A stretch of DNA of 64,000 nt. Source: Odoribacter sp. Z80. GTDB lineage: Bacteria; Bacteroidota; Bacteroidia; Bacteroidales; Marinifilaceae. The notes under the pieces were generated by a model. It ran no database searches, had not been told where the DNA came from, and saw only the letters and a program-made list of their open reading frames with translations. The DNA lies in contig NZ_QWEL01000006.1 in NCBI RefSeq assembly GCF_009935865.1, positions 62,001 through 126,000 of the forward strand. The letters are read 5' to 3'. Numbering within the stretch: position 1 is the stretch's first letter; the number at the start of each line of letters is the position of its first letter. This document shows positions 1-64,000 of the stretch, piece by piece. A program made the translations under genes and the position numbers.

Positions 1-67
1 TTTGTTTTTGTCCGCCCATACGGTAATAACGCACCGCCGGAATATTGCCCGTAAATTGCAAATTCAT
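1..67 (-). CDS. possible 5' end of a gene running off the left edge
   Basis: On the minus strand a frame is open from a TAG at 163-161 to the window edge, with an ATG at 67-65. It would encode MNLQFTGNIPAVRYYRMGGQ and onward. The composition looks like protein, but only 22 codons are visible and I recognise no family. No -7 promoter motif is evident just upstream. It would lie downstream of the acpH-like gene on the same strand. It may be the start of a real gene or chance. Confidence 0.25.
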   Translation of the reverse strand, partial: MNLQFTGNIPAVRYYRMGGQKQ

Positions 68-167
68 AGCCCGGCGGGTTTGACTATCTATGCTATTGTC
101 AATAAATTGGTTGAGTTGCAAGATATAAAAGGATATCTGTGACGGAAGTGACAGAGGAATCTAAGGA

Positions 168-749
168 TCATAGATTTAGTTGTCTGCGGCACATGTCCTG
201 CACTTCGGGAAAAAATGTTTCGAATAAAGACTGTAATTTGTGAAAGTGTTTGTCCAAAAATACGATTGCTTCCGGGGGATTTATTGTGATTTTTCTGTAT
301 TGGGTCATGATATCCAGGGATTGTTTTATCCCTTGTCGGGAGGCGTAGCGGCCAAGCCGGTTGGTCAGGATGAAATGCCAGATGAAATGTTGGAAGCGGG
401 GAGGAAGGTAACGGTAGTTTACGATCAGGGCTATATAAAATCTGCGGGCATAGGGAGTAAGTTTTTGTCCGGTGTATTGGGGAAAACCGAGGGCCAGAAA
501 GTGATCGAAAAAGATGTCGGTTACCGCGGCTGAGTAACGGCCGAATAATGGTTTCCCCAGGCTGACCGCTTCTTTGACTGCCGGATGGGTATCTGCAAAA
601 GAATCTATAAGACGGTGCAGCAATATGCCTTTCCGGAAAAAATCGGGATATGAGTTGTAGGCTTTGCCTTTTACCGCATCCCCTACAAAGTTGCCGATCT
701 GAATCTGCCGGTTTTTTCCGGAAAGATAGATGTGTGCCAGATAGTTCAT
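168..749 (-). CDS. acyl carrier protein phosphodiesterase (AcpH/DUF479 family)
   Basis: The predicted 193-residue cytoplasmic protein matches the AcpH family, which removes the 4'-phosphopantetheine arm from holo-ACP. It begins MNYLAHIYLSG, and the GNFVGDAVKG segment and HRLIDSFADTHP segment supply the conserved Asp and His residues that bind metal in this HD-like family. A longer reading frame starts seven codons earlier (770), but that would overlap the upstream gene; the ATG at 749 sits four bases after that gene's stop and is preferred. It is probably co-transcribed with the DUF4468-flavin reductase gene. Assignment rests on motif recognition only. Confidence 0.85.
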   Translation of the reverse strand: MNYLAHIYLSGKNRQIQIGNFVGDAVKGKAYNSYPDFFRKGILLHRLIDSFADTHPAVKEAVSLGKPLFGRYSAAVTDIFFDHFLALGFPQYTGQKLTPYARRFYIALIVNYRYLPPRFQHFIWHFILTNRLGRYASRQGIKQSLDIMTQYRKITINPPEAIVFLDKHFHKLQSLFETFFPEVQDMCRRQLNL

Positions 750-753
750 GCTT

Positions 754-1884
754 CTATTTGACCCATACATTCAATATTTCTCCGATATACATTTTATGCA
801 GGTCTTTGTTTCCCCATTGTTTTTTTGATGTGGGGTCGTGAATGGCTTCGGGCGTAAAGGGCTGACTGACCAGTTTGCGGCATTCAATGATCATCCATGC
901 TTCGGAAAAGGCTTTGCTTCCTGAAGGTGTGGTGATCGGAGTCAGTCCGGTGGCTTTGATTTTATCTTCATTTTTTCCGCTATGGGTGCCACAATATTGT
1001 AAAGCATCACGGTAAGTTTCGGTATAGAAACTCAGCGTATAGGTATCGTCATTTTCCATGAATTGATAGGTGTGGCGGGTGGGATTGATAAAACAGAAAG
1101 TGACCGGTTTGTTGTACAGATGGCCTAAGCCGCCCCAACTGGCTGTCATGGTGTTATATTGGTTATCTTTTCCTGCGGTCACGAGCATCCAATTTTCCGA
1201 TAGCATTTTGTAAATGTTTCCCGGTATTTTATCCGGAGATATTTGTTTGTATCCTGGCAGGGAGGTGTTTCCCGTAGCCGGAATACCGGCGGTCAGGTTA
1301 GCCGGATTCTTTCCCATTGCGGTAGGATAACTCCCCAGGGCTTTTTCCAGGCTGGTAAAAAGTTGTTCGACCAGGTCGATGGTGTGTATTCTGAATTTTC
1401 CGGTGGATTTGTATAATCTTCCTTTTTTAGTGTTGATGGCTTGTTTATCTGTAATCAGGTCTTCGGCCGGGATGACTTGTTCTCTGTCTCCCATCATATA
1501 GGTATAACGGATGCCGGTGATTTTGGCTTCACATTTGTCGCGGTTGCATGTCAGATACATTTGATAATGAATGGTAGCCCGGTCCAGCGATAGGGTTTTA
1601 TCTGAGAATACAAGGTATTGTTGTCCGAGGCAAACAATTTGCCCGCTGGGTTCGTCGGACATTAAAATCCGGCTTTGAAAATTTTCCTGTGGGGTGAATT
1701 GTTCCTGTGCCCATTTTAAGGCCAGTTGAAAGAGGTGTTGTTGAGATTCTCCCGGTAAAGAGAAGGTCCGGGTGAAAACTACCTTTCCGTCTGTAACGGG
1801 AACGGCTCCGGCCAGGTATTTCGGGTTTTCCTGCGCAAATAAAAGGTAAGGGAATAAAAGAAGGACAAGAAATAATTGTTTCAT
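754..1884 (-). CDS. exported DUF4468 / flavin reductase-like fusion protein
   Basis: The 376-residue product starts with a clear signal peptide (MKQLFLVLLLFPYLLFAQ). Residues about 25-160 resemble the DUF4468 TBP-like-fold domain of Bacteroidetes exported proteins (GAVPVTDGKVVF near the start is typical). The C-terminal half, from about residue 215, resembles a flavin reductase-like FMN-binding split barrel (NWMLVTAGKDNQYNTMTASW). Such a domain is usually cytoplasmic, so its placement behind a signal peptide is odd and suggests a periplasmic flavin-binding protein. The start at 1884 is chosen because it opens the signal peptide; ten upstream codons are ignored. A TATCTTTG motif lies 28 bases upstream. 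Substrate unknown. Confidence 0.8.
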   Translation of the reverse strand: MKQLFLVLLLFPYLLFAQENPKYLAGAVPVTDGKVVFTRTFSLPGESQQHLFQLALKWAQEQFTPQENFQSRILMSDEPSGQIVCLGQQYLVFSDKTLSLDRATIHYQMYLTCNRDKCEAKITGIRYTYMMGDREQVIPAEDLITDKQAINTKKGRLYKSTGKFRIHTIDLVEQLFTSLEKALGSYPTAMGKNPANLTAGIPATGNTSLPGYKQISPDKIPGNIYKMLSENWMLVTAGKDNQYNTMTASWGGLGHLYNKPVTFCFINPTRHTYQFMENDDTYTLSFYTETYRDALQYCGTHSGKNEDKIKATGLTPITTPSGSKAFSEAWMIIECRKLVSQPFTPEAIHDPTSKKQWGNKDLHKMYIGEILNVWVK

Positions 1885-1911
1885 AGTAGATATATATTTG
1901 TATGAGTAGAA

Positions 1912-1919
1912 CAAAGATA
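1912..1919 (-). promoter_or_regulatory. -7 element TATCTTTG for the DUF4468 gene
   Basis: An exact match to the Bacteroidetes TAnnTTTG -7 consensus on the minus strand, ending 28 bases before the chosen start codon. I see no convincing -33 TTTG. Confidence 0.5.
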
Positions 1920-1985
1920 ATGGCAGGAATCGAATTTTCTATGGAATAAAACTAAAAAATAGAAAGAAATTGTATTTTTATATCC

Positions 1986-2480
1986 ATGAAACCGGAACAA
2001 ATGCGATATATTTATTTCTATGATAGTCTGCTGGGAAGATATGCCTTGGAGGAGACCGGGGAAGCATTAACGCGGTTATGGGTAGGCGACCGTGTTTCCC
2101 TGGTTCCGGCGGGAGCTGAAATTAAAGAAACTCCTTTGATTCGGGAAGCACATAACCAGTTGGAAGCTTATTTTTCGGGGAAGTTGTGTTTTTTTTCTTT
2201 GCCTTTATTTCCCCGGGGAACGGAATTTCAGGTTCGTGTATGGAATGAATTACAAAAAATTCCTTACGGAGAAACCATTACTTATGGCGAACTGGCTTGT
2301 AGGATAGGCAATAGCAAAGCTTCCCGGGCTGTGGGAATGGCTAATGGCCGTAATCCTTTGCCGGTTTTTATTCCCTGCCACCGGGTTGTGGGAGCCCACG
2401 GAAAATTGGTGGGGTATACCGGTGGCCTGGATATTAAAATTAAACTTTTGCAGCTTGAAAAGGTTTACTTGGATTTATAA
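1986..2480 (+). CDS. ogt: methylated-DNA--protein-cysteine methyltransferase
   Basis: Suicide repair protein that transfers the alkyl group of O6-methylguanine to its own cysteine. The 164-residue sequence has the signature IPCHRVVG with the acceptor Cys at residue 131, the upstream helix-turn-helix RAVGMANGRNP including the Asn of the hinge, and the downstream GYTGG loop. There is no Ada regulatory domain, so it is an Ogt-type enzyme. An internal Met at residue 6 is an alternative start. Its 3' end overlaps the convergent nhaA gene by 16 bases. Confidence 0.93.
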   Translation: MKPEQMRYIYFYDSLLGRYALEETGEALTRLWVGDRVSLVPAGAEIKETPLIREAHNQLEAYFSGKLCFFSLPLFPRGTEFQVRVWNELQKIPYGETITYGELACRIGNSKASRAVGMANGRNPLPVFIPCHRVVGAHGKLVGYTGGLDIKIKLLQLEKVYLDL

Positions 2481-3805
2481 AAATAATTCAGTAAAAAATA
2501 TCCCATGCTGCCGGCAAATAAAGAGCCGCTAATGATTCCTAATTTTGCCTGGTTGAGCAAGGTAAGGCCGTTTTCTGATAAACCGGCATAAGAAAGATTA
2601 GCGATAAATAAGGAAACGGTAAATCCGATACCCCCCAACAGGGATACGCCAAGCAGGTTTTTGGAATTCATGTGTTCGGGCATGCTTAGCCATTTGGTCT
2701 TCACGGCTATCCAGGTAAACGAGAATATACCAATGAATTTTCCCAATACCAGTGCTATGAATACCGTAAAGGTAACTCCTCCCAGATCGGCCAGAGTGAG
2801 GTGTTCAAAAGATATACTTGCATTGGCAAAAGCGAATAAAGGCATCACAATATAGTTGACCAGAGGATGAAGGTTATCGTCCATGGATTGCAGGGGACTG
2901 ATGACTTTATCGGAGAGGGATTCTACGTGTCTTAGAATAGATACTTCTGAGTTGCTGAGGATGTAATTTTTGTGGTTGACATCCTTTGTTTCAGGTAATT
3001 TTTGCAGTGAATTGCGTATGGCTTCTACATATCTGTAAATATTTAATTTTGGGCGGGCGGGGACGGTAAAGGCGACTATCACACCAGCGATGGTGGGATG
3101 TATTCCGGAATTCAGGAAAAGGTACCAGACTACAATTCCCAGAGTGATATAGTACAGTTTGCTGTTGATTCCCAACCGTCCTCCCAGCCATAAAATCAGC
3201 ACTACGAGCAAAGCCCATAACAGATATTCAAGAATCAGGTGACTGCTATAAAAGGTTGCAATCACGATAATGCCGCCGATGTCATCTACTACGGCAAAGG
3301 TGGTGAGGAATATTTTCAGGCTTAGGGGAATTTTTTTCCCTAACAGCGAGAGTACTCCGAGGGAAAAAGCGATATCGGTGGCCATTGGAATGGCGGCACC
3401 CCGGGCTGCCGGTCCTGCCGGACAAATCGAAAAAAAGATGAGTATCGGAATAATCATACCGCCGCAGGCCGCTACTACGGGTAGCAGGGCCTTACGGAGA
3501 GAGGAAAGTTCTCCGACCAAAACTTCCCTTTTGATTTCAAGTCCTACGGAAAAGAAGAAAATGGCCATCAGGGCATCATTGATGATGGCCATCAGGGTCA
3601 TATTGTTGCCGTGAACACTGAAAAGGTTGATGCTTCCGAATTGAAGAACAACTTCCTGAGCAAAAAAACTGTTATATGCTTCGCTCCACGGAGTATTTGC
3701 TATAATCATAGCGGCCAGGGCTACGAACAACAGGATGGCACCTCCATTGATTTTGGTTTTCATGAAATGCCGGATAGGCGATTTAAAAATTTTTCCAGAC
3801 AACAT
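2465..3805 (-). CDS. nhaA: Na+/H+ antiporter NhaA
   Basis: Inner membrane antiporter that exchanges sodium for protons. The 446-residue protein is hydrophobic throughout and has the family core: MATDIAF (Asp144) and TFAVVDDIGG with the adjacent Asp174-Asp175 pair that carries ion binding in NhaA. The early motif NDALMAIFFFSVGLEIKRE is also typical. It is longer than E. coli NhaA (about 388) because of a hydrophilic insert near residues 265-320, a layout common in Bacteroidetes. Met15 (3763) is a possible later start. A -7 motif at 3936-3943 would give a leader of about 125 bases. Confidence 0.93.
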   Translation of the reverse strand: MLSGKIFKSPIRHFMKTKINGGAILLFVALAAMIIANTPWSEAYNSFFAQEVVLQFGSINLFSVHGNNMTLMAIINDALMAIFFFSVGLEIKREVLVGELSSLRKALLPVVAACGGMIIPILIFFSICPAGPAARGAAIPMATDIAFSLGVLSLLGKKIPLSLKIFLTTFAVVDDIGGIIVIATFYSSHLILEYLLWALLVVLILWLGGRLGINSKLYYITLGIVVWYLFLNSGIHPTIAGVIVAFTVPARPKLNIYRYVEAIRNSLQKLPETKDVNHKNYILSNSEVSILRHVESLSDKVISPLQSMDDNLHPLVNYIVMPLFAFANASISFEHLTLADLGGVTFTVFIALVLGKFIGIFSFTWIAVKTKWLSMPEHMNSKNLLGVSLLGGIGFTVSLFIANLSYAGLSENGLTLLNQAKLGIISGSLFAGSMGYFLLNYFYKSK

Positions 3806-3935
3806 ATTTATAAAGCTAAAATTTTAAGTCAGATGATAAATGGTTTGATTTTCTTTTCCGGTGGGAAATGTGGATTGTAGTTTTTATTTTTTAGTTTATC
3901 ATACAGTTTTGAAAAAGGGCTGTTTTCAAGGAGCA

Positions 3936-3943
3936 CAAAATTA
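3936..3943 (-). promoter_or_regulatory. -7 element TAATTTTG for nhaA
   Basis: Exact TAnnTTTG match on the minus strand, placed just beyond the small-RNA terminator. The -33 position is a T-run rather than TTTG. Transcription would start near 3930. Confidence 0.4.
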
Positions 3944-3958
3944 GAAAATTGTCTGAGA

Positions 3959-3993
3959 TAAAAAAAATAAGTCGCTGTATTTTACAGCGACTT
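3959..3993 (-). terminator. intrinsic terminator (small RNA and/or mtaB)
   Basis: Arms AAGTCGCTGTA and TACAGCGACTT pair perfectly over 11 bp. Only on the minus strand is the hairpin followed by a long T-run, which fixes its direction. Confidence 0.75.
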
Positions 3994-4034
3994 AAGTTAC
4001 TAACCCTAAACAGAAACAAACTATGAAATTGATT
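3959..4034 (-). ncRNA. candidate small RNA with its own promoter and terminator
   Basis: On the minus strand TATCTTTG (4048-4041) matches the Bacteroidetes -7 element. Starting about seven bases later, a transcript of about 75 bases would end in an 11-bp perfect hairpin with a 3-base loop (arms 3993-3983 and 3979-3969) followed directly by a T-rich run with seven consecutive Ts. Promoter, short body and intrinsic terminator together look like a small RNA gene. The alternative is that the hairpin simply ends mtaB read-through transcripts. No homologue could be searched. Confidence 0.45.
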
Positions 4035-4040
4035 CTAAGA

Positions 4041-4048
4041 CAAAGATA
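4041..4048 (-). promoter_or_regulatory. -7 element TATCTTTG upstream of the small RNA candidate
   Basis: Exact TAnnTTTG match with no protein gene downstream on that strand before nhaA; the -33 region is AT-rich without a clear TTTG. Confidence 0.45.
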
Positions 4049-4110
4049 AATGAATATCGTATGTTATTCTAATTAAATATTGTTAATTAGAATCAATTAA
4101 TAAGTATTAG

Positions 4111-5397
4111 TTATTCTTCCATATATAAAGATTCTTCTGTAATTTTTGTCGGAATTACCTGGTTGGACCATCCAGGCTGGCAGGTTTGTCTGATTCGGAT
4201 GTAGTTGTCGGTAAATCCATAAATGAAGTCGCCGGGTTTATGGTCTTCAAAAAGCACCGGACGTTGCTGTCCTATGAATTGCTGGCAAAAATTCCGGTGT
4301 TTCTCCGAAGAAATCTGCAGGAGTTCTTCTACCCGGAGATGTTTTTCCTGCGGAGGGACTGTCAGGGGGATTTCGAGGGCTTTGGTTCCTTGTCGTTCGG
4401 AATATGGGAAAACATGGAGCCGGGAAATGGGCAGGCTTTGAATGAAATCCCGGGCGTCTTCGAAATAGGCTCTGGTTTCTCCGCGCATACCGGCAATGGT
4501 ATCTACTCCGATGAAAGCATGCGGAATGGCGGATTTGATTTTCTGTATTTTTGAGGCAAACAATTCCCGGTTATAGCGTCTGTGCATTAATTTCAACACT
4601 TCGTTATTTCCGGATTGCAGCGGAAGGTGGAAGTGGGGCATGAAATGCCGGGAGGTGGCTACGAATTCGATGATTTCGTCAGTCAGGAGATTGGGTTCTA
4701 TGGATGAAATCCGGAATCTTTCTATGTCTTCCCTTTGGTCGAGTTGCCGGAGAAGGGCAAGAAAATCCCAGGGGGTTCCCCGGCCGAAGTCCCCAGTGTT
4801 CACTCCGGTCAGGATGATTTCGCGAATGCCTTTTGCTGCTACTTCTCCTACGGCTTGCAAGATTTGCGGTATGGTTGCACTGCGGCTGCGTCCGCGGGCA
4901 AAAGGAATGGTACAATACGTACAAAAGTAATCGCATCCGTCCTGAATTTTCAGGAAGCAGCGCGTCCTGTCCCCGAAAGAATAGGCCAGGTCAAAATCGG
5001 AGAGTTTGAAAATATCACAGGAATGGGGTTCGTGTTTCTGGTTTTCTTGCAGGTGTTTGAGGTAGTGTGGTACGTTGAATTTGTCGTTAGCGCCCAATAC
5101 CAGGTTAACCCCGTCTATGGCCAGGAGTTCTTTTGCCCGTAATTGTGCATAACATCCTACCACAACAATGTATGCTTCCGGATGGTGATGGATGATTTTG
5201 CGAATCAGTTGCCGGCCTTTCTTTTCTGCCATGTCGGTGACACTGCAGGTGTTGATGACAAAAATGTCGGCATCTTCTTTTTCGCCCACCGTTTGTGTCC
5301 CTTCCGTTTCCAGGCTGTGTTTGATGGTTGAAGTTTCTGAGAAATTCAATTTACATCCCAAAGTGATATAAGCCACTTTCTTCCCTGCAATATCCAT
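4111..5397 (-). CDS. mtaB: tRNA (N6-L-threonylcarbamoyladenosine37-C2)-methylthiotransferase MtaB
   Basis: Radical SAM enzyme that adds a methylthio group to t6A37 of ANN-decoding tRNAs. From the chosen Met the protein is 428 residues. The N-terminal UPF0004 domain supplies Cys15 (LGCKLN), Cys51 (NTCSVTD) and Cys82 (GCYAQ) for one Fe-S cluster; the radical SAM motif DGCDYFCTYCTIPFARG supplies Cys155, Cys159 and Cys162. The LGCKLNFSET start favours MtaB over MiaB and RimO, as does the short C-terminus. The ATG at 5397 is preferred to one ten codons earlier. It is divergent from lpxB. Confidence 0.9.
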   Translation of the reverse strand: MDIAGKKVAYITLGCKLNFSETSTIKHSLETEGTQTVGEKEDADIFVINTCSVTDMAEKKGRQLIRKIIHHHPEAYIVVVGCYAQLRAKELLAIDGVNLVLGANDKFNVPHYLKHLQENQKHEPHSCDIFKLSDFDLAYSFGDRTRCFLKIQDGCDYFCTYCTIPFARGRSRSATIPQILQAVGEVAAKGIREIILTGVNTGDFGRGTPWDFLALLRQLDQREDIERFRISSIEPNLLTDEIIEFVATSRHFMPHFHLPLQSGNNEVLKLMHRRYNRELFASKIQKIKSAIPHAFIGVDTIAGMRGETRAYFEDARDFIQSLPISRLHVFPYSERQGTKALEIPLTVPPQEKHLRVEELLQISSEKHRNFCQQFIGQQRPVLFEDHKPGDFIYGFTDNYIRIRQTCQPGWSNQVIPTKITEESLYMEE

Positions 5398-5424
5398 GTG
5401 ATAACGTTTATGATTAATCGGATG

Positions 5425-5432
5425 CAAAAATA
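5425..5432 (-). promoter_or_regulatory. -7 element TATTTTTG for mtaB
   Basis: Exact TAnnTTTG match on the minus strand, 28 bases upstream of the chosen mtaB start; no clear -33. Confidence 0.4.
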
Positions 5433-5453
5433 GTGATTTGGCCTGTAATTTAC

Positions 5454-5461
5454 TATCTTTG
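5454..5461 (+). promoter_or_regulatory. -7 element TATCTTTG for lpxB
   Basis: Exact TAnnTTTG match 36 bases before the lpxB ATG at 5498. It supports that start over the frame opening at 5438, which would lie upstream of the transcript. Confidence 0.5.
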
Positions 5462-5497
5462 CCGCATACAGTTTTGTCGGAAATAAAAAGGTTATTT

Positions 5498-6631
5498 ATG
5501 CGTTATTATATTATTGCCGGAGAGGCTTCCGGAGATTTGCATGCTTCTAATCTGATCCGGGGATTGCGGCAAGAGGATCCAGAAGCGGCAATCCGGGGAT
5601 GGGGGGGAGAATTGATGGAGCGGGCTGGCTGTGAGATTGTGCGGTATTACAAGGATACGGCTATCATGGGCTTTGTTACTGTGGTGAGAAACCTGGGAAA
5701 AATCAGGGAAAACATCCGTTTGTGTTGTGAAGACATCCGGGAATGGCAGCCAGATGTGGTGATTTTAGTGGATTATGCGGGTTTTAATTTGCGTATTGCC
5801 CGTTTTGCGAAAACAATCGGATTAAAGGTGTTTTATTATATTTCTCCTAAATTATGGGCCTGGAACACCGGAAGGGTAAAAAAGATTAAAAGGTATGTTG
5901 ACCGGATGTACACTATTTTCCCCTTTGAAACGGAGTTTTATAAACGATACGGTTATCCGGTGCAGTATGGCGGGAATCCTTTGGTGGATGCCATTGCCGA
6001 ACGTCCTTGCCGGGAAGAGACTTTCGAAGAATTTATCCGCGCCAATGATCTTCCTGATAAGCCGATTGTTGCTTTATTGGCGGGCAGCCGGACTCAAGAA
6101 CTGAAATATGTGCTTCCCACGATGTTATCCATGGTCAGTCATTTCCCCGATTATCAATTTATTATAGCTGGAGCGCCTTCCATGCAGCAAAAGGATTACA
6201 TGCCGTATGTGAAAGAGATTCCGGTGCGGATTGTGTACGGAGAGACTTACCGTTTGGTGAAACAGGCTAAAGCCGCTTTGGTTACGTCCGGAACGGCTAC
6301 ATTGGAAACTGCTCTGTTGAGAACGCCTCAGGTGGTTTGTTACAACGGTGAGGGAGGGTGGTTGTCTTATTATTTGTTCAAGTGGTTTGTGAAGGTAAAA
6401 TATATTTCTCTGGTAAACCTGATTTTCGGCGGGGAACTGGTCCGTGAACTGATGATGCATCACCTTACGGAACAGAATGTGCTTCGGGAGTTGTCCCGCA
6501 TTTTACATCAGGAACAAGACCGGGAAAGAATCGTTCAGGGGTACGATCAGGTTATTGAGCGGTTGGGTGCTCCCGGAGCGTCGGGACGTTTTGCCCGGAT
6601 GATGGTCCGGGATTTGAGAGATATTCTTTAA
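5498..6631 (+). CDS. lpxB: lipid-A-disaccharide synthase
   Basis: GT19 enzyme at the inner face of the cytoplasmic membrane that joins UDP-2,3-diacylglucosamine and lipid X to form the lipid A disaccharide. The 377-residue protein opens with YYIIAGEASGDLHAS, the family signature, and contains the conserved ISPKLWAW and LLAGSRTQE segments and the late SGTATLETAL motif of the UDP-sugar pocket. The frame extends 20 codons upstream, but the promoter motif and family alignment place the start at 5498. Its last four bases overlap the convergent PCMD gene. Confidence 0.95.
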   Translation: MRYYIIAGEASGDLHASNLIRGLRQEDPEAAIRGWGGELMERAGCEIVRYYKDTAIMGFVTVVRNLGKIRENIRLCCEDIREWQPDVVILVDYAGFNLRIARFAKTIGLKVFYYISPKLWAWNTGRVKKIKRYVDRMYTIFPFETEFYKRYGYPVQYGGNPLVDAIAERPCREETFEEFIRANDLPDKPIVALLAGSRTQELKYVLPTMLSMVSHFPDYQFIIAGAPSMQQKDYMPYVKEIPVRIVYGETYRLVKQAKAALVTSGTATLETALLRTPQVVCYNGEGGWLSYYLFKWFVKVKYISLVNLIFGGELVRELMMHHLTEQNVLRELSRILHQEQDRERIVQGYDQVIERLGAPGASGRFARMMVRDLRDIL

Positions 6632-7608
6632 TATACCAATCCTACATTGTCAATCCAGAATTTTGCATCCGGGGTACCGATGTATGCTCCGCCGTGTCCG
6701 GAAGAAAAGCGTAGGATAATGTGGGTAGGTTGAGTATCAGGGTCTGCCCATCCGATTTCCTGGATGGGAACCATTTTACCCTTGCTGTTCAGGCAATGGG
6801 GTATATTTTCTTTTTGGGTTAATTTCATGTATGGTTTAAAAAAATCTTTGTCGGTGATGTTTCCGTAATGGACGGGAATACGATGGCCGTTTTGCCATCC
6901 GGCGGTTTCTTTATCATATCGTTCATAGGCTGTTCCCACCCGTTTGGCGAAGATGTTTCCTTCCTCATCTTCCCAGCGGTATTGTAGCAAGAGACAGGCT
7001 TCTGCGTTGTTCTGTTCCGGAATATTTACGATTTTACTGAATCCTGTGGCTTTGATTTGTTCTCCTCCCGGAGTGACTTTATAATCAAACTGAAGGGCTT
7101 TCGGACGTTTGGTGAAAGGGATGTTGTTGTTGAGTTTGCTTTGGGGATTCTTGGTATCTCGGACCGGTTCTATGATTTCTCCGAGAAAGATGGTGCCGGT
7201 TGCTAAAACGGAGATATTGATTAATCCGAGCACCTTCACTTTTTCCATACGGGTTTCGAGGCGGGCGCAATGCCCCTGTTCTCTTTTTTCCGGAAAAACC
7301 GTTACACTGGCTTTGTATATCCCGCTGACCTTTGCCATGACGGTTGAAGTGGCCCACGGCGATTCTTCTCTTTGGTAGGGTGTGTTATTTTTCAGGGTAT
7401 CGCCGGAAGCTATTTCGTAGAGGTATTTAGTGTTTCCTCCTATAATCAGAGATTCATCGACCACTCTTACCATCCAACGGTCCATATCTCCGAAAGCAAT
7501 GGGTACTATGATTTCTTTCCGGTTTTGTGCGGTCAGAGAGACTGGTAAAAAGCAGGAGAGAATAAAAAAACAGAGAACGTTTTTTATGGAAGAGGAAATT
7601 TTTGTCAT
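6628..7608 (-). CDS. exported PCMD-domain protein (putative carbohydrate metabolism domain)
   Basis: The 326-residue protein has a signal peptide ending near residue 27 (SLTAQ). The remainder resembles the PCMD family of Bacteroidetes surface proteins: GTIFLGEI near the middle followed by a PFTKRPKALQFDYK segment is the usual arrangement, and the C-terminus (PTHIILRFSSGHGGAYIG, then DNVGLVY) is typical of its jelly-roll-like fold. The function of PCMD is not established; many members sit in polysaccharide loci, but this one stands alone. No lipobox Cys is seen. Confidence 0.7.
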   Translation of the reverse strand: MTKISSSIKNVLCFFILSCFLPVSLTAQNRKEIIVPIAFGDMDRWMVRVVDESLIIGGNTKYLYEIASGDTLKNNTPYQREESPWATSTVMAKVSGIYKASVTVFPEKREQGHCARLETRMEKVKVLGLINISVLATGTIFLGEIIEPVRDTKNPQSKLNNNIPFTKRPKALQFDYKVTPGGEQIKATGFSKIVNIPEQNNAEACLLLQYRWEDEEGNIFAKRVGTAYERYDKETAGWQNGHRIPVHYGNITDKDFFKPYMKLTQKENIPHCLNSKGKMVPIQEIGWADPDTQPTHIILRFSSGHGGAYIGTPDAKFWIDNVGLVY

Positions 7609-7754
7609 GTATTATTTTTTGAGGTATATATAGAAGTCTGTTTTTTGCTTAGCAAAAAAAATGCCAACCGGGTCGTTTTAGAATATAAAAAGAATATGTT
7701 AGTCGGGAAAATCTCCTTTTTCGTCGGTAAAACAGGGCCGGAGGTCTAATAAAA

Positions 7755-7786
7755 TTGAGGGAATGCGGGGAATGCCTTTATTTTTG
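7755..7786 (+). promoter_or_regulatory. promoter of the efflux operon (TTG-N21-TATTTTTG)
   Basis: A TTG at 7755-7757 lies 21 bases before TATTTTTG at 7779-7786, close to the Bacteroidetes -33/-7 layout. Initiation near 7792 would leave almost no leader for the ATG at 7797 and about 20 bases for the one at 7812. Confidence 0.5.
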
Positions 7787-7796
7787 TCATATAAAA

Positions 7797-9128
7797 ATGA
7801 AACTGTCAGATATGAATTATTCTTGGAAAGGTCTTGTGGCCGGATTGTTGTTGTCTGTCACTATTTCTGTCGGTGCGCAGGAAAAAGTGGCAGTCTGGGA
7901 TTTTAAATCCTGTTTGTCGTATGCCCGTAGTCAAAATATTCAGATTCGGAAGAGCCGCGTAGCTTCGGAGGAAGGGAGTGAAAATGTCTTGCAAGCTAAA
8001 GCTGAGCGTTTGCCATCGCTTTCTTTTTCTACTTCTCACGATTATACCAATCATCCCCGTCCGGAAGGCGGAGCCAGGAACTCTTATTCCGGTTCGTATG
8101 CATTGAGGTCGTCTGTTTCTCTTTATAACGGAGGAAAGTTGAAAAAGAACATCCAGCAGACGGAATTGCAGTCTCAGGTTCGGGAATTAGCTGTCGAAGA
8201 GGCGGAAAATGAGATTGAAGTGGCTGTTATGCAAGCTTTTGTACAAATATTGTATATCCATGAAACGGTACAGATCAATGCTAATACGGTGGAAGTATCC
8301 AAAGCGCAGTGGGAGAGAGGAAAAGAATTGCTGGCGGCCGGTTCTTTATCACAGGCTGATTTGGCCCAGTTGGAGGCCCAGTATACTTCGGACCAGTATC
8401 AATTGGTGGTTGCCCGTACTTCTTTGAGTACGGCCCAATTGGAATTAAAGCAGTTGCTGGAGTTGGGGATAAACGACCGGATGGAGTTGTCTATGCCGGA
8501 GATAACGGAAGAACGCGTTTTAACTGTGTTGCCTGTAAAAGAGAGTATTTACCTGACCTCTTTGGGGGTTATGCCGGAAGTAAAATATAATCGTTTAAAT
8601 GTTGAGATTGCCGGAATAGAAAAATCCAGGGCATGGTCGGGTTATTTACCCAGCCTGAATCTTTCGGCAGGGGTGGGTACTGCTCATTCATCCGGTATGG
8701 GAAGAGGTTTTGGCACGCAGGTCAGAAACAATTGGAATGAGAGTGTTGGGTTGACCTTGAGTGTTCCGATTTACAGCAATCGTACCAATCGTACGGCAGT
8801 GAATCTGGCCAGATTAAATATCGAAAATGCAGAACTGGATTATGAAAATGTGCGGAAAGGCTTGTTGAAATCCATAGAGACCGTGTATCAGGATGCCATT
8901 TCTGCACAGGAGCGGTTTCGTTCCGCGCAGGAGAATTTAAAGGCCACCGGTTTATCTTTTGAACTGACACAACAACAGTTTTCGTTAGGAATGAAAAATA
9001 CCGTAGAGATGTTGACCGAAAAGAATCATTTTTTGTCGGCTCAGCAAGAATTGGTCCAGGCCAAATACATGGCCATCCTGAATATTCAGTTACTGAACTT
9101 TTATCAGGGAAAAGAAATGGATTTGTAA
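7797..9128 (+). CDS. TolC-family outer membrane efflux protein
   Basis: Outer membrane channel subunit of a tripartite exporter. From 7797 the protein is 443 residues, with a signal peptide ending SVGAQ and two outer membrane efflux (OEP) repeats: FKSCLSYARSQNIQIRKSR opens the first, and the long heptad-like helices around residues 130-210 and 325-420 form the periplasmic tunnel. The ATG at 7812 (MNYSWKG) fits the promoter position better and is a real alternative. It heads an operon with the membrane-fusion protein, ATPase, permease and two-component genes. Confidence 0.9.
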   Translation: MKLSDMNYSWKGLVAGLLLSVTISVGAQEKVAVWDFKSCLSYARSQNIQIRKSRVASEEGSENVLQAKAERLPSLSFSTSHDYTNHPRPEGGARNSYSGSYALRSSVSLYNGGKLKKNIQQTELQSQVRELAVEEAENEIEVAVMQAFVQILYIHETVQINANTVEVSKAQWERGKELLAAGSLSQADLAQLEAQYTSDQYQLVVARTSLSTAQLELKQLLELGINDRMELSMPEITEERVLTVLPVKESIYLTSLGVMPEVKYNRLNVEIAGIEKSRAWSGYLPSLNLSAGVGTAHSSGMGRGFGTQVRNNWNESVGLTLSVPIYSNRTNRTAVNLARLNIENAELDYENVRKGLLKSIETVYQDAISAQERFRSAQENLKATGLSFELTQQQFSLGMKNTVEMLTEKNHFLSAQQELVQAKYMAILNIQLLNFYQGKEMDL

Positions 9129-9155
9129 AGACGGATAACCCTAAAAAAATATATA

Positions 9156-10358
9156 ATGGAAAATGGAAAATTCATACGCATAGGTGTGACTTTACTATGC
9201 ACGGGAGCGGTAATCTGGTGTTTGAACGGTTGTTCTTCCGGGGAAAAAATGAAATGGCAGACTGTAAAAGTAGCTCGTCATTCTATGTCTAATATGGTGT
9301 CGGCTACAGGTACGGTGGAACCGGTGACCAAGGTGGAAGTCGGCACTCAGGTGTCCGGAATCATAGACCGGATTTATGTGGATTACAATAGTGTTGTGAA
9401 AAAAGGGCAGTTAATCGCAGAAATGGATAAAGTGACTTTGCAGGCTGATTTGTCTTCCCAGGAAGCACAATTGGCAAATGCTAAAGCGGAGTATGATTAT
9501 CAGCAAAAGAATTATGCCAGAAGTAAGGTTTTGTATGAAAAGAAGTTGATTAGCGATGTGGATTATGAGGCGGCAGTTTATAATTATGAGAAGGCGAAAA
9601 GCAGTTATGAAAAGTCTTGTGCCGATATTATAAAAGTGCGGAGGAATCTGGGGTACGCCGTTATTACCAGTCCCATAGACGGAGTTGTGGTTAGCCGTGA
9701 GGTGGAAGAAGGGCAGACGGTGGCTGCGGGATTTGAAACTCCGACATTGTTTACCATTGCCAAGGATTTGACGGAGATGCAGGTGATTGCTGATGTGGAT
9801 GAGGCAGATATAGGGCAAGTGGAGGAGGGACAACGGGTCAGTTTTTCCGTAGATGCCTATCCGAATGATGTTTTTGAAGGCAAGGTGACTCAGGTCCGTT
9901 TGGAAGCTATGGTGGAGTCGAATGTGGTTACCTATGAAGTGGTCATCAGTGCTCCCAATCCGGATTTAAAATTAAAACCGGGGTTGACGGCTACGGTTTC
10001 TATCTATACTCTGGAAAAGGACAATGTGCTGGCCATACCACCGAAGGCTTTGCGTTTTATACCTGACGAAACTATGATGGAAGCCATGGGAGTTGAGGTT
10101 AGAGCCATACCGGTTGAAAATCCGGCCTTGCAAAAAACGGTTTGGCTGAAAAACGGAGAGGTGCTGGAGCAAAAAGAAATAAAAACCGGAACTGCCACAA
10201 GTACTTTGATGGAAGTGTGCTGCGGGTTGTCTGAAGGACAGGAGATTGTGGTGGGGATGGATTCCGGTTTGAAGAAGGGACGGGGACCGCAGCAAGCTGA
10301 AACTGGAGCCAGTCCCTTTATGCCTAAACCTCCGGGAAGCGGAAAGAAAAATAAGTAA
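9156..10358 (+). CDS. MacA-like periplasmic adaptor (membrane fusion) lipoprotein
   Basis: Links the ABC pump in the inner membrane to the TolC-like channel. The 400-residue protein has an N-terminal hydrophobic stretch and a plausible lipobox LNGC with Cys26. The biotin-lipoyl-like half-motif GTQVSGIIDRIYVDYN (about 63-78) is followed by a coiled coil (about 95-160) and the second half-motif at about 165-185 (SPIDGVVVSREVEEGQTV), then a beta barrel. The 27-base gap to the TolC gene and 39-base gap to the ATPase suggest one operon. The substrate cannot be read from sequence. Confidence 0.9.
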   Translation: MENGKFIRIGVTLLCTGAVIWCLNGCSSGEKMKWQTVKVARHSMSNMVSATGTVEPVTKVEVGTQVSGIIDRIYVDYNSVVKKGQLIAEMDKVTLQADLSSQEAQLANAKAEYDYQQKNYARSKVLYEKKLISDVDYEAAVYNYEKAKSSYEKSCADIIKVRRNLGYAVITSPIDGVVVSREVEEGQTVAAGFETPTLFTIAKDLTEMQVIADVDEADIGQVEEGQRVSFSVDAYPNDVFEGKVTQVRLEAMVESNVVTYEVVISAPNPDLKLKPGLTATVSIYTLEKDNVLAIPPKALRFIPDETMMEAMGVEVRAIPVENPALQKTVWLKNGEVLEQKEIKTGTATSTLMEVCCGLSEGQEIVVGMDSGLKKGRGPQQAETGASPFMPKPPGSGKKNK

Positions 10359-10397
10359 TTATCAAAATCGGGGATTCTGTTATTTAGGATAATTGGA

Positions 10398-11138
10398 ATG
10401 AATGCAATAATTGAATTAAAAGAGATCAAGCGGGATTTCAGGATAGGGAATGAAACCGTCCATGCTTTACGGGGAGTTTCCTTTGCTATTGAGGCGGGAG
10501 AATTTGTGACGATAATGGGAACAAGCGGATCGGGAAAATCTACCTTGCTGAATATTTTGGGATGTCTCGATACTCCTACTTCCGGAGAGTATTGGTTAGA
10601 TGGTTATTCCGTCCGGCAGATGGGAAAAAACGAACGTGCGGAGTTGCGAAATCATAAAATAGGTTTTGTTTTTCAATCCTATAATTTGTTACCGAAGACG
10701 ACATCCATAGAGAATGTGGAATTGCCTTTGATGTATAATTCTTCTGTTTCGGCGAAAGAACGGGAACGGAAAGCGGTGGAGGCGTTGAAGGCAGTGGGGT
10801 TGCAGGACCGTTTGTATCATAAGTCCAATCAGATGTCGGGAGGGCAGCAACAGCGGGTAGCTATTGCGCGGGCATTGGTAAATGATCCGGTGCTGATTCT
10901 GGCTGATGAAGCAACCGGAAATCTGGATACCCGCACGTCTTTTGAGATTCTGACTTTGTTTCAGGAGCTGCATGCCAGGGGCCGTACCATAGTTTTTGTA
11001 ACTCATAATCCGGAGCTGGCAGCTTACAGCAGCCGTACGATTGTACTGAAAGACGGAAGGGTGGTTCAGGATACCTGCAATGCAGATATTGCTTCGGCTA
11101 AAGAGACATTGGCGACTTTACCCGAAACCGAAGATTAG
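10398..11138 (+). CDS. MacB/LolD-type ABC transporter ATP-binding protein
   Basis: The 246-residue ATPase powers the adjacent permease. Walker A is GTSGSGKST (residues 41-49), the Q-loop Gln93 follows FVF, the ABC signature is SGGQQQR (147-153) and Walker B ends LILADE before the D-loop GNLD. The sequence [14 protein letters not shown] is typical of the MacB/LolD subfamily, in which the transporter transmits force across the periplasm instead of pumping through the membrane. In E. coli MacB, ATPase and permease are fused; here they are separate genes. Confidence 0.93.
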
Positions 11139-11171
11139 ATTTTCTACTTTGTCATACGATATACAACAGAT

Positions 11172-12392
11172 ATGAATTTTACGAATTTATTCAGAATCGC
11201 TTTACGGGCTTTAGGGAACAATAAGATGCGGGGATTCCTTACGATGTTGGGAATTATCATCGGTGTAGCTTCCGTCATTACGATGCTGGCCATTGGTCAG
11301 GGCTCAAAGCGAAGCATCCGTGCCCAGATATCGGAAATGGGTTCCAATATGATTATGATTCATCCGGGGGCCGATATGCGGGGAGGAGTAAGGCAGGACC
11401 CGGCAGCTATGCAAAGCCTGAAGCTGGACGATTACGAATCTATACTCCGCGAGACCCGTTATGTTTCTGCCTGTTCTCCTTCTGTAAGCAGCAACGGGCA
11501 GGCTATTTACGGTGCCAATAATTATCCGACGAGTATGTATGGCATTCATCCCGATTATCTGGAAATCCGCAAATATACTCTGACTGAGGGAGAGATGTTC
11601 AGCGAGCAGGATATTGTCAGTTCGTCTAAAGTATGTGTGGTGGGAAAAACTGTTGTTGACAATTTGTTTACGAATGGGGAGAATCCGCTGGGTAAAATTA
11701 TCCGGTTTGGTAAAATTCCTTTCCGCATCATTGGGGTATTGACTTCTAAAGGATATAATACAATGGGAATGGACCAGGACGATCTCATCTTAGCACCTTA
11801 TACAACCGTTCAAAAACGTGTTCTGGCCATTACCCATTTACAGAGTATATTTTGTTCGGCTTTGAGTGAGGCTCAGACAGAATTGGCGGAAGAAGAGATT
11901 TCGAGCCTCCTGCGGCGAAATCATAAATTAAAGGAAACGGATGACGATGATTTTAATATCCGGTCACAGCAGGAGTTGAGTACGATGATGAATTCTACAT
12001 CGGATATGATGACGGTATTGTTGGCTTGTATTGCCGGAATTTCTTTATTGGTCGGAGGAATTGGCATCATGAATATCATGTATGTGTCGGTGACTGAGCG
12101 GACCCGGGAGATTGGACTGCGGATGTCTATTGGAGCGAAGGGTAGGGATATTTTGGCTCAATTTCTGATCGAAGCTATACTGATCAGTGTTACAGGAGGA
12201 TTAATCGGGGTGATTTTAGGGATAGGGGCTTCCTGGTTGGTCAGGGTGGTTGCAGGATGGCCGGTTTACGTGGAATGGTATTCTGTCGTACTTTCTTTTG
12301 TGGTCTGCACGGTAACCGGTATTTTTTTCGGATGGTATCCGGCCCGGAAAGCTTCTAACCTGGACCCGATCGAGGCTATTCGTTATGAGTAA
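11172..12392 (+). CDS. MacB-type ABC transporter permease
   Basis: The 406-residue protein has one transmembrane helix near residues 20-42 (GFLTMLGIIIGVASVITMLA), a large periplasmic MacB_PCD domain, and three C-terminal helices of the FtsX domain (about 277-300, 333-355, 367-390). The stretch IMNIMYVSVTERTREIGLRM is the FtsX-family coupling segment. With the preceding adaptor, ATPase and TolC protein it forms a tripartite exporter for drugs, peptides or lipids; which of these is not shown. Confidence 0.92.
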   Translation: MNFTNLFRIALRALGNNKMRGFLTMLGIIIGVASVITMLAIGQGSKRSIRAQISEMGSNMIMIHPGADMRGGVRQDPAAMQSLKLDDYESILRETRYVSACSPSVSSNGQAIYGANNYPTSMYGIHPDYLEIRKYTLTEGEMFSEQDIVSSSKVCVVGKTVVDNLFTNGENPLGKIIRFGKIPFRIIGVLTSKGYNTMGMDQDDLILAPYTTVQKRVLAITHLQSIFCSALSEAQTELAEEEISSLLRRNHKLKETDDDDFNIRSQQELSTMMNSTSDMMTVLLACIAGISLLVGGIGIMNIMYVSVTERTREIGLRMSIGAKGRDILAQFLIEAILISVTGGLIGVILGIGASWLVRVVAGWPVYVEWYSVVLSFVVCTVTGIFFGWYPARKASNLDPIEAIRYE

Positions 12393-12399
12393 TTTTTCA

Positions 12400-12407
12400 T
12401 ATCTTTG
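12400..12407 (+). promoter_or_regulatory. internal -7 element TATCTTTG before the sensor kinase
   Basis: Exact TAnnTTTG match just after the permease stop and eight bases before the ATG at 12415. It could give the kinase and regulator genes separate expression, but no -33 TTTG is present at the right spacing. Confidence 0.3.
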
Positions 12408-12414
12408 TCCGGAG

Positions 12415-13446
12415 ATGAGAAAAAATAAGGCTTTACCCTATATTATCCAACTGATCGGATGGGGAATCGTTTTTGGTTTCCCTCTTTTTCTGACCTGGAA
12501 AGGACCGGAGGTTATGACGTGGACCCGCTATTTAGGTTATGTTTTTGTGCCGGTGGCATTTATGATTGTTTTTTATGCCAATTACTCTCTATTGATAGAC
12601 CGCATTCTTTTCCGGAAGAATTTGTTGCAGTTTTTGCTGTCCAATGTGATTTTGTTTATTGTTTTGAATCTGGGACTGGAGTGGTGGCGTAGTTATTATT
12701 TTTTGCATTATGTTTCCCGGGAACTCCCTCATGCAGGGCCTCCGAAGATCATGTTTATGTTCCGTGACCTGCTGATGATGGGGTTGACGGCGGCCTTAAG
12801 TGTAGCCATCCGGATGACGGAAAACTGGTACGTGATTGAGGGGGAAAAGCGCGAATTGGAAAAGGTGCGTACGGAAGCTGAGTTGCAAAATCTGAAAAGC
12901 CAGTTGAATCCTCATTTTTTGTTTAACACCCTGAATAATATTTATTCTCTGATTGCAGTATCTCCGGACCGGGCTCAATATGCCGTGCATGCGCTGAGCC
13001 GTATGTTACGGCATGTCTTGTATGAAGATAAAGAGCAATTTGTCGTTTTGGAGCAGGAATTGTTGTTTATAAAAAGTTACATCGAATTGATGAGCCTGAG
13101 ATTGTCGGAAAAAACCGATTTACAAGTCAGCATACCCGAAGACGGCCATGGGAAGATTATTGCTCCCTTGCTTTTTATTAGCTTGATTGAGAATGCCTTC
13201 AAGCATGGAATCAGTCCTTCGGAGCCTTCTTTCATTTATATTTGCCTGAAATTGGAAGACCGGAAAATTTATTGCCGGATAGAAAACAGTAATTTTCCCA
13301 AAAAAGATAATGACCGGAGCGGTTCGGGGATAGGTTTGGCTAACCTCCATAAGCGTCTGGACTTGTTGTATCCGGGACAGTACAGCTTGGAGACCGGAGT
13401 GAAGGGTGATAAATTTGTAGCCTGTCTGCAGATTGATTTGCAGTGA
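12415..13446 (+). CDS. LytS/YehU-type sensor histidine kinase
   Basis: Membrane kinase with four predicted N-terminal helices and no large extracytoplasmic domain, so it probably senses within or near the membrane. The His_kinase motif LNPHFLFNTLNN carries the phosphoacceptor His (residue 167 from this start), and the C-terminal ATPase has the N-box IENAFKHG and the glycine-rich GSGIGLANLHKRL. An ATG at 12385 adds ten residues and overlaps the permease stop by eight bases; either start is possible. It overlaps or abuts the LytTR regulator gene and lies directly behind the exporter, so it is likely to regulate it. Confidence 0.9.
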   Translation: MRKNKALPYIIQLIGWGIVFGFPLFLTWKGPEVMTWTRYLGYVFVPVAFMIVFYANYSLLIDRILFRKNLLQFLLSNVILFIVLNLGLEWWRSYYFLHYVSRELPHAGPPKIMFMFRDLLMMGLTAALSVAIRMTENWYVIEGEKRELEKVRTEAELQNLKSQLNPHFLFNTLNNIYSLIAVSPDRAQYAVHALSRMLRHVLYEDKEQFVVLEQELLFIKSYIELMSLRLSEKTDLQVSIPEDGHGKIIAPLLFISLIENAFKHGISPSEPSFIYICLKLEDRKIYCRIENSNFPKKDNDRSGSGIGLANLHKRLDLLYPGQYSLETGVKGDKFVACLQIDLQ

Positions 13447-13484
13447 ATGCCTATGGGAAACTGGGGTATAGTAAAGTATCGGAA

Positions 13485-14213
13485 ATGGAATTGAATTGTC
13501 TCATTGTGGATGATGAGCCGTTGGCTCTGGATTTGCTGGAAGCTTATGTCCAAAGGACTCCTTTTTTAAGGCTTTGTGCCCGATGCGGAAGTGCTCTGGA
13601 GGTTTTGCAATTGCTGGATGAGCATTCGATAGACCTGATTTTTCTGGATATCCAGATGCCGGAACTGACCGGGTTGGAATTGTCACGTATTGTCGGGGAA
13701 AAGGCAAAGATTATTTTTACTACGGCCTTTGAACAATATGCTCTGGAAGGATTCCGGGTGAATGCTTTGGATTATTTACTGAAACCAATCAGTTATCCGG
13801 AATTTCTGAAAGCGGCCCATAAGGCTCTGGAGTGGTTTGAAATGAGCCGGGAAAAATTTGCTTTGACCGAACGGACAAAACCGGAGGAGGAGTGTATTTA
13901 TGTTAAATCGGATTATAAATTGTTGAAGATAGAATTATCCCGTATTTGTTATATTGAGGGATTGAAAGATTATGTGAAGATTTTTGTAGAAGACAGTACT
14001 CATCCTGTTGTTTCTCTAATCAGTATGAAAGCTTTGGAGGAAATGTTACCTGCGGCTTCTTTTATCCGGATTCACCGTTCTTATATTGTCAATTTAAACC
14101 GGGTGAGTGTGGTGGAGCGTAACCGTATTGTTTTCGGTAAGACTTATTTGCCTGTTTCGGATTCTTATAAAGAGAAGTTTTTGGAATTCATTCACCGCAA
14201 GATGATAAAGTAA
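13485..14213 (+). CDS. LytTR-family response regulator
   Basis: Partner of the preceding kinase. The 242-residue protein has an N-terminal receiver domain (acidic pair DDEP near residue 9, phosphoacceptor Asp55 in LIFLDIQMPE, Lys in the LLKPIS motif) and a C-terminal LytTR DNA-binding domain from about residue 140 (YIEGLKDYVKIF and FIRIHRSYIVNL are its hallmarks). An upstream ATG at 13443 overlaps the kinase stop, but MELNCLIVDDEP is the natural receiver start. Confidence 0.93.
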   Translation: MELNCLIVDDEPLALDLLEAYVQRTPFLRLCARCGSALEVLQLLDEHSIDLIFLDIQMPELTGLELSRIVGEKAKIIFTTAFEQYALEGFRVNALDYLLKPISYPEFLKAAHKALEWFEMSREKFALTERTKPEEECIYVKSDYKLLKIELSRICYIEGLKDYVKIFVEDSTHPVVSLISMKALEEMLPAASFIRIHRSYIVNLNRVSVVERNRIVFGKTYLPVSDSYKEKFLEFIHRKMIK

Positions 14214-14216
14214 TTT

Positions 14217-14224
14217 TATCTTTG
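14217..14224 (+). promoter_or_regulatory. -7 element TATCTTTG for the Kef-type antiporter
   Basis: Exact TAnnTTTG match 21 bases upstream of the ATG at 14246, just after the regulator stop. It suggests that the antiporter is transcribed separately from the efflux operon. Confidence 0.45.
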
Positions 14225-14245
14225 TCGTGAATTTAGAAGGTATAT

Positions 14246-16501
14246 ATGTCTCATTTGCCAACATTGATTACAGACCTGGCCATTATCTTAGGTGCTGCAG
14301 GTTTGATGACCCTTATTTTTAAACGGCTGAAGCAACCTTTGGTGTTGGGGTATATTGTTGCGGGTATTCTTGCAGGTTCTCATGTAACGATAACTCCGAC
14401 GGTGATGGATGCCGGAAATGTGCAGACCTGGGCGGATATCGGAGTTGTTTTTCTTCTGTTTGCCTTGGGGCTGGAGTTTAGCTTTAAGAAACTGATGAGG
14501 GTAGGGGGACCGGCTGTCATTGCTGCTATGACTGTTATTCTGGGGATGATTGTGCTGGGATATTTGGTGGGCGTGGTGTTGGGTTGGAAACAGATGGACA
14601 GTATTTTTTTGGGAGGGATGCTGGCCATGTCTTCTACTTCCATTATATATAAAGCATTTGACGACCTTGGTTTGCGGACCCAGCGGTTTACCGGCTTGGT
14701 GTTCGGCATTCTGGTGATAGAGGATTTGGTGGCTATCGTGTTGATGGTGATGTTGTCAACTATGGTGGTAAGTAAGAATTTTGAGGGGATGGAAATGGTG
14801 TATAGTATCGGGAAGCTTTTGTTTTTTTTATTATTATGGTTTTTGACCGGGATTTATATCATACCTACTTTTTTTCGTCGCACCCGTTTATTGATGGGTG
14901 ATGAAACGTTGCTGATCGTTTCTTTGGGGTTGTGTTTGTCTATGGTGGTATTTGCTACCTATGTCGGTTTTTCTTCTGCCTTAGGAGCTTTTGTTATGGG
15001 GTCTATTCTGGCCGAAACAATTGAGGCTGAAACAATTGAGCGTTTGGTTAAGCCCGTAAAAGATCTGTTTGCTGCCATATTTTTCGTTTCGGTCGGAATG
15101 ATGGTGGATCCGGGGATGATTATGGAGTATTTCTGGCCTGTCATCCTGATTACGTTGGCTGTTTTGGTGGGGCAGGCCACTTTTGGCACGCTGGGGGTGG
15201 TATTGGCCGGTCAGCCTTTGAAAACCGCTCTTCAGTCCGGTTTTTGTCTGACTCAGATCGGGGAGTTTGCTTTTATTATTGCGGGTTTAGGAATGACGAT
15301 GCACGTAACGAGTCATTTTTTGTATCCCATTGTTGTGGCAGTGGCGGTGATTACTACTTTTCTGACTCCTTATATGATTCGGGCGGCTGGTCCTGTTTAT
15401 CCTTATGTGGAGAAGAATCTGCCCCGTAAATGGAGGCGTTTTATTGAGCATTATACTTCAGGTACCCGGGTGGTGAATCATGAAAGCAATTGGAAGAAAC
15501 TTCTGACTTCCTTGATTCATATTGTTGTGATTTATTCAGTGATTGTTATAGCCATACTGATTATATCCTTTAATTTTTTAGTTCCGTTGGTTCGGATGCA
15601 TATTCCCGGGTTTTGGGGGTCTTTGCTTTGTGCAGGGCTGATTCTGCTTCTGATATCTCCTTTTCTGAGAGCCATTGTCGCTAAAAAAAATCATTCCGTG
15701 GAGTTCCGTCTTTTATGGGAGGACGGTTATTTTAGCCGGGCTTATCTGGTTTCATTGGTCATTTTCCGTTTTGTTCTGGCCATTGTGTATGTGATGGTGG
15801 TTATCATGTCCCTTTTCCAGGCTTCCGTCGGTTTGTTGCTGGGCATTGCCTGTGTGTTGATGGCTGTTATTTTTTATTCCCGTTATCTGAAAAAGCAATC
15901 CATTCAGATAGAGCGTCATTTTTTGCACAATTTCCGGGTGAGGGAAGTGTATGCCCGTCATTCCGGAGGTAAGGTGCCTCCCCGGTTTGCAGGGCATTTA
16001 TTATCCAGGGATTTGCATCTGGCGGATTTTGTTATTCCGTCGGATTCTTTGTGGGTGGGGTATACTTTATCGGAATTGGCTTTGGGAAACCGGTTTGATG
16101 TGATGGTCGTAGCTATTTTCAGGGGACAGAATTGCATCAATATCCCCGGAGGGATGGAAAGACTTTTCCCTCAGGACCGTATACAAGTGATTGGTAGCGA
16201 TGAGCAATTGGAACGCTTTGGGGAGAAATTACAGACGATGACTTTACCTCCTGCGGATTCTGACCTCACCCAGAGTGAAGTTTGTTTGAAACAATTTGTC
16301 GTGGACGAAGAATCTTCGTTGAAGGGAAAGAGTATACGGGAGTCGGGCATACGGGAAAAGTACAGATGTGTGGTTGTGGGGATGGAGCGGGGAACTGCCT
16401 CTCTGAGGAATCCTGATGCAGATACGGTTTTTGAGGCAGGCGATTTGGTTTGGGTGGTAGGCGAAGAGCTTAATGTATACGATTTACTGAATTGGAAATG
16501 A
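14246..16501 (+). CDS. Kef/CPA2-type monovalent cation:proton antiporter with two TrkA-C domains
   Basis: The 751-residue membrane protein starts with a CPA2 Na+/H+ exchanger domain (about 1-385); VFGILVIEDLVAIVL contains the Glu159-Asp160 pair of the ion site. A second membrane section follows (about 425-555). The cytoplasmic tail has two RCK_C/TrkA-C-like modules (about 580-660 and 675-751: FVIPSDSLWVGYTLSELALG, then FVVDEESSLKGKSIRESGI) but no Rossmann TrkA-N domain, so nucleotide gating as in KefC is unlikely. Such proteins usually move K+ or Na+ against protons. The last 32 bases overlap the convergent MATE gene. Confidence 0.88.
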   Translation: MSHLPTLITDLAIILGAAGLMTLIFKRLKQPLVLGYIVAGILAGSHVTITPTVMDAGNVQTWADIGVVFLLFALGLEFSFKKLMRVGGPAVIAAMTVILGMIVLGYLVGVVLGWKQMDSIFLGGMLAMSSTSIIYKAFDDLGLRTQRFTGLVFGILVIEDLVAIVLMVMLSTMVVSKNFEGMEMVYSIGKLLFFLLLWFLTGIYIIPTFFRRTRLLMGDETLLIVSLGLCLSMVVFATYVGFSSALGAFVMGSILAETIEAETIERLVKPVKDLFAAIFFVSVGMMVDPGMIMEYFWPVILITLAVLVGQATFGTLGVVLAGQPLKTALQSGFCLTQIGEFAFIIAGLGMTMHVTSHFLYPIVVAVAVITTFLTPYMIRAAGPVYPYVEKNLPRKWRRFIEHYTSGTRVVNHESNWKKLLTSLIHIVVIYSVIVIAILIISFNFLVPLVRMHIPGFWGSLLCAGLILLLISPFLRAIVAKKNHSVEFRLLWEDGYFSRAYLVSLVIFRFVLAIVYVMVVIMSLFQASVGLLLGIACVLMAVIFYSRYLKKQSIQIERHFLHNFRVREVYARHSGGKVPPRFAGHLLSRDLHLADFVIPSDSLWVGYTLSELALGNRFDVMVVAIFRGQNCINIPGGMERLFPQDRIQVIGSDEQLERFGEKLQTMTLPPADSDLTQSEVCLKQFVVDEESSLKGKSIRESGIREKYRCVVVGMERGTASLRNPDADTVFEAGDLVWVVGEELNVYDLLNWK

Positions 16502-17837
16502 TGGAGACGGATTTTTGTTTCCAATAGAAAAATATGGCAATAATAGTAGCCATCAGGTCGGCGAAAGGAATAGCTAACCAGATTCCGTTGAGTCCCCAGT
16601 GGTTGGAAAAAAGTCCCAAAGCAGGAATCAGGAATACAAATTGACGGGAAATGTTCATGATGATGGCTTTAGGAGCCTGGCGGACGGATTGGAAATAGCT
16701 GGTCACTATGATTTGAAATCCAATCAGGGGCATAGCCAAAAAAGTAAGCCTTAATCCGTTTTCGCTGATTTTCAGTAGGGTGGGGTCAGTGGTAAAGGCT
16801 TTCACCAGCCACGGGGCCAATCCTTCCCCCAGGATAAAGCCGATGCAGGCAATCAGACTGCCGGTGTAGATGGCTGTTCGTAATGTATGGGCTACCAGTT
16901 TCTGTTTTCCGGTGGCATAATTGTAACTTAGGATTGGTTGCATGCCCTGGCATATTCCCATGAGTAACATCGAAATTTGTATGGAGTAACTGCTGATGAT
17001 TCCGTACGCACCAATGGCATAATCGCCTCCGTAATTTTCCAGATAGCGGTTCATGATGATGTTGACCATTCCTGTGGTGATGTTCATGATGAAGGCTGCC
17101 ATACCAATTCCGATGATATTGAGGAGGATCAGAGGTTCGGGTATCAGGCAGTTGAATTGCAGTCGCAAGGAGGAGCGGGGACTGTGGAAATGCAGGAGCA
17201 AAAGTAGGGAACTGATGCACATGGATAGTACGGTGGCTATGGCGGCTCCTTCAATACCCAGCCGGAAGCCGAAGATGAAAATGGGATCGAGAAGGATATT
17301 GGCTATGACGCCGGTGAGGATGATTACCATCGATTGTCTGGAAGAACCTGCGGCCCGGATGCTGTTGCAAAAAGTAAAATTCAGGTTGGTGAGCAAACTC
17401 CCCGGAATAAGGATGGTGAGGTACTTACGGGCATAGGGGATGGTGTGTTCACTTCCTCCGAAAGCATATAAAATTTCATCTAAGTAATACAATGAAAAAA
17501 GGATAAGCAGAAGGGATAAAATGAAATTCAGGAATATGGCATTTCCGAGGATTTTACAGGCTAAACGCGGGTTGCGGAGTGAGATGGCAGCAGAAATGCG
17601 GGCAGCACCACCGACCCCTGTGAGCGTTCCTATCGTTCCTAACAGGGAAATGCATGGCAGAGTAAGGGCTAATCCGCAGATGGCCAAAGCTCCCGCACCT
17701 TGTCCGATGAATATCCGGTCTACAATATTATAGAGCGATAAGACTATCATATTCAGCATGGCGGGATAGGCATAATTCCTGAAAAGCTTGCGTATATCCC
17801 GGACGTCGGTGGTATGGTTGGGAAAAATGTTTTCCAC
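16470..17837 (-). CDS. MATE family efflux transporter
   Basis: Inner membrane exporter of the MATE (DinF/NorM) group, which expels cationic compounds using a Na+ or proton gradient. The 455-residue protein has about twelve hydrophobic segments in two halves. The first half contains NMIVLSLYNIVDRIFIGQG and the TGVGGAARIS loop, the second the equivalent GICQGMQPILSYNYATGK. Substrate is not predictable. It runs toward the Kef-type antiporter and overlaps its end. A TAATTTTG motif lies 26-33 bases upstream. Confidence 0.92.
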   Translation of the reverse strand: MENIFPNHTTDVRDIRKLFRNYAYPAMLNMIVLSLYNIVDRIFIGQGAGALAICGLALTLPCISLLGTIGTLTGVGGAARISAAISLRNPRLACKILGNAIFLNFILSLLLILFSLYYLDEILYAFGGSEHTIPYARKYLTILIPGSLLTNLNFTFCNSIRAAGSSRQSMVIILTGVIANILLDPIFIFGFRLGIEGAAIATVLSMCISSLLLLLHFHSPRSSLRLQFNCLIPEPLILLNIIGIGMAAFIMNITTGMVNIIMNRYLENYGGDYAIGAYGIISSYSIQISMLLMGICQGMQPILSYNYATGKQKLVAHTLRTAIYTGSLIACIGFILGEGLAPWLVKAFTTDPTLLKISENGLRLTFLAMPLIGFQIIVTSYFQSVRQAPKAIIMNISRQFVFLIPALGLFSNHWGLNGIWLAIPFADLMATIIAIFFYWKQKSVSIISNSVNRIH

Positions 17838-17862
17838 GTTGTTGATTTAGCTGATGAATTGA

Positions 17863-17870
17863 CAAAATTA
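17863..17870 (-). promoter_or_regulatory. -7 element TAATTTTG for the MATE gene
   Basis: Exact TAnnTTTG match on the minus strand, 26 bases upstream of the MATE start. No -33 TTTG is found at 19-21 bases. Confidence 0.4.
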
Positions 17871-17954
17871 GTAAAAATTCATGAGAGGCCATATTTCTTT
17901 TATAAGAACTGACTTGTGTCCTGTTTTAAGCAGATTAACAAGAAAGAGTTAAAA

Positions 17955-17985
17955 TTTGGAAATAAGGAGGGAAAGACTAATTTTG
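17955..17985 (+). promoter_or_regulatory. complete Bacteroidetes promoter TTTG-N19-TAATTTTG
   Basis: TTTG at 17955-17958 and TAATTTTG at 17978-17985 with exactly 19 bases between them, the best spacing for the primary Bacteroidetes sigma factor. It drives the EFR1 gene and possibly the MG2/plug gene coupled to it. Confidence 0.7.
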
Positions 17986-17995
17986 TAAAAATACC

Positions 17996-18004
17996 AAGGA
18001 GGAG
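17996..18004 (+). promoter_or_regulatory. strong Shine-Dalgarno sequence AAGGAGGAG
   Basis: A near-perfect anti-16S match six bases before the ATG at 18011. Most starts in this window have AT-rich leaders without such a site, so it stands out and fixes the start. Confidence 0.6.
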
Positions 18005-18010
18005 TTATTT

Positions 18011-18799
18011 ATGGAATATACCTGTTCTCATTTGATTTGTTTTTCGCCGACCCGTTCTTCTCATTTGATAGGGGAGAAAATTATGTATGGCATAGGTTCG
18101 GAACGTACTGGTAAGACTGATCTGACTTATGAAGGATTGAGGAAACCGTTGCGAATAAGAAATGAAATCGTTGTAATAGCTGTTCCGGTTTACGGCGGAC
18201 GTGTAGCTGCAACAGCACTCGAACGGATGGAGCTTGTCCGGGGGGAGCAAACTCCGGCAGTTCTGGTCGTAGTGTATGGCAACCGCGATTATGATGATGC
18301 ATTGTTGGAATTAAAGGATTGGAGTGTGGCCCATGGATTTTGTCCGATAGCTGCCGGTGCTTTTATCGGAGAGCATTCCTACAGCCGGGAGCATTTCCCG
18401 ATAGCTGCCCATCGTCCGGACGGGCAGGATTTGACCGAGGCAGTGGATTTCGGAAGAAAAATACGTCATTTGGTGGAAACGGGTGCAGAAGGCTGGGGAG
18501 AACTTGTCGTTAAGGGGAATTATCCTTATAAAGTAAACGGGCCGAAAACTCCGCAAACGCCTCAAACAGACCAGGCTGTCTGTACTTTATGCGGATTTTG
18601 CAGTGAAATATGTCCTGTTCAGGCTATTTCGGTCCAGGAAGAGAGAATTGTGAGCAGTGCCGAAGCTTGTATAAAATGTTGTGCTTGTGTCAAACAATGT
18701 CCTGTTCACGCGCGGATTTTTAATACTCCTTATACGGAAATGCTTTTTCAGAAATTCAGTGCCCGTCGTGCTCCGGAGTTATTTTTTCCACAGAGATGA
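18011..18799 (+). CDS. EFR1-type protein: flavodoxin-like domain plus 2[4Fe-4S] ferredoxin
   Basis: The 262-residue cytoplasmic protein has an N-terminal flavodoxin-like fold (VVIAVPVYGGRVA around 53-65, VVVYGNRDYDDAL around 87-98) and a C-terminal ferredoxin domain with two Cys clusters: Cys191, 194, 197, 201 and Cys220, 223, 226, 230. This matches the EFR1 family, presumed to shuttle electrons in anaerobes; partners are unknown. The promoter and strong ribosome binding site suggest high expression. Its stop overlaps the next ATG by four bases (ATGA), so the two are translationally coupled. Confidence 0.88.
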   Translation: MEYTCSHLICFSPTRSSHLIGEKIMYGIGSERTGKTDLTYEGLRKPLRIRNEIVVIAVPVYGGRVAATALERMELVRGEQTPAVLVVVYGNRDYDDALLELKDWSVAHGFCPIAAGAFIGEHSYSREHFPIAAHRPDGQDLTEAVDFGRKIRHLVETGAEGWGELVVKGNYPYKVNGPKTPQTPQTDQAVCTLCGFCSEICPVQAISVQEERIVSSAEACIKCCACVKQCPVHARIFNTPYTEMLFQKFSARRAPELFFPQR

Positions 18800-21396
18800 A
18801 AAAGATTATTGTTTTGTTAGCGGTTGTAGTGGGTATGTGGGCGTTCGCATCCCCGGAAGTGGAAGATTTCCGGGTGCGGTTAGTTAAAAATATGCTGGAT
18901 TTTGTGGGTAAGCTCCCCCAGGAAAAAGTGTATTTGCATACGGACCGCGACCATTATCAGGTGGGTGATAAAGTGTGGCTTAGGGCATATCTGGCTAATG
19001 CAATTACCCACCAGGAATCGAAATACAGCCGTTATGTGTATGTAGAGTTACTGGACCGTCAGGATAGTATTTATGCCAGGGTAAAATTGTCTTGCCGGGA
19101 TTCGGTTTTTGCCGGATATGTACCTTTATCAAAAAAATTGCCTCAGGGAGATTATTTTTTACGGGCGTATTCTTATTGGATGCAGAATGCAGGTGACGAT
19201 TATATCGGCCGAAAAAAAATCAGGGTAATCAATCCGGAAGCTTCCAAAGTACAGACAGACATCCGTTTTAAGGAGAACGGAACTGTTGCTGAAATACGTT
19301 TTTTTAATTCCCGGAATGAGTCCTATACTGACGTGGCAGTAGGATATGAACTGAACGGGAAATCTGTAGTTAAACGAACGGATGATGAAGGGTGCATACA
19401 AGTAGGAATAGATACGACTGTTTATGAAAAAACAATGACAGTGAATTTCCGGTACAGTGACCCTTTCTTTTTTGAGCGTACGTTATATTTGCCCGACCCT
19501 CAGAAGGATTTTTATGTCAGTTTTTTTCCGGAAGGAGGAGGATTGGTGTCCGGTTGCCAACAGACTGTCGCTTTTAAAGCTCTGGGCTCCGACGGTCTTT
19601 CCAGGGAGGTATCGGGTGTGGTTTATAACAGCAAGGATGAGCAAGTGGGGTGGGTGCAAAGTATTTCGCACGGGATGGGTTCATTTCAATTACAGGTTGA
19701 GCCTGACGAACGGTATTATGTGGTCTGCACTTCTTCGGAACAGGTACAAAAACGGTTTGAGCTGCCGGTTCCGGATCGCTATGCCGTGGCATTAAAATTA
19801 TTTCCGGGAAGGGGGAAAGTGGGATATGCGATTTTGGCGGCCGATAGTGTCCGGCTTCCGGAAAGATTATATCTTTTAATACATAGCCGGGGCTTGCCGT
19901 TGGCTTGTGAAGAGGTCACGGAAGCTTCCCGGGGAGTGATTGAACTGGCGAAATTTCCGGAAGGTATATTGCATTTTGTATTGTTGGACGGAAAATGCCG
20001 TATTCTAAGCCAGCGTTTGTATTTTTCTTATTCGGAGAATCGTCCGGAAATAGTTTTAAAAACAGAGCGTCCCAGGTATAAAATCCGGGAAGGTGTACAG
20101 TTAAAGATGCAGATATTGGCGGATAGTATGGCTGATTGCAGAGGTTCTTTTTCTGTTGCGGTTACTGATGACAGTAAATGTGACCGGGATTCCTTGCAGG
20201 GCAATATCATATCGTCTTTATTGCTGACTTCGGATTTGCGTGGGTATATTGAAGATCCTGCTTTTTATTTCCGGGATAACCGGAGTTTTACCCGCACTTG
20301 TATGGATGTGTTGATGCTGACTCAGGGATGGACCCGTTTTGAACTCCGGCAGGTCTATGAGCAGAAGTATGATTCGCTGCAGTATTATATGGAGAGAGGG
20401 CAGGCTATTTCCGGTCAGGTAAAGAATTTCTGGGGAAAAGAGGCTGCCAATGCTAAATTGACGTTGCTGGGAACGAACGGATTGGTCCAGTTTGTAAATG
20501 CCGATGCGGAGGGGCATTTTATGATAGAGAAAATCAGTTTTCCGGATAGTACCCAGTTTGTGTTGAGTGCTACGACGGAAAAGGGGCGCAAGACCGTGGA
20601 AGTTCAGGTTGACCAGGATAAATTTTTACCTCCTGCAGTCCGGCTCCCCTATGGCAAAGGGCTTGAACAGAAAGAGAATCAGTTTTACAGAAAATTTACC
20701 CAGGACTATTATTATGATAACGGAATAAGAGTATATGTGTTGGATGAAGCGGAAATAGTCCGCAGTAAGAAAACGAAGGCTTATTCGTTTTATGACCACT
20801 TGGCGGACCATACTTTGGATTCGTTGGTGTTGGCGGGAATGTCCCGGATGAGCATTGCTGAACTGCTGAGGCTGTTACCCGGCATTCATGTCATAGGGGA
20901 TTCTGTTGAGCGATACGGAAAATCCATACCTGTTTTTGTAAATGAGATAGAAGAGGCGGACCGTAGTTTTATGACTTTGCTGAGACCCGATGATTTGGTG
21001 AGTGTAAATTTAATTTTACCTCCCCGGTCTGCGACTTTATTTGGACGTAAAGCGGAGAACGGTATTATTTTGTTGAATACCAAGCCGAATTATATCCGGA
21101 AAGATTTGCCGCGTCCGGACATTGCCATTTTTTCCATTTTGGGGTATCAGAAACCGGAAGTTTTTTATATGCCTCATTATGAGGTAGATTCTGTGCGTAT
21201 GGCTTTGGTGGATAGTGTGGACCAACGTATTACCGTATATTGGAATCCTAAAGTAGAAACAAATGCCGAGGGGCAAGCGGTTTGTTTTTTTACTACTGCT
21301 GACAGCGACGGGCCTTATACAATTGTTGTTGAAGGTATTCTCCAAAACGGTACTGTGTGCCGTCAGGAAAAAAAGATTTATTCGGGAGTCAGATAA
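18796..21396 (+). CDS. exported MG2 / TonB-plug-like surface protein (intact copy)
   Basis: The 866-residue protein begins with a signal peptide (MKKIIVLLAVVVGMWAFA). Soon after comes QEKVYLHTDRDHYQVGDKVW, a macroglobulin MG2-like signature of a large Bacteroidetes family. Further beta-sandwich segments follow, and residues about 690-780 resemble a TonB-receptor plug (MSIAELLRLLPGIHV, then SVNLILPPRSATLFG and NGIILLNTK) although no beta barrel follows. The C-terminal VYWNPKVETNAEGQA segment is alpha-2-macroglobulin-like. Function is unknown; the plug without a barrel suggests interaction with an outer membrane partner. A broken paralogue lies at 32806-35469. It precedes fecR by 221 bases. Confidence 0.75.
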   Translation: MKKIIVLLAVVVGMWAFASPEVEDFRVRLVKNMLDFVGKLPQEKVYLHTDRDHYQVGDKVWLRAYLANAITHQESKYSRYVYVELLDRQDSIYARVKLSCRDSVFAGYVPLSKKLPQGDYFLRAYSYWMQNAGDDYIGRKKIRVINPEASKVQTDIRFKENGTVAEIRFFNSRNESYTDVAVGYELNGKSVVKRTDDEGCIQVGIDTTVYEKTMTVNFRYSDPFFFERTLYLPDPQKDFYVSFFPEGGGLVSGCQQTVAFKALGSDGLSREVSGVVYNSKDEQVGWVQSISHGMGSFQLQVEPDERYYVVCTSSEQVQKRFELPVPDRYAVALKLFPGRGKVGYAILAADSVRLPERLYLLIHSRGLPLACEEVTEASRGVIELAKFPEGILHFVLLDGKCRILSQRLYFSYSENRPEIVLKTERPRYKIREGVQLKMQILADSMADCRGSFSVAVTDDSKCDRDSLQGNIISSLLLTSDLRGYIEDPAFYFRDNRSFTRTCMDVLMLTQGWTRFELRQVYEQKYDSLQYYMERGQAISGQVKNFWGKEAANAKLTLLGTNGLVQFVNADAEGHFMIEKISFPDSTQFVLSATTEKGRKTVEVQVDQDKFLPPAVRLPYGKGLEQKENQFYRKFTQDYYYDNGIRVYVLDEAEIVRSKKTKAYSFYDHLADHTLDSLVLAGMSRMSIAELLRLLPGIHVIGDSVERYGKSIPVFVNEIEEADRSFMTLLRPDDLVSVNLILPPRSATLFGRKAENGIILLNTKPNYIRKDLPRPDIAIFSILGYQKPEVFYMPHYEVDSVRMALVDSVDQRITVYWNPKVETNAEGQAVCFFTTADSDGPYTIVVEGILQNGTVCRQEKKIYSGVR

Positions 21397-21617
21397 ACTT
21401 CCACCGTGTTTTCAAACCAGAGAACTTTCTGTTTGCGTTATCGTCATTTCGCCAGGGAATGACCAGGGGGGGCTATTCCCGGAAACGGGAGAGTAAGAGA
21501 GAATATGTGATTAATTGCTGAAGATTGTAAAAAAATCAGAAAAAAAACGATTTTTCATTCACCCTTATATATTAAAAAATTGTTTAACTATCGAAAGAAG
21601 ATTAAACAAATATTTGA

Positions 21618-22769
21618 ATGGATATAGGGAAGATTATAACATTCCTACCGCTTTGGTTAAAGGGTGAAGCTACTTTGGAACAGGAAGAGGCACTGAAAGT
21701 ATGGCTGGAGGAAAGTGATGAGAACCGGCAATTGTTCCGCGAGTGGTGTAGCCTGTATTTTCGTGTGGGATATCTCCGGCATTGGGATAAAATTGATTGG
21801 AGGGAAGGGGTAAAAGTATGCCGGATCAGGAGGAGTCGGATGCGTTTCAGGAAGTTGGGTTATTGGTTTTCCGGTATTGCTGCGATGTGTTTGCTCAGTG
21901 TGGGGTTGCTTTCCCGTTTGAGAAGTCCGGAACAGGTGGAGATAGGGATGGAGATTGCGGAGACTGTAAAAATCGGGGAGAGGAAGGCGGTGCTGACACT
22001 GGCTGACGGACGGAAAGTGGAGCTGGATTCGAAAAAGGTAGTGATGGACCTCGGTCATGTGACGGCTGAGGGGGATTCCCTGTCTGGATTGGTGTATCAT
22101 TCTGTGAGAGATTCGTTGAAAGAGGAATCGGAGTATAATACGTTGAGTGTACCGCGGGGAGGTGAGTATATTTTGACTTTATCGGACGGAACACGGGTTT
22201 GGTTGAATTCAGAAACGGAAATGACCTATCCGGTAGCTTTTTCTGGTGATAAACGGGAAGTGTCTGTCGTCGGTGAAGCTTTTTTTGTCGTGAAAAAGGA
22301 GAGAGAGCGGCCCTTTGTGGTACGGACACAGCAGACCCGGACTACCGTGTTGGGGACAGCTTTCAATGTTATGGCCTATGAAGGAAAGCAGCAGACGGAG
22401 ATTACTTTGGTACAGGGATGTGTTGCTGTAAGCGCCGGAGGAAAAGATTGCAGGATTGAACCCGGCCAACAGGTTTCCGTCGATAATATTTCTTTGCAGA
22501 TGGAGAAGCACGATGTCAATGTGGCTTATTTTATTTCCTGGAAAGAAGGATTGTTTGATTTCGATTGCATGAAATTAAGTGAGTTGTGTGAAAAATTGGG
22601 GCGTTGGTATGATGTGGATTTCTTTTTTGAGAATCCCGGATTGGGAGATAAACGGTTTACCGGGGCTGTAAAAAAGAATAACAGTTTACAGTTTATGCTG
22701 GATTTTGTGGAAAAAACGGCGGGAGTACATTTTGAGGTGAAAGGAAAAACAATCAGGGTCTATGATTAA
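21618..22769 (+). CDS. FecR-family anti-sigma factor
   Basis: Inner membrane regulator that normally holds an ECF sigma factor until the SusC-type receptor signals. The 383-residue protein has a cytoplasmic N-terminal section (about 1-72), one transmembrane helix (about 77-97), a periplasmic FecR domain (about 170-270: LSVPRGGEYILTLSDGTRVW and VVGEAFFVVKK) and a C-terminal DUF4974/STN-like domain (about 305-383). No ECF sigma gene precedes it; the upstream gene is the MG2/plug protein. The sigma partner must be encoded elsewhere or the N-terminal part acts differently. Confidence 0.9.
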   Translation: MDIGKIITFLPLWLKGEATLEQEEALKVWLEESDENRQLFREWCSLYFRVGYLRHWDKIDWREGVKVCRIRRSRMRFRKLGYWFSGIAAMCLLSVGLLSRLRSPEQVEIGMEIAETVKIGERKAVLTLADGRKVELDSKKVVMDLGHVTAEGDSLSGLVYHSVRDSLKEESEYNTLSVPRGGEYILTLSDGTRVWLNSETEMTYPVAFSGDKREVSVVGEAFFVVKKERERPFVVRTQQTRTTVLGTAFNVMAYEGKQQTEITLVQGCVAVSAGGKDCRIEPGQQVSVDNISLQMEKHDVNVAYFISWKEGLFDFDCMKLSELCEKLGRWYDVDFFFENPGLGDKRFTGAVKKNNSLQFMLDFVEKTAGVHFEVKGKTIRVYD

Positions 22770-22779
22770 CAGATAAAGA

Positions 22780-22812
22780 GGACCGGCCGGTGTTGCGACC
22801 ACCGACCGGTCC
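22780..22812 (+). repeat. strong stem-loop between fecR and susC
   Basis: Arms 22780-22792 and 22800-22812 pair at 12 of 13 positions, mostly G-C, around a 7-base loop. There is no U-tract, so it is not a usual terminator. It sits ten bases after the fecR stop and 39 bases before the preferred susC start, where it could pause transcription, protect the downstream message or modulate translation. Confidence 0.65.
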
Positions 22813-22851
22813 GCAAGGTGTATGTTTAATAATAACATAGTTTACAAATTT

Positions 22852-25800
22852 ATGAAGAAAAAACGATTATTGGGATTCGTTTTTGAGAAAAACGGACTTG
22901 GGAAATTTTTTTTAGTTATGCGATTAACGGTGTTGCTAATGTGTTGCTTTGTATTGGGCAGTTATGCCAATGGCTTGGCTCAATATAAGCTTAATGTTAA
23001 GCTTGGGGAGACCACGTACAAAAATCTTTTTGAGGAGATTCGTAAGCAAACGGGCTGTATTGTGATGTACAGTGATGATATGCTGGATAAAAACGGAAAA
23101 GTACAAGGGGACTTTCAGAATGTGGATTTGGAGGAAGTTTTGTCTTTGGTGCTTTTGGGAAAAGGACTGACTTTTGAAAAGGATGCGGAGTTTATTATCC
23201 TTTTAAAGGATAAAAATTATGGGTTGCCTCAGCAAAAGACTGTGAAGGTTGAGGGGTATGTGAAAGATAAGCAGGGGAATGTTTTGCCGGGAGTATCTGT
23301 TTTTATCAAAGGAACTTCGATGGGTGTGGCTACTAATATGGATGGGTATTATACCATTGAAGTGCCGGTTATGGAGGGCATCGAACTGACTTATTCTTTT
23401 ATCGGAATGAAATCTAAATCGGTTGCCCTCAACGGACGGAAAAATGTGGATGTGGTGCTGGAGGAAGAGGTCAATGAGATGAACGAAGTTATTGTTACGG
23501 GTTATCAAAAGGTAGAACGCCGGAAGTTAACCTCTTCTATCACTACGGTTAAGATGGAAGATTTGAAAACCATTACCCAGCCGAATATTGATAAGTTATT
23601 GCAGGGCCAGGTTCCGGGCATGACCATTATGAGCACATCCGGTGCGCCGGGAGCTGTGCCCCAGATACGTATTCGCGGTACTTCTACTATTAGCGGAAAT
23701 ACTCAGCCATTGTGGGTTGTGGACGGTGTTATCCTGGACGACCCTGTGGATGCGACCGTGGATGATATTCTGAATAACCGGAATTTGATTGCTTCCGGTA
23801 TCGGGGGAATAAATGTAGAGGATATAGAGACTATTAACGTGCTGAAAGATGCGGCGGCTACAGCTATTTACGGAACGAAAGCGGCGAACGGAGTGATTGT
23901 GATTACTTCTAAGAAAGGAAGTGCCGGTAAGACCAGGATTAATTATACCAGTCATATTTCTGTGGGTATGCGTCCGCGCATGGAAGATGCTTATACGATG
24001 AATTCCAAGGAACGCATTGACGTTAATATGGAAATGATTCGCAACGGATCTTTTACGGCTACTTCGAACGGAACGGGAAAATACGGCACTGCTTCGGATT
24101 TTGAACGTTATTTTATTGATGTGCATGATCATAAGCTGACCTGGGATCAGTATGAAGATAAAGTAAAAGAATTGGAAGAGGTGAATACGGATTGGTTTAA
24201 GCATTTGTTCCGGAATTCCATAACCCACAAACATAGTTTAAGTATTTCGGGAGGAGATGAAAAGACCACGTTTTATTTCTCAGGCAGTTACATGGACGAC
24301 CAGGCAACGGCAAAAGGTGTCGGACAGCAAACGTATACCGGGACGGTGAAAGTGTATACCCATATCCGGAAGAACTTGCGTGTGGGGGGGATGATGGATG
24401 TCAATGCCCGGGAGAACAAAAGTTTTTTTGCAACAGACTCCAGGGAAAATCCTTACGAATGGGCGATTTATACTACCCGTGCCCATCGTGCCTATGATAA
24501 AGATGGAAATTATAATTACATGTATTATAATGGAATGCAGTATAATTTCATGGAAAACCGCAATGAGGGCTGGCGGAATGCCAAAGGTTTCAGTATCCGC
24601 GGGACATTGGATGTGGAATGGCGCTTGTTGCCTGATTTGATTTTTACCAGCTTGTTTTCTTTCAGCAAACAGAATACCGTGGATCAGGATGTGGCTACCG
24701 ATAAGAGTTATTTTGTAAAAAAGAGAAAAGAAGATGTAACGGAATTGCAGGGAACTACTTCCGTACAGTTGTGGTATGACGGTGGTTACCGGAAATCGAA
24801 ATCCAGCAACAACAGTTCAATTACTTTCCGCAATCAGTTGGCTTACATGCCGGTGATAAATGACGATCATCGTTTTGATGTTATGGTCGGCCAGGAAGTC
24901 CGGACTTCTAAATATGAAGAAGAAATGACGGAACTTTACGGGTATGCTCACGACCGGGGACATCAGTTGGTGCCTCAGTGGAGTTTGATTGAAAGTTACG
25001 GTTCTCCTTATTGGAATGAGAGTCTGAATAATTCCGCCGCTGTATCTTGGTATGGTGTGGCCGGTTATACTTTCCGGAATCGTTATACTGTTAGTTTCAA
25101 TGCCCGGGCGGATGGTTCCAATCGTTTCGGAATCAAAACCAATGATTTGTTTCAGCCGTTGTGGTCGGTGGGATTCAATTATCAGATGAAAGAAGAGAAT
25201 TTTTTAATGGATAAGGAATGGTTGAGTTATCTGACTTTGAGAGGTTCCTACGGTAGTCAGGGTAATGTGGCTTCTCAGGCTTATTCTGATTTGATTGCCA
25301 CCATCGGTACGTTGGATGGTGTGAATAAGGACAATTACCTGGTTATTTCCGCTCCTAAAAATCCGAATCTGAAATGGGAGAAGAATTATACGACTAACCT
25401 GGCTTTGGAATTCGGATTGTGGAAACGCCGTTTGTACGGAGCTGTGGAGTACTATAATAAGAAAGCTGTGGACTTGTTGGGTAACCGTCAGGTTTCCCAG
25501 GTTTCCGGTTTCACTTCTGTACAGGTGAACTGGGCTTCTATGCGGAATACGGGCTGGGAGTTGTCTTTGAATTCTATCAATATTGATACGGAAGCTTTCC
25601 GATGGAGTACGAATTTTAATATCGGGTATAATAAAAATAAGGTATTGGATGTATATACGAATCCGGGAGTGTCTGATCTGACGAATGCCCAGCGGAGCAA
25701 CTATGCGACTTCGGCCGTTGTCGGAAAACCGATTAATGGATTGTGGTCCTATCGTTTTGCTGGTCTGAATGAGGAAGGACGCGCTACCTTTTATAATGAG

Positions 25801-26433
25801 AAAGATGAAAAGGTGCTTTGCGGTATGGACAATGTAGACGGTTTGGTTTATTCGGGCACTACCATGCCTCCGGTTCAAGGCGGATTGACCAATACTTTTA
25901 ATTACAAGAAATTTACTTTGTCTGTTTTATTGGTGGGTAGTTTCGGGAATGTTATCCGTTTGAGGAACCTGACCCAGGGGGCTATCTGTTCTTATCCTGA
26001 CCCTTTACAGAATCTGTCTAAAGAATGGGTTTACCGCTGGAGGGAAGAGGGGGATGAATATAAGACCAATATTCCCCGTCTGGAATCCAAATATGATGAT
26101 GTATTGACGAGAAAGTCTCCGGCTAACGGTAAAATGTATGATAACAGTGATTTGAGGACGGTGAACGGTAATTTTGTCCGTTTGCAGAATCTTTCTTTGA
26201 GTTATGATTTATATACTCCGAAAATGCGTTCTCTGGGTATACAGAATATCCGTTTTATGGTGCAAGGGAATAATCTGCATGTATGGCATAACCGGAAACT
26301 GAAAGGTCAAGACCCGGAAGCTACCGGTTCGGTGATGAAGTATTCCAATACAAGAACGGCAAATGTGTCTTTTGGTAACACTTATTTACCTCTGGCCCGT
26401 TCTTATTCGTTCTCTTTGTCTGTACAATTTTAA
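22852..26433 (+). CDS. SusC/RagA-family TonB-dependent outer membrane transporter with STN domain
   Basis: Outer membrane importer for an oligosaccharide or peptide. From this start the protein is 1193 residues. The order is signal sequence (ending near GLAQ), STN signalling domain (about 45-118, KLNVKLGETTYKNLFEEI), carboxypeptidase-like regulatory domain (about 130-205), plug (about 220-335, VDGVILDDP and VLKDAAATAIYG) and a 22-strand-type barrel ending in the aromatic SLSVQF. The STN domain implies signalling to FecR. An in-frame ATG at 22822 would add ten residues; the later ATG has the AT-rich leader usual here. susD follows 14 bases downstream. Confidence 0.95.
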   Translation: MKKKRLLGFVFEKNGLGKFFLVMRLTVLLMCCFVLGSYANGLAQYKLNVKLGETTYKNLFEEIRKQTGCIVMYSDDMLDKNGKVQGDFQNVDLEEVLSLVLLGKGLTFEKDAEFIILLKDKNYGLPQQKTVKVEGYVKDKQGNVLPGVSVFIKGTSMGVATNMDGYYTIEVPVMEGIELTYSFIGMKSKSVALNGRKNVDVVLEEEVNEMNEVIVTGYQKVERRKLTSSITTVKMEDLKTITQPNIDKLLQGQVPGMTIMSTSGAPGAVPQIRIRGTSTISGNTQPLWVVDGVILDDPVDATVDDILNNRNLIASGIGGINVEDIETINVLKDAAATAIYGTKAANGVIVITSKKGSAGKTRINYTSHISVGMRPRMEDAYTMNSKERIDVNMEMIRNGSFTATSNGTGKYGTASDFERYFIDVHDHKLTWDQYEDKVKELEEVNTDWFKHLFRNSITHKHSLSISGGDEKTTFYFSGSYMDDQATAKGVGQQTYTGTVKVYTHIRKNLRVGGMMDVNARENKSFFATDSRENPYEWAIYTTRAHRAYDKDGNYNYMYYNGMQYNFMENRNEGWRNAKGFSIRGTLDVEWRLLPDLIFTSLFSFSKQNTVDQDVATDKSYFVKKRKEDVTELQGTTSVQLWYDGGYRKSKSSNNSSITFRNQLAYMPVINDDHRFDVMVGQEVRTSKYEEEMTELYGYAHDRGHQLVPQWSLIESYGSPYWNESLNNSAAVSWYGVAGYTFRNRYTVSFNARADGSNRFGIKTNDLFQPLWSVGFNYQMKEENFLMDKEWLSYLTLRGSYGSQGNVASQAYSDLIATIGTLDGVNKDNYLVISAPKNPNLKWEKNYTTNLALEFGLWKRRLYGAVEYYNKKAVDLLGNRQVSQVSGFTSVQVNWASMRNTGWELSLNSINIDTEAFRWSTNFNIGYNKNKVLDVYTNPGVSDLTNAQRSNYATSAVVGKPINGLWSYRFAGLNEEGRATFYNEKDEKVLCGMDNVDGLVYSGTTMPPVQGGLTNTFNYKKFTLSVLLVGSFGNVIRLRNLTQGAICSYPDPLQNLSKEWVYRWREEGDEYKTNIPRLESKYDDVLTRKSPANGKMYDNSDLRTVNGNFVRLQNLSLSYDLYTPKMRSLGIQNIRFMVQGNNLHVWHNRKLKGQDPEATGSVMKYSNTRTANVSFGNTYLPLARSYSFSLSVQF

Positions 26434-26447
26434 TGATTTGAAGCTTT

Positions 26448-27908
26448 ATGAAAAGAATATTATATGTTAGTTTACTCTGTTTGGGTACTTTATCGTTTAG
26501 CGGCTGTAATCATCTGTTGGATATTAAGCCGGTGAATAGTATGATTCCGGTGTCTGTGGAGGATTATGAGGCGGTGTTGGTTGGCGGATATCCGAAAACG
26601 GAGTTTTTTATGAAAACGGAGTTGATGACGGATAATGTGTATGCAAACCTGTATTGTACTTATGATGCTCCCAAAAATCAGGAACCTTGGTATGTATGGG
26701 CTTCAACCCATCAACTTCCGGATGAGGAAAACGATGCTTATTGGGGACAGTTGTACAGTTCTGTTTATTATGCCAATACGATATTGGATGAATTTGAGCA
26801 GCGTGTTCCTTCGGAATCGGAGAAAGAGCTGTTTGAAACAGTAAAAGGTGAGGCTTATGCTTTGCGGGCATACAGTTATTTCTATTTGGTGAATTTGTAT
26901 GCTGATGTTTATGGTAAGGATAACCTGGATAAACCGGGGGTGCCTATGCCTTTAACAGCAGAGGATGTGCATAAAAATACGCATGACAATGTTCGTGAAC
27001 CGATTGGGAAAGTGTGGGAACAAATCGTAAAGGATTTGAATGAAGCGACAAAGTATCTGGCCGGTAAAACCCCTAAGAGCAAGTTTCGTTTTGATAATAC
27101 TTCTCTGGAGTTGCTGAAGGCAAGAGTATATCTGTTCATGGAAAATTGGGATGCGGCCATTGCAGCGGCTTCGAAGGTAATCGGTATAAAGTCTTTGTTC
27201 GATATGAACGGTTTGCAGGCCCGGATTGACGAGGAAGGAAAATCGCGGTTATTCGGTTTGACTTATGGTTTGCTGGATGCGGGCTATGATAAGGAAGTAT
27301 TGTTTTTTACCGGAGGAATAGGTAACGGTAATATATTTTACTACAGTACACAGGTGTTTAAGCCGGTGGAGGAACTGCTGACGTTATGCGGACAGGACGG
27401 GCGGCATGATTACCGGAGGTATATTTATGAGTCTTTCAGTGACCTTTCTACCAATGCGGGCAAAGAAGCTGGTCCGACAACATATCACATGTACGGTTAT
27501 CAGGGGGGAAAATTCTATTACATCGGCTTGAAACTGAGTGAGGCCTACCTGATCCGGGCTGAGGCATATGTGCGTCGTAATCAGGGAGCTGATGACCTGG
27601 AGAATGGTTTGAAGGACCTGAATACTTTGTTGGGAAAACGGATTGCCGATTATACGGATTTTGTTGTATCTGATTTTGACGGGGCCACTTCCATTCTGAA
27701 CCGGATTTGGACGGAACGCCGTATTGAACTGGCTTTTGAAGGCGGAATGCGCTGGTTTGACCTGCGGCGTCAGGGAAAACCCGAAATCAGTCATGTGTAT
27801 CAAAACGGAACGGAATATACATTGAAGCGGAATGATTTGAAGTATGTTCTTCAAATTCCGGAATCGGAACAGAAAAACAGTCCGAATATGCCTGTAAATC
27901 CCAGATAA
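26448..27908 (+). CDS. SusD/RagB-family nutrient-binding lipoprotein
   Basis: Surface lipoprotein that caps the SusC channel and binds its ligand. The 486-residue protein has a lipobox SFSGC (Cys20) followed by NHLLDIKP, the usual start. Helical TPR-like repeats follow (AYALRAYSYFYLVNLYADVYG near 145) and the C-terminal RagB segment ends with RIWTERRIELAFEGGMRWFD and RR. The late NSPNMPVNPR ending is typical of the family. The ligand cannot be deduced; no glycoside hydrolase lies in this operon. Confidence 0.95.
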   Translation: MKRILYVSLLCLGTLSFSGCNHLLDIKPVNSMIPVSVEDYEAVLVGGYPKTEFFMKTELMTDNVYANLYCTYDAPKNQEPWYVWASTHQLPDEENDAYWGQLYSSVYYANTILDEFEQRVPSESEKELFETVKGEAYALRAYSYFYLVNLYADVYGKDNLDKPGVPMPLTAEDVHKNTHDNVREPIGKVWEQIVKDLNEATKYLAGKTPKSKFRFDNTSLELLKARVYLFMENWDAAIAAASKVIGIKSLFDMNGLQARIDEEGKSRLFGLTYGLLDAGYDKEVLFFTGGIGNGNIFYYSTQVFKPVEELLTLCGQDGRHDYRRYIYESFSDLSTNAGKEAGPTTYHMYGYQGGKFYYIGLKLSEAYLIRAEAYVRRNQGADDLENGLKDLNTLLGKRIADYTDFVVSDFDGATSILNRIWTERRIELAFEGGMRWFDLRRQGKPEISHVYQNGTEYTLKRNDLKYVLQIPESEQKNSPNMPVNPR

Positions 27909-27929
27909 TAATTCAAAAAAACAGCTAAT

Positions 27930-28853
27930 ATGAAATTTATAAATATTTATCTGATATTGTCCGTACTGGCTTTGTTGGTGTGCGGATGTGATAATGAAAA
28001 CGATCCGGTAGCTTCCGAAAATTTAGGATTTACTACTATTTTCGGTCCGGATGAGAATGCCGATCCGATTGTGAAAGAATTGTACCAGAAATATGGGGTG
28101 TGGGTGAGAATGGATTTTACCGATCAGGTGGAGGTGACCAATGGTATTTTGGGGGCTGAAGTGAACTGGTGTACTGTAGTGAAAATTTTAGATGAAGACC
28201 GCCAGAATGCTTTGACTTATATAAGCACTTTGATGAGCCATGTCGATCCGGGATTTGCCAAGAAATACTTTCCGTTGGAGTTTTTCTTTGTCAATAAATA
28301 TGTTGCCGGATGGCCCAAGGAACTGGCTCCTATCGGGCGAAGCCGTTTGTTGATAACCTGGCCTTACCTGTACGGAATAGAGGTGAATGATCCGGCTAAT
28401 TATTATTATGAGGATGACGGAATGACCTGGCAGGTATGGAGTGAGGTGGCAAGTATGATTACCTCGCGGATGGCTGAGCCGGTGGCTGATTTTGCCAATG
28501 CCGGAAAGGCTTATGACGGTGGAGCTGCCCGTGATCAGATGTGGGCTGAATATGAGAAGGACGATGATTGGGAAAAGGTACAGGCTACGAAGCAGGCTAT
28601 TTGTGATGCCGGCGGACACATCAGTTTTTCGGGCAGTGTTTCTTTTGAGGTAGACTTTGCCCAATGGTTGACGACTGTGCTGACTACTTCCTATGATAAT
28701 ATTAAGGCTTGGTATCTGGATGGCGGAAAGACTTATCAGGATAAATACAATGCCTTGATAAAATTCTTTAATGAAGAGGGATGGGACATTCAGGCTGCCG
28801 GTAATCTTTATCAGAAAAAGAATGATGCATATTATGAATCGCAGGATGAATAA
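27930..28853 (+). CDS. Sus-operon lipoprotein resembling a zinc metallopeptidase without HExxH
   Basis: The 307-residue protein has a lipobox VCGC (Cys20). Its layout recalls the putative zinc-binding metallopeptidase family (Peptidase_Mx1) often found after susD in Odoribacter-like genomes: a YGVWVRMDF segment near residue 55, an FFPLEFFFV-like segment (here KKYFPLEFFFVN near 110), and a C-terminal KYNALIKFFNEEGWDIQ helix. The HExxH zinc motif expected near the middle is absent; WSEVASMIT occupies that area. It may be a ligand-binding descendant of a peptidase. The family call is inference from pattern, not alignment. Confidence 0.55.
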   Translation: MKFINIYLILSVLALLVCGCDNENDPVASENLGFTTIFGPDENADPIVKELYQKYGVWVRMDFTDQVEVTNGILGAEVNWCTVVKILDEDRQNALTYISTLMSHVDPGFAKKYFPLEFFFVNKYVAGWPKELAPIGRSRLLITWPYLYGIEVNDPANYYYEDDGMTWQVWSEVASMITSRMAEPVADFANAGKAYDGGAARDQMWAEYEKDDDWEKVQATKQAICDAGGHISFSGSVSFEVDFAQWLTTVLTTSYDNIKAWYLDGGKTYQDKYNALIKFFNEEGWDIQAAGNLYQKKNDAYYESQDE

Positions 28854-30189
28854 TATCGGAATTTATATTGGATTGATGCTGATTTTGGGAGCTTGTTCTC
28901 CCAAATCAGCGTCTACTGTTCATTTATACGGACAGTTGCAGGATATGGGGCGTCAGGATGTTCTGATGCGTTATGACGGTGCGGCTTCTTTGTTGGGAGA
29001 CAGCAGGGATATTATTCTGCATACGGACCAGGCCGGACGTTTTGATACTGTTTTATCGTGGGAGAAACCGGTTTATTATTCCATTTGCCGGAATACGCTT
29101 TACTTGTCACCGGGGGATGAATTGGAAGTGAAGGTTACCCAGAATAATCTGGAAGCAGAGTTTCGGGGACGGGGGGCGGAAGCTAATATTTACCTGAAAG
29201 AACGTTTGTTTCCCAAAGGAGGTTCTTTTCTGGAGGGAGGGGCTAATGTAAAAACGGATTTCCGGCAGACCCGCCGGGTGATAGACAGTCTGGCCGGTTT
29301 ACGTGAAAGGCAGTTGGAGGAGTTGCAGGGTGTTTCGGCAGAATTTAAGGCTTTGGAAAAAGCACGTATTTACGCTGATGTGATTAACAGTTATTTGTAT
29401 TACGCCTCTTATGCCCCGGAGTATGAGGGTAAAAGCAGGGATGAGATAGATATTGCAGAACAGGCTAACATCGGGGAGGCATTGGCTGAGGTGAAGGAGA
29501 AGGTTGGGTATTTGAGTGATGACCGTTACCTGGATGTTGCTGTGGTAAGGAATATTCTGTTTTATCGTGAAGAGCCGGGGTATTGTCGTTATTTTGAAGA
29601 TTATACATTGAGTCCGTTGGGTCGGGAGTTGTTTGTGGGTTATGAAAAAGTGGCTGCCTTACGACATAATTTGACCCTTGAATTAGTAGAAGAAATTCAG
29701 GCTTATACGGCAACTATGCAAGAAAGGGAGTTAGCCCGGGAGATAGACAATAAATTGGAACAGGCAGCCCGTTTATTGCCCGGTCGTCCGGCTCCGGATT
29801 TTGTGATGGTGGATATTGCCGGAAACCAGAAGAAACTTAGTGACTTTAAAGGGAAGGTGCTTTATCTTGATTTGTGGGCTACCTGGTGCGGGCCTTGTAT
29901 TCAGGAGTCTCCGGCTTTTACCGCATTGAGCAAGAAATATCCGGAAATCTTGTTTCTGCAGATTTCCCGGGATGAACATCCGGGGAGCTGGAAAAATTAT
30001 CTGGCTCGTAAGCCCGCCGTTCTGCCTCAGTATAATTCCGTGGATCTGAATCTGGTGGAGGGATGGCAGTTGTATTATATCCCCCGTTTTATTTTGATTG
30101 ACCAGGAGCAGAAGATTATAAACGCTTATGCCCCCCGTCCTTCTTCGGAGGAAATTATTCCTTTACTGGATAGTCTGACCGGTAAGTAA
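28846..30189 (+). CDS. TlpA-like thioredoxin-domain lipoprotein
   Basis: The 447-residue product begins MNNIGIYIGLMLILGAC with a lipobox at Cys17, so it is anchored to a membrane facing the periplasm. Residues about 30-300 form a DUF4369-like and helical section. The C-terminal thioredoxin domain starts near GRPAPDFVMVD and has the redox site WCGPC (Cys348, Cys351) and the cis-Pro region YYIPRF. It may reduce or isomerise disulfides of Sus-system partners, although the substrate is unknown. The ATG at 28846 overlaps the preceding stop by eight bases; 28834 is an alternative. It ends the operon before a terminator. Confidence 0.88.
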   Translation: MNNIGIYIGLMLILGACSPKSASTVHLYGQLQDMGRQDVLMRYDGAASLLGDSRDIILHTDQAGRFDTVLSWEKPVYYSICRNTLYLSPGDELEVKVTQNNLEAEFRGRGAEANIYLKERLFPKGGSFLEGGANVKTDFRQTRRVIDSLAGLRERQLEELQGVSAEFKALEKARIYADVINSYLYYASYAPEYEGKSRDEIDIAEQANIGEALAEVKEKVGYLSDDRYLDVAVVRNILFYREEPGYCRYFEDYTLSPLGRELFVGYEKVAALRHNLTLELVEEIQAYTATMQERELAREIDNKLEQAARLLPGRPAPDFVMVDIAGNQKKLSDFKGKVLYLDLWATWCGPCIQESPAFTALSKKYPEILFLQISRDEHPGSWKNYLARKPAVLPQYNSVDLNLVEGWQLYYIPRFILIDQEQKIINAYAPRPSSEEIIPLLDSLTGK

Positions 30190-30196
30190 TTGACTG

Positions 30197-30228
30197 AAAG
30201 CCTGTCCTTGCGTGGGGCAGGCTTTTTA
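30197..30228 (+). terminator. intrinsic terminator of the fecR-susCD-tlpA operon
   Basis: Arms AAAGCCTGTCC and GGGGCAGGCTTT pair around a short loop and are followed by TTATTTG on the plus strand. It falls between two converging genes and overlaps the last codon of the TIGR02757 gene. Confidence 0.8.
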
Positions 30229-31002
30229 TTTGTTTGTGTTATTGAAGGCTCCTAATCCGAAGAGGGCAAAGTCGTATCGGATGGGATCGTCCGGGTCGAA
30301 TGTGCGGAGACGGCCGGTTAGCTCTTTGACGGCACGTGCATCATTTTGTTTGCGGGTGAGTAGTCCCAGCTGGCGGCTGATGTTCCCGGTGTGCAAATCC
30401 AATGGAATGAGTAAAGCCGATGCCGGTATGCCTTTCCACAATCCGAAGTCTATTCCGCTTTGGTCTTTCCGGACCATCCATCTCAGAAACATGTTTATTC
30501 TTTTACAGGCCGAACCTTTTTCAACGCAGGCGATATGACGCAGCACTCGCGGTTCTGCCGGGAGGATGGTGAAAGCGGTGTACCAGCACCGGAGTACTTC
30601 AAACATGTCTTGGTGTTCTTGCCAGGCTGTGGTGAAAACCTTTTCCAAGCCCCCTTGTCTGCGGTAGATTTCTGCTAAGGATTGTATGAAATAGCAGCAA
30701 TCGTAACCGTTGAATGTACGGTGTTTGAATTGGTGGAAGCGGTGAAAATCGGAGTCTGAAGCGTGCAGGATAAAGTCATAGGGGGTGTATTCCATCAGTT
30801 GCATCAGTTCCCTGCATTTTTTTATGATTGTAGGGCGCTGTCCCCAAGCCAGGGAAGCTGCCAGGAAACCGGATATTTCAATGTCTTCCTTGTCTTCAAA
30901 CATTTTTGGGATTTGTATGGGGTCTGTTCCGATAAAAAAATCCGAACGGCAGTACTCGGTATATTTTTCGTCTAACAGTTGTTTGAGTTCTTCGGATGTC
31001 AT
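30226..31002 (-). CDS. TIGR02757/DUF2400 family protein
   Basis: The 258-residue cytoplasmic protein matches the TIGR02757 family of unknown function, common in Bacteroidetes. Recognisable parts are the N-terminal LLDEKYTEYCRSDF, the SLAWGQRPTIIKKC segment near residue 50 and FKHRTFNGYD near 95. The C-terminal part has the KGIPASALLIPLDLHTG and RTFDPDDPIRYDFALFGLG stretches. The overall pattern recalls helix-hairpin-helix DNA glycosylases, but no catalytic activity is established. Its start overlaps the mnmD stop by four bases, so translation is probably coupled. Confidence 0.85.
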   Translation of the reverse strand: MTSEELKQLLDEKYTEYCRSDFFIGTDPIQIPKMFEDKEDIEISGFLAASLAWGQRPTIIKKCRELMQLMEYTPYDFILHASDSDFHRFHQFKHRTFNGYDCCYFIQSLAEIYRRQGGLEKVFTTAWQEHQDMFEVLRCWYTAFTILPAEPRVLRHIACVEKGSACKRINMFLRWMVRKDQSGIDFGLWKGIPASALLIPLDLHTGNISRQLGLLTRKQNDARAVKELTGRLRTFDPDDPIRYDFALFGLGAFNNTNK

Positions 31003-31706
31003 GGCGTAGGATGTGTGATTGGTAAAGTTTTTTTCGCCCTTAGCATTTCCCGTTTACCCGGTGGACCGGGGAGGCGTTTGAGTGTAAACCCGACTGTTCG
31101 CAAGGCTTGTTTTACTATGCCTTTGACGCAATAAGTCACTAACAGGCTTTCCGGAAGCATGGCCCGGTAAAATCGGGTAAAAACTTCGGTCGTCCATAAA
31201 TGAGGTTGTACGTCCGGGTTGAAAGCATCGAAATAGACAAGATGGAACTGTTCGGGGAAGTGAATCTCCCGGAAATCCTGCCGGTGTTTGCAAAAGCGGA
31301 AATCGGAGGTGATTTGCTGTTCTTTTTCCCAAGGACAATCGTGCAATTGGTAAAATAACCCGCTATGGGGAAAACCGATATTTTCCGGATAGTTGAGCCG
31401 GCTGATTTCTTCTGTGGTTAAGGGATATTTTTCAATGGTGTGGTAGCATACGGGGCATTGCAGTTCGCCGGCCCGGATGAGAGTGAGATAGGCATTTAAT
31501 CCGGTGCCGAACCCGGCTTCCAGAATGTGCAGGGGAGAGGAGGAAGTTACCCTTTCCGGAAAGGTTTCCAGAAAATATTCCATTCCCGCATGCAAAAAGA
31601 TATGCCGGGATTCCTGAATGGCTCCGTGAACGGAATGATAATGTTCGTCCAATTGAGGAACATACAGGGTGGAACTGCCGTCTTCCGTCGGAATTATTTC
31701 ATGCAT
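30999..31706 (-). CDS. mnmD: tRNA mnm5s2U34 methyltransferase (MnmD)
   Basis: SAM-dependent methyltransferase that completes the mnm5U34 wobble modification; in E. coli it is one half of MnmC, here a stand-alone MnmD of 235 residues. The N-terminal QLDEHYHSVHGAIQESRHIF and the SAM motif EAGFGTGLNA (about 65-74) are diagnostic, as is VYFDAFNPDVQPHLW, the catalytic Asp region near residue 155. The FAD domain of MnmC is missing. It lies one base from ltaE and overlaps the TIGR02757 gene. Confidence 0.9.
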   Translation of the reverse strand: MHEIIPTEDGSSTLYVPQLDEHYHSVHGAIQESRHIFLHAGMEYFLETFPERVTSSSPLHILEAGFGTGLNAYLTLIRAGELQCPVCYHTIEKYPLTTEEISRLNYPENIGFPHSGLFYQLHDCPWEKEQQITSDFRFCKHRQDFREIHFPEQFHLVYFDAFNPDVQPHLWTTEVFTRFYRAMLPESLLVTYCVKGIVKQALRTVGFTLKRLPGPPGKREMLRAKKTLPITHPTP

Positions 31707-31707
31707 A

Positions 31708-32733
31708 TCAGCAGATTTCCTTTCTGAGCAGGTTTACAAATTCTATGATGTCGTTTTCGGTGGTATCGAATGAGCATACCCAGCGAACTTCCGATGCGTT
31801 CTCATCCCATACATAAAAGAAGCACTCTTTTTGCAAGGCTTTGATTTTTTCACGGGGGATGATGGCAAATATTTCGTTGCCTTCTACTTCCTGGGTGATA
31901 CGTATACCGGGAATTTTGGCTGCTTCGTTAGCCAGCATCCGGGCCATGCGATTGGCATGGGCAGCTGATTTAAGCCATAGTCCGTCTTTCAGAATGGCTA
32001 AGAATTGAGCCGCTATAAAACGGGTTTTGGAATGCAGTTGCATGTATTGTTTCCGCAGGTATTTTACTTCTTTGGCTACCGAGGTATTAAAGAAGATAAC
32101 GGCTTCTCCGAACATCATTCCGTTTTTGGTACCCCCGAAACTCAGTACGTCAATTCCTGCATTCCGGGTGATGTCCTGCGGATTGCAACCCAAATGGGCT
32201 ATGGCATTGGAGAGGCGGGCTCCGTCCATGTGGACATATAAACCGTGAGCATGGGCGTAATCGCAGATTTCTTTCAGCTCTTCACAAGTATACACAGTAC
32301 CCAATTCTGTACATTGGGTTAAAGATATGATTTTGGGTTGTACATGGTGCTGATTACCGAAATCGTGCAGGTGATTGGTGATTAAACCGGTAGTTAATTT
32401 TCCGTTGAATGTGGGGACTGTTAATAATTTACAACCGTTTTGTTTTTCAATGGCCCCGCATTCGTCGACATTGATATGAGCTGTTTCCGCACAAATAATG
32501 GCTTCATAGGAATGGGTAAAGGCAGAGAGACTCAGTATGTTGGCTCCTGTTCCGTTATAAACAAAGAATACTTCGATATCTCCTCCAAAAATTTCCCTGA
32601 ATCGGGATTCTGCCTTTTCAGAATAAATATCTTCTCCATAGGAGTGTTGATGTCCGTAGGCGGCTTCTTCCAAAGCCTTGAATACTTCCGGCAGTACCCC
32701 GGAGAAATTATCGCTGCCAAAACCTCGTATCAT
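31708..32733 (-). CDS. ltaE: low-specificity L-threonine aldolase
   Basis: PLP enzyme that splits L-threonine or L-allo-threonine to glycine and acetaldehyde. The 341-residue protein starts GFGSDNFSGVLPEV and has the PLP lysine Lys203 in LSFGGTKNG, Asp170 in YVHMDGARL for the pyridine nitrogen, and the family segment AETAHINVDECGAIE. First gene of a three-gene operon with mnmD and TIGR02757; the link between these functions is not obvious. Confidence 0.92.
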   Translation of the reverse strand: MIRGFGSDNFSGVLPEVFKALEEAAYGHQHSYGEDIYSEKAESRFREIFGGDIEVFFVYNGTGANILSLSAFTHSYEAIICAETAHINVDECGAIEKQNGCKLLTVPTFNGKLTTGLITNHLHDFGNQHHVQPKIISLTQCTELGTVYTCEELKEICDYAHAHGLYVHMDGARLSNAIAHLGCNPQDITRNAGIDVLSFGGTKNGMMFGEAVIFFNTSVAKEVKYLRKQYMQLHSKTRFIAAQFLAILKDGLWLKSAAHANRMARMLANEAAKIPGIRITQEVEGNEIFAIIPREKIKALQKECFFYVWDENASEVRWVCSFDTTENDIIEFVNLLRKEIC

Positions 32734-32762
32734 AATTGAAAGATTAAGCTATAAATGACAGC

Positions 32763-32791
32763 CAAAGATATGAATTAAAAGTGAAAATCAA
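32763..32791 (-). promoter_or_regulatory. promoter of the ltaE operon (CTTG-N18-TATCTTTG)
   Basis: On the minus strand TTG (32791-32789) lies 18 bases before TATCTTTG (32770-32763), whose end is 29 bases before the ltaE ATG. Confidence 0.5.
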
Positions 32792-32827
32792 GCCGTATCA
32801 TTTTTTCACCTGATTATTTTCACTTTT
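32777..32827 (-). terminator. AT-rich inverted repeat at the end of the broken MG2/plug gene
   Basis: The arms AAAAGTGAAAATCA (32777-32790) and TGATTATTTTCACTTTT (32811-32827) pair with a two-base bulge across the stop codon. It may end minus-strand transcription from the pseudogene. It lacks a good U-tract. Confidence 0.35.
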
Positions 32828-33243
32828 CGTACTACTTCTCCCCGGTTAGTCATCCCTTCGATGACAATGCGGTAAGGCCCTCCGGTATCGGATGTGTAGA
32901 AATATAATTCTTTTTCCCGGTCTCCGGGTATAAGTCGGACAGCCGGATTCCAATAGAGTGTAGAGCGTTCATCCCGTTCGGGATTGTCCCGTTTCTCTGC
33001 AATTTCATACCTGGGATGATAAAATTCAACGGGCGTGTGATAGCCCAGAGGGGTACATTGTATAAAATCCAGCCGGCAGCTACCGGGGTAAAAACTGCAA
33101 CCTGGCTTGAGATAAATGTAAATGTCTAACGTAGTGGCCTGCAACCTGTCTTTTACGTATCCTATCCGTTCGATATTTTCTATCGGAATGGTATTTAATA
33201 AATTGGGGATATCTTCTCCGGCAAATACTTTTGTGATGTCCAA
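32806..33243 (-). CDS. C-terminal fragment of the broken MG2/plug protein
   Basis: This 145-codon piece opens only at a TTG and lacks a signal peptide, so it is unlikely to be translated alone. It carries the end of the plug-like section (ENIERIGYVKDR) and the macroglobulin-like tail ending VRKVKIIR. Confidence 0.4.
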   Translation of the reverse strand: MDITKVFAGEDIPNLLNTIPIENIERIGYVKDRLQATTLDIYIYLKPGCSFYPGSCRLDFIQCTPLGYHTPVEFYHPRYEIAEKRDNPERDERSTLYWNPAVRLIPGDREKELYFYTSDTGGPYRIVIEGMTNRGEVVRKVKIIR

Positions 33244-33244
33244 A

Positions 33245-34483
33245 TCATTTACAAAAACAGAGGCTGGTATTTTTTTGTAAACGTGTGTAGAGGATGCGGT
33301 GTCTTGCTGCTGAATCTTTTTTTATCCATGCTCCGGGAATTTTCCTGATCCATTCCTCTAATGAATGGATGTTTTCTTCCCGGATATCCCGGGCTTCGAG
33401 AATTTGTTCGGCAATGTGCTCAAAGTTTCCCAAATATGTCGAGTCATTTCGTCGGACCACTTCTGCTTCTCTGAGCATATATATTTTCCGGCCTTCATTG
33501 TAATAAACTCCTGTAGTTGGTACTTTTGAGAATTCCTGTTCGGTCGGGAAAGATTTTTTTTCTTGTGAGGTATCTGTCAGTATTATTTTTTCTGGAAACA
33601 GGGGATTTTGAGGTGGCCTCAGGGAATCATTGTCTATGAATAGTTCCACCCATTTCGAGTTTTTTGCGGTCAATGCCTGGAATATGAATGTTGTTTTTTC
33701 GGGGAATTGTACATTCAGCAGGAATCTGCTGTTACTGTCTACTTCTACCTGTTTCAGCAGGTTTAATTGTGGTGCGATGGCAAATAATTTGGGATTTTTT
33801 GCCTTTTTTCCCCAGTAATTCCGGATTACTCCCGAAATAGCCTGGGATAGTTCGAGAAAAAAAGGCATGGGTTTTCCTATACCCTGAGTTGCTTTTTCTA
33901 CATCAAATCTTTGCCATCCCTGGGTTGCCAGCATGATGTCCATCATTCTTTTTCTGTATGGGAATGGAATTGTCCTGTCGAAATACCAGCCTGGTGTTTC
34001 CACCTGCCCTTTCAGATCGGAGGATAACAGGAAATAGTTTACAATGTTTTTATCCCACCTTTTTTCGGGAGCCAGAAGGGAATCGGTTACTGCCACCGAG
34101 CAACTTAGTGTATCTTTTCCTATGAATGAGACGGATAGGAGTACACAATCTCTTTTGTGGTGTTTCTGTTTGCCGGTTTGTATGGTGAGGTTTTGTTTTT
34201 CTTCAGGAAAAATGAAAGACATTCTTGAGCTATAGATTTTTCCGTCTTCATCAATAAGTACTCCCTGCACGATACCTGGTGGCAATTCTTTAACAGGCAA
34301 GATGCCGTTCCAGAAAGGCCCGGCCCGGTTGATTGCAATTAATTTTCCACGACAATGAACGAGTACATATAGTTTTTTTTCAGCGTGAAATTCCGGAGTA
34401 GCCGGACAGGAATACCTGATGACAGAATCCGAAACTTCGGCATGAAGGATGATGCCTGTTGTTTTTACTTGCGGTAGTTCCAC
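33245..34483 (-). CDS. middle fragment of the broken MG2/plug protein
   Basis: This 412-codon piece opens at a GTG directly after an A7 tract. It contains the beta-sandwich middle (FHAEKKLYVLVHCRGK) and the beginning of the plug-like part (NIHSLEEWIRKIPGAWI) before running out of frame. Confidence 0.4.
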   Translation of the reverse strand: MELPQVKTTGIILHAEVSDSVIRYSCPATPEFHAEKKLYVLVHCRGKLIAINRAGPFWNGILPVKELPPGIVQGVLIDEDGKIYSSRMSFIFPEEKQNLTIQTGKQKHHKRDCVLLSVSFIGKDTLSCSVAVTDSLLAPEKRWDKNIVNYFLLSSDLKGQVETPGWYFDRTIPFPYRKRMMDIMLATQGWQRFDVEKATQGIGKPMPFFLELSQAISGVIRNYWGKKAKNPKLFAIAPQLNLLKQVEVDSNSRFLLNVQFPEKTTFIFQALTAKNSKWVELFIDNDSLRPPQNPLFPEKIILTDTSQEKKSFPTEQEFSKVPTTGVYYNEGRKIYMLREAEVVRRNDSTYLGNFEHIAEQILEARDIREENIHSLEEWIRKIPGAWIKKDSAARHRILYTRLQKNTSLCFCK

Positions 34484-35469
34484 TTTTTTTCGGTTCCGTC
34501 CGGCATTTTTACCATAGCGTAATATTCTTCTCCTTCCTTAACTTCGAATGTAAACCTTCCCATTCCCCGGTGTGATGAGGCGAAGGGGGTGACCATACCC
34601 GTAGTTTTGCCATAAATGCATCCATATATGTCTATTCCGAATCCGTCTGTTCCTACTGCTTTCAGATTGATTTGCGAGCGGATACCGGCCAGGAGGTACC
34701 CTCCTTCCGGGAAGAACTGCACGTCGGCATCTACGGTATCAGTTAACTGTGGAACACGGGAAAAAGTCTGATACTCCACAGGTTTTTTATTTAAAAACTG
34801 TATTTTCAAGGTAGTGATACTATCTTTTTTTCTTAGGGTAAATTTGCCCCAGCCGTTTGAATTGGTTCTGACAATGTCTTTCTGGATTTCTTTTTGGCCT
34901 TTATACATTCTGCAATCGAGAAATGTGCCCGGAAAATATGTGTTTTGTTTAGTTATAAATCTGAAATACAGTATTTTATCTCTGCTTTCTGTCTCCTCCC
35001 ATTGTGTTTGTCTTTGCAGGTCGGGCCATTGCGTGTTTTCTATTTCGATATTCTTATGGAAGTAGAATTGTTCGTCGAAATTTTGCATCCAGTATGTGAA
35101 AGCCCTTAGTTTATAGGTACCGGAAGGCAGATATTTGTCAAGAGGCAGAGTTCCGTGGAATACCCCTTCTTTTTCCATTACTTTGAGCTGTCCGACGAGT
35201 TCTTCTTTCGGATTGTATAGTTCAACGTAGATAAAACGGCTGTACAGGGTCGGGAGATGTGAAGCGGCTTCTGTGCGGAAGGCACGGAAGCGGATGTGTT
35301 CTCCCGATATGTAATGAGATTTGTCTGTATGCAGATAGACCTTTTCCTGAAACTCCTGCTGGCAGCTGGCATTGAACCTTGAGCCGATGTTGTAAGTTTC
35401 AGGAGGACGTTGTGCGTTTACCGTCAAACAGTATAGTAATGGAAAAAGCAGCCGGTATTTTTTTATCAT
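34465..35469 (-). CDS. N-terminal fragment of the broken MG2/plug protein
   Basis: This 334-residue piece has an ATG, a signal peptide ending near VNAQ, and the MG2-like QEKVYLHTDKSHYISGEHI. It ends early at a stop reached after the A7 tract at 34484-34490. A TATATTTG motif lies about 54 bases upstream. Confidence 0.5.
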   Translation of the reverse strand: MIKKYRLLFPLLYCLTVNAQRPPETYNIGSRFNASCQQEFQEKVYLHTDKSHYISGEHIRFRAFRTEAASHLPTLYSRFIYVELYNPKEELVGQLKVMEKEGVFHGTLPLDKYLPSGTYKLRAFTYWMQNFDEQFYFHKNIEIENTQWPDLQRQTQWEETESRDKILYFRFITKQNTYFPGTFLDCRMYKGQKEIQKDIVRTNSNGWGKFTLRKKDSITTLKIQFLNKKPVEYQTFSRVPQLTDTVDADVQFFPEGGYLLAGIRSQINLKAVGTDGFGIDIYGCIYGKTTGMVTPFASSHRGMGRFTFEVKEGEEYYAMVKMPDGTEKKWNYRK

Positions 35470-35522
35470 CAGGATGTAGGTTTAGGTAAACATTTACTGT
35501 TCCTCTCTTTGTCCAATTTTAA

Positions 35523-35530
35523 CAAATATA
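35523..35530 (-). promoter_or_regulatory. -7 element TATATTTG for the broken MG2/plug gene
   Basis: Exact TAnnTTTG match on the minus strand with a leader of about 47 bases. Its presence means that the gene may still be transcribed. Confidence 0.35.
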
Positions 35531-35609
35531 TTTCAACTTTACAAAATTTTGTCGATTAAATATGGTAACATTTAATCCGTTTAAAATTTTATACTCCTGT
35601 CAGAATTTG

Positions 35610-35617
35610 TAAATTTG
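35610..35617 (+). promoter_or_regulatory. -7 element TAAATTTG for the AspT/YidE transporter
   Basis: Exact TAnnTTTG match 31 bases upstream of the ATG at 35649; the -33 position is TTTT rather than TTTG. Confidence 0.45.
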
Positions 35618-35648
35618 CACCTTTATTTGTAAGGATTATTCAAAGATT

Positions 35649-37316
35649 ATGGAATGGCTGTCTGAATTATTTTTTGGGTCCGGAATCGGACATTCAATCT
35701 TGTTGGTTGCCGTAGTGATTTTCATCGGTATTTTTCTGGGAAAAATTAAAATTGCCGGTATTTCCCTGGGCATAACATGGATTCTTTTTGTGGGGATTCT
35801 TTTTAGTCATTTTAATATGAGGATGGACGCTACTGCCTTGCATTTTCTGAAGGAGTTCGGGTTGATTCTGTTTGTGTATTCAGTGGGGTTGCAGGTGGGA
35901 CCGGGATTCTTTTCTTCTTTTAAAAAGGGAGGGGTTACCTTGAATGTGTTGGCTGTGCTGATTGTTTTGTTGGGTGTGGTTGTTACGTGCGTCCTTTATA
36001 AGGTAACGGGTTTACCCGTTACTACCATGGTAGGTATTTTATCCGGAGCTGTTACCAATACGCCGGGACTGGGTGCGGCCCAGCAGGCTTATTACGACGT
36101 TACGGGAAATGAGGGCTCTGCTATTGCCATGGGATATGCTGTTGCTTATCCGTTGGGAGTTGTGGGGATTATACTGGCTATCATTTTAATCCGTTATATT
36201 TTCCGTATCAATTGTGCGAAAGAAAATGAATTGATGCAGAATCAGACGGAAGAAAAAGTGGCTAGTGCTACTCACGTGTCGTTAGTGGTGAAGAATCCGG
36301 CTTTGTTTGGAAAAGAAGTGGAGGAAATAGCCCACCTGATTGATAAAAAATTTGTCATATCGCGGGTTTTGCATCAGAACGAGGAGATGGAGATTGCCCA
36401 TTCCCGTACGCATTTGGAGGAAGGAGACCGCTTGTTTGTGATAGCTGCCCAGCAAGACCTGAATCCGATTATTGCTTTTATCGGGGAAAAAATAGACATG
36501 CACCGGGCCGATTGGGTGCAGATGGATGCAAATTTGGTGCCCCGGCGTATTGTAATTACCCGGCCTGAAATCAATGGTAAAGCCTTGGGAGAATTGCATT
36601 TAAGGGGAGGATTCGGAGTGAATGTTACCCGGGTAAACCGTTCTGGGGTAGATTTGGTGGCCAGTCCGGGGTTGGAATTGCAGTTCGGAGACCGGGTGAC
36701 GGTGGTCGGAACGGAAAAGAGTGTAGGGAATGTTGAAAAAGTATTGGGAAATACCTTGCGTCGTTTGCGGGAACCTAATCTGACACCGATATTTCTGGGG
36801 ATAGCTTTGGGGATTTTGCTGGGGAGTATTCCTTTTGCTTTTCCGGGAATTCCGCAACCTGTGAAATTAGGATTGGCGGGAGGGCCGTTGATTGTGGCCA
36901 TTCTGATCAGCCGTTTCGGCCCTCACTATAAATTGGTGACTTATACGACCATGAGTGCTAACCTGATGTTGAGGGAAGTCGGCATTGCGCTTTTTTTGGC
37001 TTGCGTTGGGCTGGATGCCGGTAGCGGGTTTGTGGAGACGGTGGTTAATGGTGGTTACGCCTGGATTGGGTATGGGTTTATTATTACTTTTTTGCCCTTG
37101 ATTATTGTAGGATGTATTGCCCGGGGAATTTATAAACTGAATTATTTTACTTTGATGGGTCTGATTGCCGGGAGTACGACTGATCCTCCTGCCTTGGCCT
37201 ATTCTAACGGGGTTGCGGGGAATGACCTGCCTTCAGTGGGGTATGCGACCGTGTACCCGTTAACCATGTTTCTGAGGGTTTTGACGGCACAATTGTTGGT
37301 GTTGTTTTTAATATAA
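35649..37316 (+). CDS. AspT/YidE/YbjL-family transporter with two TrkA-C domains
   Basis: The 555-residue membrane protein has the duplicated AspT-YidE-YbjL antiporter domain: an N-terminal set of helices with [15 protein letters not shown] (about 137-151) and a C-terminal set with [18 protein letters not shown]. Between them lie two TrkA-C/RCK_C-like cytosolic modules (about 215-290 and 300-375). AspT exchanges aspartate for alanine; most relatives have no known substrate. The cytosolic peptidase gene 13 bases downstream suggests that a small peptide or amino acid is handled. Confidence 0.88.
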
Positions 37317-37329
37317 TAAAGTCCGGTCT

Positions 37330-38124
37330 ATGGGGTTCGGTATTGCAGATTTGAGTATTATTCCGATGAGGAGTGAACAATCCGAAAGAAGTGAGATGGT
37401 TTCTCAGATTCTTTTCGGTGAGTTGTATGAGGTTCTGGAAATAACGGAAAAATGGATGTTTGTCCGTTTGGTACATGACGGTTATGAGGGTTGGATTGAC
37501 CGGAAAATGCATTTGCCTGTCTCGGAGGAATATGCTGTAAAGTATCAGGAAGAAGAGCCTGTGCTGGCTGCTGAAATCTTTAATATTGTTACGAAAGACG
37601 GTGATTATGGGAATAAATTGCTGGTGTCCGGAAGTGCTTTCCCTTTTTTTGATGCGTCTACCAAGAAAATGCGACTGGGGGAGGATACGTATACGTTAGT
37701 CAGTAAAATGAAAGACGTGAGTATCGATAGCCTGAGGGATTTGCTCATCGGATATGCCCTGATGTATTACAATACCCCTTATTTATGGGGGGGGCGTTCT
37801 CCTTACGGGATTGATTGCTCGGGACTTGCCCAAATGGTTTATCGGATGGTTGGAGTGGCTTTGCCTCGGGATGCCTCGCAGCAGGTGGGGATAGGACAGG
37901 ACCTTTCCTTTGTGGAAGAGGCTATGCCGGGCGACCTTGCCTTTTTTGGAGATGATGCCGGTGCGGTGACTCATGTCGGAATTATTTGGGAGCAGAATCG
38001 CATTATCCATGCTTCCGGTAAAGTCAGGGTGGATAAAATTGATCATCAGGGTATTTTTAATGAAGATTTAAAGCGTTATACCCATAATCTTAAGGTTATC
38101 AAACGTATTTTGGTTGAGGAGTAA
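37330..38124 (+). CDS. cytosolic NlpC/P60 (C40) peptidase with SH3-like domains
   Basis: The 264-residue protein has no signal peptide. An N-terminal SH3-like section (about 1-65) and a second one precede the NlpC/P60 domain, whose catalytic residues are Cys163 in DCSGLAQ, His215 in THVGI and His227 in IHASG. The fold resembles the Lysinibacillus gamma-D-glutamyl-L-diamino acid endopeptidase (dipeptidyl-peptidase VI) group, cytosolic enzymes that cut peptidoglycan peptides during recycling. It probably shares a transcript with the AspT/YidE transporter and overlaps the convergent wbqC-like gene by 26 bases. Confidence 0.88.
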   Translation: MGFGIADLSIIPMRSEQSERSEMVSQILFGELYEVLEITEKWMFVRLVHDGYEGWIDRKMHLPVSEEYAVKYQEEEPVLAAEIFNIVTKDGDYGNKLLVSGSAFPFFDASTKKMRLGEDTYTLVSKMKDVSIDSLRDLLIGYALMYYNTPYLWGGRSPYGIDCSGLAQMVYRMVGVALPRDASQQVGIGQDLSFVEEAMPGDLAFFGDDAGAVTHVGIIWEQNRIIHASGKVRVDKIDHQGIFNEDLKRYTHNLKVIKRILVEE

Positions 38125-38746
38125 GAAGTTTTTCTCGTGATTCGGGGCCGCAGCAAAACAGCAGGTCTAATATGCTGAGGTTCGAGGTGAAGGGAAAACG
38201 GTCGCTGAAAGTCTGGCGATAAGGTGAGAAGACGAATTCTATTTCCGTGTGTCGCCGGGCTGCTTTGGGATGGATGGCGTTGCGGAAATCGGTGTAAAGG
38301 GGATTGCCTTCCCGGATATAGTCTTCTGTCAGGCGTACAGTGCTATCCAGTTTCAGAAAGCCAAGTAGTTTTTCCAGAATGGCCTGGTTTAAATCCAGTA
38401 GCCAGGTTTCTTTTTTTTCAAAAAACGGAATCAGGTCGTCAATATAGTATTCAAAGTAAGGGGAATTTTTATAGGCGGAGATAATGCCCCGTAAGTGCAT
38501 TTTTTGCCAGGGAGTAACGTATACGATCTTCAGGTCTTTCAGCAGGGTTTTACTGTTTGCTTTGTGTACGGGAACCGTCAAAGGGATAACCCCGTTTGCC
38601 GTCATGATTTCGCAGCGATTGCGATAACTTTGCTTCCCGAAATTTTCAAATTGCTCAATGAAGATCGTTTTGGCGTGTGCTATGGCAGAAAAATAGGCAA
38701 TAGGGGCATAATATGCCGTATTCAGGAGCAGGTTTTCTATTTGCAT
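38099..38746 (-). CDS. WbqC-like family protein
   Basis: The 215-residue cytoplasmic protein belongs to the WbqC family, whose members occur in O-antigen clusters and many Bacteroidetes genomes; the reaction is not known. Hallmarks are YYAPIAYFSAIAHA near the start, NRCEIMTANG near 55 and the FFE...TWLLDLNQ segment. The ATG at 38746 is used instead of one 14 codons upstream since MQIENLLLNTAYYAPI aligns with the family start. TATTTTTG at 38786-38793 is its likely -7. Confidence 0.85.
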   Translation of the reverse strand: MQIENLLLNTAYYAPIAYFSAIAHAKTIFIEQFENFGKQSYRNRCEIMTANGVIPLTVPVHKANSKTLLKDLKIVYVTPWQKMHLRGIISAYKNSPYFEYYIDDLIPFFEKKETWLLDLNQAILEKLLGFLKLDSTVRLTEDYIREGNPLYTDFRNAIHPKAARRHTEIEFVFSPYRQTFSDRFPFTSNLSILDLLFCCGPESREKLLTPQPKYV

Positions 38747-38785
38747 GGCTTTTGTTTCTTTTGGGCAGGAATTCATCCTATGGTG

Positions 38786-38793
38786 CAAAAATA
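38786..38793 (-). promoter_or_regulatory. -7 element TATTTTTG for the WbqC-like gene
   Basis: Exact TAnnTTTG match on the minus strand, 40 bases upstream of the ATG. Confidence 0.4.
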
Positions 38794-39370
38794 GGAAAAA
38801 AGAAGGTATTTATATGCATCCTTTACACTCAACGCGTGATTATTTTTCTGTTGTGTCCGGGATGGTTTTCGGCAGTATAACATTGAAAGATTGCATCGGC
38901 ACAAGAGGAATGCATTTGAACAGACGAACCAGTGGCAGCTTTCATCAAAAAAGAATTTGATGTCTGAGATTTTTAAAATTGAGCTGGTTTTATCATGAAT
39001 GTGTAGCAATAATTTAACAGTTTTGCTACTTCCGGATAACAATTATTTAATATGCAAATATTTTTAGTTAAAAGTTTGTAAATTGTTAATATTCTGTCTA
39101 CCTTTCGAATGCTGAGTAACACTGTAACGGTTTTATATTCCGTTTCAGAAGAGGATTAGGTTTCGAAGAGAAAGCTTTGTTTTTTCCCTGAATTCCTGCA
39201 ACTTTCTCTTTTGCAGATACGTAAAACGTTCGGTGAATCCTGAGAAGAGATAACGAGGAATTTAAAAGAGGTTCTTGGATTACTTAAGAAATGTGAGTGG
39301 TGTATACATTTGCCCGGCTAGGAAAGAAATCAGGATAAAGCGTCTGTTTAATGCTTAAAGAGATTGTAAG
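38794..39370. other. long intergenic region before the glycogen operon
   Basis: This stretch of nearly 580 bases has no protein gene that I can support; short frames are low-quality. It holds a near-consensus promoter (39075-39106), a small hairpin (AACGG and CCGTT arms at about 39126-39143) and a second possible -7 motif TACATTTG at 39305-39312. The first promoter would give glgB a leader of about 260 bases, long enough for regulatory structure. Confidence 0.5.
39075..39106 (+). promoter_or_regulatory. near-consensus promoter TTTG-N20-TACCTTTC
   Basis: TTTG at 39075-39078 precedes TACCTTTC at 39099-39106 by 20 bases; only the last base of the -7 differs from TAnnTTTG. It would initiate the glycogen operon. 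Confidence 0.45.
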
Positions 39371-41365
39371 ATGAAATTTAATATAACCGTCAATGATTCC
39401 TGGTTGGAGCCTTTCTTACCTGTTATACGCCGGCGGCATGAAAAAAGTCTGTTGAAGGAACTGGAGTTTACTGGGCGTCAGCAAAGGTTGTCGGATGTTT
39501 TTAATAATCATTTGTATTTTGGTTTACACCGGACGGAAGACGGGAATTGGGTATTCCGCGAATGGGCTCCCAATGCGGTGGCTATTTATCTGATTGGGGA
39601 GTCTAATGAGTGGCAAAAGAGGGAAAATTTCAGGTTATCTCCGATTGGGCAAGGGGTGTGGGAAGTGAAAATACCTGGAGACGAAATGTGGCACGGGATG
39701 AATTATAAATTATGGATAGAGTGGGAAGGTGGTTGTGGCGAGCGTATTCCTGCTTATGCCGATCGGGTTGTGCAGGATGATATTTCCAAAATCTTTACGA
39801 CCCAGGTATGGGCACCGGAACAGCCTTATTGCTGGAAGCATAAGTCTTTGAAGCGTTGTTCCCATCCTCTGATTTATGAAGCTCATGTCGGTATGAGTAT
39901 GGAAAATCGCCGGGTTTCTACTTTTAATGAATTTCGGGCTTACGTTTTGCCAAGGATTGCCGGGTTGGGATATAATATGATTCAGTTGATGGGTATTCAG
40001 GAACATCCGTATTACGGGTCTTTCGGCTATCAGGTGTCAAATTTTTATGCTGTGAGTTCACGTTTCGGTACACCGGATGATTTAAAGTGTCTGGTGGATG
40101 AAGCGCATGCGTATGGAATCGGGGTGATTATGGACCTTGTACATTCTCATGCTGTGCGAAATGAGCTGGAAGGACTTAGTTGTCTGGCCGGTGATTATAA
40201 CCAGTATTTTTATAAAGGTGAAAAGGGAGAACATCAATTGTGGAATTCCCGTTGTTTTGATTATGGCAAGGATGAAGTGCTTGGTTTCTTGTTGTCTAAT
40301 TGTAAGTATTGGGCTGACGAATTTCATTTTGACGGCTTCCGCTTTGACGGGATTACCAGTATGTTGTACTGGGATCACGGTTTGGGCCGTGATTTTACGG
40401 AGTATAAATTTTATTATGACGGAGACCAGGATGAAGATGCCATTACTTATCTGACGTTGGCCAATAAAGTGATTCATGAGGTGAATCCTGCTGCAATAAC
40501 CATTGCGGAAGATATGAGCGGGATGCCCGGATTGGCTATGTCTGCGGAAGAAGGGGGCATCGGATTTGATTTTCGGATGAGTATGGGGGTACCGGATTAT
40601 TGGATTAAGTTGATTAAGGAGAAAAAGGACGAGGAGTGGCATGTCGGGGATATGTTTTATGAACTGACCAATAAACGGGTGGAGGAACATACCATCAGCT
40701 ATGCAGAGAGTCATGACCAGGCTATGGTGGGGGATAAGACTATCTTTTTCCGCTTGGTGGACAAGGAAATTTATACGGGGATGAGTGTCTTTGACCGTAA
40801 TGTGGTAATAGACAGGGGGATCGCTTTGCATAAAATGATCCGTTTGCTGACTATTGCTACGGCAGGAGATGGATACCTTAATTTTATGGGAAATGAATTC
40901 GGGCATCCTGAGTGGATAGATTTTCCCCGCGAGGGTAACCACTGGAGTTATGAGCATGCCCGCCGTCAATGGAGCCTGGCAGATGATAGTAATCTGCGGT
41001 TCCGTTTTTTAAATGCTTTTGATGCAGCTATGCTCGGAATCGTGAAGCGGGTGAACTTTTTCGAATCTCTGCCGGAACCGCTTGTAAGGGATAATGAACG
41101 GCAGATTCTGGTATTTCGTCGGGGGGAATATACGTTTGTTTTTAATTTCAGTCCTGTACATTCTTATTCGGATTATATGTTTGATGCTGCTCCGGGTAAA
41201 TATGTGGCGGTACTGGACACCGATAATGTCAGGTTTAACGGTTTCGGCCGGATTGATGAGCAACAGGAGCATTTTACGCTTTACCGGGAAGGACGTCATT
41301 TGCTGAGCCTTTATATTCCGGCACGGACTGCTTTTGTGTTGAGGTTGCAGGAAGAAAGAAAGTAA
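39371..41365 (+). CDS. glgB: 1,4-alpha-glucan branching enzyme
   Basis: GH13 enzyme that cuts alpha-1,4 chains and rejoins them by alpha-1,6 links during glycogen synthesis. The 664-residue protein has an N-terminal CBM48 (about 55-150, VFREWAPNAVAIYLIGE), a TIM barrel with nucleophile Asp326 in DGFRFDGITSM, acid/base Glu380 in TIAEDMSG and Asp449 in SHDQAM, and a C-terminal beta domain. Motifs and length resemble the eukaryotic GBE1 type more than E. coli GlgB (728). It heads a same-strand series with debranching enzyme, GT4, GH57 and the synthase-phosphorylase fusion. Confidence 0.95.
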   Translation: MKFNITVNDSWLEPFLPVIRRRHEKSLLKELEFTGRQQRLSDVFNNHLYFGLHRTEDGNWVFREWAPNAVAIYLIGESNEWQKRENFRLSPIGQGVWEVKIPGDEMWHGMNYKLWIEWEGGCGERIPAYADRVVQDDISKIFTTQVWAPEQPYCWKHKSLKRCSHPLIYEAHVGMSMENRRVSTFNEFRAYVLPRIAGLGYNMIQLMGIQEHPYYGSFGYQVSNFYAVSSRFGTPDDLKCLVDEAHAYGIGVIMDLVHSHAVRNELEGLSCLAGDYNQYFYKGEKGEHQLWNSRCFDYGKDEVLGFLLSNCKYWADEFHFDGFRFDGITSMLYWDHGLGRDFTEYKFYYDGDQDEDAITYLTLANKVIHEVNPAAITIAEDMSGMPGLAMSAEEGGIGFDFRMSMGVPDYWIKLIKEKKDEEWHVGDMFYELTNKRVEEHTISYAESHDQAMVGDKTIFFRLVDKEIYTGMSVFDRNVVIDRGIALHKMIRLLTIATAGDGYLNFMGNEFGHPEWIDFPREGNHWSYEHARRQWSLADDSNLRFRFLNAFDAAMLGIVKRVNFFESLPEPLVRDNERQILVFRRGEYTFVFNFSPVHSYSDYMFDAAPGKYVAVLDTDNVRFNGFGRIDEQQEHFTLYREGRHLLSLYIPARTAFVLRLQEERK

Positions 41366-41393
41366 TATTAAGATATAAAATAAAGATTTTATT

Positions 41394-43349
41394 ATGGCTT
41401 ATTTGAAATTTAATAAGGATGAACTGGTGAATCTGGAGTATTCACTGAAGCGGGAAGTACTGGCAACTAATCGGGCGGGAGGGTATATGTCTTCGACGAT
41501 TATATGTTGTAATACCCGCAAGTATCATGGTTTGCTGATTGTTCCGGTGGATGAATTCGGAGGGGAAAATCATGTGCTTTTGTCGGCGCTGGACGAGACG
41601 GTGATACAGCATGGGCAGGCTTTTAATCTGGGCATCCATAAATATCCCGGGAATTACGAGCCCCGGGGGCATAAATATATTGTCGATTTTGAATATGAGC
41701 CGGTTTATACGTTGACTTATCGGGTTGGAGGAGTCATTCTCAAAAAGGAAATCGTACTGGTTCACAATGAAGACCAGGTGTTGATTCGCTATACATTGGT
41801 GGATGCGCATTCAGAGACGACCTTGCGTTTGAAGCCTTTCCTCGCTTACCGGAATATACATGCTTTGTCAAAGGCTAATATGATGGCCAATACGAAATAT
41901 CAGGAAGTGGAAAATGGTATTCGTTCCAAGCTGTATAACGGTTTCCCTGCCCTGAATATGCAGGTGAGTAAAAAGAATGAGTTTATAGCTACTCCGGATT
42001 GGTATTATAATGTTGAATATACAGAGGAGCGGAACCGGGGATATGATTTCCGTGAAGATTTGTTTGTACCAGGATATTTCGAATTTCCCATCAAGAAGGG
42101 GGAAAGTATTATTTTTTCAGCTTCCGTAGAGCCTGTAACCACTGCCCGCCTGAAGACAAAATTTCAGAGATTGGTGGAAGCCCGGGCTCCCCGGAATAGT
42201 TTTGAGAATTGTTTGAAATATTCCGCTTCTCAGTTTATTGTCCGGAAGGGAAAAGACACGGAGGTTGTGGCAGGTTATCCTTGGTTTGGCCGTTGGGGGC
42301 GGGATACTTTTATTGCTTTGCCTGGGGTGACTCTGGCTGCCAATAAGGATACGAAAACCTGTAAGGAGGTTTTAGATACCATGGTCCGGGAGTTGCAGAA
42401 CGGTTTATTCCCGAATATAGGCAAAGACCAGAATGCTTCCTATAATTCGGTGGATGCTCCAATGTGGTTTTTTAAAGCTGTGCAGGAGTATGCCTGTGCC
42501 GTGCATGACGATGCTGCCGTATGGAAAAGTTACGGGGCTAAAATGAAAGCTGTGTTGAAGGCTTACCGGGAAGGAGTCAATCAGTATGTGAAGATGGTGG
42601 ATAATTATTTAATCTGGGCTGATGAACCTGGAAAGGCCCTGACATGGATGGATGCTATTGTGGGAGGTGTTCCTGTGACTCCCCGGGGAGGCTATCAGGT
42701 GGAGATCAATGCTTTGTGGTACAATGCTATCTGTTATACACTGGAATTGGCCCGTAAAGCCGGAGATACCAGGTTTGTCAAAGAATGGGAGAAGATGCCT
42801 GAATTGGTGAAAGAGAGTTTTGTAAAAATATTCTGGAATCATGAAAAAGGCTATTTGGCTGATTTTGTCAATGGTGGCGGTCAGAATGTGTATGTGCGTC
42901 CCAATCAGGTCATTGCCTGCTCGTTGGAATACAGCCCGATTTCCGATGATATGAAACGGGGTGTGCTGGATGTGGTGAAGAGTGAATTACTGACTCCGAA
43001 GGGATTACGGACTCTCGCTCCTAAAAATATTCATTATGAGGGAACTTATGAGGGAGACCAGGCTACCCGTGACCATGCCTATCATCAGGGAACTGTATGG
43101 CCTTGGCTGATAGGTCCGTATATTGAAGCCAATTTCCGTTTGTACGGGAAAAAGTTTGTCAAGACGGCGAAAGAGTTGCTGGGTGGATTTGAAGAGGATA
43201 TGACCGTATATGGCGTTTGTTCTATCGGTGAGATTTATGACGGTAATCCTCCTTATGCGCCGAATGGTTGTATTTCACAGGCCTGGAGTGTGGGTGAGAT
43301 TCTGAGGTGTATGGCTTTGATTAAAAAATATGAAGCAGGCAGGAAATGA
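41394..43349 (+). CDS. glycogen debranching enzyme (amylo-alpha-1,6-glucosidase, GH133)
   Basis: The 651-residue protein has an N-terminal beta-rich GDE domain (LATNRAGGYMSSTIICCNTRK near residue 23 is the family signature) and a C-terminal (alpha/alpha)6 barrel with GYPWFGRWGRDTFIALPG near 297, where the Asp is in the active site. It resembles archaeal/bacterial-type debranching enzymes that remove alpha-1,6 branches. A 28-base gap separates it from glgB. No signal peptide, so it acts on intracellular glycogen. Confidence 0.92.
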   Translation: MAYLKFNKDELVNLEYSLKREVLATNRAGGYMSSTIICCNTRKYHGLLIVPVDEFGGENHVLLSALDETVIQHGQAFNLGIHKYPGNYEPRGHKYIVDFEYEPVYTLTYRVGGVILKKEIVLVHNEDQVLIRYTLVDAHSETTLRLKPFLAYRNIHALSKANMMANTKYQEVENGIRSKLYNGFPALNMQVSKKNEFIATPDWYYNVEYTEERNRGYDFREDLFVPGYFEFPIKKGESIIFSASVEPVTTARLKTKFQRLVEARAPRNSFENCLKYSASQFIVRKGKDTEVVAGYPWFGRWGRDTFIALPGVTLAANKDTKTCKEVLDTMVRELQNGLFPNIGKDQNASYNSVDAPMWFFKAVQEYACAVHDDAAVWKSYGAKMKAVLKAYREGVNQYVKMVDNYLIWADEPGKALTWMDAIVGGVPVTPRGGYQVEINALWYNAICYTLELARKAGDTRFVKEWEKMPELVKESFVKIFWNHEKGYLADFVNGGGQNVYVRPNQVIACSLEYSPISDDMKRGVLDVVKSELLTPKGLRTLAPKNIHYEGTYEGDQATRDHAYHQGTVWPWLIGPYIEANFRLYGKKFVKTAKELLGGFEEDMTVYGVCSIGEIYDGNPPYAPNGCISQAWSVGEILRCMALIKKYEAGRK

Positions 43350-43397
43350 TGAGGCATTGCTTGGCCGGTTTGTAGAAAGAATAGAAATATATATATT

Positions 43398-44687
43398 ATG
43401 AAAACGAGAGTATTAATGTTTGGTTGGGAATTCCCGCCTCATATCGCCGGAGGTTTGGGAACGGCTTGTTTGGGATTGACAAGAGGTCTCGCCAAACAGG
43501 GAGTGGAGGTATTGTTTGTGATGCCCAAAGCCAGTGGTGATGAAGACCAGAGTTCTGCTAAGATTATCAATGCCAGTGATGTGGAGTCCTTGTATGAGTA
43601 CCGTGATGTGGAAGAATATTGGAAGAATATTAATTTTATGCAGGTGGGGTCGAATCTGATGCCTTATATGGACCCTGAGCGTTTTGCCTGGGAGGTTAAT
43701 AAGAGTATCCGGGAAGGAGGAGATGAGAGGCGTATTGGTTTTAAAAATAAATACGAATTTTCGGGGAAGTACGGGGCTAATCTGATGGAAGAGGTTGCCC
43801 GGTATGCATTGGTTGCGGCTACGATAGCCACACAGCAGCAGTTTGATGTGATCCATGCACATGATTGGCTGACTTATGCGGCAGGTATTGCTGCCAAACG
43901 GGTGTCCGGAAAACCTCTGGTCATCCATGTACATGCAACGGAGTTTGACCGGAGCGGGGAAAATGTCAACCAAACCGTTTATAATTTAGAACGTCAGGGA
44001 ATGCTGGAAGCGGACCGGGTGATAACCGTGAGTAATCTGACGCGGGACATTGTGATTAACCGGTATCATATCAATCCGGATAAGGTATTTACAGTGCATA
44101 ATGCAGTGGATTTCCAGTCGTATCAGGATATGGAAGTTAATCGGGGCGTGAAGGAGAAGGTGGTTACTTTCCTGGGGCGTATCACTTATCAAAAGGGCCC
44201 GGAATATTTTATCGAAGCTGCCAGCAAGGTGTTGAAACGCTTTCCGAATGTACGGTTTGTGATGGCGGGTAGCGGCGACCTGATGAATCGGTCTATCCGG
44301 CGGGTAGCTAAATTGAAGATTGCGACGAAATTCCATTTTACGGGTTTTTTGCGGGGACAGGATGTGCAGAAGATGTTTGCTTACAGTGATGTTTATGTGA
44401 TGCCTTCGGTGTCTGAACCTTTCGGTATATCTCCGCTGGAGGCTATGCGTTCGGGGGTTCCGACGATTATTTCCAAGCAATCGGGTGTGGCTGAAGTGTT
44501 GAAACATGCCATCAAAGTGGATTTCTGGGATGTTGATGCATTGGCAGATGCCATATATGCGCTTTTGGCTTATCCTGCTTTATCGGAGTTTGCCGCTAAA
44601 TACGGATTGAATGAAGTGAATACTTTGAAATGGGAGAATGCGGCGTTTAAACTGAAGCAGATTTACGAAGATGTGAAAAGGGGATAA
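43398..44687 (+). CDS. GT4-family glycosyltransferase (glycogen/alpha-glucan synthase-like)
   Basis: The 429-residue protein is a GT-B glycosyltransferase. The N-terminal FGWEFPPHIAGGLGTACLGL holds the glycine-rich acceptor/phosphate loop, HAHDWLTYAAG sits at the domain interface, and the C-terminal half has FLGRITYQKGPEYFIEAA and VSEPFGISPLEAMRSG (E-x7-E motif). Given its place between debranching enzyme and GH57 amylase, it likely extends alpha-1,4-glucan from UDP- or ADP-glucose; other GT4 roles are possible. Confidence 0.88.
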   Translation: MKTRVLMFGWEFPPHIAGGLGTACLGLTRGLAKQGVEVLFVMPKASGDEDQSSAKIINASDVESLYEYRDVEEYWKNINFMQVGSNLMPYMDPERFAWEVNKSIREGGDERRIGFKNKYEFSGKYGANLMEEVARYALVAATIATQQQFDVIHAHDWLTYAAGIAAKRVSGKPLVIHVHATEFDRSGENVNQTVYNLERQGMLEADRVITVSNLTRDIVINRYHINPDKVFTVHNAVDFQSYQDMEVNRGVKEKVVTFLGRITYQKGPEYFIEAASKVLKRFPNVRFVMAGSGDLMNRSIRRVAKLKIATKFHFTGFLRGQDVQKMFAYSDVYVMPSVSEPFGISPLEAMRSGVPTIISKQSGVAEVLKHAIKVDFWDVDALADAIYALLAYPALSEFAAKYGLNEVNTLKWENAAFKLKQIYEDVKRG

Positions 44688-44718
44688 GAATAATCATAAA
44701 TAAAAATAATATAATATC

Positions 44719-46035
44719 ATGGATAAAAGAACTTTATGCTTGTATTTTCAAGTACATCAACCGATACGTTTAAGGAAATATCATTTCTTCGATATTGGCA
44801 AAAACAGCGATTATTATGACGATTTTGCCAATCGCAGCCTGACCCGTAAAATTGCTGAACGCTGTTATCTTCCGGCCAACCGGATGATATTGGATTTAAT
44901 CCGGAGATACGGGAAAAATTTTAAGGTCAGTTTTTCCATTACCGGTCTGGCTGTTGAGCAATTCCGGATGTATGCCCCGGAAGTGATTGATAGTTTCAAA
45001 GAGCTGGCTGCTACTGGCTGTGTGGAATTTCTGGCAGAGACTTATTCCCACTCGTTAGCCTGTCTGGTAGATGAGAAGGAATTTAAGTATCAGGTGAAAC
45101 GCCATACCGACCTGATGAAAGAATTGTTTGGGGTAAAACCGGTGACTTTCCGGAATACGGAGCTGGTTTATTCGGATGAGATCGGGGAGGCTGTAGCTGG
45201 TATGGGGTATACGACTATGCTGACTGAAGGGGCCCGGCATATCCTGGGTTGGAAGAGTCCGGATTATGTATACACGAATTCGATAAATCCGAAGTTGAAA
45301 TTGTTGTTGAAAAATTTCCGGTTGAGTGATGATATTGCCTTCCGTTTTTCGGATAAGAGTTGGGACCAATGGCCTTTGACGGCAGATAAATATGCAATGT
45401 GGCTTGAGTCAGCGGATGGGGAGATTGTGAATTTGTTTATGGATTATGAAACTTTCGGGGAACATCAGGGGGCAGATACCGGAATTTTTGATTTTTTTGC
45501 CGCTTTGCCGGAACAGATTCTGAAGAATACGAATTTTGAGTTCCTGACTCCTCATGAAGCTGCCGGAAAGCATCAGCCGGTAGCTCCCCTGCATGTGCCG
45601 TACCCGATTTCCTGGGCGGATGAAGAACGTGACCTGACGGCGTGGTTGGGAAATGAATTGCAAAACGAAGCTTTTGAAGAACTGTACGAAATCCGGCCGA
45701 AAGTTTATGCTTTGAAAAATGAGGATTTGCTCCGTGATTTCGACCGGTTGCAGGCAAGTGACCATTTTTATTACATGTGTACCAAGTTGTTTTCCGACGG
45801 GGCTATTCATCAATATTTCACTCCTTATGACACTCCTTATGAAGCATTTATTAATTATATGAATGTGTTGAGTGATTTTATTGTGCGTGTGGATGTGGAA
45901 TACGCCAAAGCCCAGCAGAAAGCAGAAAAGAACAAAGCGGAAACAGGAGAGAACAAAGCGGTAGAGAAGGCAAAAGAACCGAAGGCAAAAACTGCTGTGA
46001 AGAAGTCAACAGCTAAATCCGGAGGCAAGAAATGA
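44719..46035 (+). CDS. GH57-family alpha-amylase/glucanotransferase with lysine-rich tail
   Basis: The first about 390 residues match GH57: LCLYFQVHQPIRL at the start (conserved His), FLAETYSHSL near 112-121 with the expected Glu region, and FMDYETFGEHQ near 240, which carries the second conserved acidic residue. The last 45 residues are made of Lys, Ala, Glu and Thr (AKAQQKAEKNKAE, then KSTAKSGGKK), a disordered tail not typical of the enzyme. It lacks a signal peptide and probably acts on intracellular glycogen. A terminator follows at 46076. Confidence 0.9.
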   Translation: MDKRTLCLYFQVHQPIRLRKYHFFDIGKNSDYYDDFANRSLTRKIAERCYLPANRMILDLIRRYGKNFKVSFSITGLAVEQFRMYAPEVIDSFKELAATGCVEFLAETYSHSLACLVDEKEFKYQVKRHTDLMKELFGVKPVTFRNTELVYSDEIGEAVAGMGYTTMLTEGARHILGWKSPDYVYTNSINPKLKLLLKNFRLSDDIAFRFSDKSWDQWPLTADKYAMWLESADGEIVNLFMDYETFGEHQGADTGIFDFFAALPEQILKNTNFEFLTPHEAAGKHQPVAPLHVPYPISWADEERDLTAWLGNELQNEAFEELYEIRPKVYALKNEDLLRDFDRLQASDHFYYMCTKLFSDGAIHQYFTPYDTPYEAFINYMNVLSDFIVRVDVEYAKAQQKAEKNKAETGENKAVEKAKEPKAKTAVKKSTAKSGGKK

Positions 46036-46075
46036 CAGGGAAAAATCAACATATTTCTGGTATGTAATATATGGA

Positions 46076-46118
46076 TTCGGGAGTATTCGGCGAAGGTCGG
46101 ATGCTCCTGAATTTTTTT
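46076..46118 (+). terminator. intrinsic terminator after the GH57 gene
   Basis: TTCGGGAGTAT pairs with ATGCTCCTGAA (with G-T pairs) around a loop that itself contains short complementary bases, followed by seven Ts. It separates the first four glycogen genes from the fusion gene. Confidence 0.8.
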
Positions 46119-46151
46119 AGCTTTGCCTCTCTGAATTCAGGCTAAAAATAT

Positions 46152-46159
46152 TATCTTCG
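46152..46159 (+). promoter_or_regulatory. possible -7 element TATCTTCG for the synthase-phosphorylase gene
   Basis: One mismatch to TAnnTTTG, 28 bases upstream of the ATG at 46188 and just after the terminator. No -33 match at the usual spacing. Confidence 0.3.
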
Positions 46160-46187
46160 CAACTCTAATAACATGCTAATATAAAAT

Positions 46188-49100
46188 ATGGATAGTAATA
46201 AATTAAAGAATCCGGCTTACTTGTTTGAAGTAAGTTGGGAAGTTTGTAATAAAGTAGGGGGAATTCATACGGTGATTTCCACTAAGGCCCTTAATATGGT
46301 GAAAGAATATAGCAACAGCCATATTCTGATCGGACCGGATGTATGGAGATATACCGAACAAAATCCGGAATTTATTGATGACCAGCGTTTGTTCCGTTCC
46401 TGGCGTCAAAGAGCCGTTCAGGAAGGATTGCGTATAAAGGTGGGAAGATGGAATGTGGCCGGAGAACCCATTGTGATTCTGGTAGATTTCAGTACCTTTA
46501 TTACACAGAAAGATGAGATTTTTGCTTCTTTTTGGGAAAAATATAAGTTGGATTCCATTAGCGGTCAATGGGATTACATTGAACCGGCTTTGTTTGGTTA
46601 TGCTGCGGGAAAGGTCATTGAGAGTTTTGTACGTTTCAATTCTTCTCTGCGTCAGCGTATTGTTGCTCAGTTCCATGAGTGGATGACGGGAGCCGGATTG
46701 CTTTATCTGAAGGATGCCCTGCCGCAGGTGGGGTGTGTGTTTACGACGCATGCTACTGTGTTGGGCCGTTGTGTGGCAGGGAATAATTTGCCGCTTTATG
46801 GGGAGATGAAAAATTACGTACCCGAAGAACTGGCCCGTCGTTTTAATGTTGTTTCTAAACAATCTTTAGAGAAAGCAGCCGCCCATAATGCCGATTGTTT
46901 TACTACGGTCAGTGATATTACAGCTGCCGAATGTGCCCATTTCTTGGAGAAAAAAGTAGATATTGTTACTCCGAACGGGTTTGAGAATGTGTTTACGCCG
47001 AAAGAGGAGGAATGGGAAAATAAAAGGCAAGCCGGACGGGAAAAGTTTTTGCAGGTAGCGCAGGCTTTGTTAGGGCGTCCTGTAGCTGAGGATGCCCTGA
47101 TTCTCGGAATCAGCGGCCGCTATGAGTTTAAGAATAAGGGCATTGATGTGTTTATTGAGGCAATGGGACGTCTGAATCAGGAGAATCATCTGAAAAAGGA
47201 GGTACTTGCCTTTATTTTGGTACCGGCAGGCCATTCCGGTCCGAACCGGGAGTTGCTGCATAATATGGAGCAACCGTACCAGGCTATTGCCGGTGGAAGT
47301 CTTTATCTGTCCCATTATCTGATGGATGAAGCGAATGACCCGGTTATGAATCGGATTAAAGCTTTGAAATTAAGAAACTCGGATGATGATAAAGTGAAGA
47401 TTTTCTTTGTTCCCAGTTATCTGAACGGCAATGACGGGGTATTCAATATGCCTTATTACGATTTGTTGGTGGGAATGGATCTAACTGTCTTCCCTTCTTA
47501 TTATGAACCTTGGGGATATACTCCTTTGGAAAGCCTTGCTTTTAAAGTTCCGACCCTGACCACTACTCTTGCCGGTTTCGGTTTGTGGGTGAAGGAGCAT
47601 TACAATATGAACCATCCGGGTATTGAAATTATTCGCCGGGAAGATGGAGATGCTGACGGGGTGGCTACCGCTATTGCAAAATGGGTTAGGAATTATGTGG
47701 CTGTGGATGGGGCTGAAGTGGAACAAGACCGGATGAATGCTAAAGATGTATCCCGGATTGCCTTGTGGGATAATCTGGTTACTTATTATAAACAGGCTTA
47801 TAATATAGCTCTGGAACGGGTGAATAATCGTTTGAAGGAGTTGCCGATGAGCGATTTGAATCAGAATGTTTCATTTATTGAGAAGCAGTTGACTGTCAAT
47901 AATCCCAGTTGGGTCAGTGTCATGATTCATCGTTCTATTCCGGAAAAATTGATGGCCTTGGAAGAAATATCTAAGAATCTCTGGTGGTGTTGGCATGAAG
48001 AAGCCCGCGAACTTTTCCGGATGATTGATGTGGATAAGTGGAGGGAATGTGGTCACAATCCGATTGTATTGCTGGATTCTATTTCCCTGAATCGTTACAA
48101 GCAATTGGAAAATGATGCTGCTTTTGTAAAAAAACTGGATGAAGTTTACAGGCATTTTCAGGAGTATATGAGCGGAAAAGAGAAAATGTCGGGTGACGGA
48201 GTGGCTTATTTCAGTATGGAATATGGTCTGCATACTTCTCTGAAAATTTATTCCGGCGGTTTGGGAATTTTGGCTGGCGACTATTTGAAGGAAGCCAGTG
48301 ATAAGGGGACCAAGATTACTGCTGTCGGTTTGCTTTACCGCTATGGTTATTTTACTCAGAAGTTGTCTGCTACGGGAGAGCAGGAGGCAGAATATGAGGC
48401 TCAGGATTTTATGAAAATTGCGGTTTCTCCGGTCAGGGATGAGCAGGGGAACTGGCAGTTGATCAGTCTGGTATTTCCGGGAAGAAATGTATATGCCCGT
48501 ATCTGGCGGGTGGATGTAGGACGCATTGAATTGTATCTGTTGGATACGGATTTTGAAGATAACTTGCCGGAAGACCGTACGATTACTCATCATTTGTATG
48601 GCGGAGACTGGGAAAATCGCCTGAAACAGGAATTGTTGCTGGGTTGTGGCGGTATTCAGGCTTTGCGGAAATTGGGAATAGACGCTTCCATTTACCATTG
48701 CAATGAGGGGCATGCTGCTTTTACTGGTTTGGAACGGTTGAAGGAGTATATCACTGAGCAGCATTTGTCATTTGCTGAGGCTTTGGAAGTGGTGCGTTCG
48801 TCTTCTTTGTTTACCACTCATACTCCGGTACCTGCCGGACATGATGCTTTTTCGGAGAATATGCTGCGTACCTATATTTCGCATTATGCCGACCGGTTGA
48901 AGATCAGCTGGGAGCAACTGCTGGGATTGGGTAAGATTAATGTTGCAGACCCGAATGAGAAGTTTTCCATGAGTTTCTTGGCTGCCAATATGGCTCAGGA
49001 AGTGAATGGGGTGAGTTGGCTGCACGGGGAGGTGAGCAAAGATATCTTCAAAGGGATGTGGCCCGGATATATGCCGGAAGAGTTGCACGTCAGCTATGTG

Positions 49101-50435
49101 ACGAACGGTGTACATTATCCGACCTGGGCTGCTCCGGAATGGAAAAAGATAGAGGAAGACCTGTTCGGTAAAGATTTTAAAGAACATCATTATGATAAGA
49201 AGTGTTTTGAGAAAATCTTTGATGTGCCTGATGCTCAGATAGCTGAAGTGAGGGCTGAACTAAGAAAACGGTTGATTAAGCATATCAAACATTTATTAAA
49301 CGATGGGGTGGCTGCTTCTTATTTCACTCCTCATCAGGTTTTACAGATTCAGGAGAACTTGCGGGATGATATTCTGACTATCGGTTTCGCCCGTCGTTTT
49401 GCTACTTATAAACGTGCCCACCTGTTGTTCCGGAATCTGAAACGTCTGGATGAGATTGTGAATAATCCGGACCACCCGGTTCAGTTTATCTTTGCCGGAA
49501 AGGCCCATCCTGCGGATAAAGCCGGTCAGGACCTGATTAAACGTATTGTGGAAGTTTCCAAATATCCGCAGTTCCTGGGTAAAGTGATTTTCTTGCCGAA
49601 CTACGATATGGACCTGGCTAAGAAACTGGTGCAGGGAGTGGATATCTGGTTGAATACACCAACCCGTCCCCAGGAGGCTTCTGGTACAAGTGGGGAAAAG
49701 GCTGCCATGAACGGCGTTATGCATTTCAGTGTGCTTGATGGTTGGTGGGTAGAGGGCTACCGTCCGGATGCCGGTTGGATGTTGCCGATGAAGCGCACCT
49801 TTGAAAATCAGGCGATGCAGGACGAACTGGATTCGGAAATGGTATACAATATCATCGATGATGAGATTGCCCCGTGTTTTTACGATAAGGATTCTACGGG
49901 ATTATCGCCGAGGTGGATTAAGACCATCAAGAATACGATTGCTTATGTAGCTTCTAATTTTACTACCAATCGGATGCTGGAAGATTATGAAAAGCAATAT
50001 TATATTCCGATGTCCGGACGTTATCATAAGATGATTGCCGATAATTATGCAATGGCTACGGAAATTACCGAATGGAAGAATAAGGTGAGCCGCGAGTGGG
50101 ATAACATTGAGTTGGTAGGGTTAAATTTACCGAATCGCTCTAAACAGATTATTGCTTTGGGTAAATCTTATTATGGTGAAGTGAAATTGGAACTTGGTGA
50201 ATTGGATATGCATGAAGTGGGCGTTGAGTTGGTAGCTGCCGAACAAAAAGACGGTAAACTGGTTATTCGGGAAAAGCATGATTTTACGCCTGTGTCACAG
50301 GAGGGTAGTGTTGCCATGTATCGGATTGATGTGACGGCGGATGCTCCCGGTTTGCTGATGTTGTCTATCCGTATTTATCCGAAGAGCAGATTACTGCCTC
50401 ATCGTCAGGATTTTGCTTTGGTGAAGTGGTTGTAA
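46188..50435 (+). CDS. glycogen synthase (GT3-like) / alpha-glucan phosphorylase (GT35) fusion
   Basis: This 1415-residue protein joins two enzymes. Residues about 5-555 resemble eukaryote-type glycogen synthase: FEVSWEVCNKVGGIHTVIS, QFHEWMTGAG, FTTHATVLGR and FPSYYEPWGYTPLES. Residues about 580-1415 are a short-form alpha-glucan phosphorylase with the DUF3417 start (ALEEISKNLWWCWHEEA), EYGLH and a PLP lysine, Lys1171, in GTSGEKAAMNG. The synthase adds glucose from UDP-glucose; the phosphorylase releases glucose-1-phosphate. The joining segment (about 545-580) is short and shows no stop or frameshift. Both active sites appear intact. Confidence 0.9.
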   Translation: MDSNKLKNPAYLFEVSWEVCNKVGGIHTVISTKALNMVKEYSNSHILIGPDVWRYTEQNPEFIDDQRLFRSWRQRAVQEGLRIKVGRWNVAGEPIVILVDFSTFITQKDEIFASFWEKYKLDSISGQWDYIEPALFGYAAGKVIESFVRFNSSLRQRIVAQFHEWMTGAGLLYLKDALPQVGCVFTTHATVLGRCVAGNNLPLYGEMKNYVPEELARRFNVVSKQSLEKAAAHNADCFTTVSDITAAECAHFLEKKVDIVTPNGFENVFTPKEEEWENKRQAGREKFLQVAQALLGRPVAEDALILGISGRYEFKNKGIDVFIEAMGRLNQENHLKKEVLAFILVPAGHSGPNRELLHNMEQPYQAIAGGSLYLSHYLMDEANDPVMNRIKALKLRNSDDDKVKIFFVPSYLNGNDGVFNMPYYDLLVGMDLTVFPSYYEPWGYTPLESLAFKVPTLTTTLAGFGLWVKEHYNMNHPGIEIIRREDGDADGVATAIAKWVRNYVAVDGAEVEQDRMNAKDVSRIALWDNLVTYYKQAYNIALERVNNRLKELPMSDLNQNVSFIEKQLTVNNPSWVSVMIHRSIPEKLMALEEISKNLWWCWHEEARELFRMIDVDKWRECGHNPIVLLDSISLNRYKQLENDAAFVKKLDEVYRHFQEYMSGKEKMSGDGVAYFSMEYGLHTSLKIYSGGLGILAGDYLKEASDKGTKITAVGLLYRYGYFTQKLSATGEQEAEYEAQDFMKIAVSPVRDEQGNWQLISLVFPGRNVYARIWRVDVGRIELYLLDTDFEDNLPEDRTITHHLYGGDWENRLKQELLLGCGGIQALRKLGIDASIYHCNEGHAAFTGLERLKEYITEQHLSFAEALEVVRSSSLFTTHTPVPAGHDAFSENMLRTYISHYADRLKISWEQLLGLGKINVADPNEKFSMSFLAANMAQEVNGVSWLHGEVSKDIFKGMWPGYMPEELHVSYVTNGVHYPTWAAPEWKKIEEDLFGKDFKEHHYDKKCFEKIFDVPDAQIAEVRAELRKRLIKHIKHLLNDGVAASYFTPHQVLQIQENLRDDILTIGFARRFATYKRAHLLFRNLKRLDEIVNNPDHPVQFIFAGKAHPADKAGQDLIKRIVEVSKYPQFLGKVIFLPNYDMDLAKKLVQGVDIWLNTPTRPQEASGTSGEKAAMNGVMHFSVLDGWWVEGYRPDAGWMLPMKRTFENQAMQDELDSEMVYNIIDDEIAPCFYDKDSTGLSPRWIKTIKNTIAYVASNFTTNRMLEDYEKQYYIPMSGRYHKMIADNYAMATEITEWKNKVSREWDNIELVGLNLPNRSKQIIALGKSYYGEVKLELGELDMHEVGVELVAAEQKDGKLVIREKHDFTPVSQEGSVAMYRIDVTADAPGLLMLSIRIYPKSRLLPHRQDFALVKWL

Positions 50436-50465
50436 AAAGTGGGAATAATCCAGATAAATAGAAGA

Positions 50466-50505
50466 AACCGGCCGAAAATTTTACTTTTCGGCCGGTTCTT
50501 TTTTC
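50466..50505. terminator. bidirectional terminator between the fusion gene and SUI1
   Basis: Arms AACCGGCCGAAAA and TTTTCGGCCGGTT pair perfectly over 13 bp with a short loop, then CTTTTTTC on the plus strand and a T-rich stretch on the minus strand. It serves both converging genes. Confidence 0.85.
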
Positions 50506-50514
50506 TGTTTTTAT

Positions 50515-50847
50515 TTACCTGGCGCGATAGTGGTTGTCGTGCAGGATGGTCAGTACTTTTTCTTTAACTTCACCTTGTATGATGATTTCTCCGTCTTTGA
50601 CGGAGCCGCCTACGCCGCATTTGTTTTTGAGGAGTTTAGCCAGTTCTTTGAGGTCTTCTTCTGAACCTATAAATCCCTGGACCAAAGTGACAGTTTTTCC
50701 TTTGCGCTGTTTGCTGTCTACGATTACTTTCAGGTTTTGTTTTTCGGGAGCTAAGGTTTCCGCTTCGTTTTGTGACTCATATTCATAATGGAAGTCCGGG
50801 TTGGTGGAGTAAACTATGTTAATCCGGTTTTTCTTATCGTTTTTCAT
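50515..50847 (-). CDS. SUI1/eIF1-like translation factor
   Basis: The 110-residue basic protein matches the bacterial SUI1 family (YciH-like), related to eukaryotic eIF1, which monitors start-codon choice. The SUI1 domain covers about residues 35-108: RKGKTVTLVQGFIGSEEDLK, then KNKCGVGGSVKDGEIIIQG. The first 30 residues are charged and probably disordered. Its exact role in bacteria is unclear. A TATCTTTG motif lies upstream. Confidence 0.93.
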   Translation of the reverse strand: MKNDKKNRINIVYSTNPDFHYEYESQNEAETLAPEKQNLKVIVDSKQRKGKTVTLVQGFIGSEEDLKELAKLLKNKCGVGGSVKDGEIIIQGEVKEKVLTILHDNHYRAR

Positions 50848-50871
50848 GTTTTTGTGTTATGTTCCGGAATG

Positions 50872-50879
50872 CAAAGATA
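50872..50879 (-). promoter_or_regulatory. -7 element TATCTTTG for the SUI1 gene
   Basis: Exact TAnnTTTG match on the minus strand, 25 bases upstream of the start codon; no -33 at the usual spacing. Confidence 0.45.
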
Positions 50880-50956
50880 TATCATTCCTTTTTTAATCGG
50901 TAGAAAATTAATGAAAACACAAATCTGGCTGTTTTTGTTTAATTTTTTGTTAAAGG

Positions 50957-50987
50957 TTTGTTTATGATGGAATTGGGAGTAATTTTG
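50957..50987 (+). promoter_or_regulatory. complete Bacteroidetes promoter TTTG-N19-TAATTTTG
   Basis: TTTG at 50957-50960 and TAATTTTG at 50980-50987 with 19 bases between, identical in design to the EFR1 promoter. Initiation near 50994 gives the Nfn-type gene a short leader. Confidence 0.7.
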
Positions 50988-51021
50988 TATTATTGAAAAG
51001 AAGTAAAAGTTTTAACTGACT

Positions 51022-53307
51022 ATGAATAAGATTCTGAAAAAAACGTATTTTTCGGAGAAAGTCGTGCAATTGGTGGTGGAAGCTCCGTTGATTGCGCGTT
51101 CCCGAAAACCCGGTAACTTTGTGATTGTGCGTGTCGGAGAGAAAGGGGAGCGTATGCCGTTAACCATTTCTGATGCGAATGTAGAAAAAGGCACTATTAC
51201 GCTGGTCGTTCAAAAAATGGGTGTTTCTTCGACCAAGTTGTGTGAGTTGAAAGAAGGAGATTTTATTACGGATTTGGTGGGGCCGTTGGGTAAGCCCACT
51301 CATATTGAAAAGGTGGGTACTGTGTTGGCTTGTGGTGGCGGAGTAGGTGTTGCGCCGTTGTTGCCCATTATCCGGGCATTTAAAGCTGCCGGAAATAAGG
51401 TCGTCAGTATATTGGCAGCCCGGACAAAAGAGTTGATTATACTGGAAGAGGAAGTTCGTAAAGTTTCGGATGAGGTGATTATTATGACTGACGACGGAAG
51501 TTATGGACGGAAAGGGGTTATTACTGCCGGTATGGAAGAAGTGATAGGCCGGGAAAAAATAGATTTGTGTGTGACGATAGGTCCGGCTATCATGATGAAA
51601 TTCTGTTCTTTGCTGACGAAAAAGCAAGGTATACCGACTATTGCCAGTCTGAATGCCATCATGGTGGATGGTACGGGAATGTGCGGAGCTTGCCGGGTAA
51701 CTGTCGGAGGAAAGACTAAATTTACTTGTGTGGACGGTCCGGAGTTTGATGCTCACCAGATTGATTTTGATGAGATGTTGTCCCGTTTGGGAGGGTTTAA
51801 GCATGCAGAGACGGAAAAGATGGAAGAGTTCATCCACCGGGGAGAGTGTGTGTTGAGTGACCGTGATTCCGACTGGCGGAAAGCTTTGCGGGAAACAGTG
51901 AAGGCCAAAGACCGGACGTTAATCGAGCGGGTGAAAATGCCGGAGCGGCCGGCTGCCGAAAGGATTACCAGCCAGCGTTTGGAGGTGAATACGGGATTGA
52001 CAAAGGAGATGGCCATGCGTGAAGCCATGCGCTGCCAGGATTGTGTGAATCCTACTTGTATGGAAGGTTGTCCGGTGGGGATAGATATACCGGGATTTAT
52101 AAAGAATATTGAGCGGGGAGAAATATTGGAAGCGGCAGCAGTTTTGAAGAAAACCAGTGCTTTGCCGGCTGTTTGCGGACGTGTATGTCCCCAGGAGAAA
52201 CAATGTGAATCGAAATGTTTCTATTTGCAGAAAATGAAGAAAGCTCCTGTTGCCATCGGTTATTTGGAGCGTTTTGCTGCCGATTTTGAGCGGGAGTCCG
52301 GACAAATTGCTGTTCCGGAGGTTGCCCGTCCGAATGGGATTAAGATTGCTGTAATCGGTTCTGGTCCGTCAGGGTTATCGTTTGCCGGAGATATGGTTAA
52401 ACGGGGGTATGATGTGACGGTGTTTGAGGCTTTGCATGAAATCGGCGGAGTATTGAAATACGGTATTCCGGAATTTCGTCTTCCCAATCACATTGTGGAT
52501 GTAGAGATAGATAATCTGAGGAAGATGGGCGTGAAATTTGTGACTAATTTTATTGTGGGGATGACCGAGAGTATTGATGAGCTGAAAAAAGAAGGTTTTC
52601 AAGGCTTTTATGTGGCTTCGGGTGCCGGTCTGCCTAATTTTATGAATATTCCGGGAGAGAATGCCAATGGAGTACTTTCTTCCAATGAATACCTTACCCG
52701 GGTGAATTTAATGGGGGCCGACAATGAGTTTTCCGATACGCCTGTATATCGGGGTAAACGTGTGGTAGTTGTTGGGGGAGGAAATACAGCGATGGATTCA
52801 GTCCGTACTGCCAGGCGTCTGGGAGCGGAACGGGCTATGATAGTATATCGCCGTAGCGAAGAAGAAATGCCGGCCCGGCTGGAAGAAGTGAAGCACGCCA
52901 AAGAAGAGGGCTGTGAATTTATTACGCTGACGAATCCGGTAGAGTATATTACTGATGAAAAGGGATATGTAAAGCAAGTTCGGGTGCAGAAGATGGAGTT
53001 GGGGGAACCGGATGCCAGTGGTCGCCGGCGCCCTGTGCCAGTGGAAGGAAGTGAGTATGAGATAGATGCGGATGTAGTGGTTGTGGCTGTCGGAGTATCT
53101 CCTAATCCCATTGTTCCGCGTTCCGTTGAAGGTTTGGAGTTATCCCGGAAAGGAACCATTGTGGTGGATGATGTGACTATGCAATCCAATTTATCTGAAT
53201 TATTTGCCGGAGGGGATATTGTGAGAGGAGGAGCGACTGTGATCCTTGCCATGGGAGATGGCCGCAGGGCTGCAGCGCATATGGACGCCCGGTTCAGAAA
53301 TAGTTAA
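51022..53307 (+). CDS. fused NfnA-NfnB type ferredoxin-NAD(P)+ transhydrogenase (PyrK-like + GltD-like)
   Basis: Residues about 1-280 form an FNR-like flavin/NAD domain with a [2Fe-2S] site: Asp216, Cys221, Cys224 and Cys236. The first of these is Cys in PyrK but Asp in NfnA, which favours Nfn. Residues about 320-761 resemble the GltD/NfnB subunit: two [4Fe-4S] groups (CQDCVNPTCMEGCP; CGRVCPQEKQCESKC), then FAD (IGSGPSGLSFAGD) and NADPH (VVGGGNTAMDSVRTARR) Rossmann folds. Nfn couples NADH, NADPH and ferredoxin by electron bifurcation; a sulfide dehydrogenase-like role is the alternative. No pyrD or gltB is adjacent. Confidence 0.85.
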   Translation: MNKILKKTYFSEKVVQLVVEAPLIARSRKPGNFVIVRVGEKGERMPLTISDANVEKGTITLVVQKMGVSSTKLCELKEGDFITDLVGPLGKPTHIEKVGTVLACGGGVGVAPLLPIIRAFKAAGNKVVSILAARTKELIILEEEVRKVSDEVIIMTDDGSYGRKGVITAGMEEVIGREKIDLCVTIGPAIMMKFCSLLTKKQGIPTIASLNAIMVDGTGMCGACRVTVGGKTKFTCVDGPEFDAHQIDFDEMLSRLGGFKHAETEKMEEFIHRGECVLSDRDSDWRKALRETVKAKDRTLIERVKMPERPAAERITSQRLEVNTGLTKEMAMREAMRCQDCVNPTCMEGCPVGIDIPGFIKNIERGEILEAAAVLKKTSALPAVCGRVCPQEKQCESKCFYLQKMKKAPVAIGYLERFAADFERESGQIAVPEVARPNGIKIAVIGSGPSGLSFAGDMVKRGYDVTVFEALHEIGGVLKYGIPEFRLPNHIVDVEIDNLRKMGVKFVTNFIVGMTESIDELKKEGFQGFYVASGAGLPNFMNIPGENANGVLSSNEYLTRVNLMGADNEFSDTPVYRGKRVVVVGGGNTAMDSVRTARRLGAERAMIVYRRSEEEMPARLEEVKHAKEEGCEFITLTNPVEYITDEKGYVKQVRVQKMELGEPDASGRRRPVPVEGSEYEIDADVVVVAVGVSPNPIVPRSVEGLELSRKGTIVVDDVTMQSNLSELFAGGDIVRGGATVILAMGDGRRAAAHMDARFRNS

Positions 53308-53312
53308 GGAAT

Positions 53313-53352
53313 TTCTTCCTAAACCGTATTTTTTAGTACGGTTTAGGAAGAA
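53313..53352. repeat. 16-bp perfect inverted repeat after the Nfn gene
   Basis: TTCTTCCTAAACCGTA (53313-53328) is exactly repeated in reverse complement at 53337-53352, with a T-rich 8-base loop. No U-tract follows on either strand, so it may stop transcription by Rho-independent pausing or protect the 3' end. It starts six bases after the stop codon. Confidence 0.65.
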
Positions 53353-53468
53353 AATAAATACCAAGCCGAAGAATGAGTATCGAACAGTGTGGGAAAGAAA
53401 CAAAAAAATAGGAGGTTCGTATAAATTAATGAAGCTTGGGACCACATCACCTTTATACTCCCCTCCCT

Positions 53469-53499
53469 AAAATTTTCTACAAAAACTGTAGAAAATTTT
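53469..53499 (-). terminator. terminator of the NVEALA-propeller operon
   Basis: AAAATTTTCTAC and GTAGAAAATTTT pair over 12 bp with a 7-base loop. On the minus strand it follows the propeller gene stop by about 27 bases. AT-rich and without a separate T-run, but its own arm ends in TTTT. Confidence 0.6.
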
Positions 53500-53525
53500 C
53501 TAACAATGTGCTAATCTTTGTGATA

Positions 53526-54593
53526 TTACAGATTTAAAGTAATGATTTCTGCTTTATCACGTTCCTTTGACAGGGCATAGATCGTTTGCTGTTCCTCGTC
53601 ATAACTGATGGACGAACAATTTAACGGTAGATGATAGGTACGTACATGTGAGCCGTTCCAATCAAAAATCAGTATGATCTTTCCCTGATCCACGTTATTT
53701 TTGTGTTGTCGGTAAGTTTTACCGGAATATAACGTAAAAATATAATCTTTTGATACTGTCATGTCGCAAAACCCAAAGAGATTGTTTGAAGAATAAGAAA
53801 CAGGATGCCACATTCCTTTTCCGCGTCCCCGTTTATGGAGATTTATTTTCGGGCGGCTCAGATTTACCTCATTTACCCGGGTCAATTGGTTTCCTTTGAT
53901 GGTGCAAATGTCCAGACAACCGTTTTCTACATTTGCACAGGCGAAACGTGTTCCGTCGGGATGGGCGGCCAGATAATTGCTGGCATAACGAATACTCTTT
54001 AAAGTGTCGCTCAGACTAAGGTCCAGACAGTCGGGATAGCTGACACTATAGTTATCGGTATTCAGGGCGGGGTTCGTGCAGCAATAACGACCTTCGGTAT
54101 AAATACCGGTAGAGATCAGTTGATTGTTGACACGAATTGCACCTAATGTAGTTTTGCCTCCGCCGGACACGGTAGTAAAGATCGGCAATACCCTTGGGAA
54201 CAAGCCTTCGTTCAAATTAAATTCAACGAGGTTCCCCGTACCAAAATCAAAGGCGGAGGCAATATCTTTATGTAATGTTAAACCTAAATAGTAAAGTCCT
54301 TCTCCCTCTCCGTCACCAGCCGGTACAAGGCGCTGAATCTCTTTGCTATTGTGGTTGTAAATAGCAAACCGGTATTTGCTGGTAGGTGTGAGGATGATAA
54401 ACAATGAATCTTTTTTCCGGATTTTAGTCGGATTGATGATACCTAATTCTTCTAAATTGATGCTTTCGCTCTGGGCATATTGCAAAGAATTGGCTTTGGT
54501 ACGAACCAACGGTGTAAGTTCGTCCGCTTGCTCTGTCTCTGCCTGACAACCCGCAAGGACCAAAAGGATAATATAGGGTATAAGTTTTTTCAT
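53526..54593 (-). CDS. TolB-like six-bladed beta-propeller lipoprotein (BF3886-like)
   Basis: The 355-residue protein has a lipobox VLAGC (Cys16) and then repeated beta-blade patterns with DSLFII, YRFAIYNHNSKEI, YYLGLTLHKD and the late IILIFDWNGSHVRTYHL. This matches the Bacteroidales TolB-like propeller family that regularly accompanies NVEALA peptides. It is probably displayed on the cell surface or in the periplasm and may bind or sense the neighbouring peptide; this is inference. Its ATG overlaps the NVEALA stop by four bases. Confidence 0.8.
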   Translation of the reverse strand: MKKLIPYIILLVLAGCQAETEQADELTPLVRTKANSLQYAQSESINLEELGIINPTKIRKKDSLFIILTPTSKYRFAIYNHNSKEIQRLVPAGDGEGEGLYYLGLTLHKDIASAFDFGTGNLVEFNLNEGLFPRVLPIFTTVSGGGKTTLGAIRVNNQLISTGIYTEGRYCCTNPALNTDNYSVSYPDCLDLSLSDTLKSIRYASNYLAAHPDGTRFACANVENGCLDICTIKGNQLTRVNEVNLSRPKINLHKRGRGKGMWHPVSYSSNNLFGFCDMTVSKDYIFTLYSGKTYRQHKNNVDQGKIILIFDWNGSHVRTYHLPLNCSSISYDEEQQTIYALSKERDKAEIITLNL

Positions 54594-54838
54594 TCTTTTA
54601 TTGCTAATCCTGGAAATGTTCCGACTTCTCCATCACTGTTTACACCTGAGCAAAGTGCACCTTTTTCAGTACATGTTGCTTCTGGTTTGGAAACTTCCGG
54701 TTGTTCTCCTTCTGCAAGAGCTTCAATGTTGTTAAAAGTTAATTTTATTTTTTCATTATTGTTTTGAAAAAACAGATTTATAAATAGAGTAATTAGTATT
54801 ATACTAACACCTATTCCTATAGCTATTTTTTTCTTCAT
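54590..54838 (-). CDS. NVEALA-family small exported peptide
   Basis: The 82-residue protein has a Lys-rich start, one hydrophobic segment (about 5-24) and the family motif as NIEALAEGE (37-45). The remaining C-terminal part (46-82) has two cysteines, Cys56 and Cys63, that could form a disulfide, and Gly/Ser-rich residues. NVEALA peptides are a Bacteroidetes family of unknown function; the motif may mark a processing site. Overlap with the propeller gene shows that they are made together. The histidine kinase gene is divergent, 105 bases away. Confidence 0.8.
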   Translation of the reverse strand: MKKKIAIGIGVSIILITLFINLFFQNNNEKIKLTFNNIEALAEGEQPEVSKPEATCTEKGALCSGVNSDGEVGTFPGLAIKE

Positions 54839-54863
54839 ATCTTCTAATTAACTTTCAACGCTA

Positions 54864-54871
54864 CAAACTTA
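54864..54871 (-). promoter_or_regulatory. -7 element TAAGTTTG for the NVEALA-propeller operon
   Basis: Exact TAnnTTTG match on the minus strand, 26 bases upstream of the NVEALA start. The -33 is weak, as may be expected if an activator is needed. Confidence 0.45.
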
Positions 54872-54882
54872 GAAAAGATTCT

Positions 54883-54890
54883 TAATTTTG
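54883..54890 (+). promoter_or_regulatory. -7 element TAATTTTG for the kinase-regulator operon
   Basis: Exact TAnnTTTG match 54 bases upstream of the kinase ATG. It lies back to back with the NVEALA -7 element, with only 11 bases between them, so a bound regulator could affect both. Confidence 0.4.
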
Positions 54891-54943
54891 TAACGGTGTT
54901 GTACATTCTAAAATATACCCATTTTGAAAATAATTAGAAAATA

Positions 54944-56311
54944 ATGGAAAAGAATATAAGAGTAATCGGGCAGATTTCTGTAATTCTGCTATTTGTTGTA
55001 TTTCTCTGGCAAGGATCTTGGTTGTATAAAGTGCGGAAAATGAGAGTTGAAGAAATACATGAGAATGCAAGTTATATGTTGGTGGGTATATTAGATGATT
55101 ATTTGAGTGATGAGAAAATAGCTTTGTTAACTGAATGCCAGTTAAAAATATCATTAAGGCCACAAAAGGATATTATTGTATGGAGTTATAATGATAAATT
55201 AATGCACGTTTCATCTTCTTCGGTAGAGAGTTATCAGAAGATGGAATATTTAGTGACTTATGATTGTTTATTTGAGAAACAGTTATTAAATATAAGTAAA
55301 ATAGATTCTTTATATAAAAAAGTATTGGAAGAGAAAGATATATTTTTTCCATATACATTAACTGTACTTGATAGATTCTCAGACCAATCTGTAGTTTCTT
55401 CAGGGATTTTATCTGCAAAATATCAGGATATTGAGACGAAGCCGATAGATTTAGGTTATGATTACAAGCATCAGATTGTAGCTGTTTTTGAGATTCCCTG
55501 GATATTTCGTTCTTTGAAATGGCATTGGATTAGTGAGGCTGTATTTTTGGTTGCTTTTGTATGTTGTTTGATATGGCAATGGCGGTGGATGAAGATGACG
55601 TGGCAGAATGCTATTGTACAAACGATGGGGATGGCTCATTTGGAACATGAATTGAAGAAGCCATTGGGAGTGATTGTTTCTGCTATTTCCCGAATTGTCG
55701 GTAAAGGAAACCAGGAATTGACGGTGAATGAGCGAAATTCTTTGAGGATGGCAAATGCCCGTTTGGAAAAGATGGCTGATGTGATGGATACGATGTTGGT
55801 GGCTTTAAAGACCTCCAGTCTGACGCTGAGACGTGAACGTCTGGATTTACAGGCCGAATTGGATATGGTGGTGGATATGTTTAAGAATATCAAGTCGCGG
55901 GTTCAGATTCAGGTTCATGTAGCAGAACAACTGGCTTATCCTCTGTTGGATAAGGTATATTTTCATTGTGTTGTGGTCAATTTAATTGATAATGGAATAA
56001 AATATGGTGGCGATAATCCTGAAATAATAGTGAATTGTAGTCAGGAAAATAGTAATTTTGTTTTGTCGGTTACGGACCAGGGGGTGGGTATTCCCCGCAA
56101 AGAACTGAAGCGTATTTTCAGACAATTCTACCGGGTTAAGGATGAGCGGGTGAGTTGTAAGACTGGTTTCGGGCTGGGATTGACTTTTGTGAAGAAAGTG
56201 GTGGATGCTTATCATGGAGAGATAAAGGTGGAAAGTGAATTGGGCCGGGGAAGTACATTTACTGTTATATTACCGTTAAATAAAGAAAACGATGAAAGTA
56301 TTGTTTGCTGA
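54944..56311 (+). CDS. transmembrane sensor histidine kinase
   Basis: The 455-residue kinase has a first helix (about 8-26), a periplasmic sensor region (about 27-185), a second helix (about 187-210), a dimerisation domain with phosphoacceptor His235 in HLEHELKKPLG, and a C-terminal ATPase (N-box VNLIDNGIKYGG, G-boxes VTDQGVGIP and TGFGLGLTFVKK). The 5' third is much more AT-rich than its neighbours. It overlaps the regulator gene by 20 bases. Position next to the NVEALA/propeller genes suggests that it senses or controls that system. Confidence 0.92.
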   Translation: MEKNIRVIGQISVILLFVVFLWQGSWLYKVRKMRVEEIHENASYMLVGILDDYLSDEKIALLTECQLKISLRPQKDIIVWSYNDKLMHVSSSSVESYQKMEYLVTYDCLFEKQLLNISKIDSLYKKVLEEKDIFFPYTLTVLDRFSDQSVVSSGILSAKYQDIETKPIDLGYDYKHQIVAVFEIPWIFRSLKWHWISEAVFLVAFVCCLIWQWRWMKMTWQNAIVQTMGMAHLEHELKKPLGVIVSAISRIVGKGNQELTVNERNSLRMANARLEKMADVMDTMLVALKTSSLTLRRERLDLQAELDMVVDMFKNIKSRVQIQVHVAEQLAYPLLDKVYFHCVVVNLIDNGIKYGGDNPEIIVNCSQENSNFVLSVTDQGVGIPRKELKRIFRQFYRVKDERVSCKTGFGLGLTFVKKVVDAYHGEIKVESELGRGSTFTVILPLNKENDESIVC

Positions 56312-56954
56312 AGATGATGACCTGACGGTGTGTGAAGTGAAAGAAGTGTTGGAGGAGGCCGGTTTTGAGGTGATTGTAGCTAAAGACGGAGGCGAGACGT
56401 TGAAGAAATACGAAGAAACTCAGCCGGATGTGATTATCCTGGATGTGGATATGCCTGTTTATAATGGTTTTGATGTATTGCAGCGAATCCGGGTAATAGA
56501 TCAGAGAACTCCTGTAATTATTTACAGTTCACTAAAAGATGAGGCCCATATCATAGAAGGTTTTGATAACGGTGCGAGTGTCTATCTGCTGAAAGACTAT
56601 ACGCCGGCAGCTGTTGTTACTCAAGTGAAAAGATGCCTGAACAAAGTTTCTGACGGAGTGATTGAATTGAGTGAACACGTTTGTTATGATATTGCCCGTG
56701 ATTTGTTGATCATTGGAGAGCAGACCGAAAAATTGAGCAAACTGGAAAGTAAGATTTTTCTGATTCTGTGTAAGAACAGAAATAAGTTGACCTCCCGTAA
56801 GCTTCTGTTGACGGTTGGATGGTATGGTGATGACAGTAGTTACCATTTGCAGTTGAATAAAATCATCAATAAACTGCGGAATCTGTTAAAATCTACCGAC
56901 GAAGTATCCATTACTACTGATAAAGGTAACGGTTATTGGCTGATTACAGGTTAA
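56292..56954 (+). CDS. OmpR-type response regulator
   Basis: The 220-residue protein has a receiver domain with acidic EDDD (7-10), phosphoacceptor Asp51 in VIILDVDMP and Lys near LLKDYT, and a C-terminal winged helix of the trans_reg_C type (about 140-218, KLESKIFLILCKNRN and TDKGNGYWLI). It is the partner of the kinase whose gene it overlaps. Likely targets are the divergent NVEALA operon and possibly the convergent thioredoxin-like/GH36 genes. Its stop overlaps the neighbouring gene by four bases. Confidence 0.93.
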   Translation: MKVLFAEDDDLTVCEVKEVLEEAGFEVIVAKDGGETLKKYEETQPDVIILDVDMPVYNGFDVLQRIRVIDQRTPVIIYSSLKDEAHIIEGFDNGASVYLLKDYTPAAVVTQVKRCLNKVSDGVIELSEHVCYDIARDLLIIGEQTEKLSKLESKIFLILCKNRNKLTSRKLLLTVGWYGDDSSYHLQLNKIINKLRNLLKSTDEVSITTDKGNGYWLITG

Positions 56955-57511
56955 AGTGAAGCTCCATGGACTCCCATTCTTTTCAGATATAATTTCCATA
57001 ATTTTTCGTTTGTGGCGGGATTACCGATGAGTACGACCCGGTTGGCAGAGTCCAGCAGAAAAGTTTGAAATCCTCTTTCTATGGGTAAGCGGTTGAGCTG
57101 CATGAGTTTTCCTTCCCGGTCGTAAAAAATGGGGATTTTACATTTGTTGATTTGTTGTAGGGTTTCCAGTTCTTCGTAAAATTCGACTGTGGCAATGAAT
57201 AAAAAGGCTGCATCCAGACGAAGGCTGTCCGCTTCCCTTTTTCTGAGTTGCCACTCATAGAATTTTGTCTGACAGGCTGTACAGCCTGTGGTGTCTATGT
57301 AATTCAGTATTTTGTATTTCTTTTTAAATAATTCCGGACAGACTGTATCTCTACCGAATATTTTGGCTTCGAGGTTATCCGGGAAAAGGATTTCTTTGTG
57401 TTGCCAGTTTTTTACGAGGCGTGCAATTTCACGTTTCCGTCTGTTGCAACTGGTGAGAATGGCGGTAACCGACAGAAGTAAAAGGAGGATAGAGAGGGCT
57501 TTTTTCATCAT
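56951..57511 (-). CDS. thioredoxin-like lipoprotein with CTAC motif
   Basis: The 186-residue protein has a lipobox LTSC (Cys22) and a thioredoxin-like core: YIDTTGCTACQTKFYEW carries the CxxC pair Cys77 and Cys80, and the late FQTFLLDSANRVVLIGNP corresponds to the last strands. The cis-Pro of classic thioredoxins is not obvious (IERGFQTF), so redox activity may be altered. Its ATG overlaps the GH36 stop by four bases. Similar proteins occur near propeller/NVEALA genes, which could connect the two operons. Confidence 0.65.
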   Translation of the reverse strand: MMKKALSILLLLLSVTAILTSCNRRKREIARLVKNWQHKEILFPDNLEAKIFGRDTVCPELFKKKYKILNYIDTTGCTACQTKFYEWQLRKREADSLRLDAAFLFIATVEFYEELETLQQINKCKIPIFYDREGKLMQLNRLPIERGFQTFLLDSANRVVLIGNPATNEKLWKLYLKRMGVHGASL

Positions 57512-60096
57512 TTATCGGATAAATAGATAACGGCGCTGTCAAAACGTTTTTTGCAATTGAATGAAAGTCCGTAGGTCATTAACTGTTGTCCTGAAAGAGA
57601 TTTTCCGTTTTCTTGACAGGTTGCTTGTGCGGGGGTATCGATGTTTACTTCTTCTATGTGGTAAATTTTTTCCGGGTCAAGTCCTTCGGGTCGGATTGTG
57701 CAGCCTGTTGTATCGTTTTTTAATTGGTAGACGAATACGACCGCTTTGTTTTTTGGGGTTGGGGTGACGAACATTAAAGCGGCGCGGGTGTTTTCATAAG
57801 GGGAGAGTAGGCGGTAGAGCTCGCCGCCCTGCACTATGTTCCGCAGTTTTTCCTTGTATGTTTTTACTGCGCGGCAGGTGATTTTTTTCTCTTCTTCGCT
57901 CATTTTACCGGGGTCGGCATCCATACCGAGACATCCGCTCATGGCTACGTCGAAAGCAAATTTAAACGGTTGGCGGCCCATATGGGTGACATGTGCCCCT
58001 ATTGCTTTAGCCGGGAAAATATGGGAATATCCCCACTGGATGAACACCCTGTCGGAAGGCATTGTGTTATCGCTGGCCCAGAATTCGTGGAAATATTTCA
58101 AAGCTCCGTAATCGGAGCGGGCACCTCCTGCCGAACACAGCATCATTTGCACCCGGGGATGCCGTTCGGCTGCCTGGGAGAATATCTTGTATAATCCGTG
58201 GGTGTAGTCTATCCACAAATGTTGTTGTTGTTTGCCTAAGTAATGGGAATAGGGATTGTGGAAAGCACTGTTGCAATCCCATTTTACGAAAGAAATGCCC
58301 GGATTGTCATTGAGGATTTTATCAAAAGCTTCAATGCAGAAATGGCGAACTGCAGGATTGGTGAGGTCGAGTACATATTGTCCGCGCTGGAGATAAGGAG
58401 TCCGGTTGGGTTCATACAGCAACCATTCGGGATGTTCTTTTACCAGGCGGGCATTGGGATTGGCCATTTCCATCTCCACCCATAAGCCAAAATCTATTCC
58501 TGTTTTACCGGCTTCCCGGATCAGGGGCGTCATTCCTTGGGGATGCATAACCGGGGTGGGTTCCCATTCTCCCAGAATGCGGGCTTGATTGGGGAGTCCA
58601 AACCAACCGTCGTCGAGGAGAAACAGTTCAAATCCGAAATCACGGGCAGGCTGGAGGAAGGGAATAATCCGTTTATCAGCTGTATTCATGCCTGTGGCTT
58701 CCCAATTGTTATAAATGGTACGCAAAGGTTGATGACCGTCGCGCAGGTTGTGGTTGATAGCCCACCGGTGAAGCCGGCGGCTGGCTTCGCCTTTTCCGGT
58801 GTTGCTGTAGGTGTAAACCAAACGGGGGGTGATAAAACGTTTGCCGGGTTCGAGAGTATAGTCTGAGGCCCAGGGATTTATTCCGGCCAAGGCGATTAAA
58901 TTTCCCTGGCTGTTCACTTCAAATTGTAGTTTATAATTCCCTGACCAGGCTAATGAACCCATAATTACTTCTCCTTTGTTTTCAGAGGATTTTTCCTGCA
59001 ATGACAGGATGAAATGTTGCTGGTGACCGTGCGAATTGGTGATGCCTGCTTTGCTTTCCAGGATCCTGGAACCTTTCATTAAAGGAACTTCATCCAAATG
59101 ACATTCTCCCGCCCAGTTGCCGGTAAATTGGGTGAGCCAGTAAGTCTCGGATTGGAGTGACAGGGCTGCGGAAGCAAAGTTTTTCAGTAATACAGGGGCG
59201 GATTCATTGTGGTAGATTTCGGCCCATTGTTCCAGGACATCTGTGTTTTCATACGCCTGGAAACAGACATCTACCCGGAAGTCGTAATTGGGGTCTTTGA
59301 GGGTGATACGGGTGAGGGTAATTCCTGTATCGGGTTGTGTTATTTTTGTATTTTCGTATTTAAGGACGGTATTCATGTGACCGTCTGTGTGGATAACGTG
59401 CAACGCCGGTTCTGTGCGGTAAGTATAATCCCGGCAACTGAAAAATGTAGGATAAAGCGGTGTCGTCGGTACTCCGGCGGAAAAGATTTTTTCCAGTCCT
59501 CCACGCTCGCCGAAGTATTGTTGAAATACATTTTTATTTTTGTCTACCCGCACGACTAATTGGAGGTTCCGGGTGGGAATTTCTATGAGTTCACAATCGG
59601 GTACAGCCAAAGGCTTACCACTGTTCATTTCGATTTGCGCTTCTGCCCAGTCGGCATGGTCGTAATTGATTCCGTCCGGGGTGGGGAGGACTTCCAGCAT
59701 CATTTTTTGTATACCCTTCAACCGGACATCAATCTTTTTTGGGGCGTCCTTCCATTTCATTATGCCAGAGTTAAAAAGTTCTTTGCCATCGCCGGTCACT
59801 CTGAAAATAACAGAGCCTTGGCCTCCGGCAGCATCGTCCACTCCGACAAGGGCTTTGAACCGTTTTCCCTGTCCGTTGAGTTGTACCCATATCCGGCTTT
59901 CAGCATGTGTACCGACCCCCCGGTATGTTTTTCCTTCTAAGGTAAGGGGACCTCCGGAGCTGGCAACATCGGCCCGGGCCTGTCCGTAGCCGGAAGTCAT
60001 TAACTGTAAATTCAGATTACTCAAGTCATAAGTGTGCTGGCCTTTTACCAGGGAGCAAACACACAAGAAGAATAAAAGATAGCATAACGGTTTCAT
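57508..60096 (-). CDS. secreted NPCBM-GH36 alpha-galactosidase
   Basis: The 862-residue protein has a signal peptide (MKPLCYLLFFLCVCSLVKG), an NPCBM carbohydrate-binding module (about 20-158, GVGTHAESRIWVQLNG and LLE-like VGVDDAAGGQGSV) and a GH36 catalytic region. The nucleophile is Asp607 in FVKWDCN and the acid/base Asp676 in WASDNTMPSDR. It would release terminal alpha-galactose from melibiose, raffinose or galactans in the periplasm. The ATG at 60096 opens the signal peptide; a start seven codons earlier is unlikely. It stands only 36 bases from the flavodiiron gene. Confidence 0.92.
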   Translation of the reverse strand: MKPLCYLLFFLCVCSLVKGQHTYDLSNLNLQLMTSGYGQARADVASSGGPLTLEGKTYRGVGTHAESRIWVQLNGQGKRFKALVGVDDAAGGQGSVIFRVTGDGKELFNSGIMKWKDAPKKIDVRLKGIQKMMLEVLPTPDGINYDHADWAEAQIEMNSGKPLAVPDCELIEIPTRNLQLVVRVDKNKNVFQQYFGERGGLEKIFSAGVPTTPLYPTFFSCRDYTYRTEPALHVIHTDGHMNTVLKYENTKITQPDTGITLTRITLKDPNYDFRVDVCFQAYENTDVLEQWAEIYHNESAPVLLKNFASAALSLQSETYWLTQFTGNWAGECHLDEVPLMKGSRILESKAGITNSHGHQQHFILSLQEKSSENKGEVIMGSLAWSGNYKLQFEVNSQGNLIALAGINPWASDYTLEPGKRFITPRLVYTYSNTGKGEASRRLHRWAINHNLRDGHQPLRTIYNNWEATGMNTADKRIIPFLQPARDFGFELFLLDDGWFGLPNQARILGEWEPTPVMHPQGMTPLIREAGKTGIDFGLWVEMEMANPNARLVKEHPEWLLYEPNRTPYLQRGQYVLDLTNPAVRHFCIEAFDKILNDNPGISFVKWDCNSAFHNPYSHYLGKQQQHLWIDYTHGLYKIFSQAAERHPRVQMMLCSAGGARSDYGALKYFHEFWASDNTMPSDRVFIQWGYSHIFPAKAIGAHVTHMGRQPFKFAFDVAMSGCLGMDADPGKMSEEEKKITCRAVKTYKEKLRNIVQGGELYRLLSPYENTRAALMFVTPTPKNKAVVFVYQLKNDTTGCTIRPEGLDPEKIYHIEEVNIDTPAQATCQENGKSLSGQQLMTYGLSFNCKKRFDSAVIYLSDK

Positions 60097-60131
60097 AGAA
60101 AAAAGGAACAGACGCACCGGGGAGTGGATGA

Positions 60132-61328
60132 TTATTCGTTTGCTTTTATTTTATTAGCCATGGCTACAGCTATGTTTTTGCATTGTTCTATGTCGGAAGG
60201 TTTCATTGCACCTAAGGTTTCGTTAGGTTCTGCTACGACTTCCCATTTTATTTTTTCGGCGAAGGTTTTGAAACGGGGAATGGCACCACCGCCCCAGGTT
60301 TTATTACCGAAATAAGCTAACAGATGATTTTTGATGCCCATGCATTCCAGTTCGCACAACAGGTTTTCCATGGTAGGGAAAATCCCTCCGTTATAGGCAC
60401 AGCTTCCCAAGATGACTCCTTTGTACCGGAAAATATCATTGATGATGTAAGAGGGATGGGTTTTGGATGTGTCGTGAATCCGTATTTTTTTGATTCCCTC
60501 ACGAACCAGGAAACGTCCGATGGTATCTGCCATTTGTTCTGTGTGGCCGTACATGCTACTGAAAGCGATGACTGCTCCGGCTTCTGTTTCGTATTTGCTC
60601 CACTTGTCGTATTTGGCGATAATATTGTTGATGTGGTTTCGCCAAATAGGACCATGGGTGGCGCAAATGGTGTTGATGGGCAGTGCATTTAATTTTTTCA
60701 ATGCGGTTTGTGTGGGTACGCCGTATTTGCCTACAATATTGGAATAGTAACGGCTGATTTCTTCTTCCAGGTAATCCAGGTCGACTTCGTCGTCAAAAAT
60801 TCCTCCGTCGAGGGTTCCGAATGCTCCGAATGCGTCTCCGCTGAAAAGAATATTTTCATCGGGGATATAGGTTACCATGGTTTCTGGCCAGTGGAGCATG
60901 GGGACCATGTAGAAATTGAGGGTCCGTTGGCCGATATTCAGGCTATCTCCTTCTTTTACTTCCAGCAGGTTGTGTTCTACGCCGTAGTAATTTTGGAGCA
61001 TAGGGAAAGTTTTGCTGTTACCGACCAGGGTCATTTCCGGATGGTGGCAAAGTAAGGTTTTGATGGCTCCGGAATGATCGGGTTCCATGTGGTTGATGAT
61101 TAAATAATCCACCCGGCGTCCTTGAAGTACGCCCTCCAGACTATCTAAATAATCATCCATGTGGCTTCTTTCGACGGTGTCTACCACGACTACTTTTTCG
61201 TCCAGGATAACATATGAATTATAAGCGACACCTTTGGGAAGAGGCCAGTAGTTTTCAAAGATATGGGTTCTGCGGTCGTTGATTCCGATCCAGTAAATGT
61301 TGGGTGTGATTTCAATTGAACTATTCAT
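60132..61328 (-). CDS. FprA-type flavodiiron protein (A-type flavoprotein)
   Basis: The 398-residue cytoplasmic enzyme reduces O2 to water or NO to N2O, which protects anaerobes. The N-terminal metallo-beta-lactamase-like domain supplies diiron ligands His80, Glu82, Asp84 and His85 (HMEPDH) and later His/Asp residues (MLHWPETM, FSGDAFG, THGPIW). The C-terminal flavodoxin domain (about 255-398, FSSMYGHTEQMAD) binds FMN. No rubredoxin is fused. It has a good promoter and probably read-through to GH36. Confidence 0.93.
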   Translation of the reverse strand: MNSSIEITPNIYWIGINDRRTHIFENYWPLPKGVAYNSYVILDEKVVVVDTVERSHMDDYLDSLEGVLQGRRVDYLIINHMEPDHSGAIKTLLCHHPEMTLVGNSKTFPMLQNYYGVEHNLLEVKEGDSLNIGQRTLNFYMVPMLHWPETMVTYIPDENILFSGDAFGAFGTLDGGIFDDEVDLDYLEEEISRYYSNIVGKYGVPTQTALKKLNALPINTICATHGPIWRNHINNIIAKYDKWSKYETEAGAVIAFSSMYGHTEQMADTIGRFLVREGIKKIRIHDTSKTHPSYIINDIFRYKGVILGSCAYNGGIFPTMENLLCELECMGIKNHLLAYFGNKTWGGGAIPRFKTFAEKIKWEVVAEPNETLGAMKPSDIEQCKNIAVAMANKIKANE

Positions 61329-61353
61329 GGTTTTTTATTTTAACTTGGTCATA

Positions 61354-61383
61354 CAAATTTATAAAAAAAGTTAGAGAGCTCAA
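61354..61383 (-). promoter_or_regulatory. promoter of the flavodiiron gene (ATTG-N19-TAAATTTG)
   Basis: On the minus strand TTG (61383-61381) lies 19 bases before TAAATTTG (61361-61354), which ends 25 bases before the ATG. Confidence 0.6.
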
Positions 61384-61422
61384 TGAAAAGTAACCGGAAG
61401 ATAAATATCCGGGGATAATAAA

Positions 61423-61444
61423 GCCGGAAGGATATCCTTCCGGC
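61423..61444 (-). terminator. terminator of the C1B peptidase gene
   Basis: A perfect 22-base palindrome GCCGGAAGGATATCCTTCCGGC followed on the minus strand by TTTATTAT, 34 bases after the peptidase stop. The arms meet without a loop, so the true loop is four bases. Confidence 0.7.
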
Positions 61445-61478
61445 CTGTTGGATTTTCCCTTTTATCAGCAGGGAAGAC

Positions 61479-62669
61479 TTATTTAATTCCCAGTTTCTTT
61501 TTCAGATCTTTCGGAAGTGCATCCTTGTGGATCATAATGGAAGTGGTTTTGTAAGCAACGAAGGGATAGGAAGCATACAGATAACCGTTGTATTTCCCGT
61601 AATCTCCCCATGAGTTTTTAACGATAAAATATTTATTTCCGATTTGGTCTACAGCTTTTCCGATAACATGCATGCCATGGTCGTCGGTGGTTTTTTTGTT
61701 ATCGAATTCTTCCTGACGTAATTCCTGGGTAATTTCTTTTTCTTTTCCCGGTTTTTTCAGAAGTTCGGCGTTTTGCTGTGCTTTTGGCATTTTTACCCAT
61801 TTGGCAATTTCGGCATCGCTCATTTCTTTGATATTGACTTCCGGAACGATAGCCATGCCGTCACGGGTGAAACCGATTTCTGAAACATCGGAACCCCATG
61901 CGAAGGTATACCCCTTGTCAATGGCCTGGTCAAGGACTTCCATCAGTACGTCTAAAGGCAGGTTGTAGGATACTTCACCAATCCAGTTGTCTTCCACTTC
62001 CAATGCAAACGTGGTGTAGAAAGGATGATGGGTAAAAGAAGTCAGGCTGATGTAATCGTCCATATTCAGACCGCAGGCATCGGTAGCAAAAGTCTGGGGT
62101 GTATATTCTTTTCCTTTCCAGGTGAATTTTTCCGGTTTTTCTCCCAGATAAGCATCCAGAACGGCATCGTAACCTTTTTGCCAGGCAGTACTCAGTTTTT
62201 TGTTTGAGTTTTGAATGACTCCGTTGATGTATCCTCTCAGGACATCGTCCAATTCACCGTGTACGTGTACGTCTTCTCCGTAGTTCAAGCCTTTGTACAG
62301 TTCCAGGGGAACAATACCGTAATTTTTAATGGCCCACGTAACATCGGCAGATGCCCCTCCTTGTCCGAAATTTACGTGTCCGTTCATGCGGACATATTTA
62401 TCGGCTTTTCCGTGGTAGGTGTTCCATACGACATACATTGGTGAAAGGCTGACTGAATCTTTGCCCAGGCGCATCATTTCCGATTCCAGAAAAGAAATAG
62501 TAGACCAGGACCAGCAGGTACCGGCACGGTCTTGTGATTTCACAGAGGTAGTCGGGAGCCGTTTTACATCCGTGAATTTGTAACCTTCATCTTCTTGTTT
62601 GTCCTGAGCTGTCGCTATTGTAGCAAAAGCCAGTAATAACCCTAAGGTTAAAGAGGTGAACTTTTTCAT
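61479..62669 (-). CDS. secreted C1B-type papain-like peptidase (bleomycin hydrolase/PepC-like)
   Basis: The 396-residue protein has a signal peptide ending ATIATAQ and a papain fold with oxyanion Gln46, nucleophile Cys52 in RAGTCWSWS, His331 in DDHGMHVIG and Asn352 in VKNSWGDYG. Domain arrangement resembles aminopeptidase C/bleomycin hydrolase, which are normally cytosolic, so the leader makes it an exported version as often seen in Bacteroidales. No propeptide is evident. Confidence 0.92.
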   Translation of the reverse strand: MKKFTSLTLGLLLAFATIATAQDKQEDEGYKFTDVKRLPTTSVKSQDRAGTCWSWSTISFLESEMMRLGKDSVSLSPMYVVWNTYHGKADKYVRMNGHVNFGQGGASADVTWAIKNYGIVPLELYKGLNYGEDVHVHGELDDVLRGYINGVIQNSNKKLSTAWQKGYDAVLDAYLGEKPEKFTWKGKEYTPQTFATDACGLNMDDYISLTSFTHHPFYTTFALEVEDNWIGEVSYNLPLDVLMEVLDQAIDKGYTFAWGSDVSEIGFTRDGMAIVPEVNIKEMSDAEIAKWVKMPKAQQNAELLKKPGKEKEITQELRQEEFDNKKTTDDHGMHVIGKAVDQIGNKYFIVKNSWGDYGKYNGYLYASYPFVAYKTTSIMIHKDALPKDLKKKLGIK

Positions 62670-62716
62670 GTTTTACTTATTTGAATATTAAAAATAGATA
62701 ACGTTTGCACACTGTT

Positions 62717-62724
62717 CAAAGGTA
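62717..62724 (-). promoter_or_regulatory. -7 element TACCTTTG for the C1B peptidase
   Basis: Exact TAnnTTTG match on the minus strand, 48 bases upstream of the ATG at 62669. Confidence 0.45.
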
Positions 62725-62789
62725 AACAATTGAGTTTTGAAAATAGTGTATTGAACTTATTTTCCTTAAAATTTAAGAAAAAATAACAT

Positions 62790-63725
62790 TTATCCGGGAT
62801 AGTTACTGATTTTTTCCCAGAGTTTTACTTTACCTGAAAAATGGAATTTCAGTTGACATATTCCTATAAATGTTAAGCCTGCCAGAAGGATAATTACAGT
62901 GTCCCAATGGGAAGCAGTAGGGTTCAGGATTTTAAATAGTGCGTGCGTTTGGAGTGCGGATGTATCTGAAGTGACGCTAATGGCTGCCAGGATATTGTTG
63001 GACAGGTGCATGCCAAGTGCCAGTTCCATGCCGTTGTCTTTTACTGTGATATAACTCAGCAGGAGTCCCATCAGGATATATTGGGGCATCACCACCCAGA
63101 AGCCCATTTGATTTTCAGGATTGGCAAAGTGCATGAGTCCAAAAGATATTCCTGTAAGCAGTACGGCAATTCCCCTGTATTTGAACAAGTAGGCCATCCA
63201 TTGCATCAGATAACCTCGGAAGAGGAATTCTTCAAAAGAGACCTGGAGAGGGAACAAGGCCAATGAAATCAGGACGAGTATAAAAAAATCTTTTGCTTCG
63301 AAGCGGAAGACCAGTTCGGAGGAGGGGATGGAAAGCAATTGCAAAGCGGTGGCAATTAAGGTGAGTATTCCCCATATTCCGGCTCCGAAAAATATTCTTT
63401 TCCAGTCTATGCAGGTGCGTCCGGTTATGATATCAAGTCCTTTTTTTTCGTGAATGTAACGTACACACCAAAAGAGGGCAATTAAGCCGAATACGAATGT
63501 AAGCAAGCTTAGGGCCAGACCGGAATTGGTTTGCATGGCTGCATTGAGGGCTGTCTGTAAACTTTGTTCGTTAAGCCACTCTGCCGGTGACAGAGAAGAG
63601 TGGTGGAAGGTGTAGAGGAGCAAAGGCAGTGTACCTATCAATTGCCAGGTCAAAAAGATAATCAGCAGGGAGAATACATAATAATACCACTGATTTCTTC
63701 CGGTATAGACTTTTTCTAAAAACAT
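62790..63725 (-). CDS. CPBP-family intramembrane glutamic endopeptidase
   Basis: The 311-residue membrane protein has about eight hydrophobic segments. The CPBP/Abi motifs are FEEFLFRG (Glu165-Glu166, Arg170), GLMHF (His199) and LGMHLSNN near residue 250. Members cleave substrates inside the membrane or modify prenylated peptides; the target here is not known. It starts 19 bases after the ftsK stop and may share its transcript. Confidence 0.9.
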   Translation of the reverse strand: MFLEKVYTGRNQWYYYVFSLLIIFLTWQLIGTLPLLLYTFHHSSLSPAEWLNEQSLQTALNAAMQTNSGLALSLLTFVFGLIALFWCVRYIHEKKGLDIITGRTCIDWKRIFFGAGIWGILTLIATALQLLSIPSSELVFRFEAKDFFILVLISLALFPLQVSFEEFLFRGYLMQWMAYLFKYRGIAVLLTGISFGLMHFANPENQMGFWVVMPQYILMGLLLSYITVKDNGMELALGMHLSNNILAAISVTSDTSALQTHALFKILNPTASHWDTVIILLAGLTFIGICQLKFHFSGKVKLWEKISNYPG

Positions 63726-63744
63726 GGATGACCGTTTTTTGAAC

Positions 63745-64000
63745 TTATCTGTTCAGGGTTTGTTCTAAGGTGTATTCGTCCTGGATGAGAACTTGTCGTG
63801 GTTTGCTGCCTTCCATCGGGCCGACAATACCTGCAGCTTCCAATTGGTCCATAATCCGTCCGGCACGGTTGTAACCGATGGAAAAACGGCGTTGGATGGA
63901 AGAGGTGGAGCCTTGCTGGCTGTTCACAATCAACCGGGCAGCTTCTTCAAACAAAGGGTCTTTGGTGCCCAGGTCAAACTCCGATATGCCGGATGCCTCA
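63745..64000 (-). CDS. ftsK: DNA translocase FtsK, C-terminal end (partial)
   Basis: The frame stays open to the right edge, so only the last 84 codons of the gene are here. They encode the gamma domain, a winged helix that reads KOPS/FRS sequences and activates Xer[21 protein letters not shown], then [19 protein letters not shown], a nearly invariant FtsK ending. The preceding residues (SEFDLGTK) belong to the linker. The motor domain lies outside the window. Confidence 0.93.

Follow-up and report, generated by a model that had tools for sequence, protein, structure and literature searches.

The window analysed here is a stretch of 64,000 nucleotides from Odoribacter sp. Z80 (GCF_009935865.1, contig NZ_QWEL01000006.1, positions 62,001–126,000 of the forward strand), and all cassette coordinates are given as window positions. 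A peptide–propeller operon, in which the two genes overlap by four bases (54590–54593), lies divergent from the genes for a sensor histidine kinase and a response regulator, which overlap by 20 bases (Table 1). Convergent with the regulator gene is a gene for a thioredoxin-like lipoprotein that had been overlooked in an earlier, sequence-only reading of this DNA. Half of the cassette loci (16 of 32) contain a homologue of this gene, whose product is probably a fifth part of the cassette.

Table 1. Features of the cassette in the Odoribacter sp. Z80 window
Feature	Position	Strand	Size	GC
TolB_like six-bladed propeller lipoprotein	53526–54593	−	355 aa	
NVEALA peptide precursor	54590–54838	−	82 aa	
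Divergent promoter region	54839–54943		105 bp	23.8%
Sensor histidine kinase	54944–56311	+	455 aa	
OmpR-type response regulator	56292–56954	+	220 aa	
Thioredoxin-like (CTAC) lipoprotein	56951–57511	−	186 aa	

Components of the cassette

The sequence-only reading had described an exported peptide with a NIEALA motif and two cysteines, coupled to a six-bladed propeller lipoprotein, and both assignments were confirmed. The peptide scored 32 bits against the NVEALA profile (PF14055, cut-off 27), and its leader consists of an N-terminal hydrophobic membrane or signal segment and NIEALA-EGE, with NIEALA at residues 37–42 (54713–54730). Cysteines 56 and 63 delimit a C-x6-C core, CTEKGALC (54650–54673), and the tail ends in PGLAIKE. 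The propeller scored 59.1 bits against the TolB_like profile (PF15869, cut-off 29.2) and carries the lipobox LAGC, a lipobox-like pattern being found in 30 of 32 propeller homologues. Its AlphaFold2 model (pLDDT 78.7, pTM 0.80) was matched by VIA-align to six-bladed folds, namely the designed protein Pizza6 (6ren; Z 18.8, rmsd 3.4, 242 aligned) and BT_3476 (3tc9; Z 18.3, rmsd 3.5, 252 aligned). To our knowledge, neither Pfam entry names a function.

The divergent pair likewise proved to be a two-component system, with catalytic and phospho-acceptor features in the kinase and a paired receiver/winged-helix regulator. The kinase matched HATPase_c above cut-off, at 87 bits, and HisKA only below its cut-off, while the regulator matched Response_reg (84 bits) and Trans_reg_C (32 bits), both above cut-off. 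Residues H235 and N346 and those of the G-box were invariant in 17 kinase sequences, and the kinase model aligned with HK853 (6rh7; Z 22.6, rmsd 4.7, 229 aligned); this comparison was taken up by the catalytic part (residues 215–448). The periplasmic sensor domain, coded by 55031–55507, matched no family in Pfam and, in a sequence search of solved structures, gave no match below E 0.5; by our own reading, its order of strands and helices looks PAS/PDC-like. The best NCBIfam match of the regulator was RprY, of the RprX/RprY system of Bacteroides, but at 116.6 bits this lay far under the cut-off of 370, and the regulator is thus not a member of the RprY equivalog. Two 521-aa proteins, which we take to be RprX-like, matched the sensor profile only at E 0.001–0.007 and over 41–43 of 156 positions.

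The 5′ end of the kinase gene had been noted as AT-rich and read as a hint of separate history. The dip was confirmed, with a GC content of 30.5% there and 41.4% in the rest of the gene, but the kinase genes of relatives start in the same way (L051, 28.2/42.1; L052, 28.2/40.3; L055, 30.5/41.4; with smaller dips in L053, 42.5/47.5, and L062, 34.9/40.0), and this argument for a separate history of the kinase was therefore rejected.

Conserved linkage and the kinase-linked peptides

The sequence-only reading had proposed a search of relatives for a conserved neighbourhood of NVEALA, propeller and kinase genes, and such a neighbourhood was found. A divergent kinase gene lay within 1.2 kb of 31 of the 32 homologous propeller genes, two of these kinases being fragments, and the single exception sits at a contig start. 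The linkage held down to 25% kinase identity. Small exported peptides encoded beside their kinase and regulator are known from the three-component systems of Gram-positive bacteria, and this conserved gene adjacency is seen here too. Three tandem kinases that adjoin cassettes lack a peptide of their own, two dual-sensor kinases in genome G002 have no peptide seen alongside, and a regulator gene is missing next to the G002 cassette at 640 kb.

The peptides linked to kinases form a subfamily. A C-x6-C core with an internal glycine was present in 30/30 kinase-linked peptides and in 6/72 other NVEALA peptides, a Fisher comparison that is descriptive only because the linked set itself supplied the motif and the rows are related; the same core was also found in L086 and L091, which were read separately from these counts. 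Peptide divergence tracked sensor divergence beyond the divergence of the kinase core (partial r 0.29, 0 of 2000 permutations, 29 units). With the sensor accounted for, it also tracked the divergence of the kinase core (partial r 0.20, p 0.0015), which is what plain co-inheritance would give. The modest covariation of sensor and peptide would suit an internal inhibitor, a small membrane peptide or propeller that holds the sensor off within the same cell, like the accessory proteins of other envelope kinases and with no extracellular signalling, and the hydrophobic N-terminal segment could indeed remain in the inner membrane beside the kinase. What distinguishes the linked peptides, however, is the C-terminal two-cysteine core and not the membrane segment, and the frequent lipobox-like pattern of the partner propeller also argues against this explanation, which we consider unlikely.

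It could also be that the cassette, like bacteriocin loci, encodes an antibacterial peptide together with its immunity lipoprotein and a switch of the two-component type. The pairing of small cysteine-containing peptides with a nearby thiol oxidoreductase is reminiscent of the bacteroidetocin loci of Bacteroidetes (PMC6671954), and the other NVEALA peptides are diverse, often richer in cysteines and arrayed. According to that source, bacteroidetocins have a double-glycine leader of 15–16 aa, an ABC transporter with a peptidase domain and, in the two main peptides, four cysteines, whereas the cassette peptide has two cysteines and no double-glycine leader, and no C39 peptidase is encoded at the cassettes. 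The C39 profile (PF03412) gave no match in the window genome (G000), G027 or G035, all of which carry cassettes; of its three matches in G002, the closest to a cassette was about 46 kb away, and its one match in G045 was separated by about 425 kb from the cassette of the same contig. PADLOC, which covers defence and not bacteriocins, found no phage-defence families. The linked peptides, moreover, hold to one core pattern instead of diversifying, and a bacteriocin-like role appears very improbable.

Promoter repeats and a shared sensor domain

The sequence TAnnTTTG is the −7 element of Bacteroidetes promoters. The two face-to-face elements of this type that had been noticed in the shared intergenic region (54864–54871, − strand; 54883–54890, + strand) stood up to alignment with five relatives, the first being kept in 5/5 and the second in 4/5, and a block within the region is conserved in relatives. 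The proposal that the regulator acts on this region drew its support from relatives. Across 25 divergent intergenic regions, direct repeats with a period of 11 bp, the spacing of OmpR/PhoB-type sites, were enriched (combined z 9.3, next period 2.1), but no 11-bp box was convincing in the window clade (L050, L051, L052, L053, L055 and L056; p 0.605–0.99). The window repeat GAAAATA-N4-GAAAATA (p 0.01) was set aside as a regulator box, since relatives do not have it.

G027 has two copies of the exact repeat GGTTGCGAATAGGTTGCG, one at the cassette and the other 6 kb from it, ahead of a transglutaminase-like gene; this was the only second exact site, the exact boxes of G002, G019, G035, G041 and G016 being at the cassette only. 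When one mismatch was allowed, matches to the box and to a backward-pattern control numbered 7 and 3 in G002, 4 and 2 in G027, 1 and 0 in G019, 6 and 8 in G035, 6 and 11 in G041, and 1 and 17 in G016, totals that do not point to a large regulon. Of the six sites in G002 with one mismatch, one precedes an NVEALA–propeller operon that is not linked to a kinase (L131); as a regulator target it is no more than suggestive, because the control pattern gave three matches in that genome.

Five similar peptide–propeller units, in three other Bacteroidales genomes, face a one-component protein in place of a kinase. Like the ToxR/CadC-like transmembrane transcription regulators (PMC10269533), this protein unites an OmpR-type winged helix with transmembrane segments and a periplasmic domain in one chain; it differs from them in that its periplasmic domain shares homology with a two-component kinase sensor and is found beside a peptide–propeller unit. 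The homology was judged from trimmed periplasmic domains because an iterative profile from ToxR-like seeds, which was set aside, drifted into kinases and regulators. The ToxR-like domain matched the first kinase group with a probability of 96.3 (E 1.5e-9, score 60), whereas 20 shuffles of the columns scored no higher than 13.7, and matched the second group, of 16 sensors, more weakly (probability 72, E 3.3e-5, score 35). Judged by these profile comparisons, the same input domain is joined to different outputs. The intergenic regions of the ToxR-like units also show the 11-bp period (z 10.9, n = 5). Of the 21 proteins with the sensor domain in 11 genomes, 16 are encoded opposite a peptide–propeller unit. 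A search of 11 NVEALA-bearing genomes gave no sensor match in G308, G419 or G439 and only a weak one in G438, and NVEALA peptides therefore exist without this sensor.

These data bear on a further explanation, in which the kinase responds to some unrelated cue from the envelope or the host (bile, a cationic peptide, redox or a polysaccharide) and the regulator merely turns on the peptide–propeller operon as a surface adhesin, toxin or binding pair. The divergent repeats suggest regulation and are silent on what is sensed; O-antigen-ligase-like genes in 18/32 cassette loci, transglutaminase-like genes in 11/32, and the two sensor-bearing kinases lacking an adjacent peptide would all suit such an arrangement. 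It leaves unexplained, however, why the peptides linked to a sensor make up a conserved subfamily of their own and why the sensor stays with peptide–propeller units while the output domain changes, and we regard it as possible though somewhat doubtful.

A candidate peptide-sensing module

The interpretation of these data that we favour, although we judge it as evenly poised, is that the cassette is a sensing module linked to a peptide and regulating itself. In this view, the peptide would be made with a membrane or signal leader ending in the A-x-A-like NIEALA motif and probably cut there, yielding a periplasmic or surface peptide of about 40 residues with one C-x6-C loop, whose disulphide is probably handled by the thioredoxin-like lipoprotein. 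The propeller lipoprotein may bind or present this peptide, and the periplasmic domain of the kinase would read the peptide, as its ligand, or the peptide–propeller complex. The regulator would then target the divergent promoter between the two gene pairs, and a neighbouring island gene would be a second target in one relative at least; elsewhere in Bacteroidales the sensor domain is fused directly to a winged-helix domain. Sensing of the peptide by the same cell would fit both the subfamily-specific peptide and the exchange of output domains behind one sensor. What the sequences themselves show is the conserved linkage, the peptide subfamily, the common sensor domain and the repeats, while cleavage, the disulphide, binding and the direction of regulation are inferred.

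The cassette resembles the Gram-positive systems in the peptide encoded beside a kinase and regulator, in local repeats that may be regulator targets in relatives, and in a kinase-linked peptide that has the leader type of other island peptides. It differs in its Gram-negative envelope, its Sec-like leader with NVEALA in place of a double-glycine leader, its dedicated propeller lipoprotein, its periplasmic rather than polytopic membrane sensor and its alternative ToxR-like output. The literature searched held no mention of NVEALA by that name, no paper on DUF4934, DUF5128 or DUF4221, no account of the sensor linkage or C-x6-C subfamily of NVEALA/TolB_like proteins, and no title on such a peptide–propeller–sensor cassette; in a broader search, no title among the matches listed concerned NVEALA or these Bacteroidales propellers. 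The available part of an iron-stimulon paper (PMC10434189) offered nothing usable on the cassette.

The cassette thus looks like an undescribed peptide-linked, self-regulating signalling system of gut bacteria. More tentatively, and with a little less than even confidence, it may represent a Bacteroidales peptide pheromone family, in which a propeller-carried two-cysteine peptide acts on a new periplasmic sensor with a kinase output (Odoribacteraceae and one Prevotellaceae MAG) or a ToxR-like output (other families), and which in some genomes would switch on island genes such as those for transglutaminase-like enzymes and other NVEALA peptides. We know of no established peptide signalling system in the dominant gut Bacteroidales. 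For testing, the cassette supplies a concrete peptide, a domain that may be its receptor, a putative target promoter and outputs of two natural kinds, and it gives the NVEALA peptides a testable role.

Conservation of the cassette

The sequence-only reading had proposed that the NVEALA peptide, its TolB_like propeller lipoprotein and a divergent sensor kinase with its OmpR-type regulator form one signalling cassette, and a conserved neighbourhood was indeed found in relatives: 31 of 32 propeller homologues had a kinase gene in divergent orientation no more than 1.2 kb away. These 32 units comprise the 31 genes found by the propeller profile in 17 of 56 family genomes (E <= 1e-30) and one Prevotellaceae MAG locus (L080; L-numbers denote fetched loci and G-numbers the genomes compared, G000 being the window's own), ten loci (L070-L079) having been excluded because they duplicated records already counted. 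Two of the 31 kinase genes are incomplete: that of L050 is a fragment, split by a stop, and that of L088 is cut at a contig end. Among 115 genomes, the window's own counted, 22 gave an NVEALA match and 13 a close kinase homologue, at 19 places (E <= 1e-40). An NVEALA gene was divergent from 15 of the 19 kinases (12 pairs evident from match coordinates, three more on reading the loci); of the other four, three were paralogues in tandem next to a cassette, and the last lay at a contig start.

By a rule-based call, the regulator directly followed the kinase in 26/32 units. The exceptions were L050, where a regulator is present but the rule passed over it owing to the split kinase; L051, with no regulator adjacent to the kinase; L053, with none in the 937 bases remaining on the contig; L087 and L088, where it lies on the propeller's other side; and L094, a unit at a contig start. 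Identity of the aligned cassette kinases to the window kinase fell to 25-27%, and a second kinase group lay outside this alignment, indicating that the linkage is old. The cassette is real and conserved, and no description of such a combination of peptide, propeller and kinase was met in the literature searched.

Cassette genes in the window
Feature	Position	Strand
NVEALA peptide gene	54590-54838	-
Propeller lipoprotein gene	53526-54593	-
Sensor kinase gene	54944-56311	+
Regulator gene	56292-56954	+

A single PF14055 match was found in the window's genome (2.56 Mb, 47 contigs), together with two TolB_like propellers, each adjoining a cassette-type kinase. The second cassette (L086; G000:C47:88000-102000, propeller 6418-7527, kinase 7793-9151) neighbours DUF1573, transglutaminase-like and O-antigen-ligase-like genes. 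The window propeller has named relatives in MAGs of Odoribacter and in one labelled Bacteroides sp., as well as in Sanguibacteroides and Butyricimonas; matches elsewhere were weaker. The window therefore most likely comes from an Odoribacter-like species. In one G002 cassette an in-frame TAG breaks the kinase gene (L050:6541-7887), reflecting loss or sequencing error. A second kinase-regulator pair, in tandem, also lies beside the cassette in three loci (L050:12064-13389, L052:13535-14815, L055:4376-5695); its sensor domain is the same, and it lacks its own peptide.

Peptide core and sensor domain

The pattern C-x3-G-x2-C or C-x4-G-x-C was present in 30/30 kinase-linked peptides (29 NVEALA-profile peptides of units plus L057, whose propeller is lost at a contig end) versus 6/72 unlinked ones, and a core with exactly two cysteines in 27/30 versus 1/72. 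The Fisher value of 3e-20 is descriptive, since rows share ancestry and the linked set itself supplied the motif. The units L086 and L091 gave no NVEALA-profile match, but peptides read from their DNA carry CPEAGGIC and CVMQRGYC, the L086 peptide keeping the two-cysteine core while the NVEALA motif is lost. The core is thus retained even in the absence of the motif. The motif could be placed by pattern in 24 of the 29 linked peptides, where its start lies at a distance of 32-38 residues from the initial Met; its Ala-x-Ala/Gly/Ser/Thr form may represent a signal-peptidase-type site.

The 37 members of the periplasmic sensor domain gave no Pfam match better than E 0.027. In 11 genomes the sensor profile matched 21 proteins at E < 1e-9, many of them in the profile by construction, so that what informs is how little else matches: 16 faced a peptide-propeller unit, one was a kinase in tandem at a cassette, two were dual-sensor kinases near transglutaminase-like genes (one also near an O-antigen-ligase-like gene) and two, both ToxR-like, lay at a contig end (L180). 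Three further rows reached E 0.001-0.007. The dual-sensor kinases (L181:7232-9397 and L182:6710-8920, G002) carry two sensor copies each and precede a regulator; no peptide was seen alongside. Among the same 11 genomes, NVEALA peptides were also present in G308, G419 and G439, where the sensor profile had no match, and in G438, where its match was weak, so the sensor does not belong to every NVEALA island.

Divergence was compared in seven window-type units (21 pairs; 10 for the regulator, 3 for thioredoxin). Median identity was lowest for sensor (31) and peptide core (37), followed by regulator (39.5), kinase core (44), leader (45), thioredoxin (52) and propeller (56). Across 29 units (L050, L060, L088 and L094 excluded, L057 included), peptide distance followed sensor distance given the kinase core (partial r 0.29), and more weakly kinase-core distance given the sensor (0.20). 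This covariation fits ligand-receptor co-divergence without proving it.

Intergenic repeats and ToxR-like partners

OmpR/PhoB-type regulators bind eleven-base repeats. Of 29 divergent intergenic regions extracted, four shorter than 45 bases were removed, and in the remaining 25 direct repeats of period 11 gave a combined z of 9.3, other periods (6 to 30) reaching at most 2.1. Ten regions had p <= 0.02, including three near-identical Butyricimonas-type sequences and the window's own, which was discounted. The half-site varies among units (TTGTATC, TTGTTCC, GGTTCCT, TGTCATG, GGTTGCG, TTGTCCT). The exact box was found solely at the cassette in G002, G019, G035, G041 and G016; in G027 the exact 18-bp box has two copies, one in the cassette and the other 6 kb off within that island, ahead of a transglutaminase-like gene. 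The window clade's conserved block lies around CAAACTTAG-N4-GATTCTTAATTTTG...TTCTATAATAT, and no clear 11-bp repeat was found in it.

In other Bacteroidales families, 20 NVEALA loci from 16 genomes (a subset of those bearing NVEALA) gave no match to the kinase profile. In five of these loci, from three genomes (L106/L151, L108, L109, L110, L111), a two-cysteine peptide (C-x7-C, not the linked-peptide pattern; all five counted among the 72 unlinked) faces a 351-391 aa protein, with the propeller downstream of the peptide, in L110 not directly adjoining. Read by eye, these proteins have a periplasmic domain between two TM segments, the first of them N-terminal, and no further such protein was present among the 20 loci. 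Pfam comparison of L108 to L111 gave Trans_reg_C winged-helix scores of 37.3 (L111), 26.0 (L110) and 23.7 bits (L109) against a cut-off of 26.2; none was found in L108, whose protein (as L184) matched the regulator profile at 6.6e-6. Their periplasmic domains matched the sensors of the first kinase group (17) with probability 96.3, E 1.5e-9 and score 60, and those of the second (16) with probability 72, E 3.3e-5 and score 35. With the first group, the reversed control and the 20 column shuffles scored up to 13.7. Each of the five intergenic regions carries an 11-bp repeat (p 0 to 0.025), with a combined z of 10.9; period 24 is raised also (z 5.4). Across these families the output thus differs, and the sensor domain remains with the peptide-propeller unit.

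Accessory genes and the proposed function of the cassette

The loci of the 32 units, which are of unequal length, contained thioredoxin-like genes in 16, O-antigen-ligase-like genes in 18, transglutaminase-like genes in 11 and DUF1573 in 9. CxxC was present in 39/40 thioredoxin-like matches across all loci. According to Coyne et al. (PMC6671954), Bacteroides are without general disulphide machinery, and thiol oxidoreductases are present in bacteroidetocin regions; a disulphide role is therefore plausible in the cassette. No C39 peptidase was found in the window's genome, making participation of a bacteroidetocin-type exporter unlikely. In other families a single chain carries both thioredoxin-like and DUF1573 domains (L108:8496-9365, L109:6804-7667, L111:8399-9280, L080:8029-8913); most of the Odoribacteraceae loci read have them as two genes, with the fusion present in L101.

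Wzy_C O-antigen-ligase-like proteins recur beside cassettes (L062, L063, L064, L059-L061, L086, L181), those of L062 and L086 both having weak C-terminal TPR matches in Pfam; peptide glycosylation is a possible role. A signal peptidase I-like gene, recognized by eye, lies beside four cassettes (L050:14245-15123, L052:15213-16088, L055:2973-4013, L062:10736-11590) and could be there by chance or encode a dedicated leader peptidase.

The cassette is very probably a dedicated sensing module that regulates itself locally. That its ligand is the peptide, by itself or together with the propeller, has roughly an even chance of being correct.
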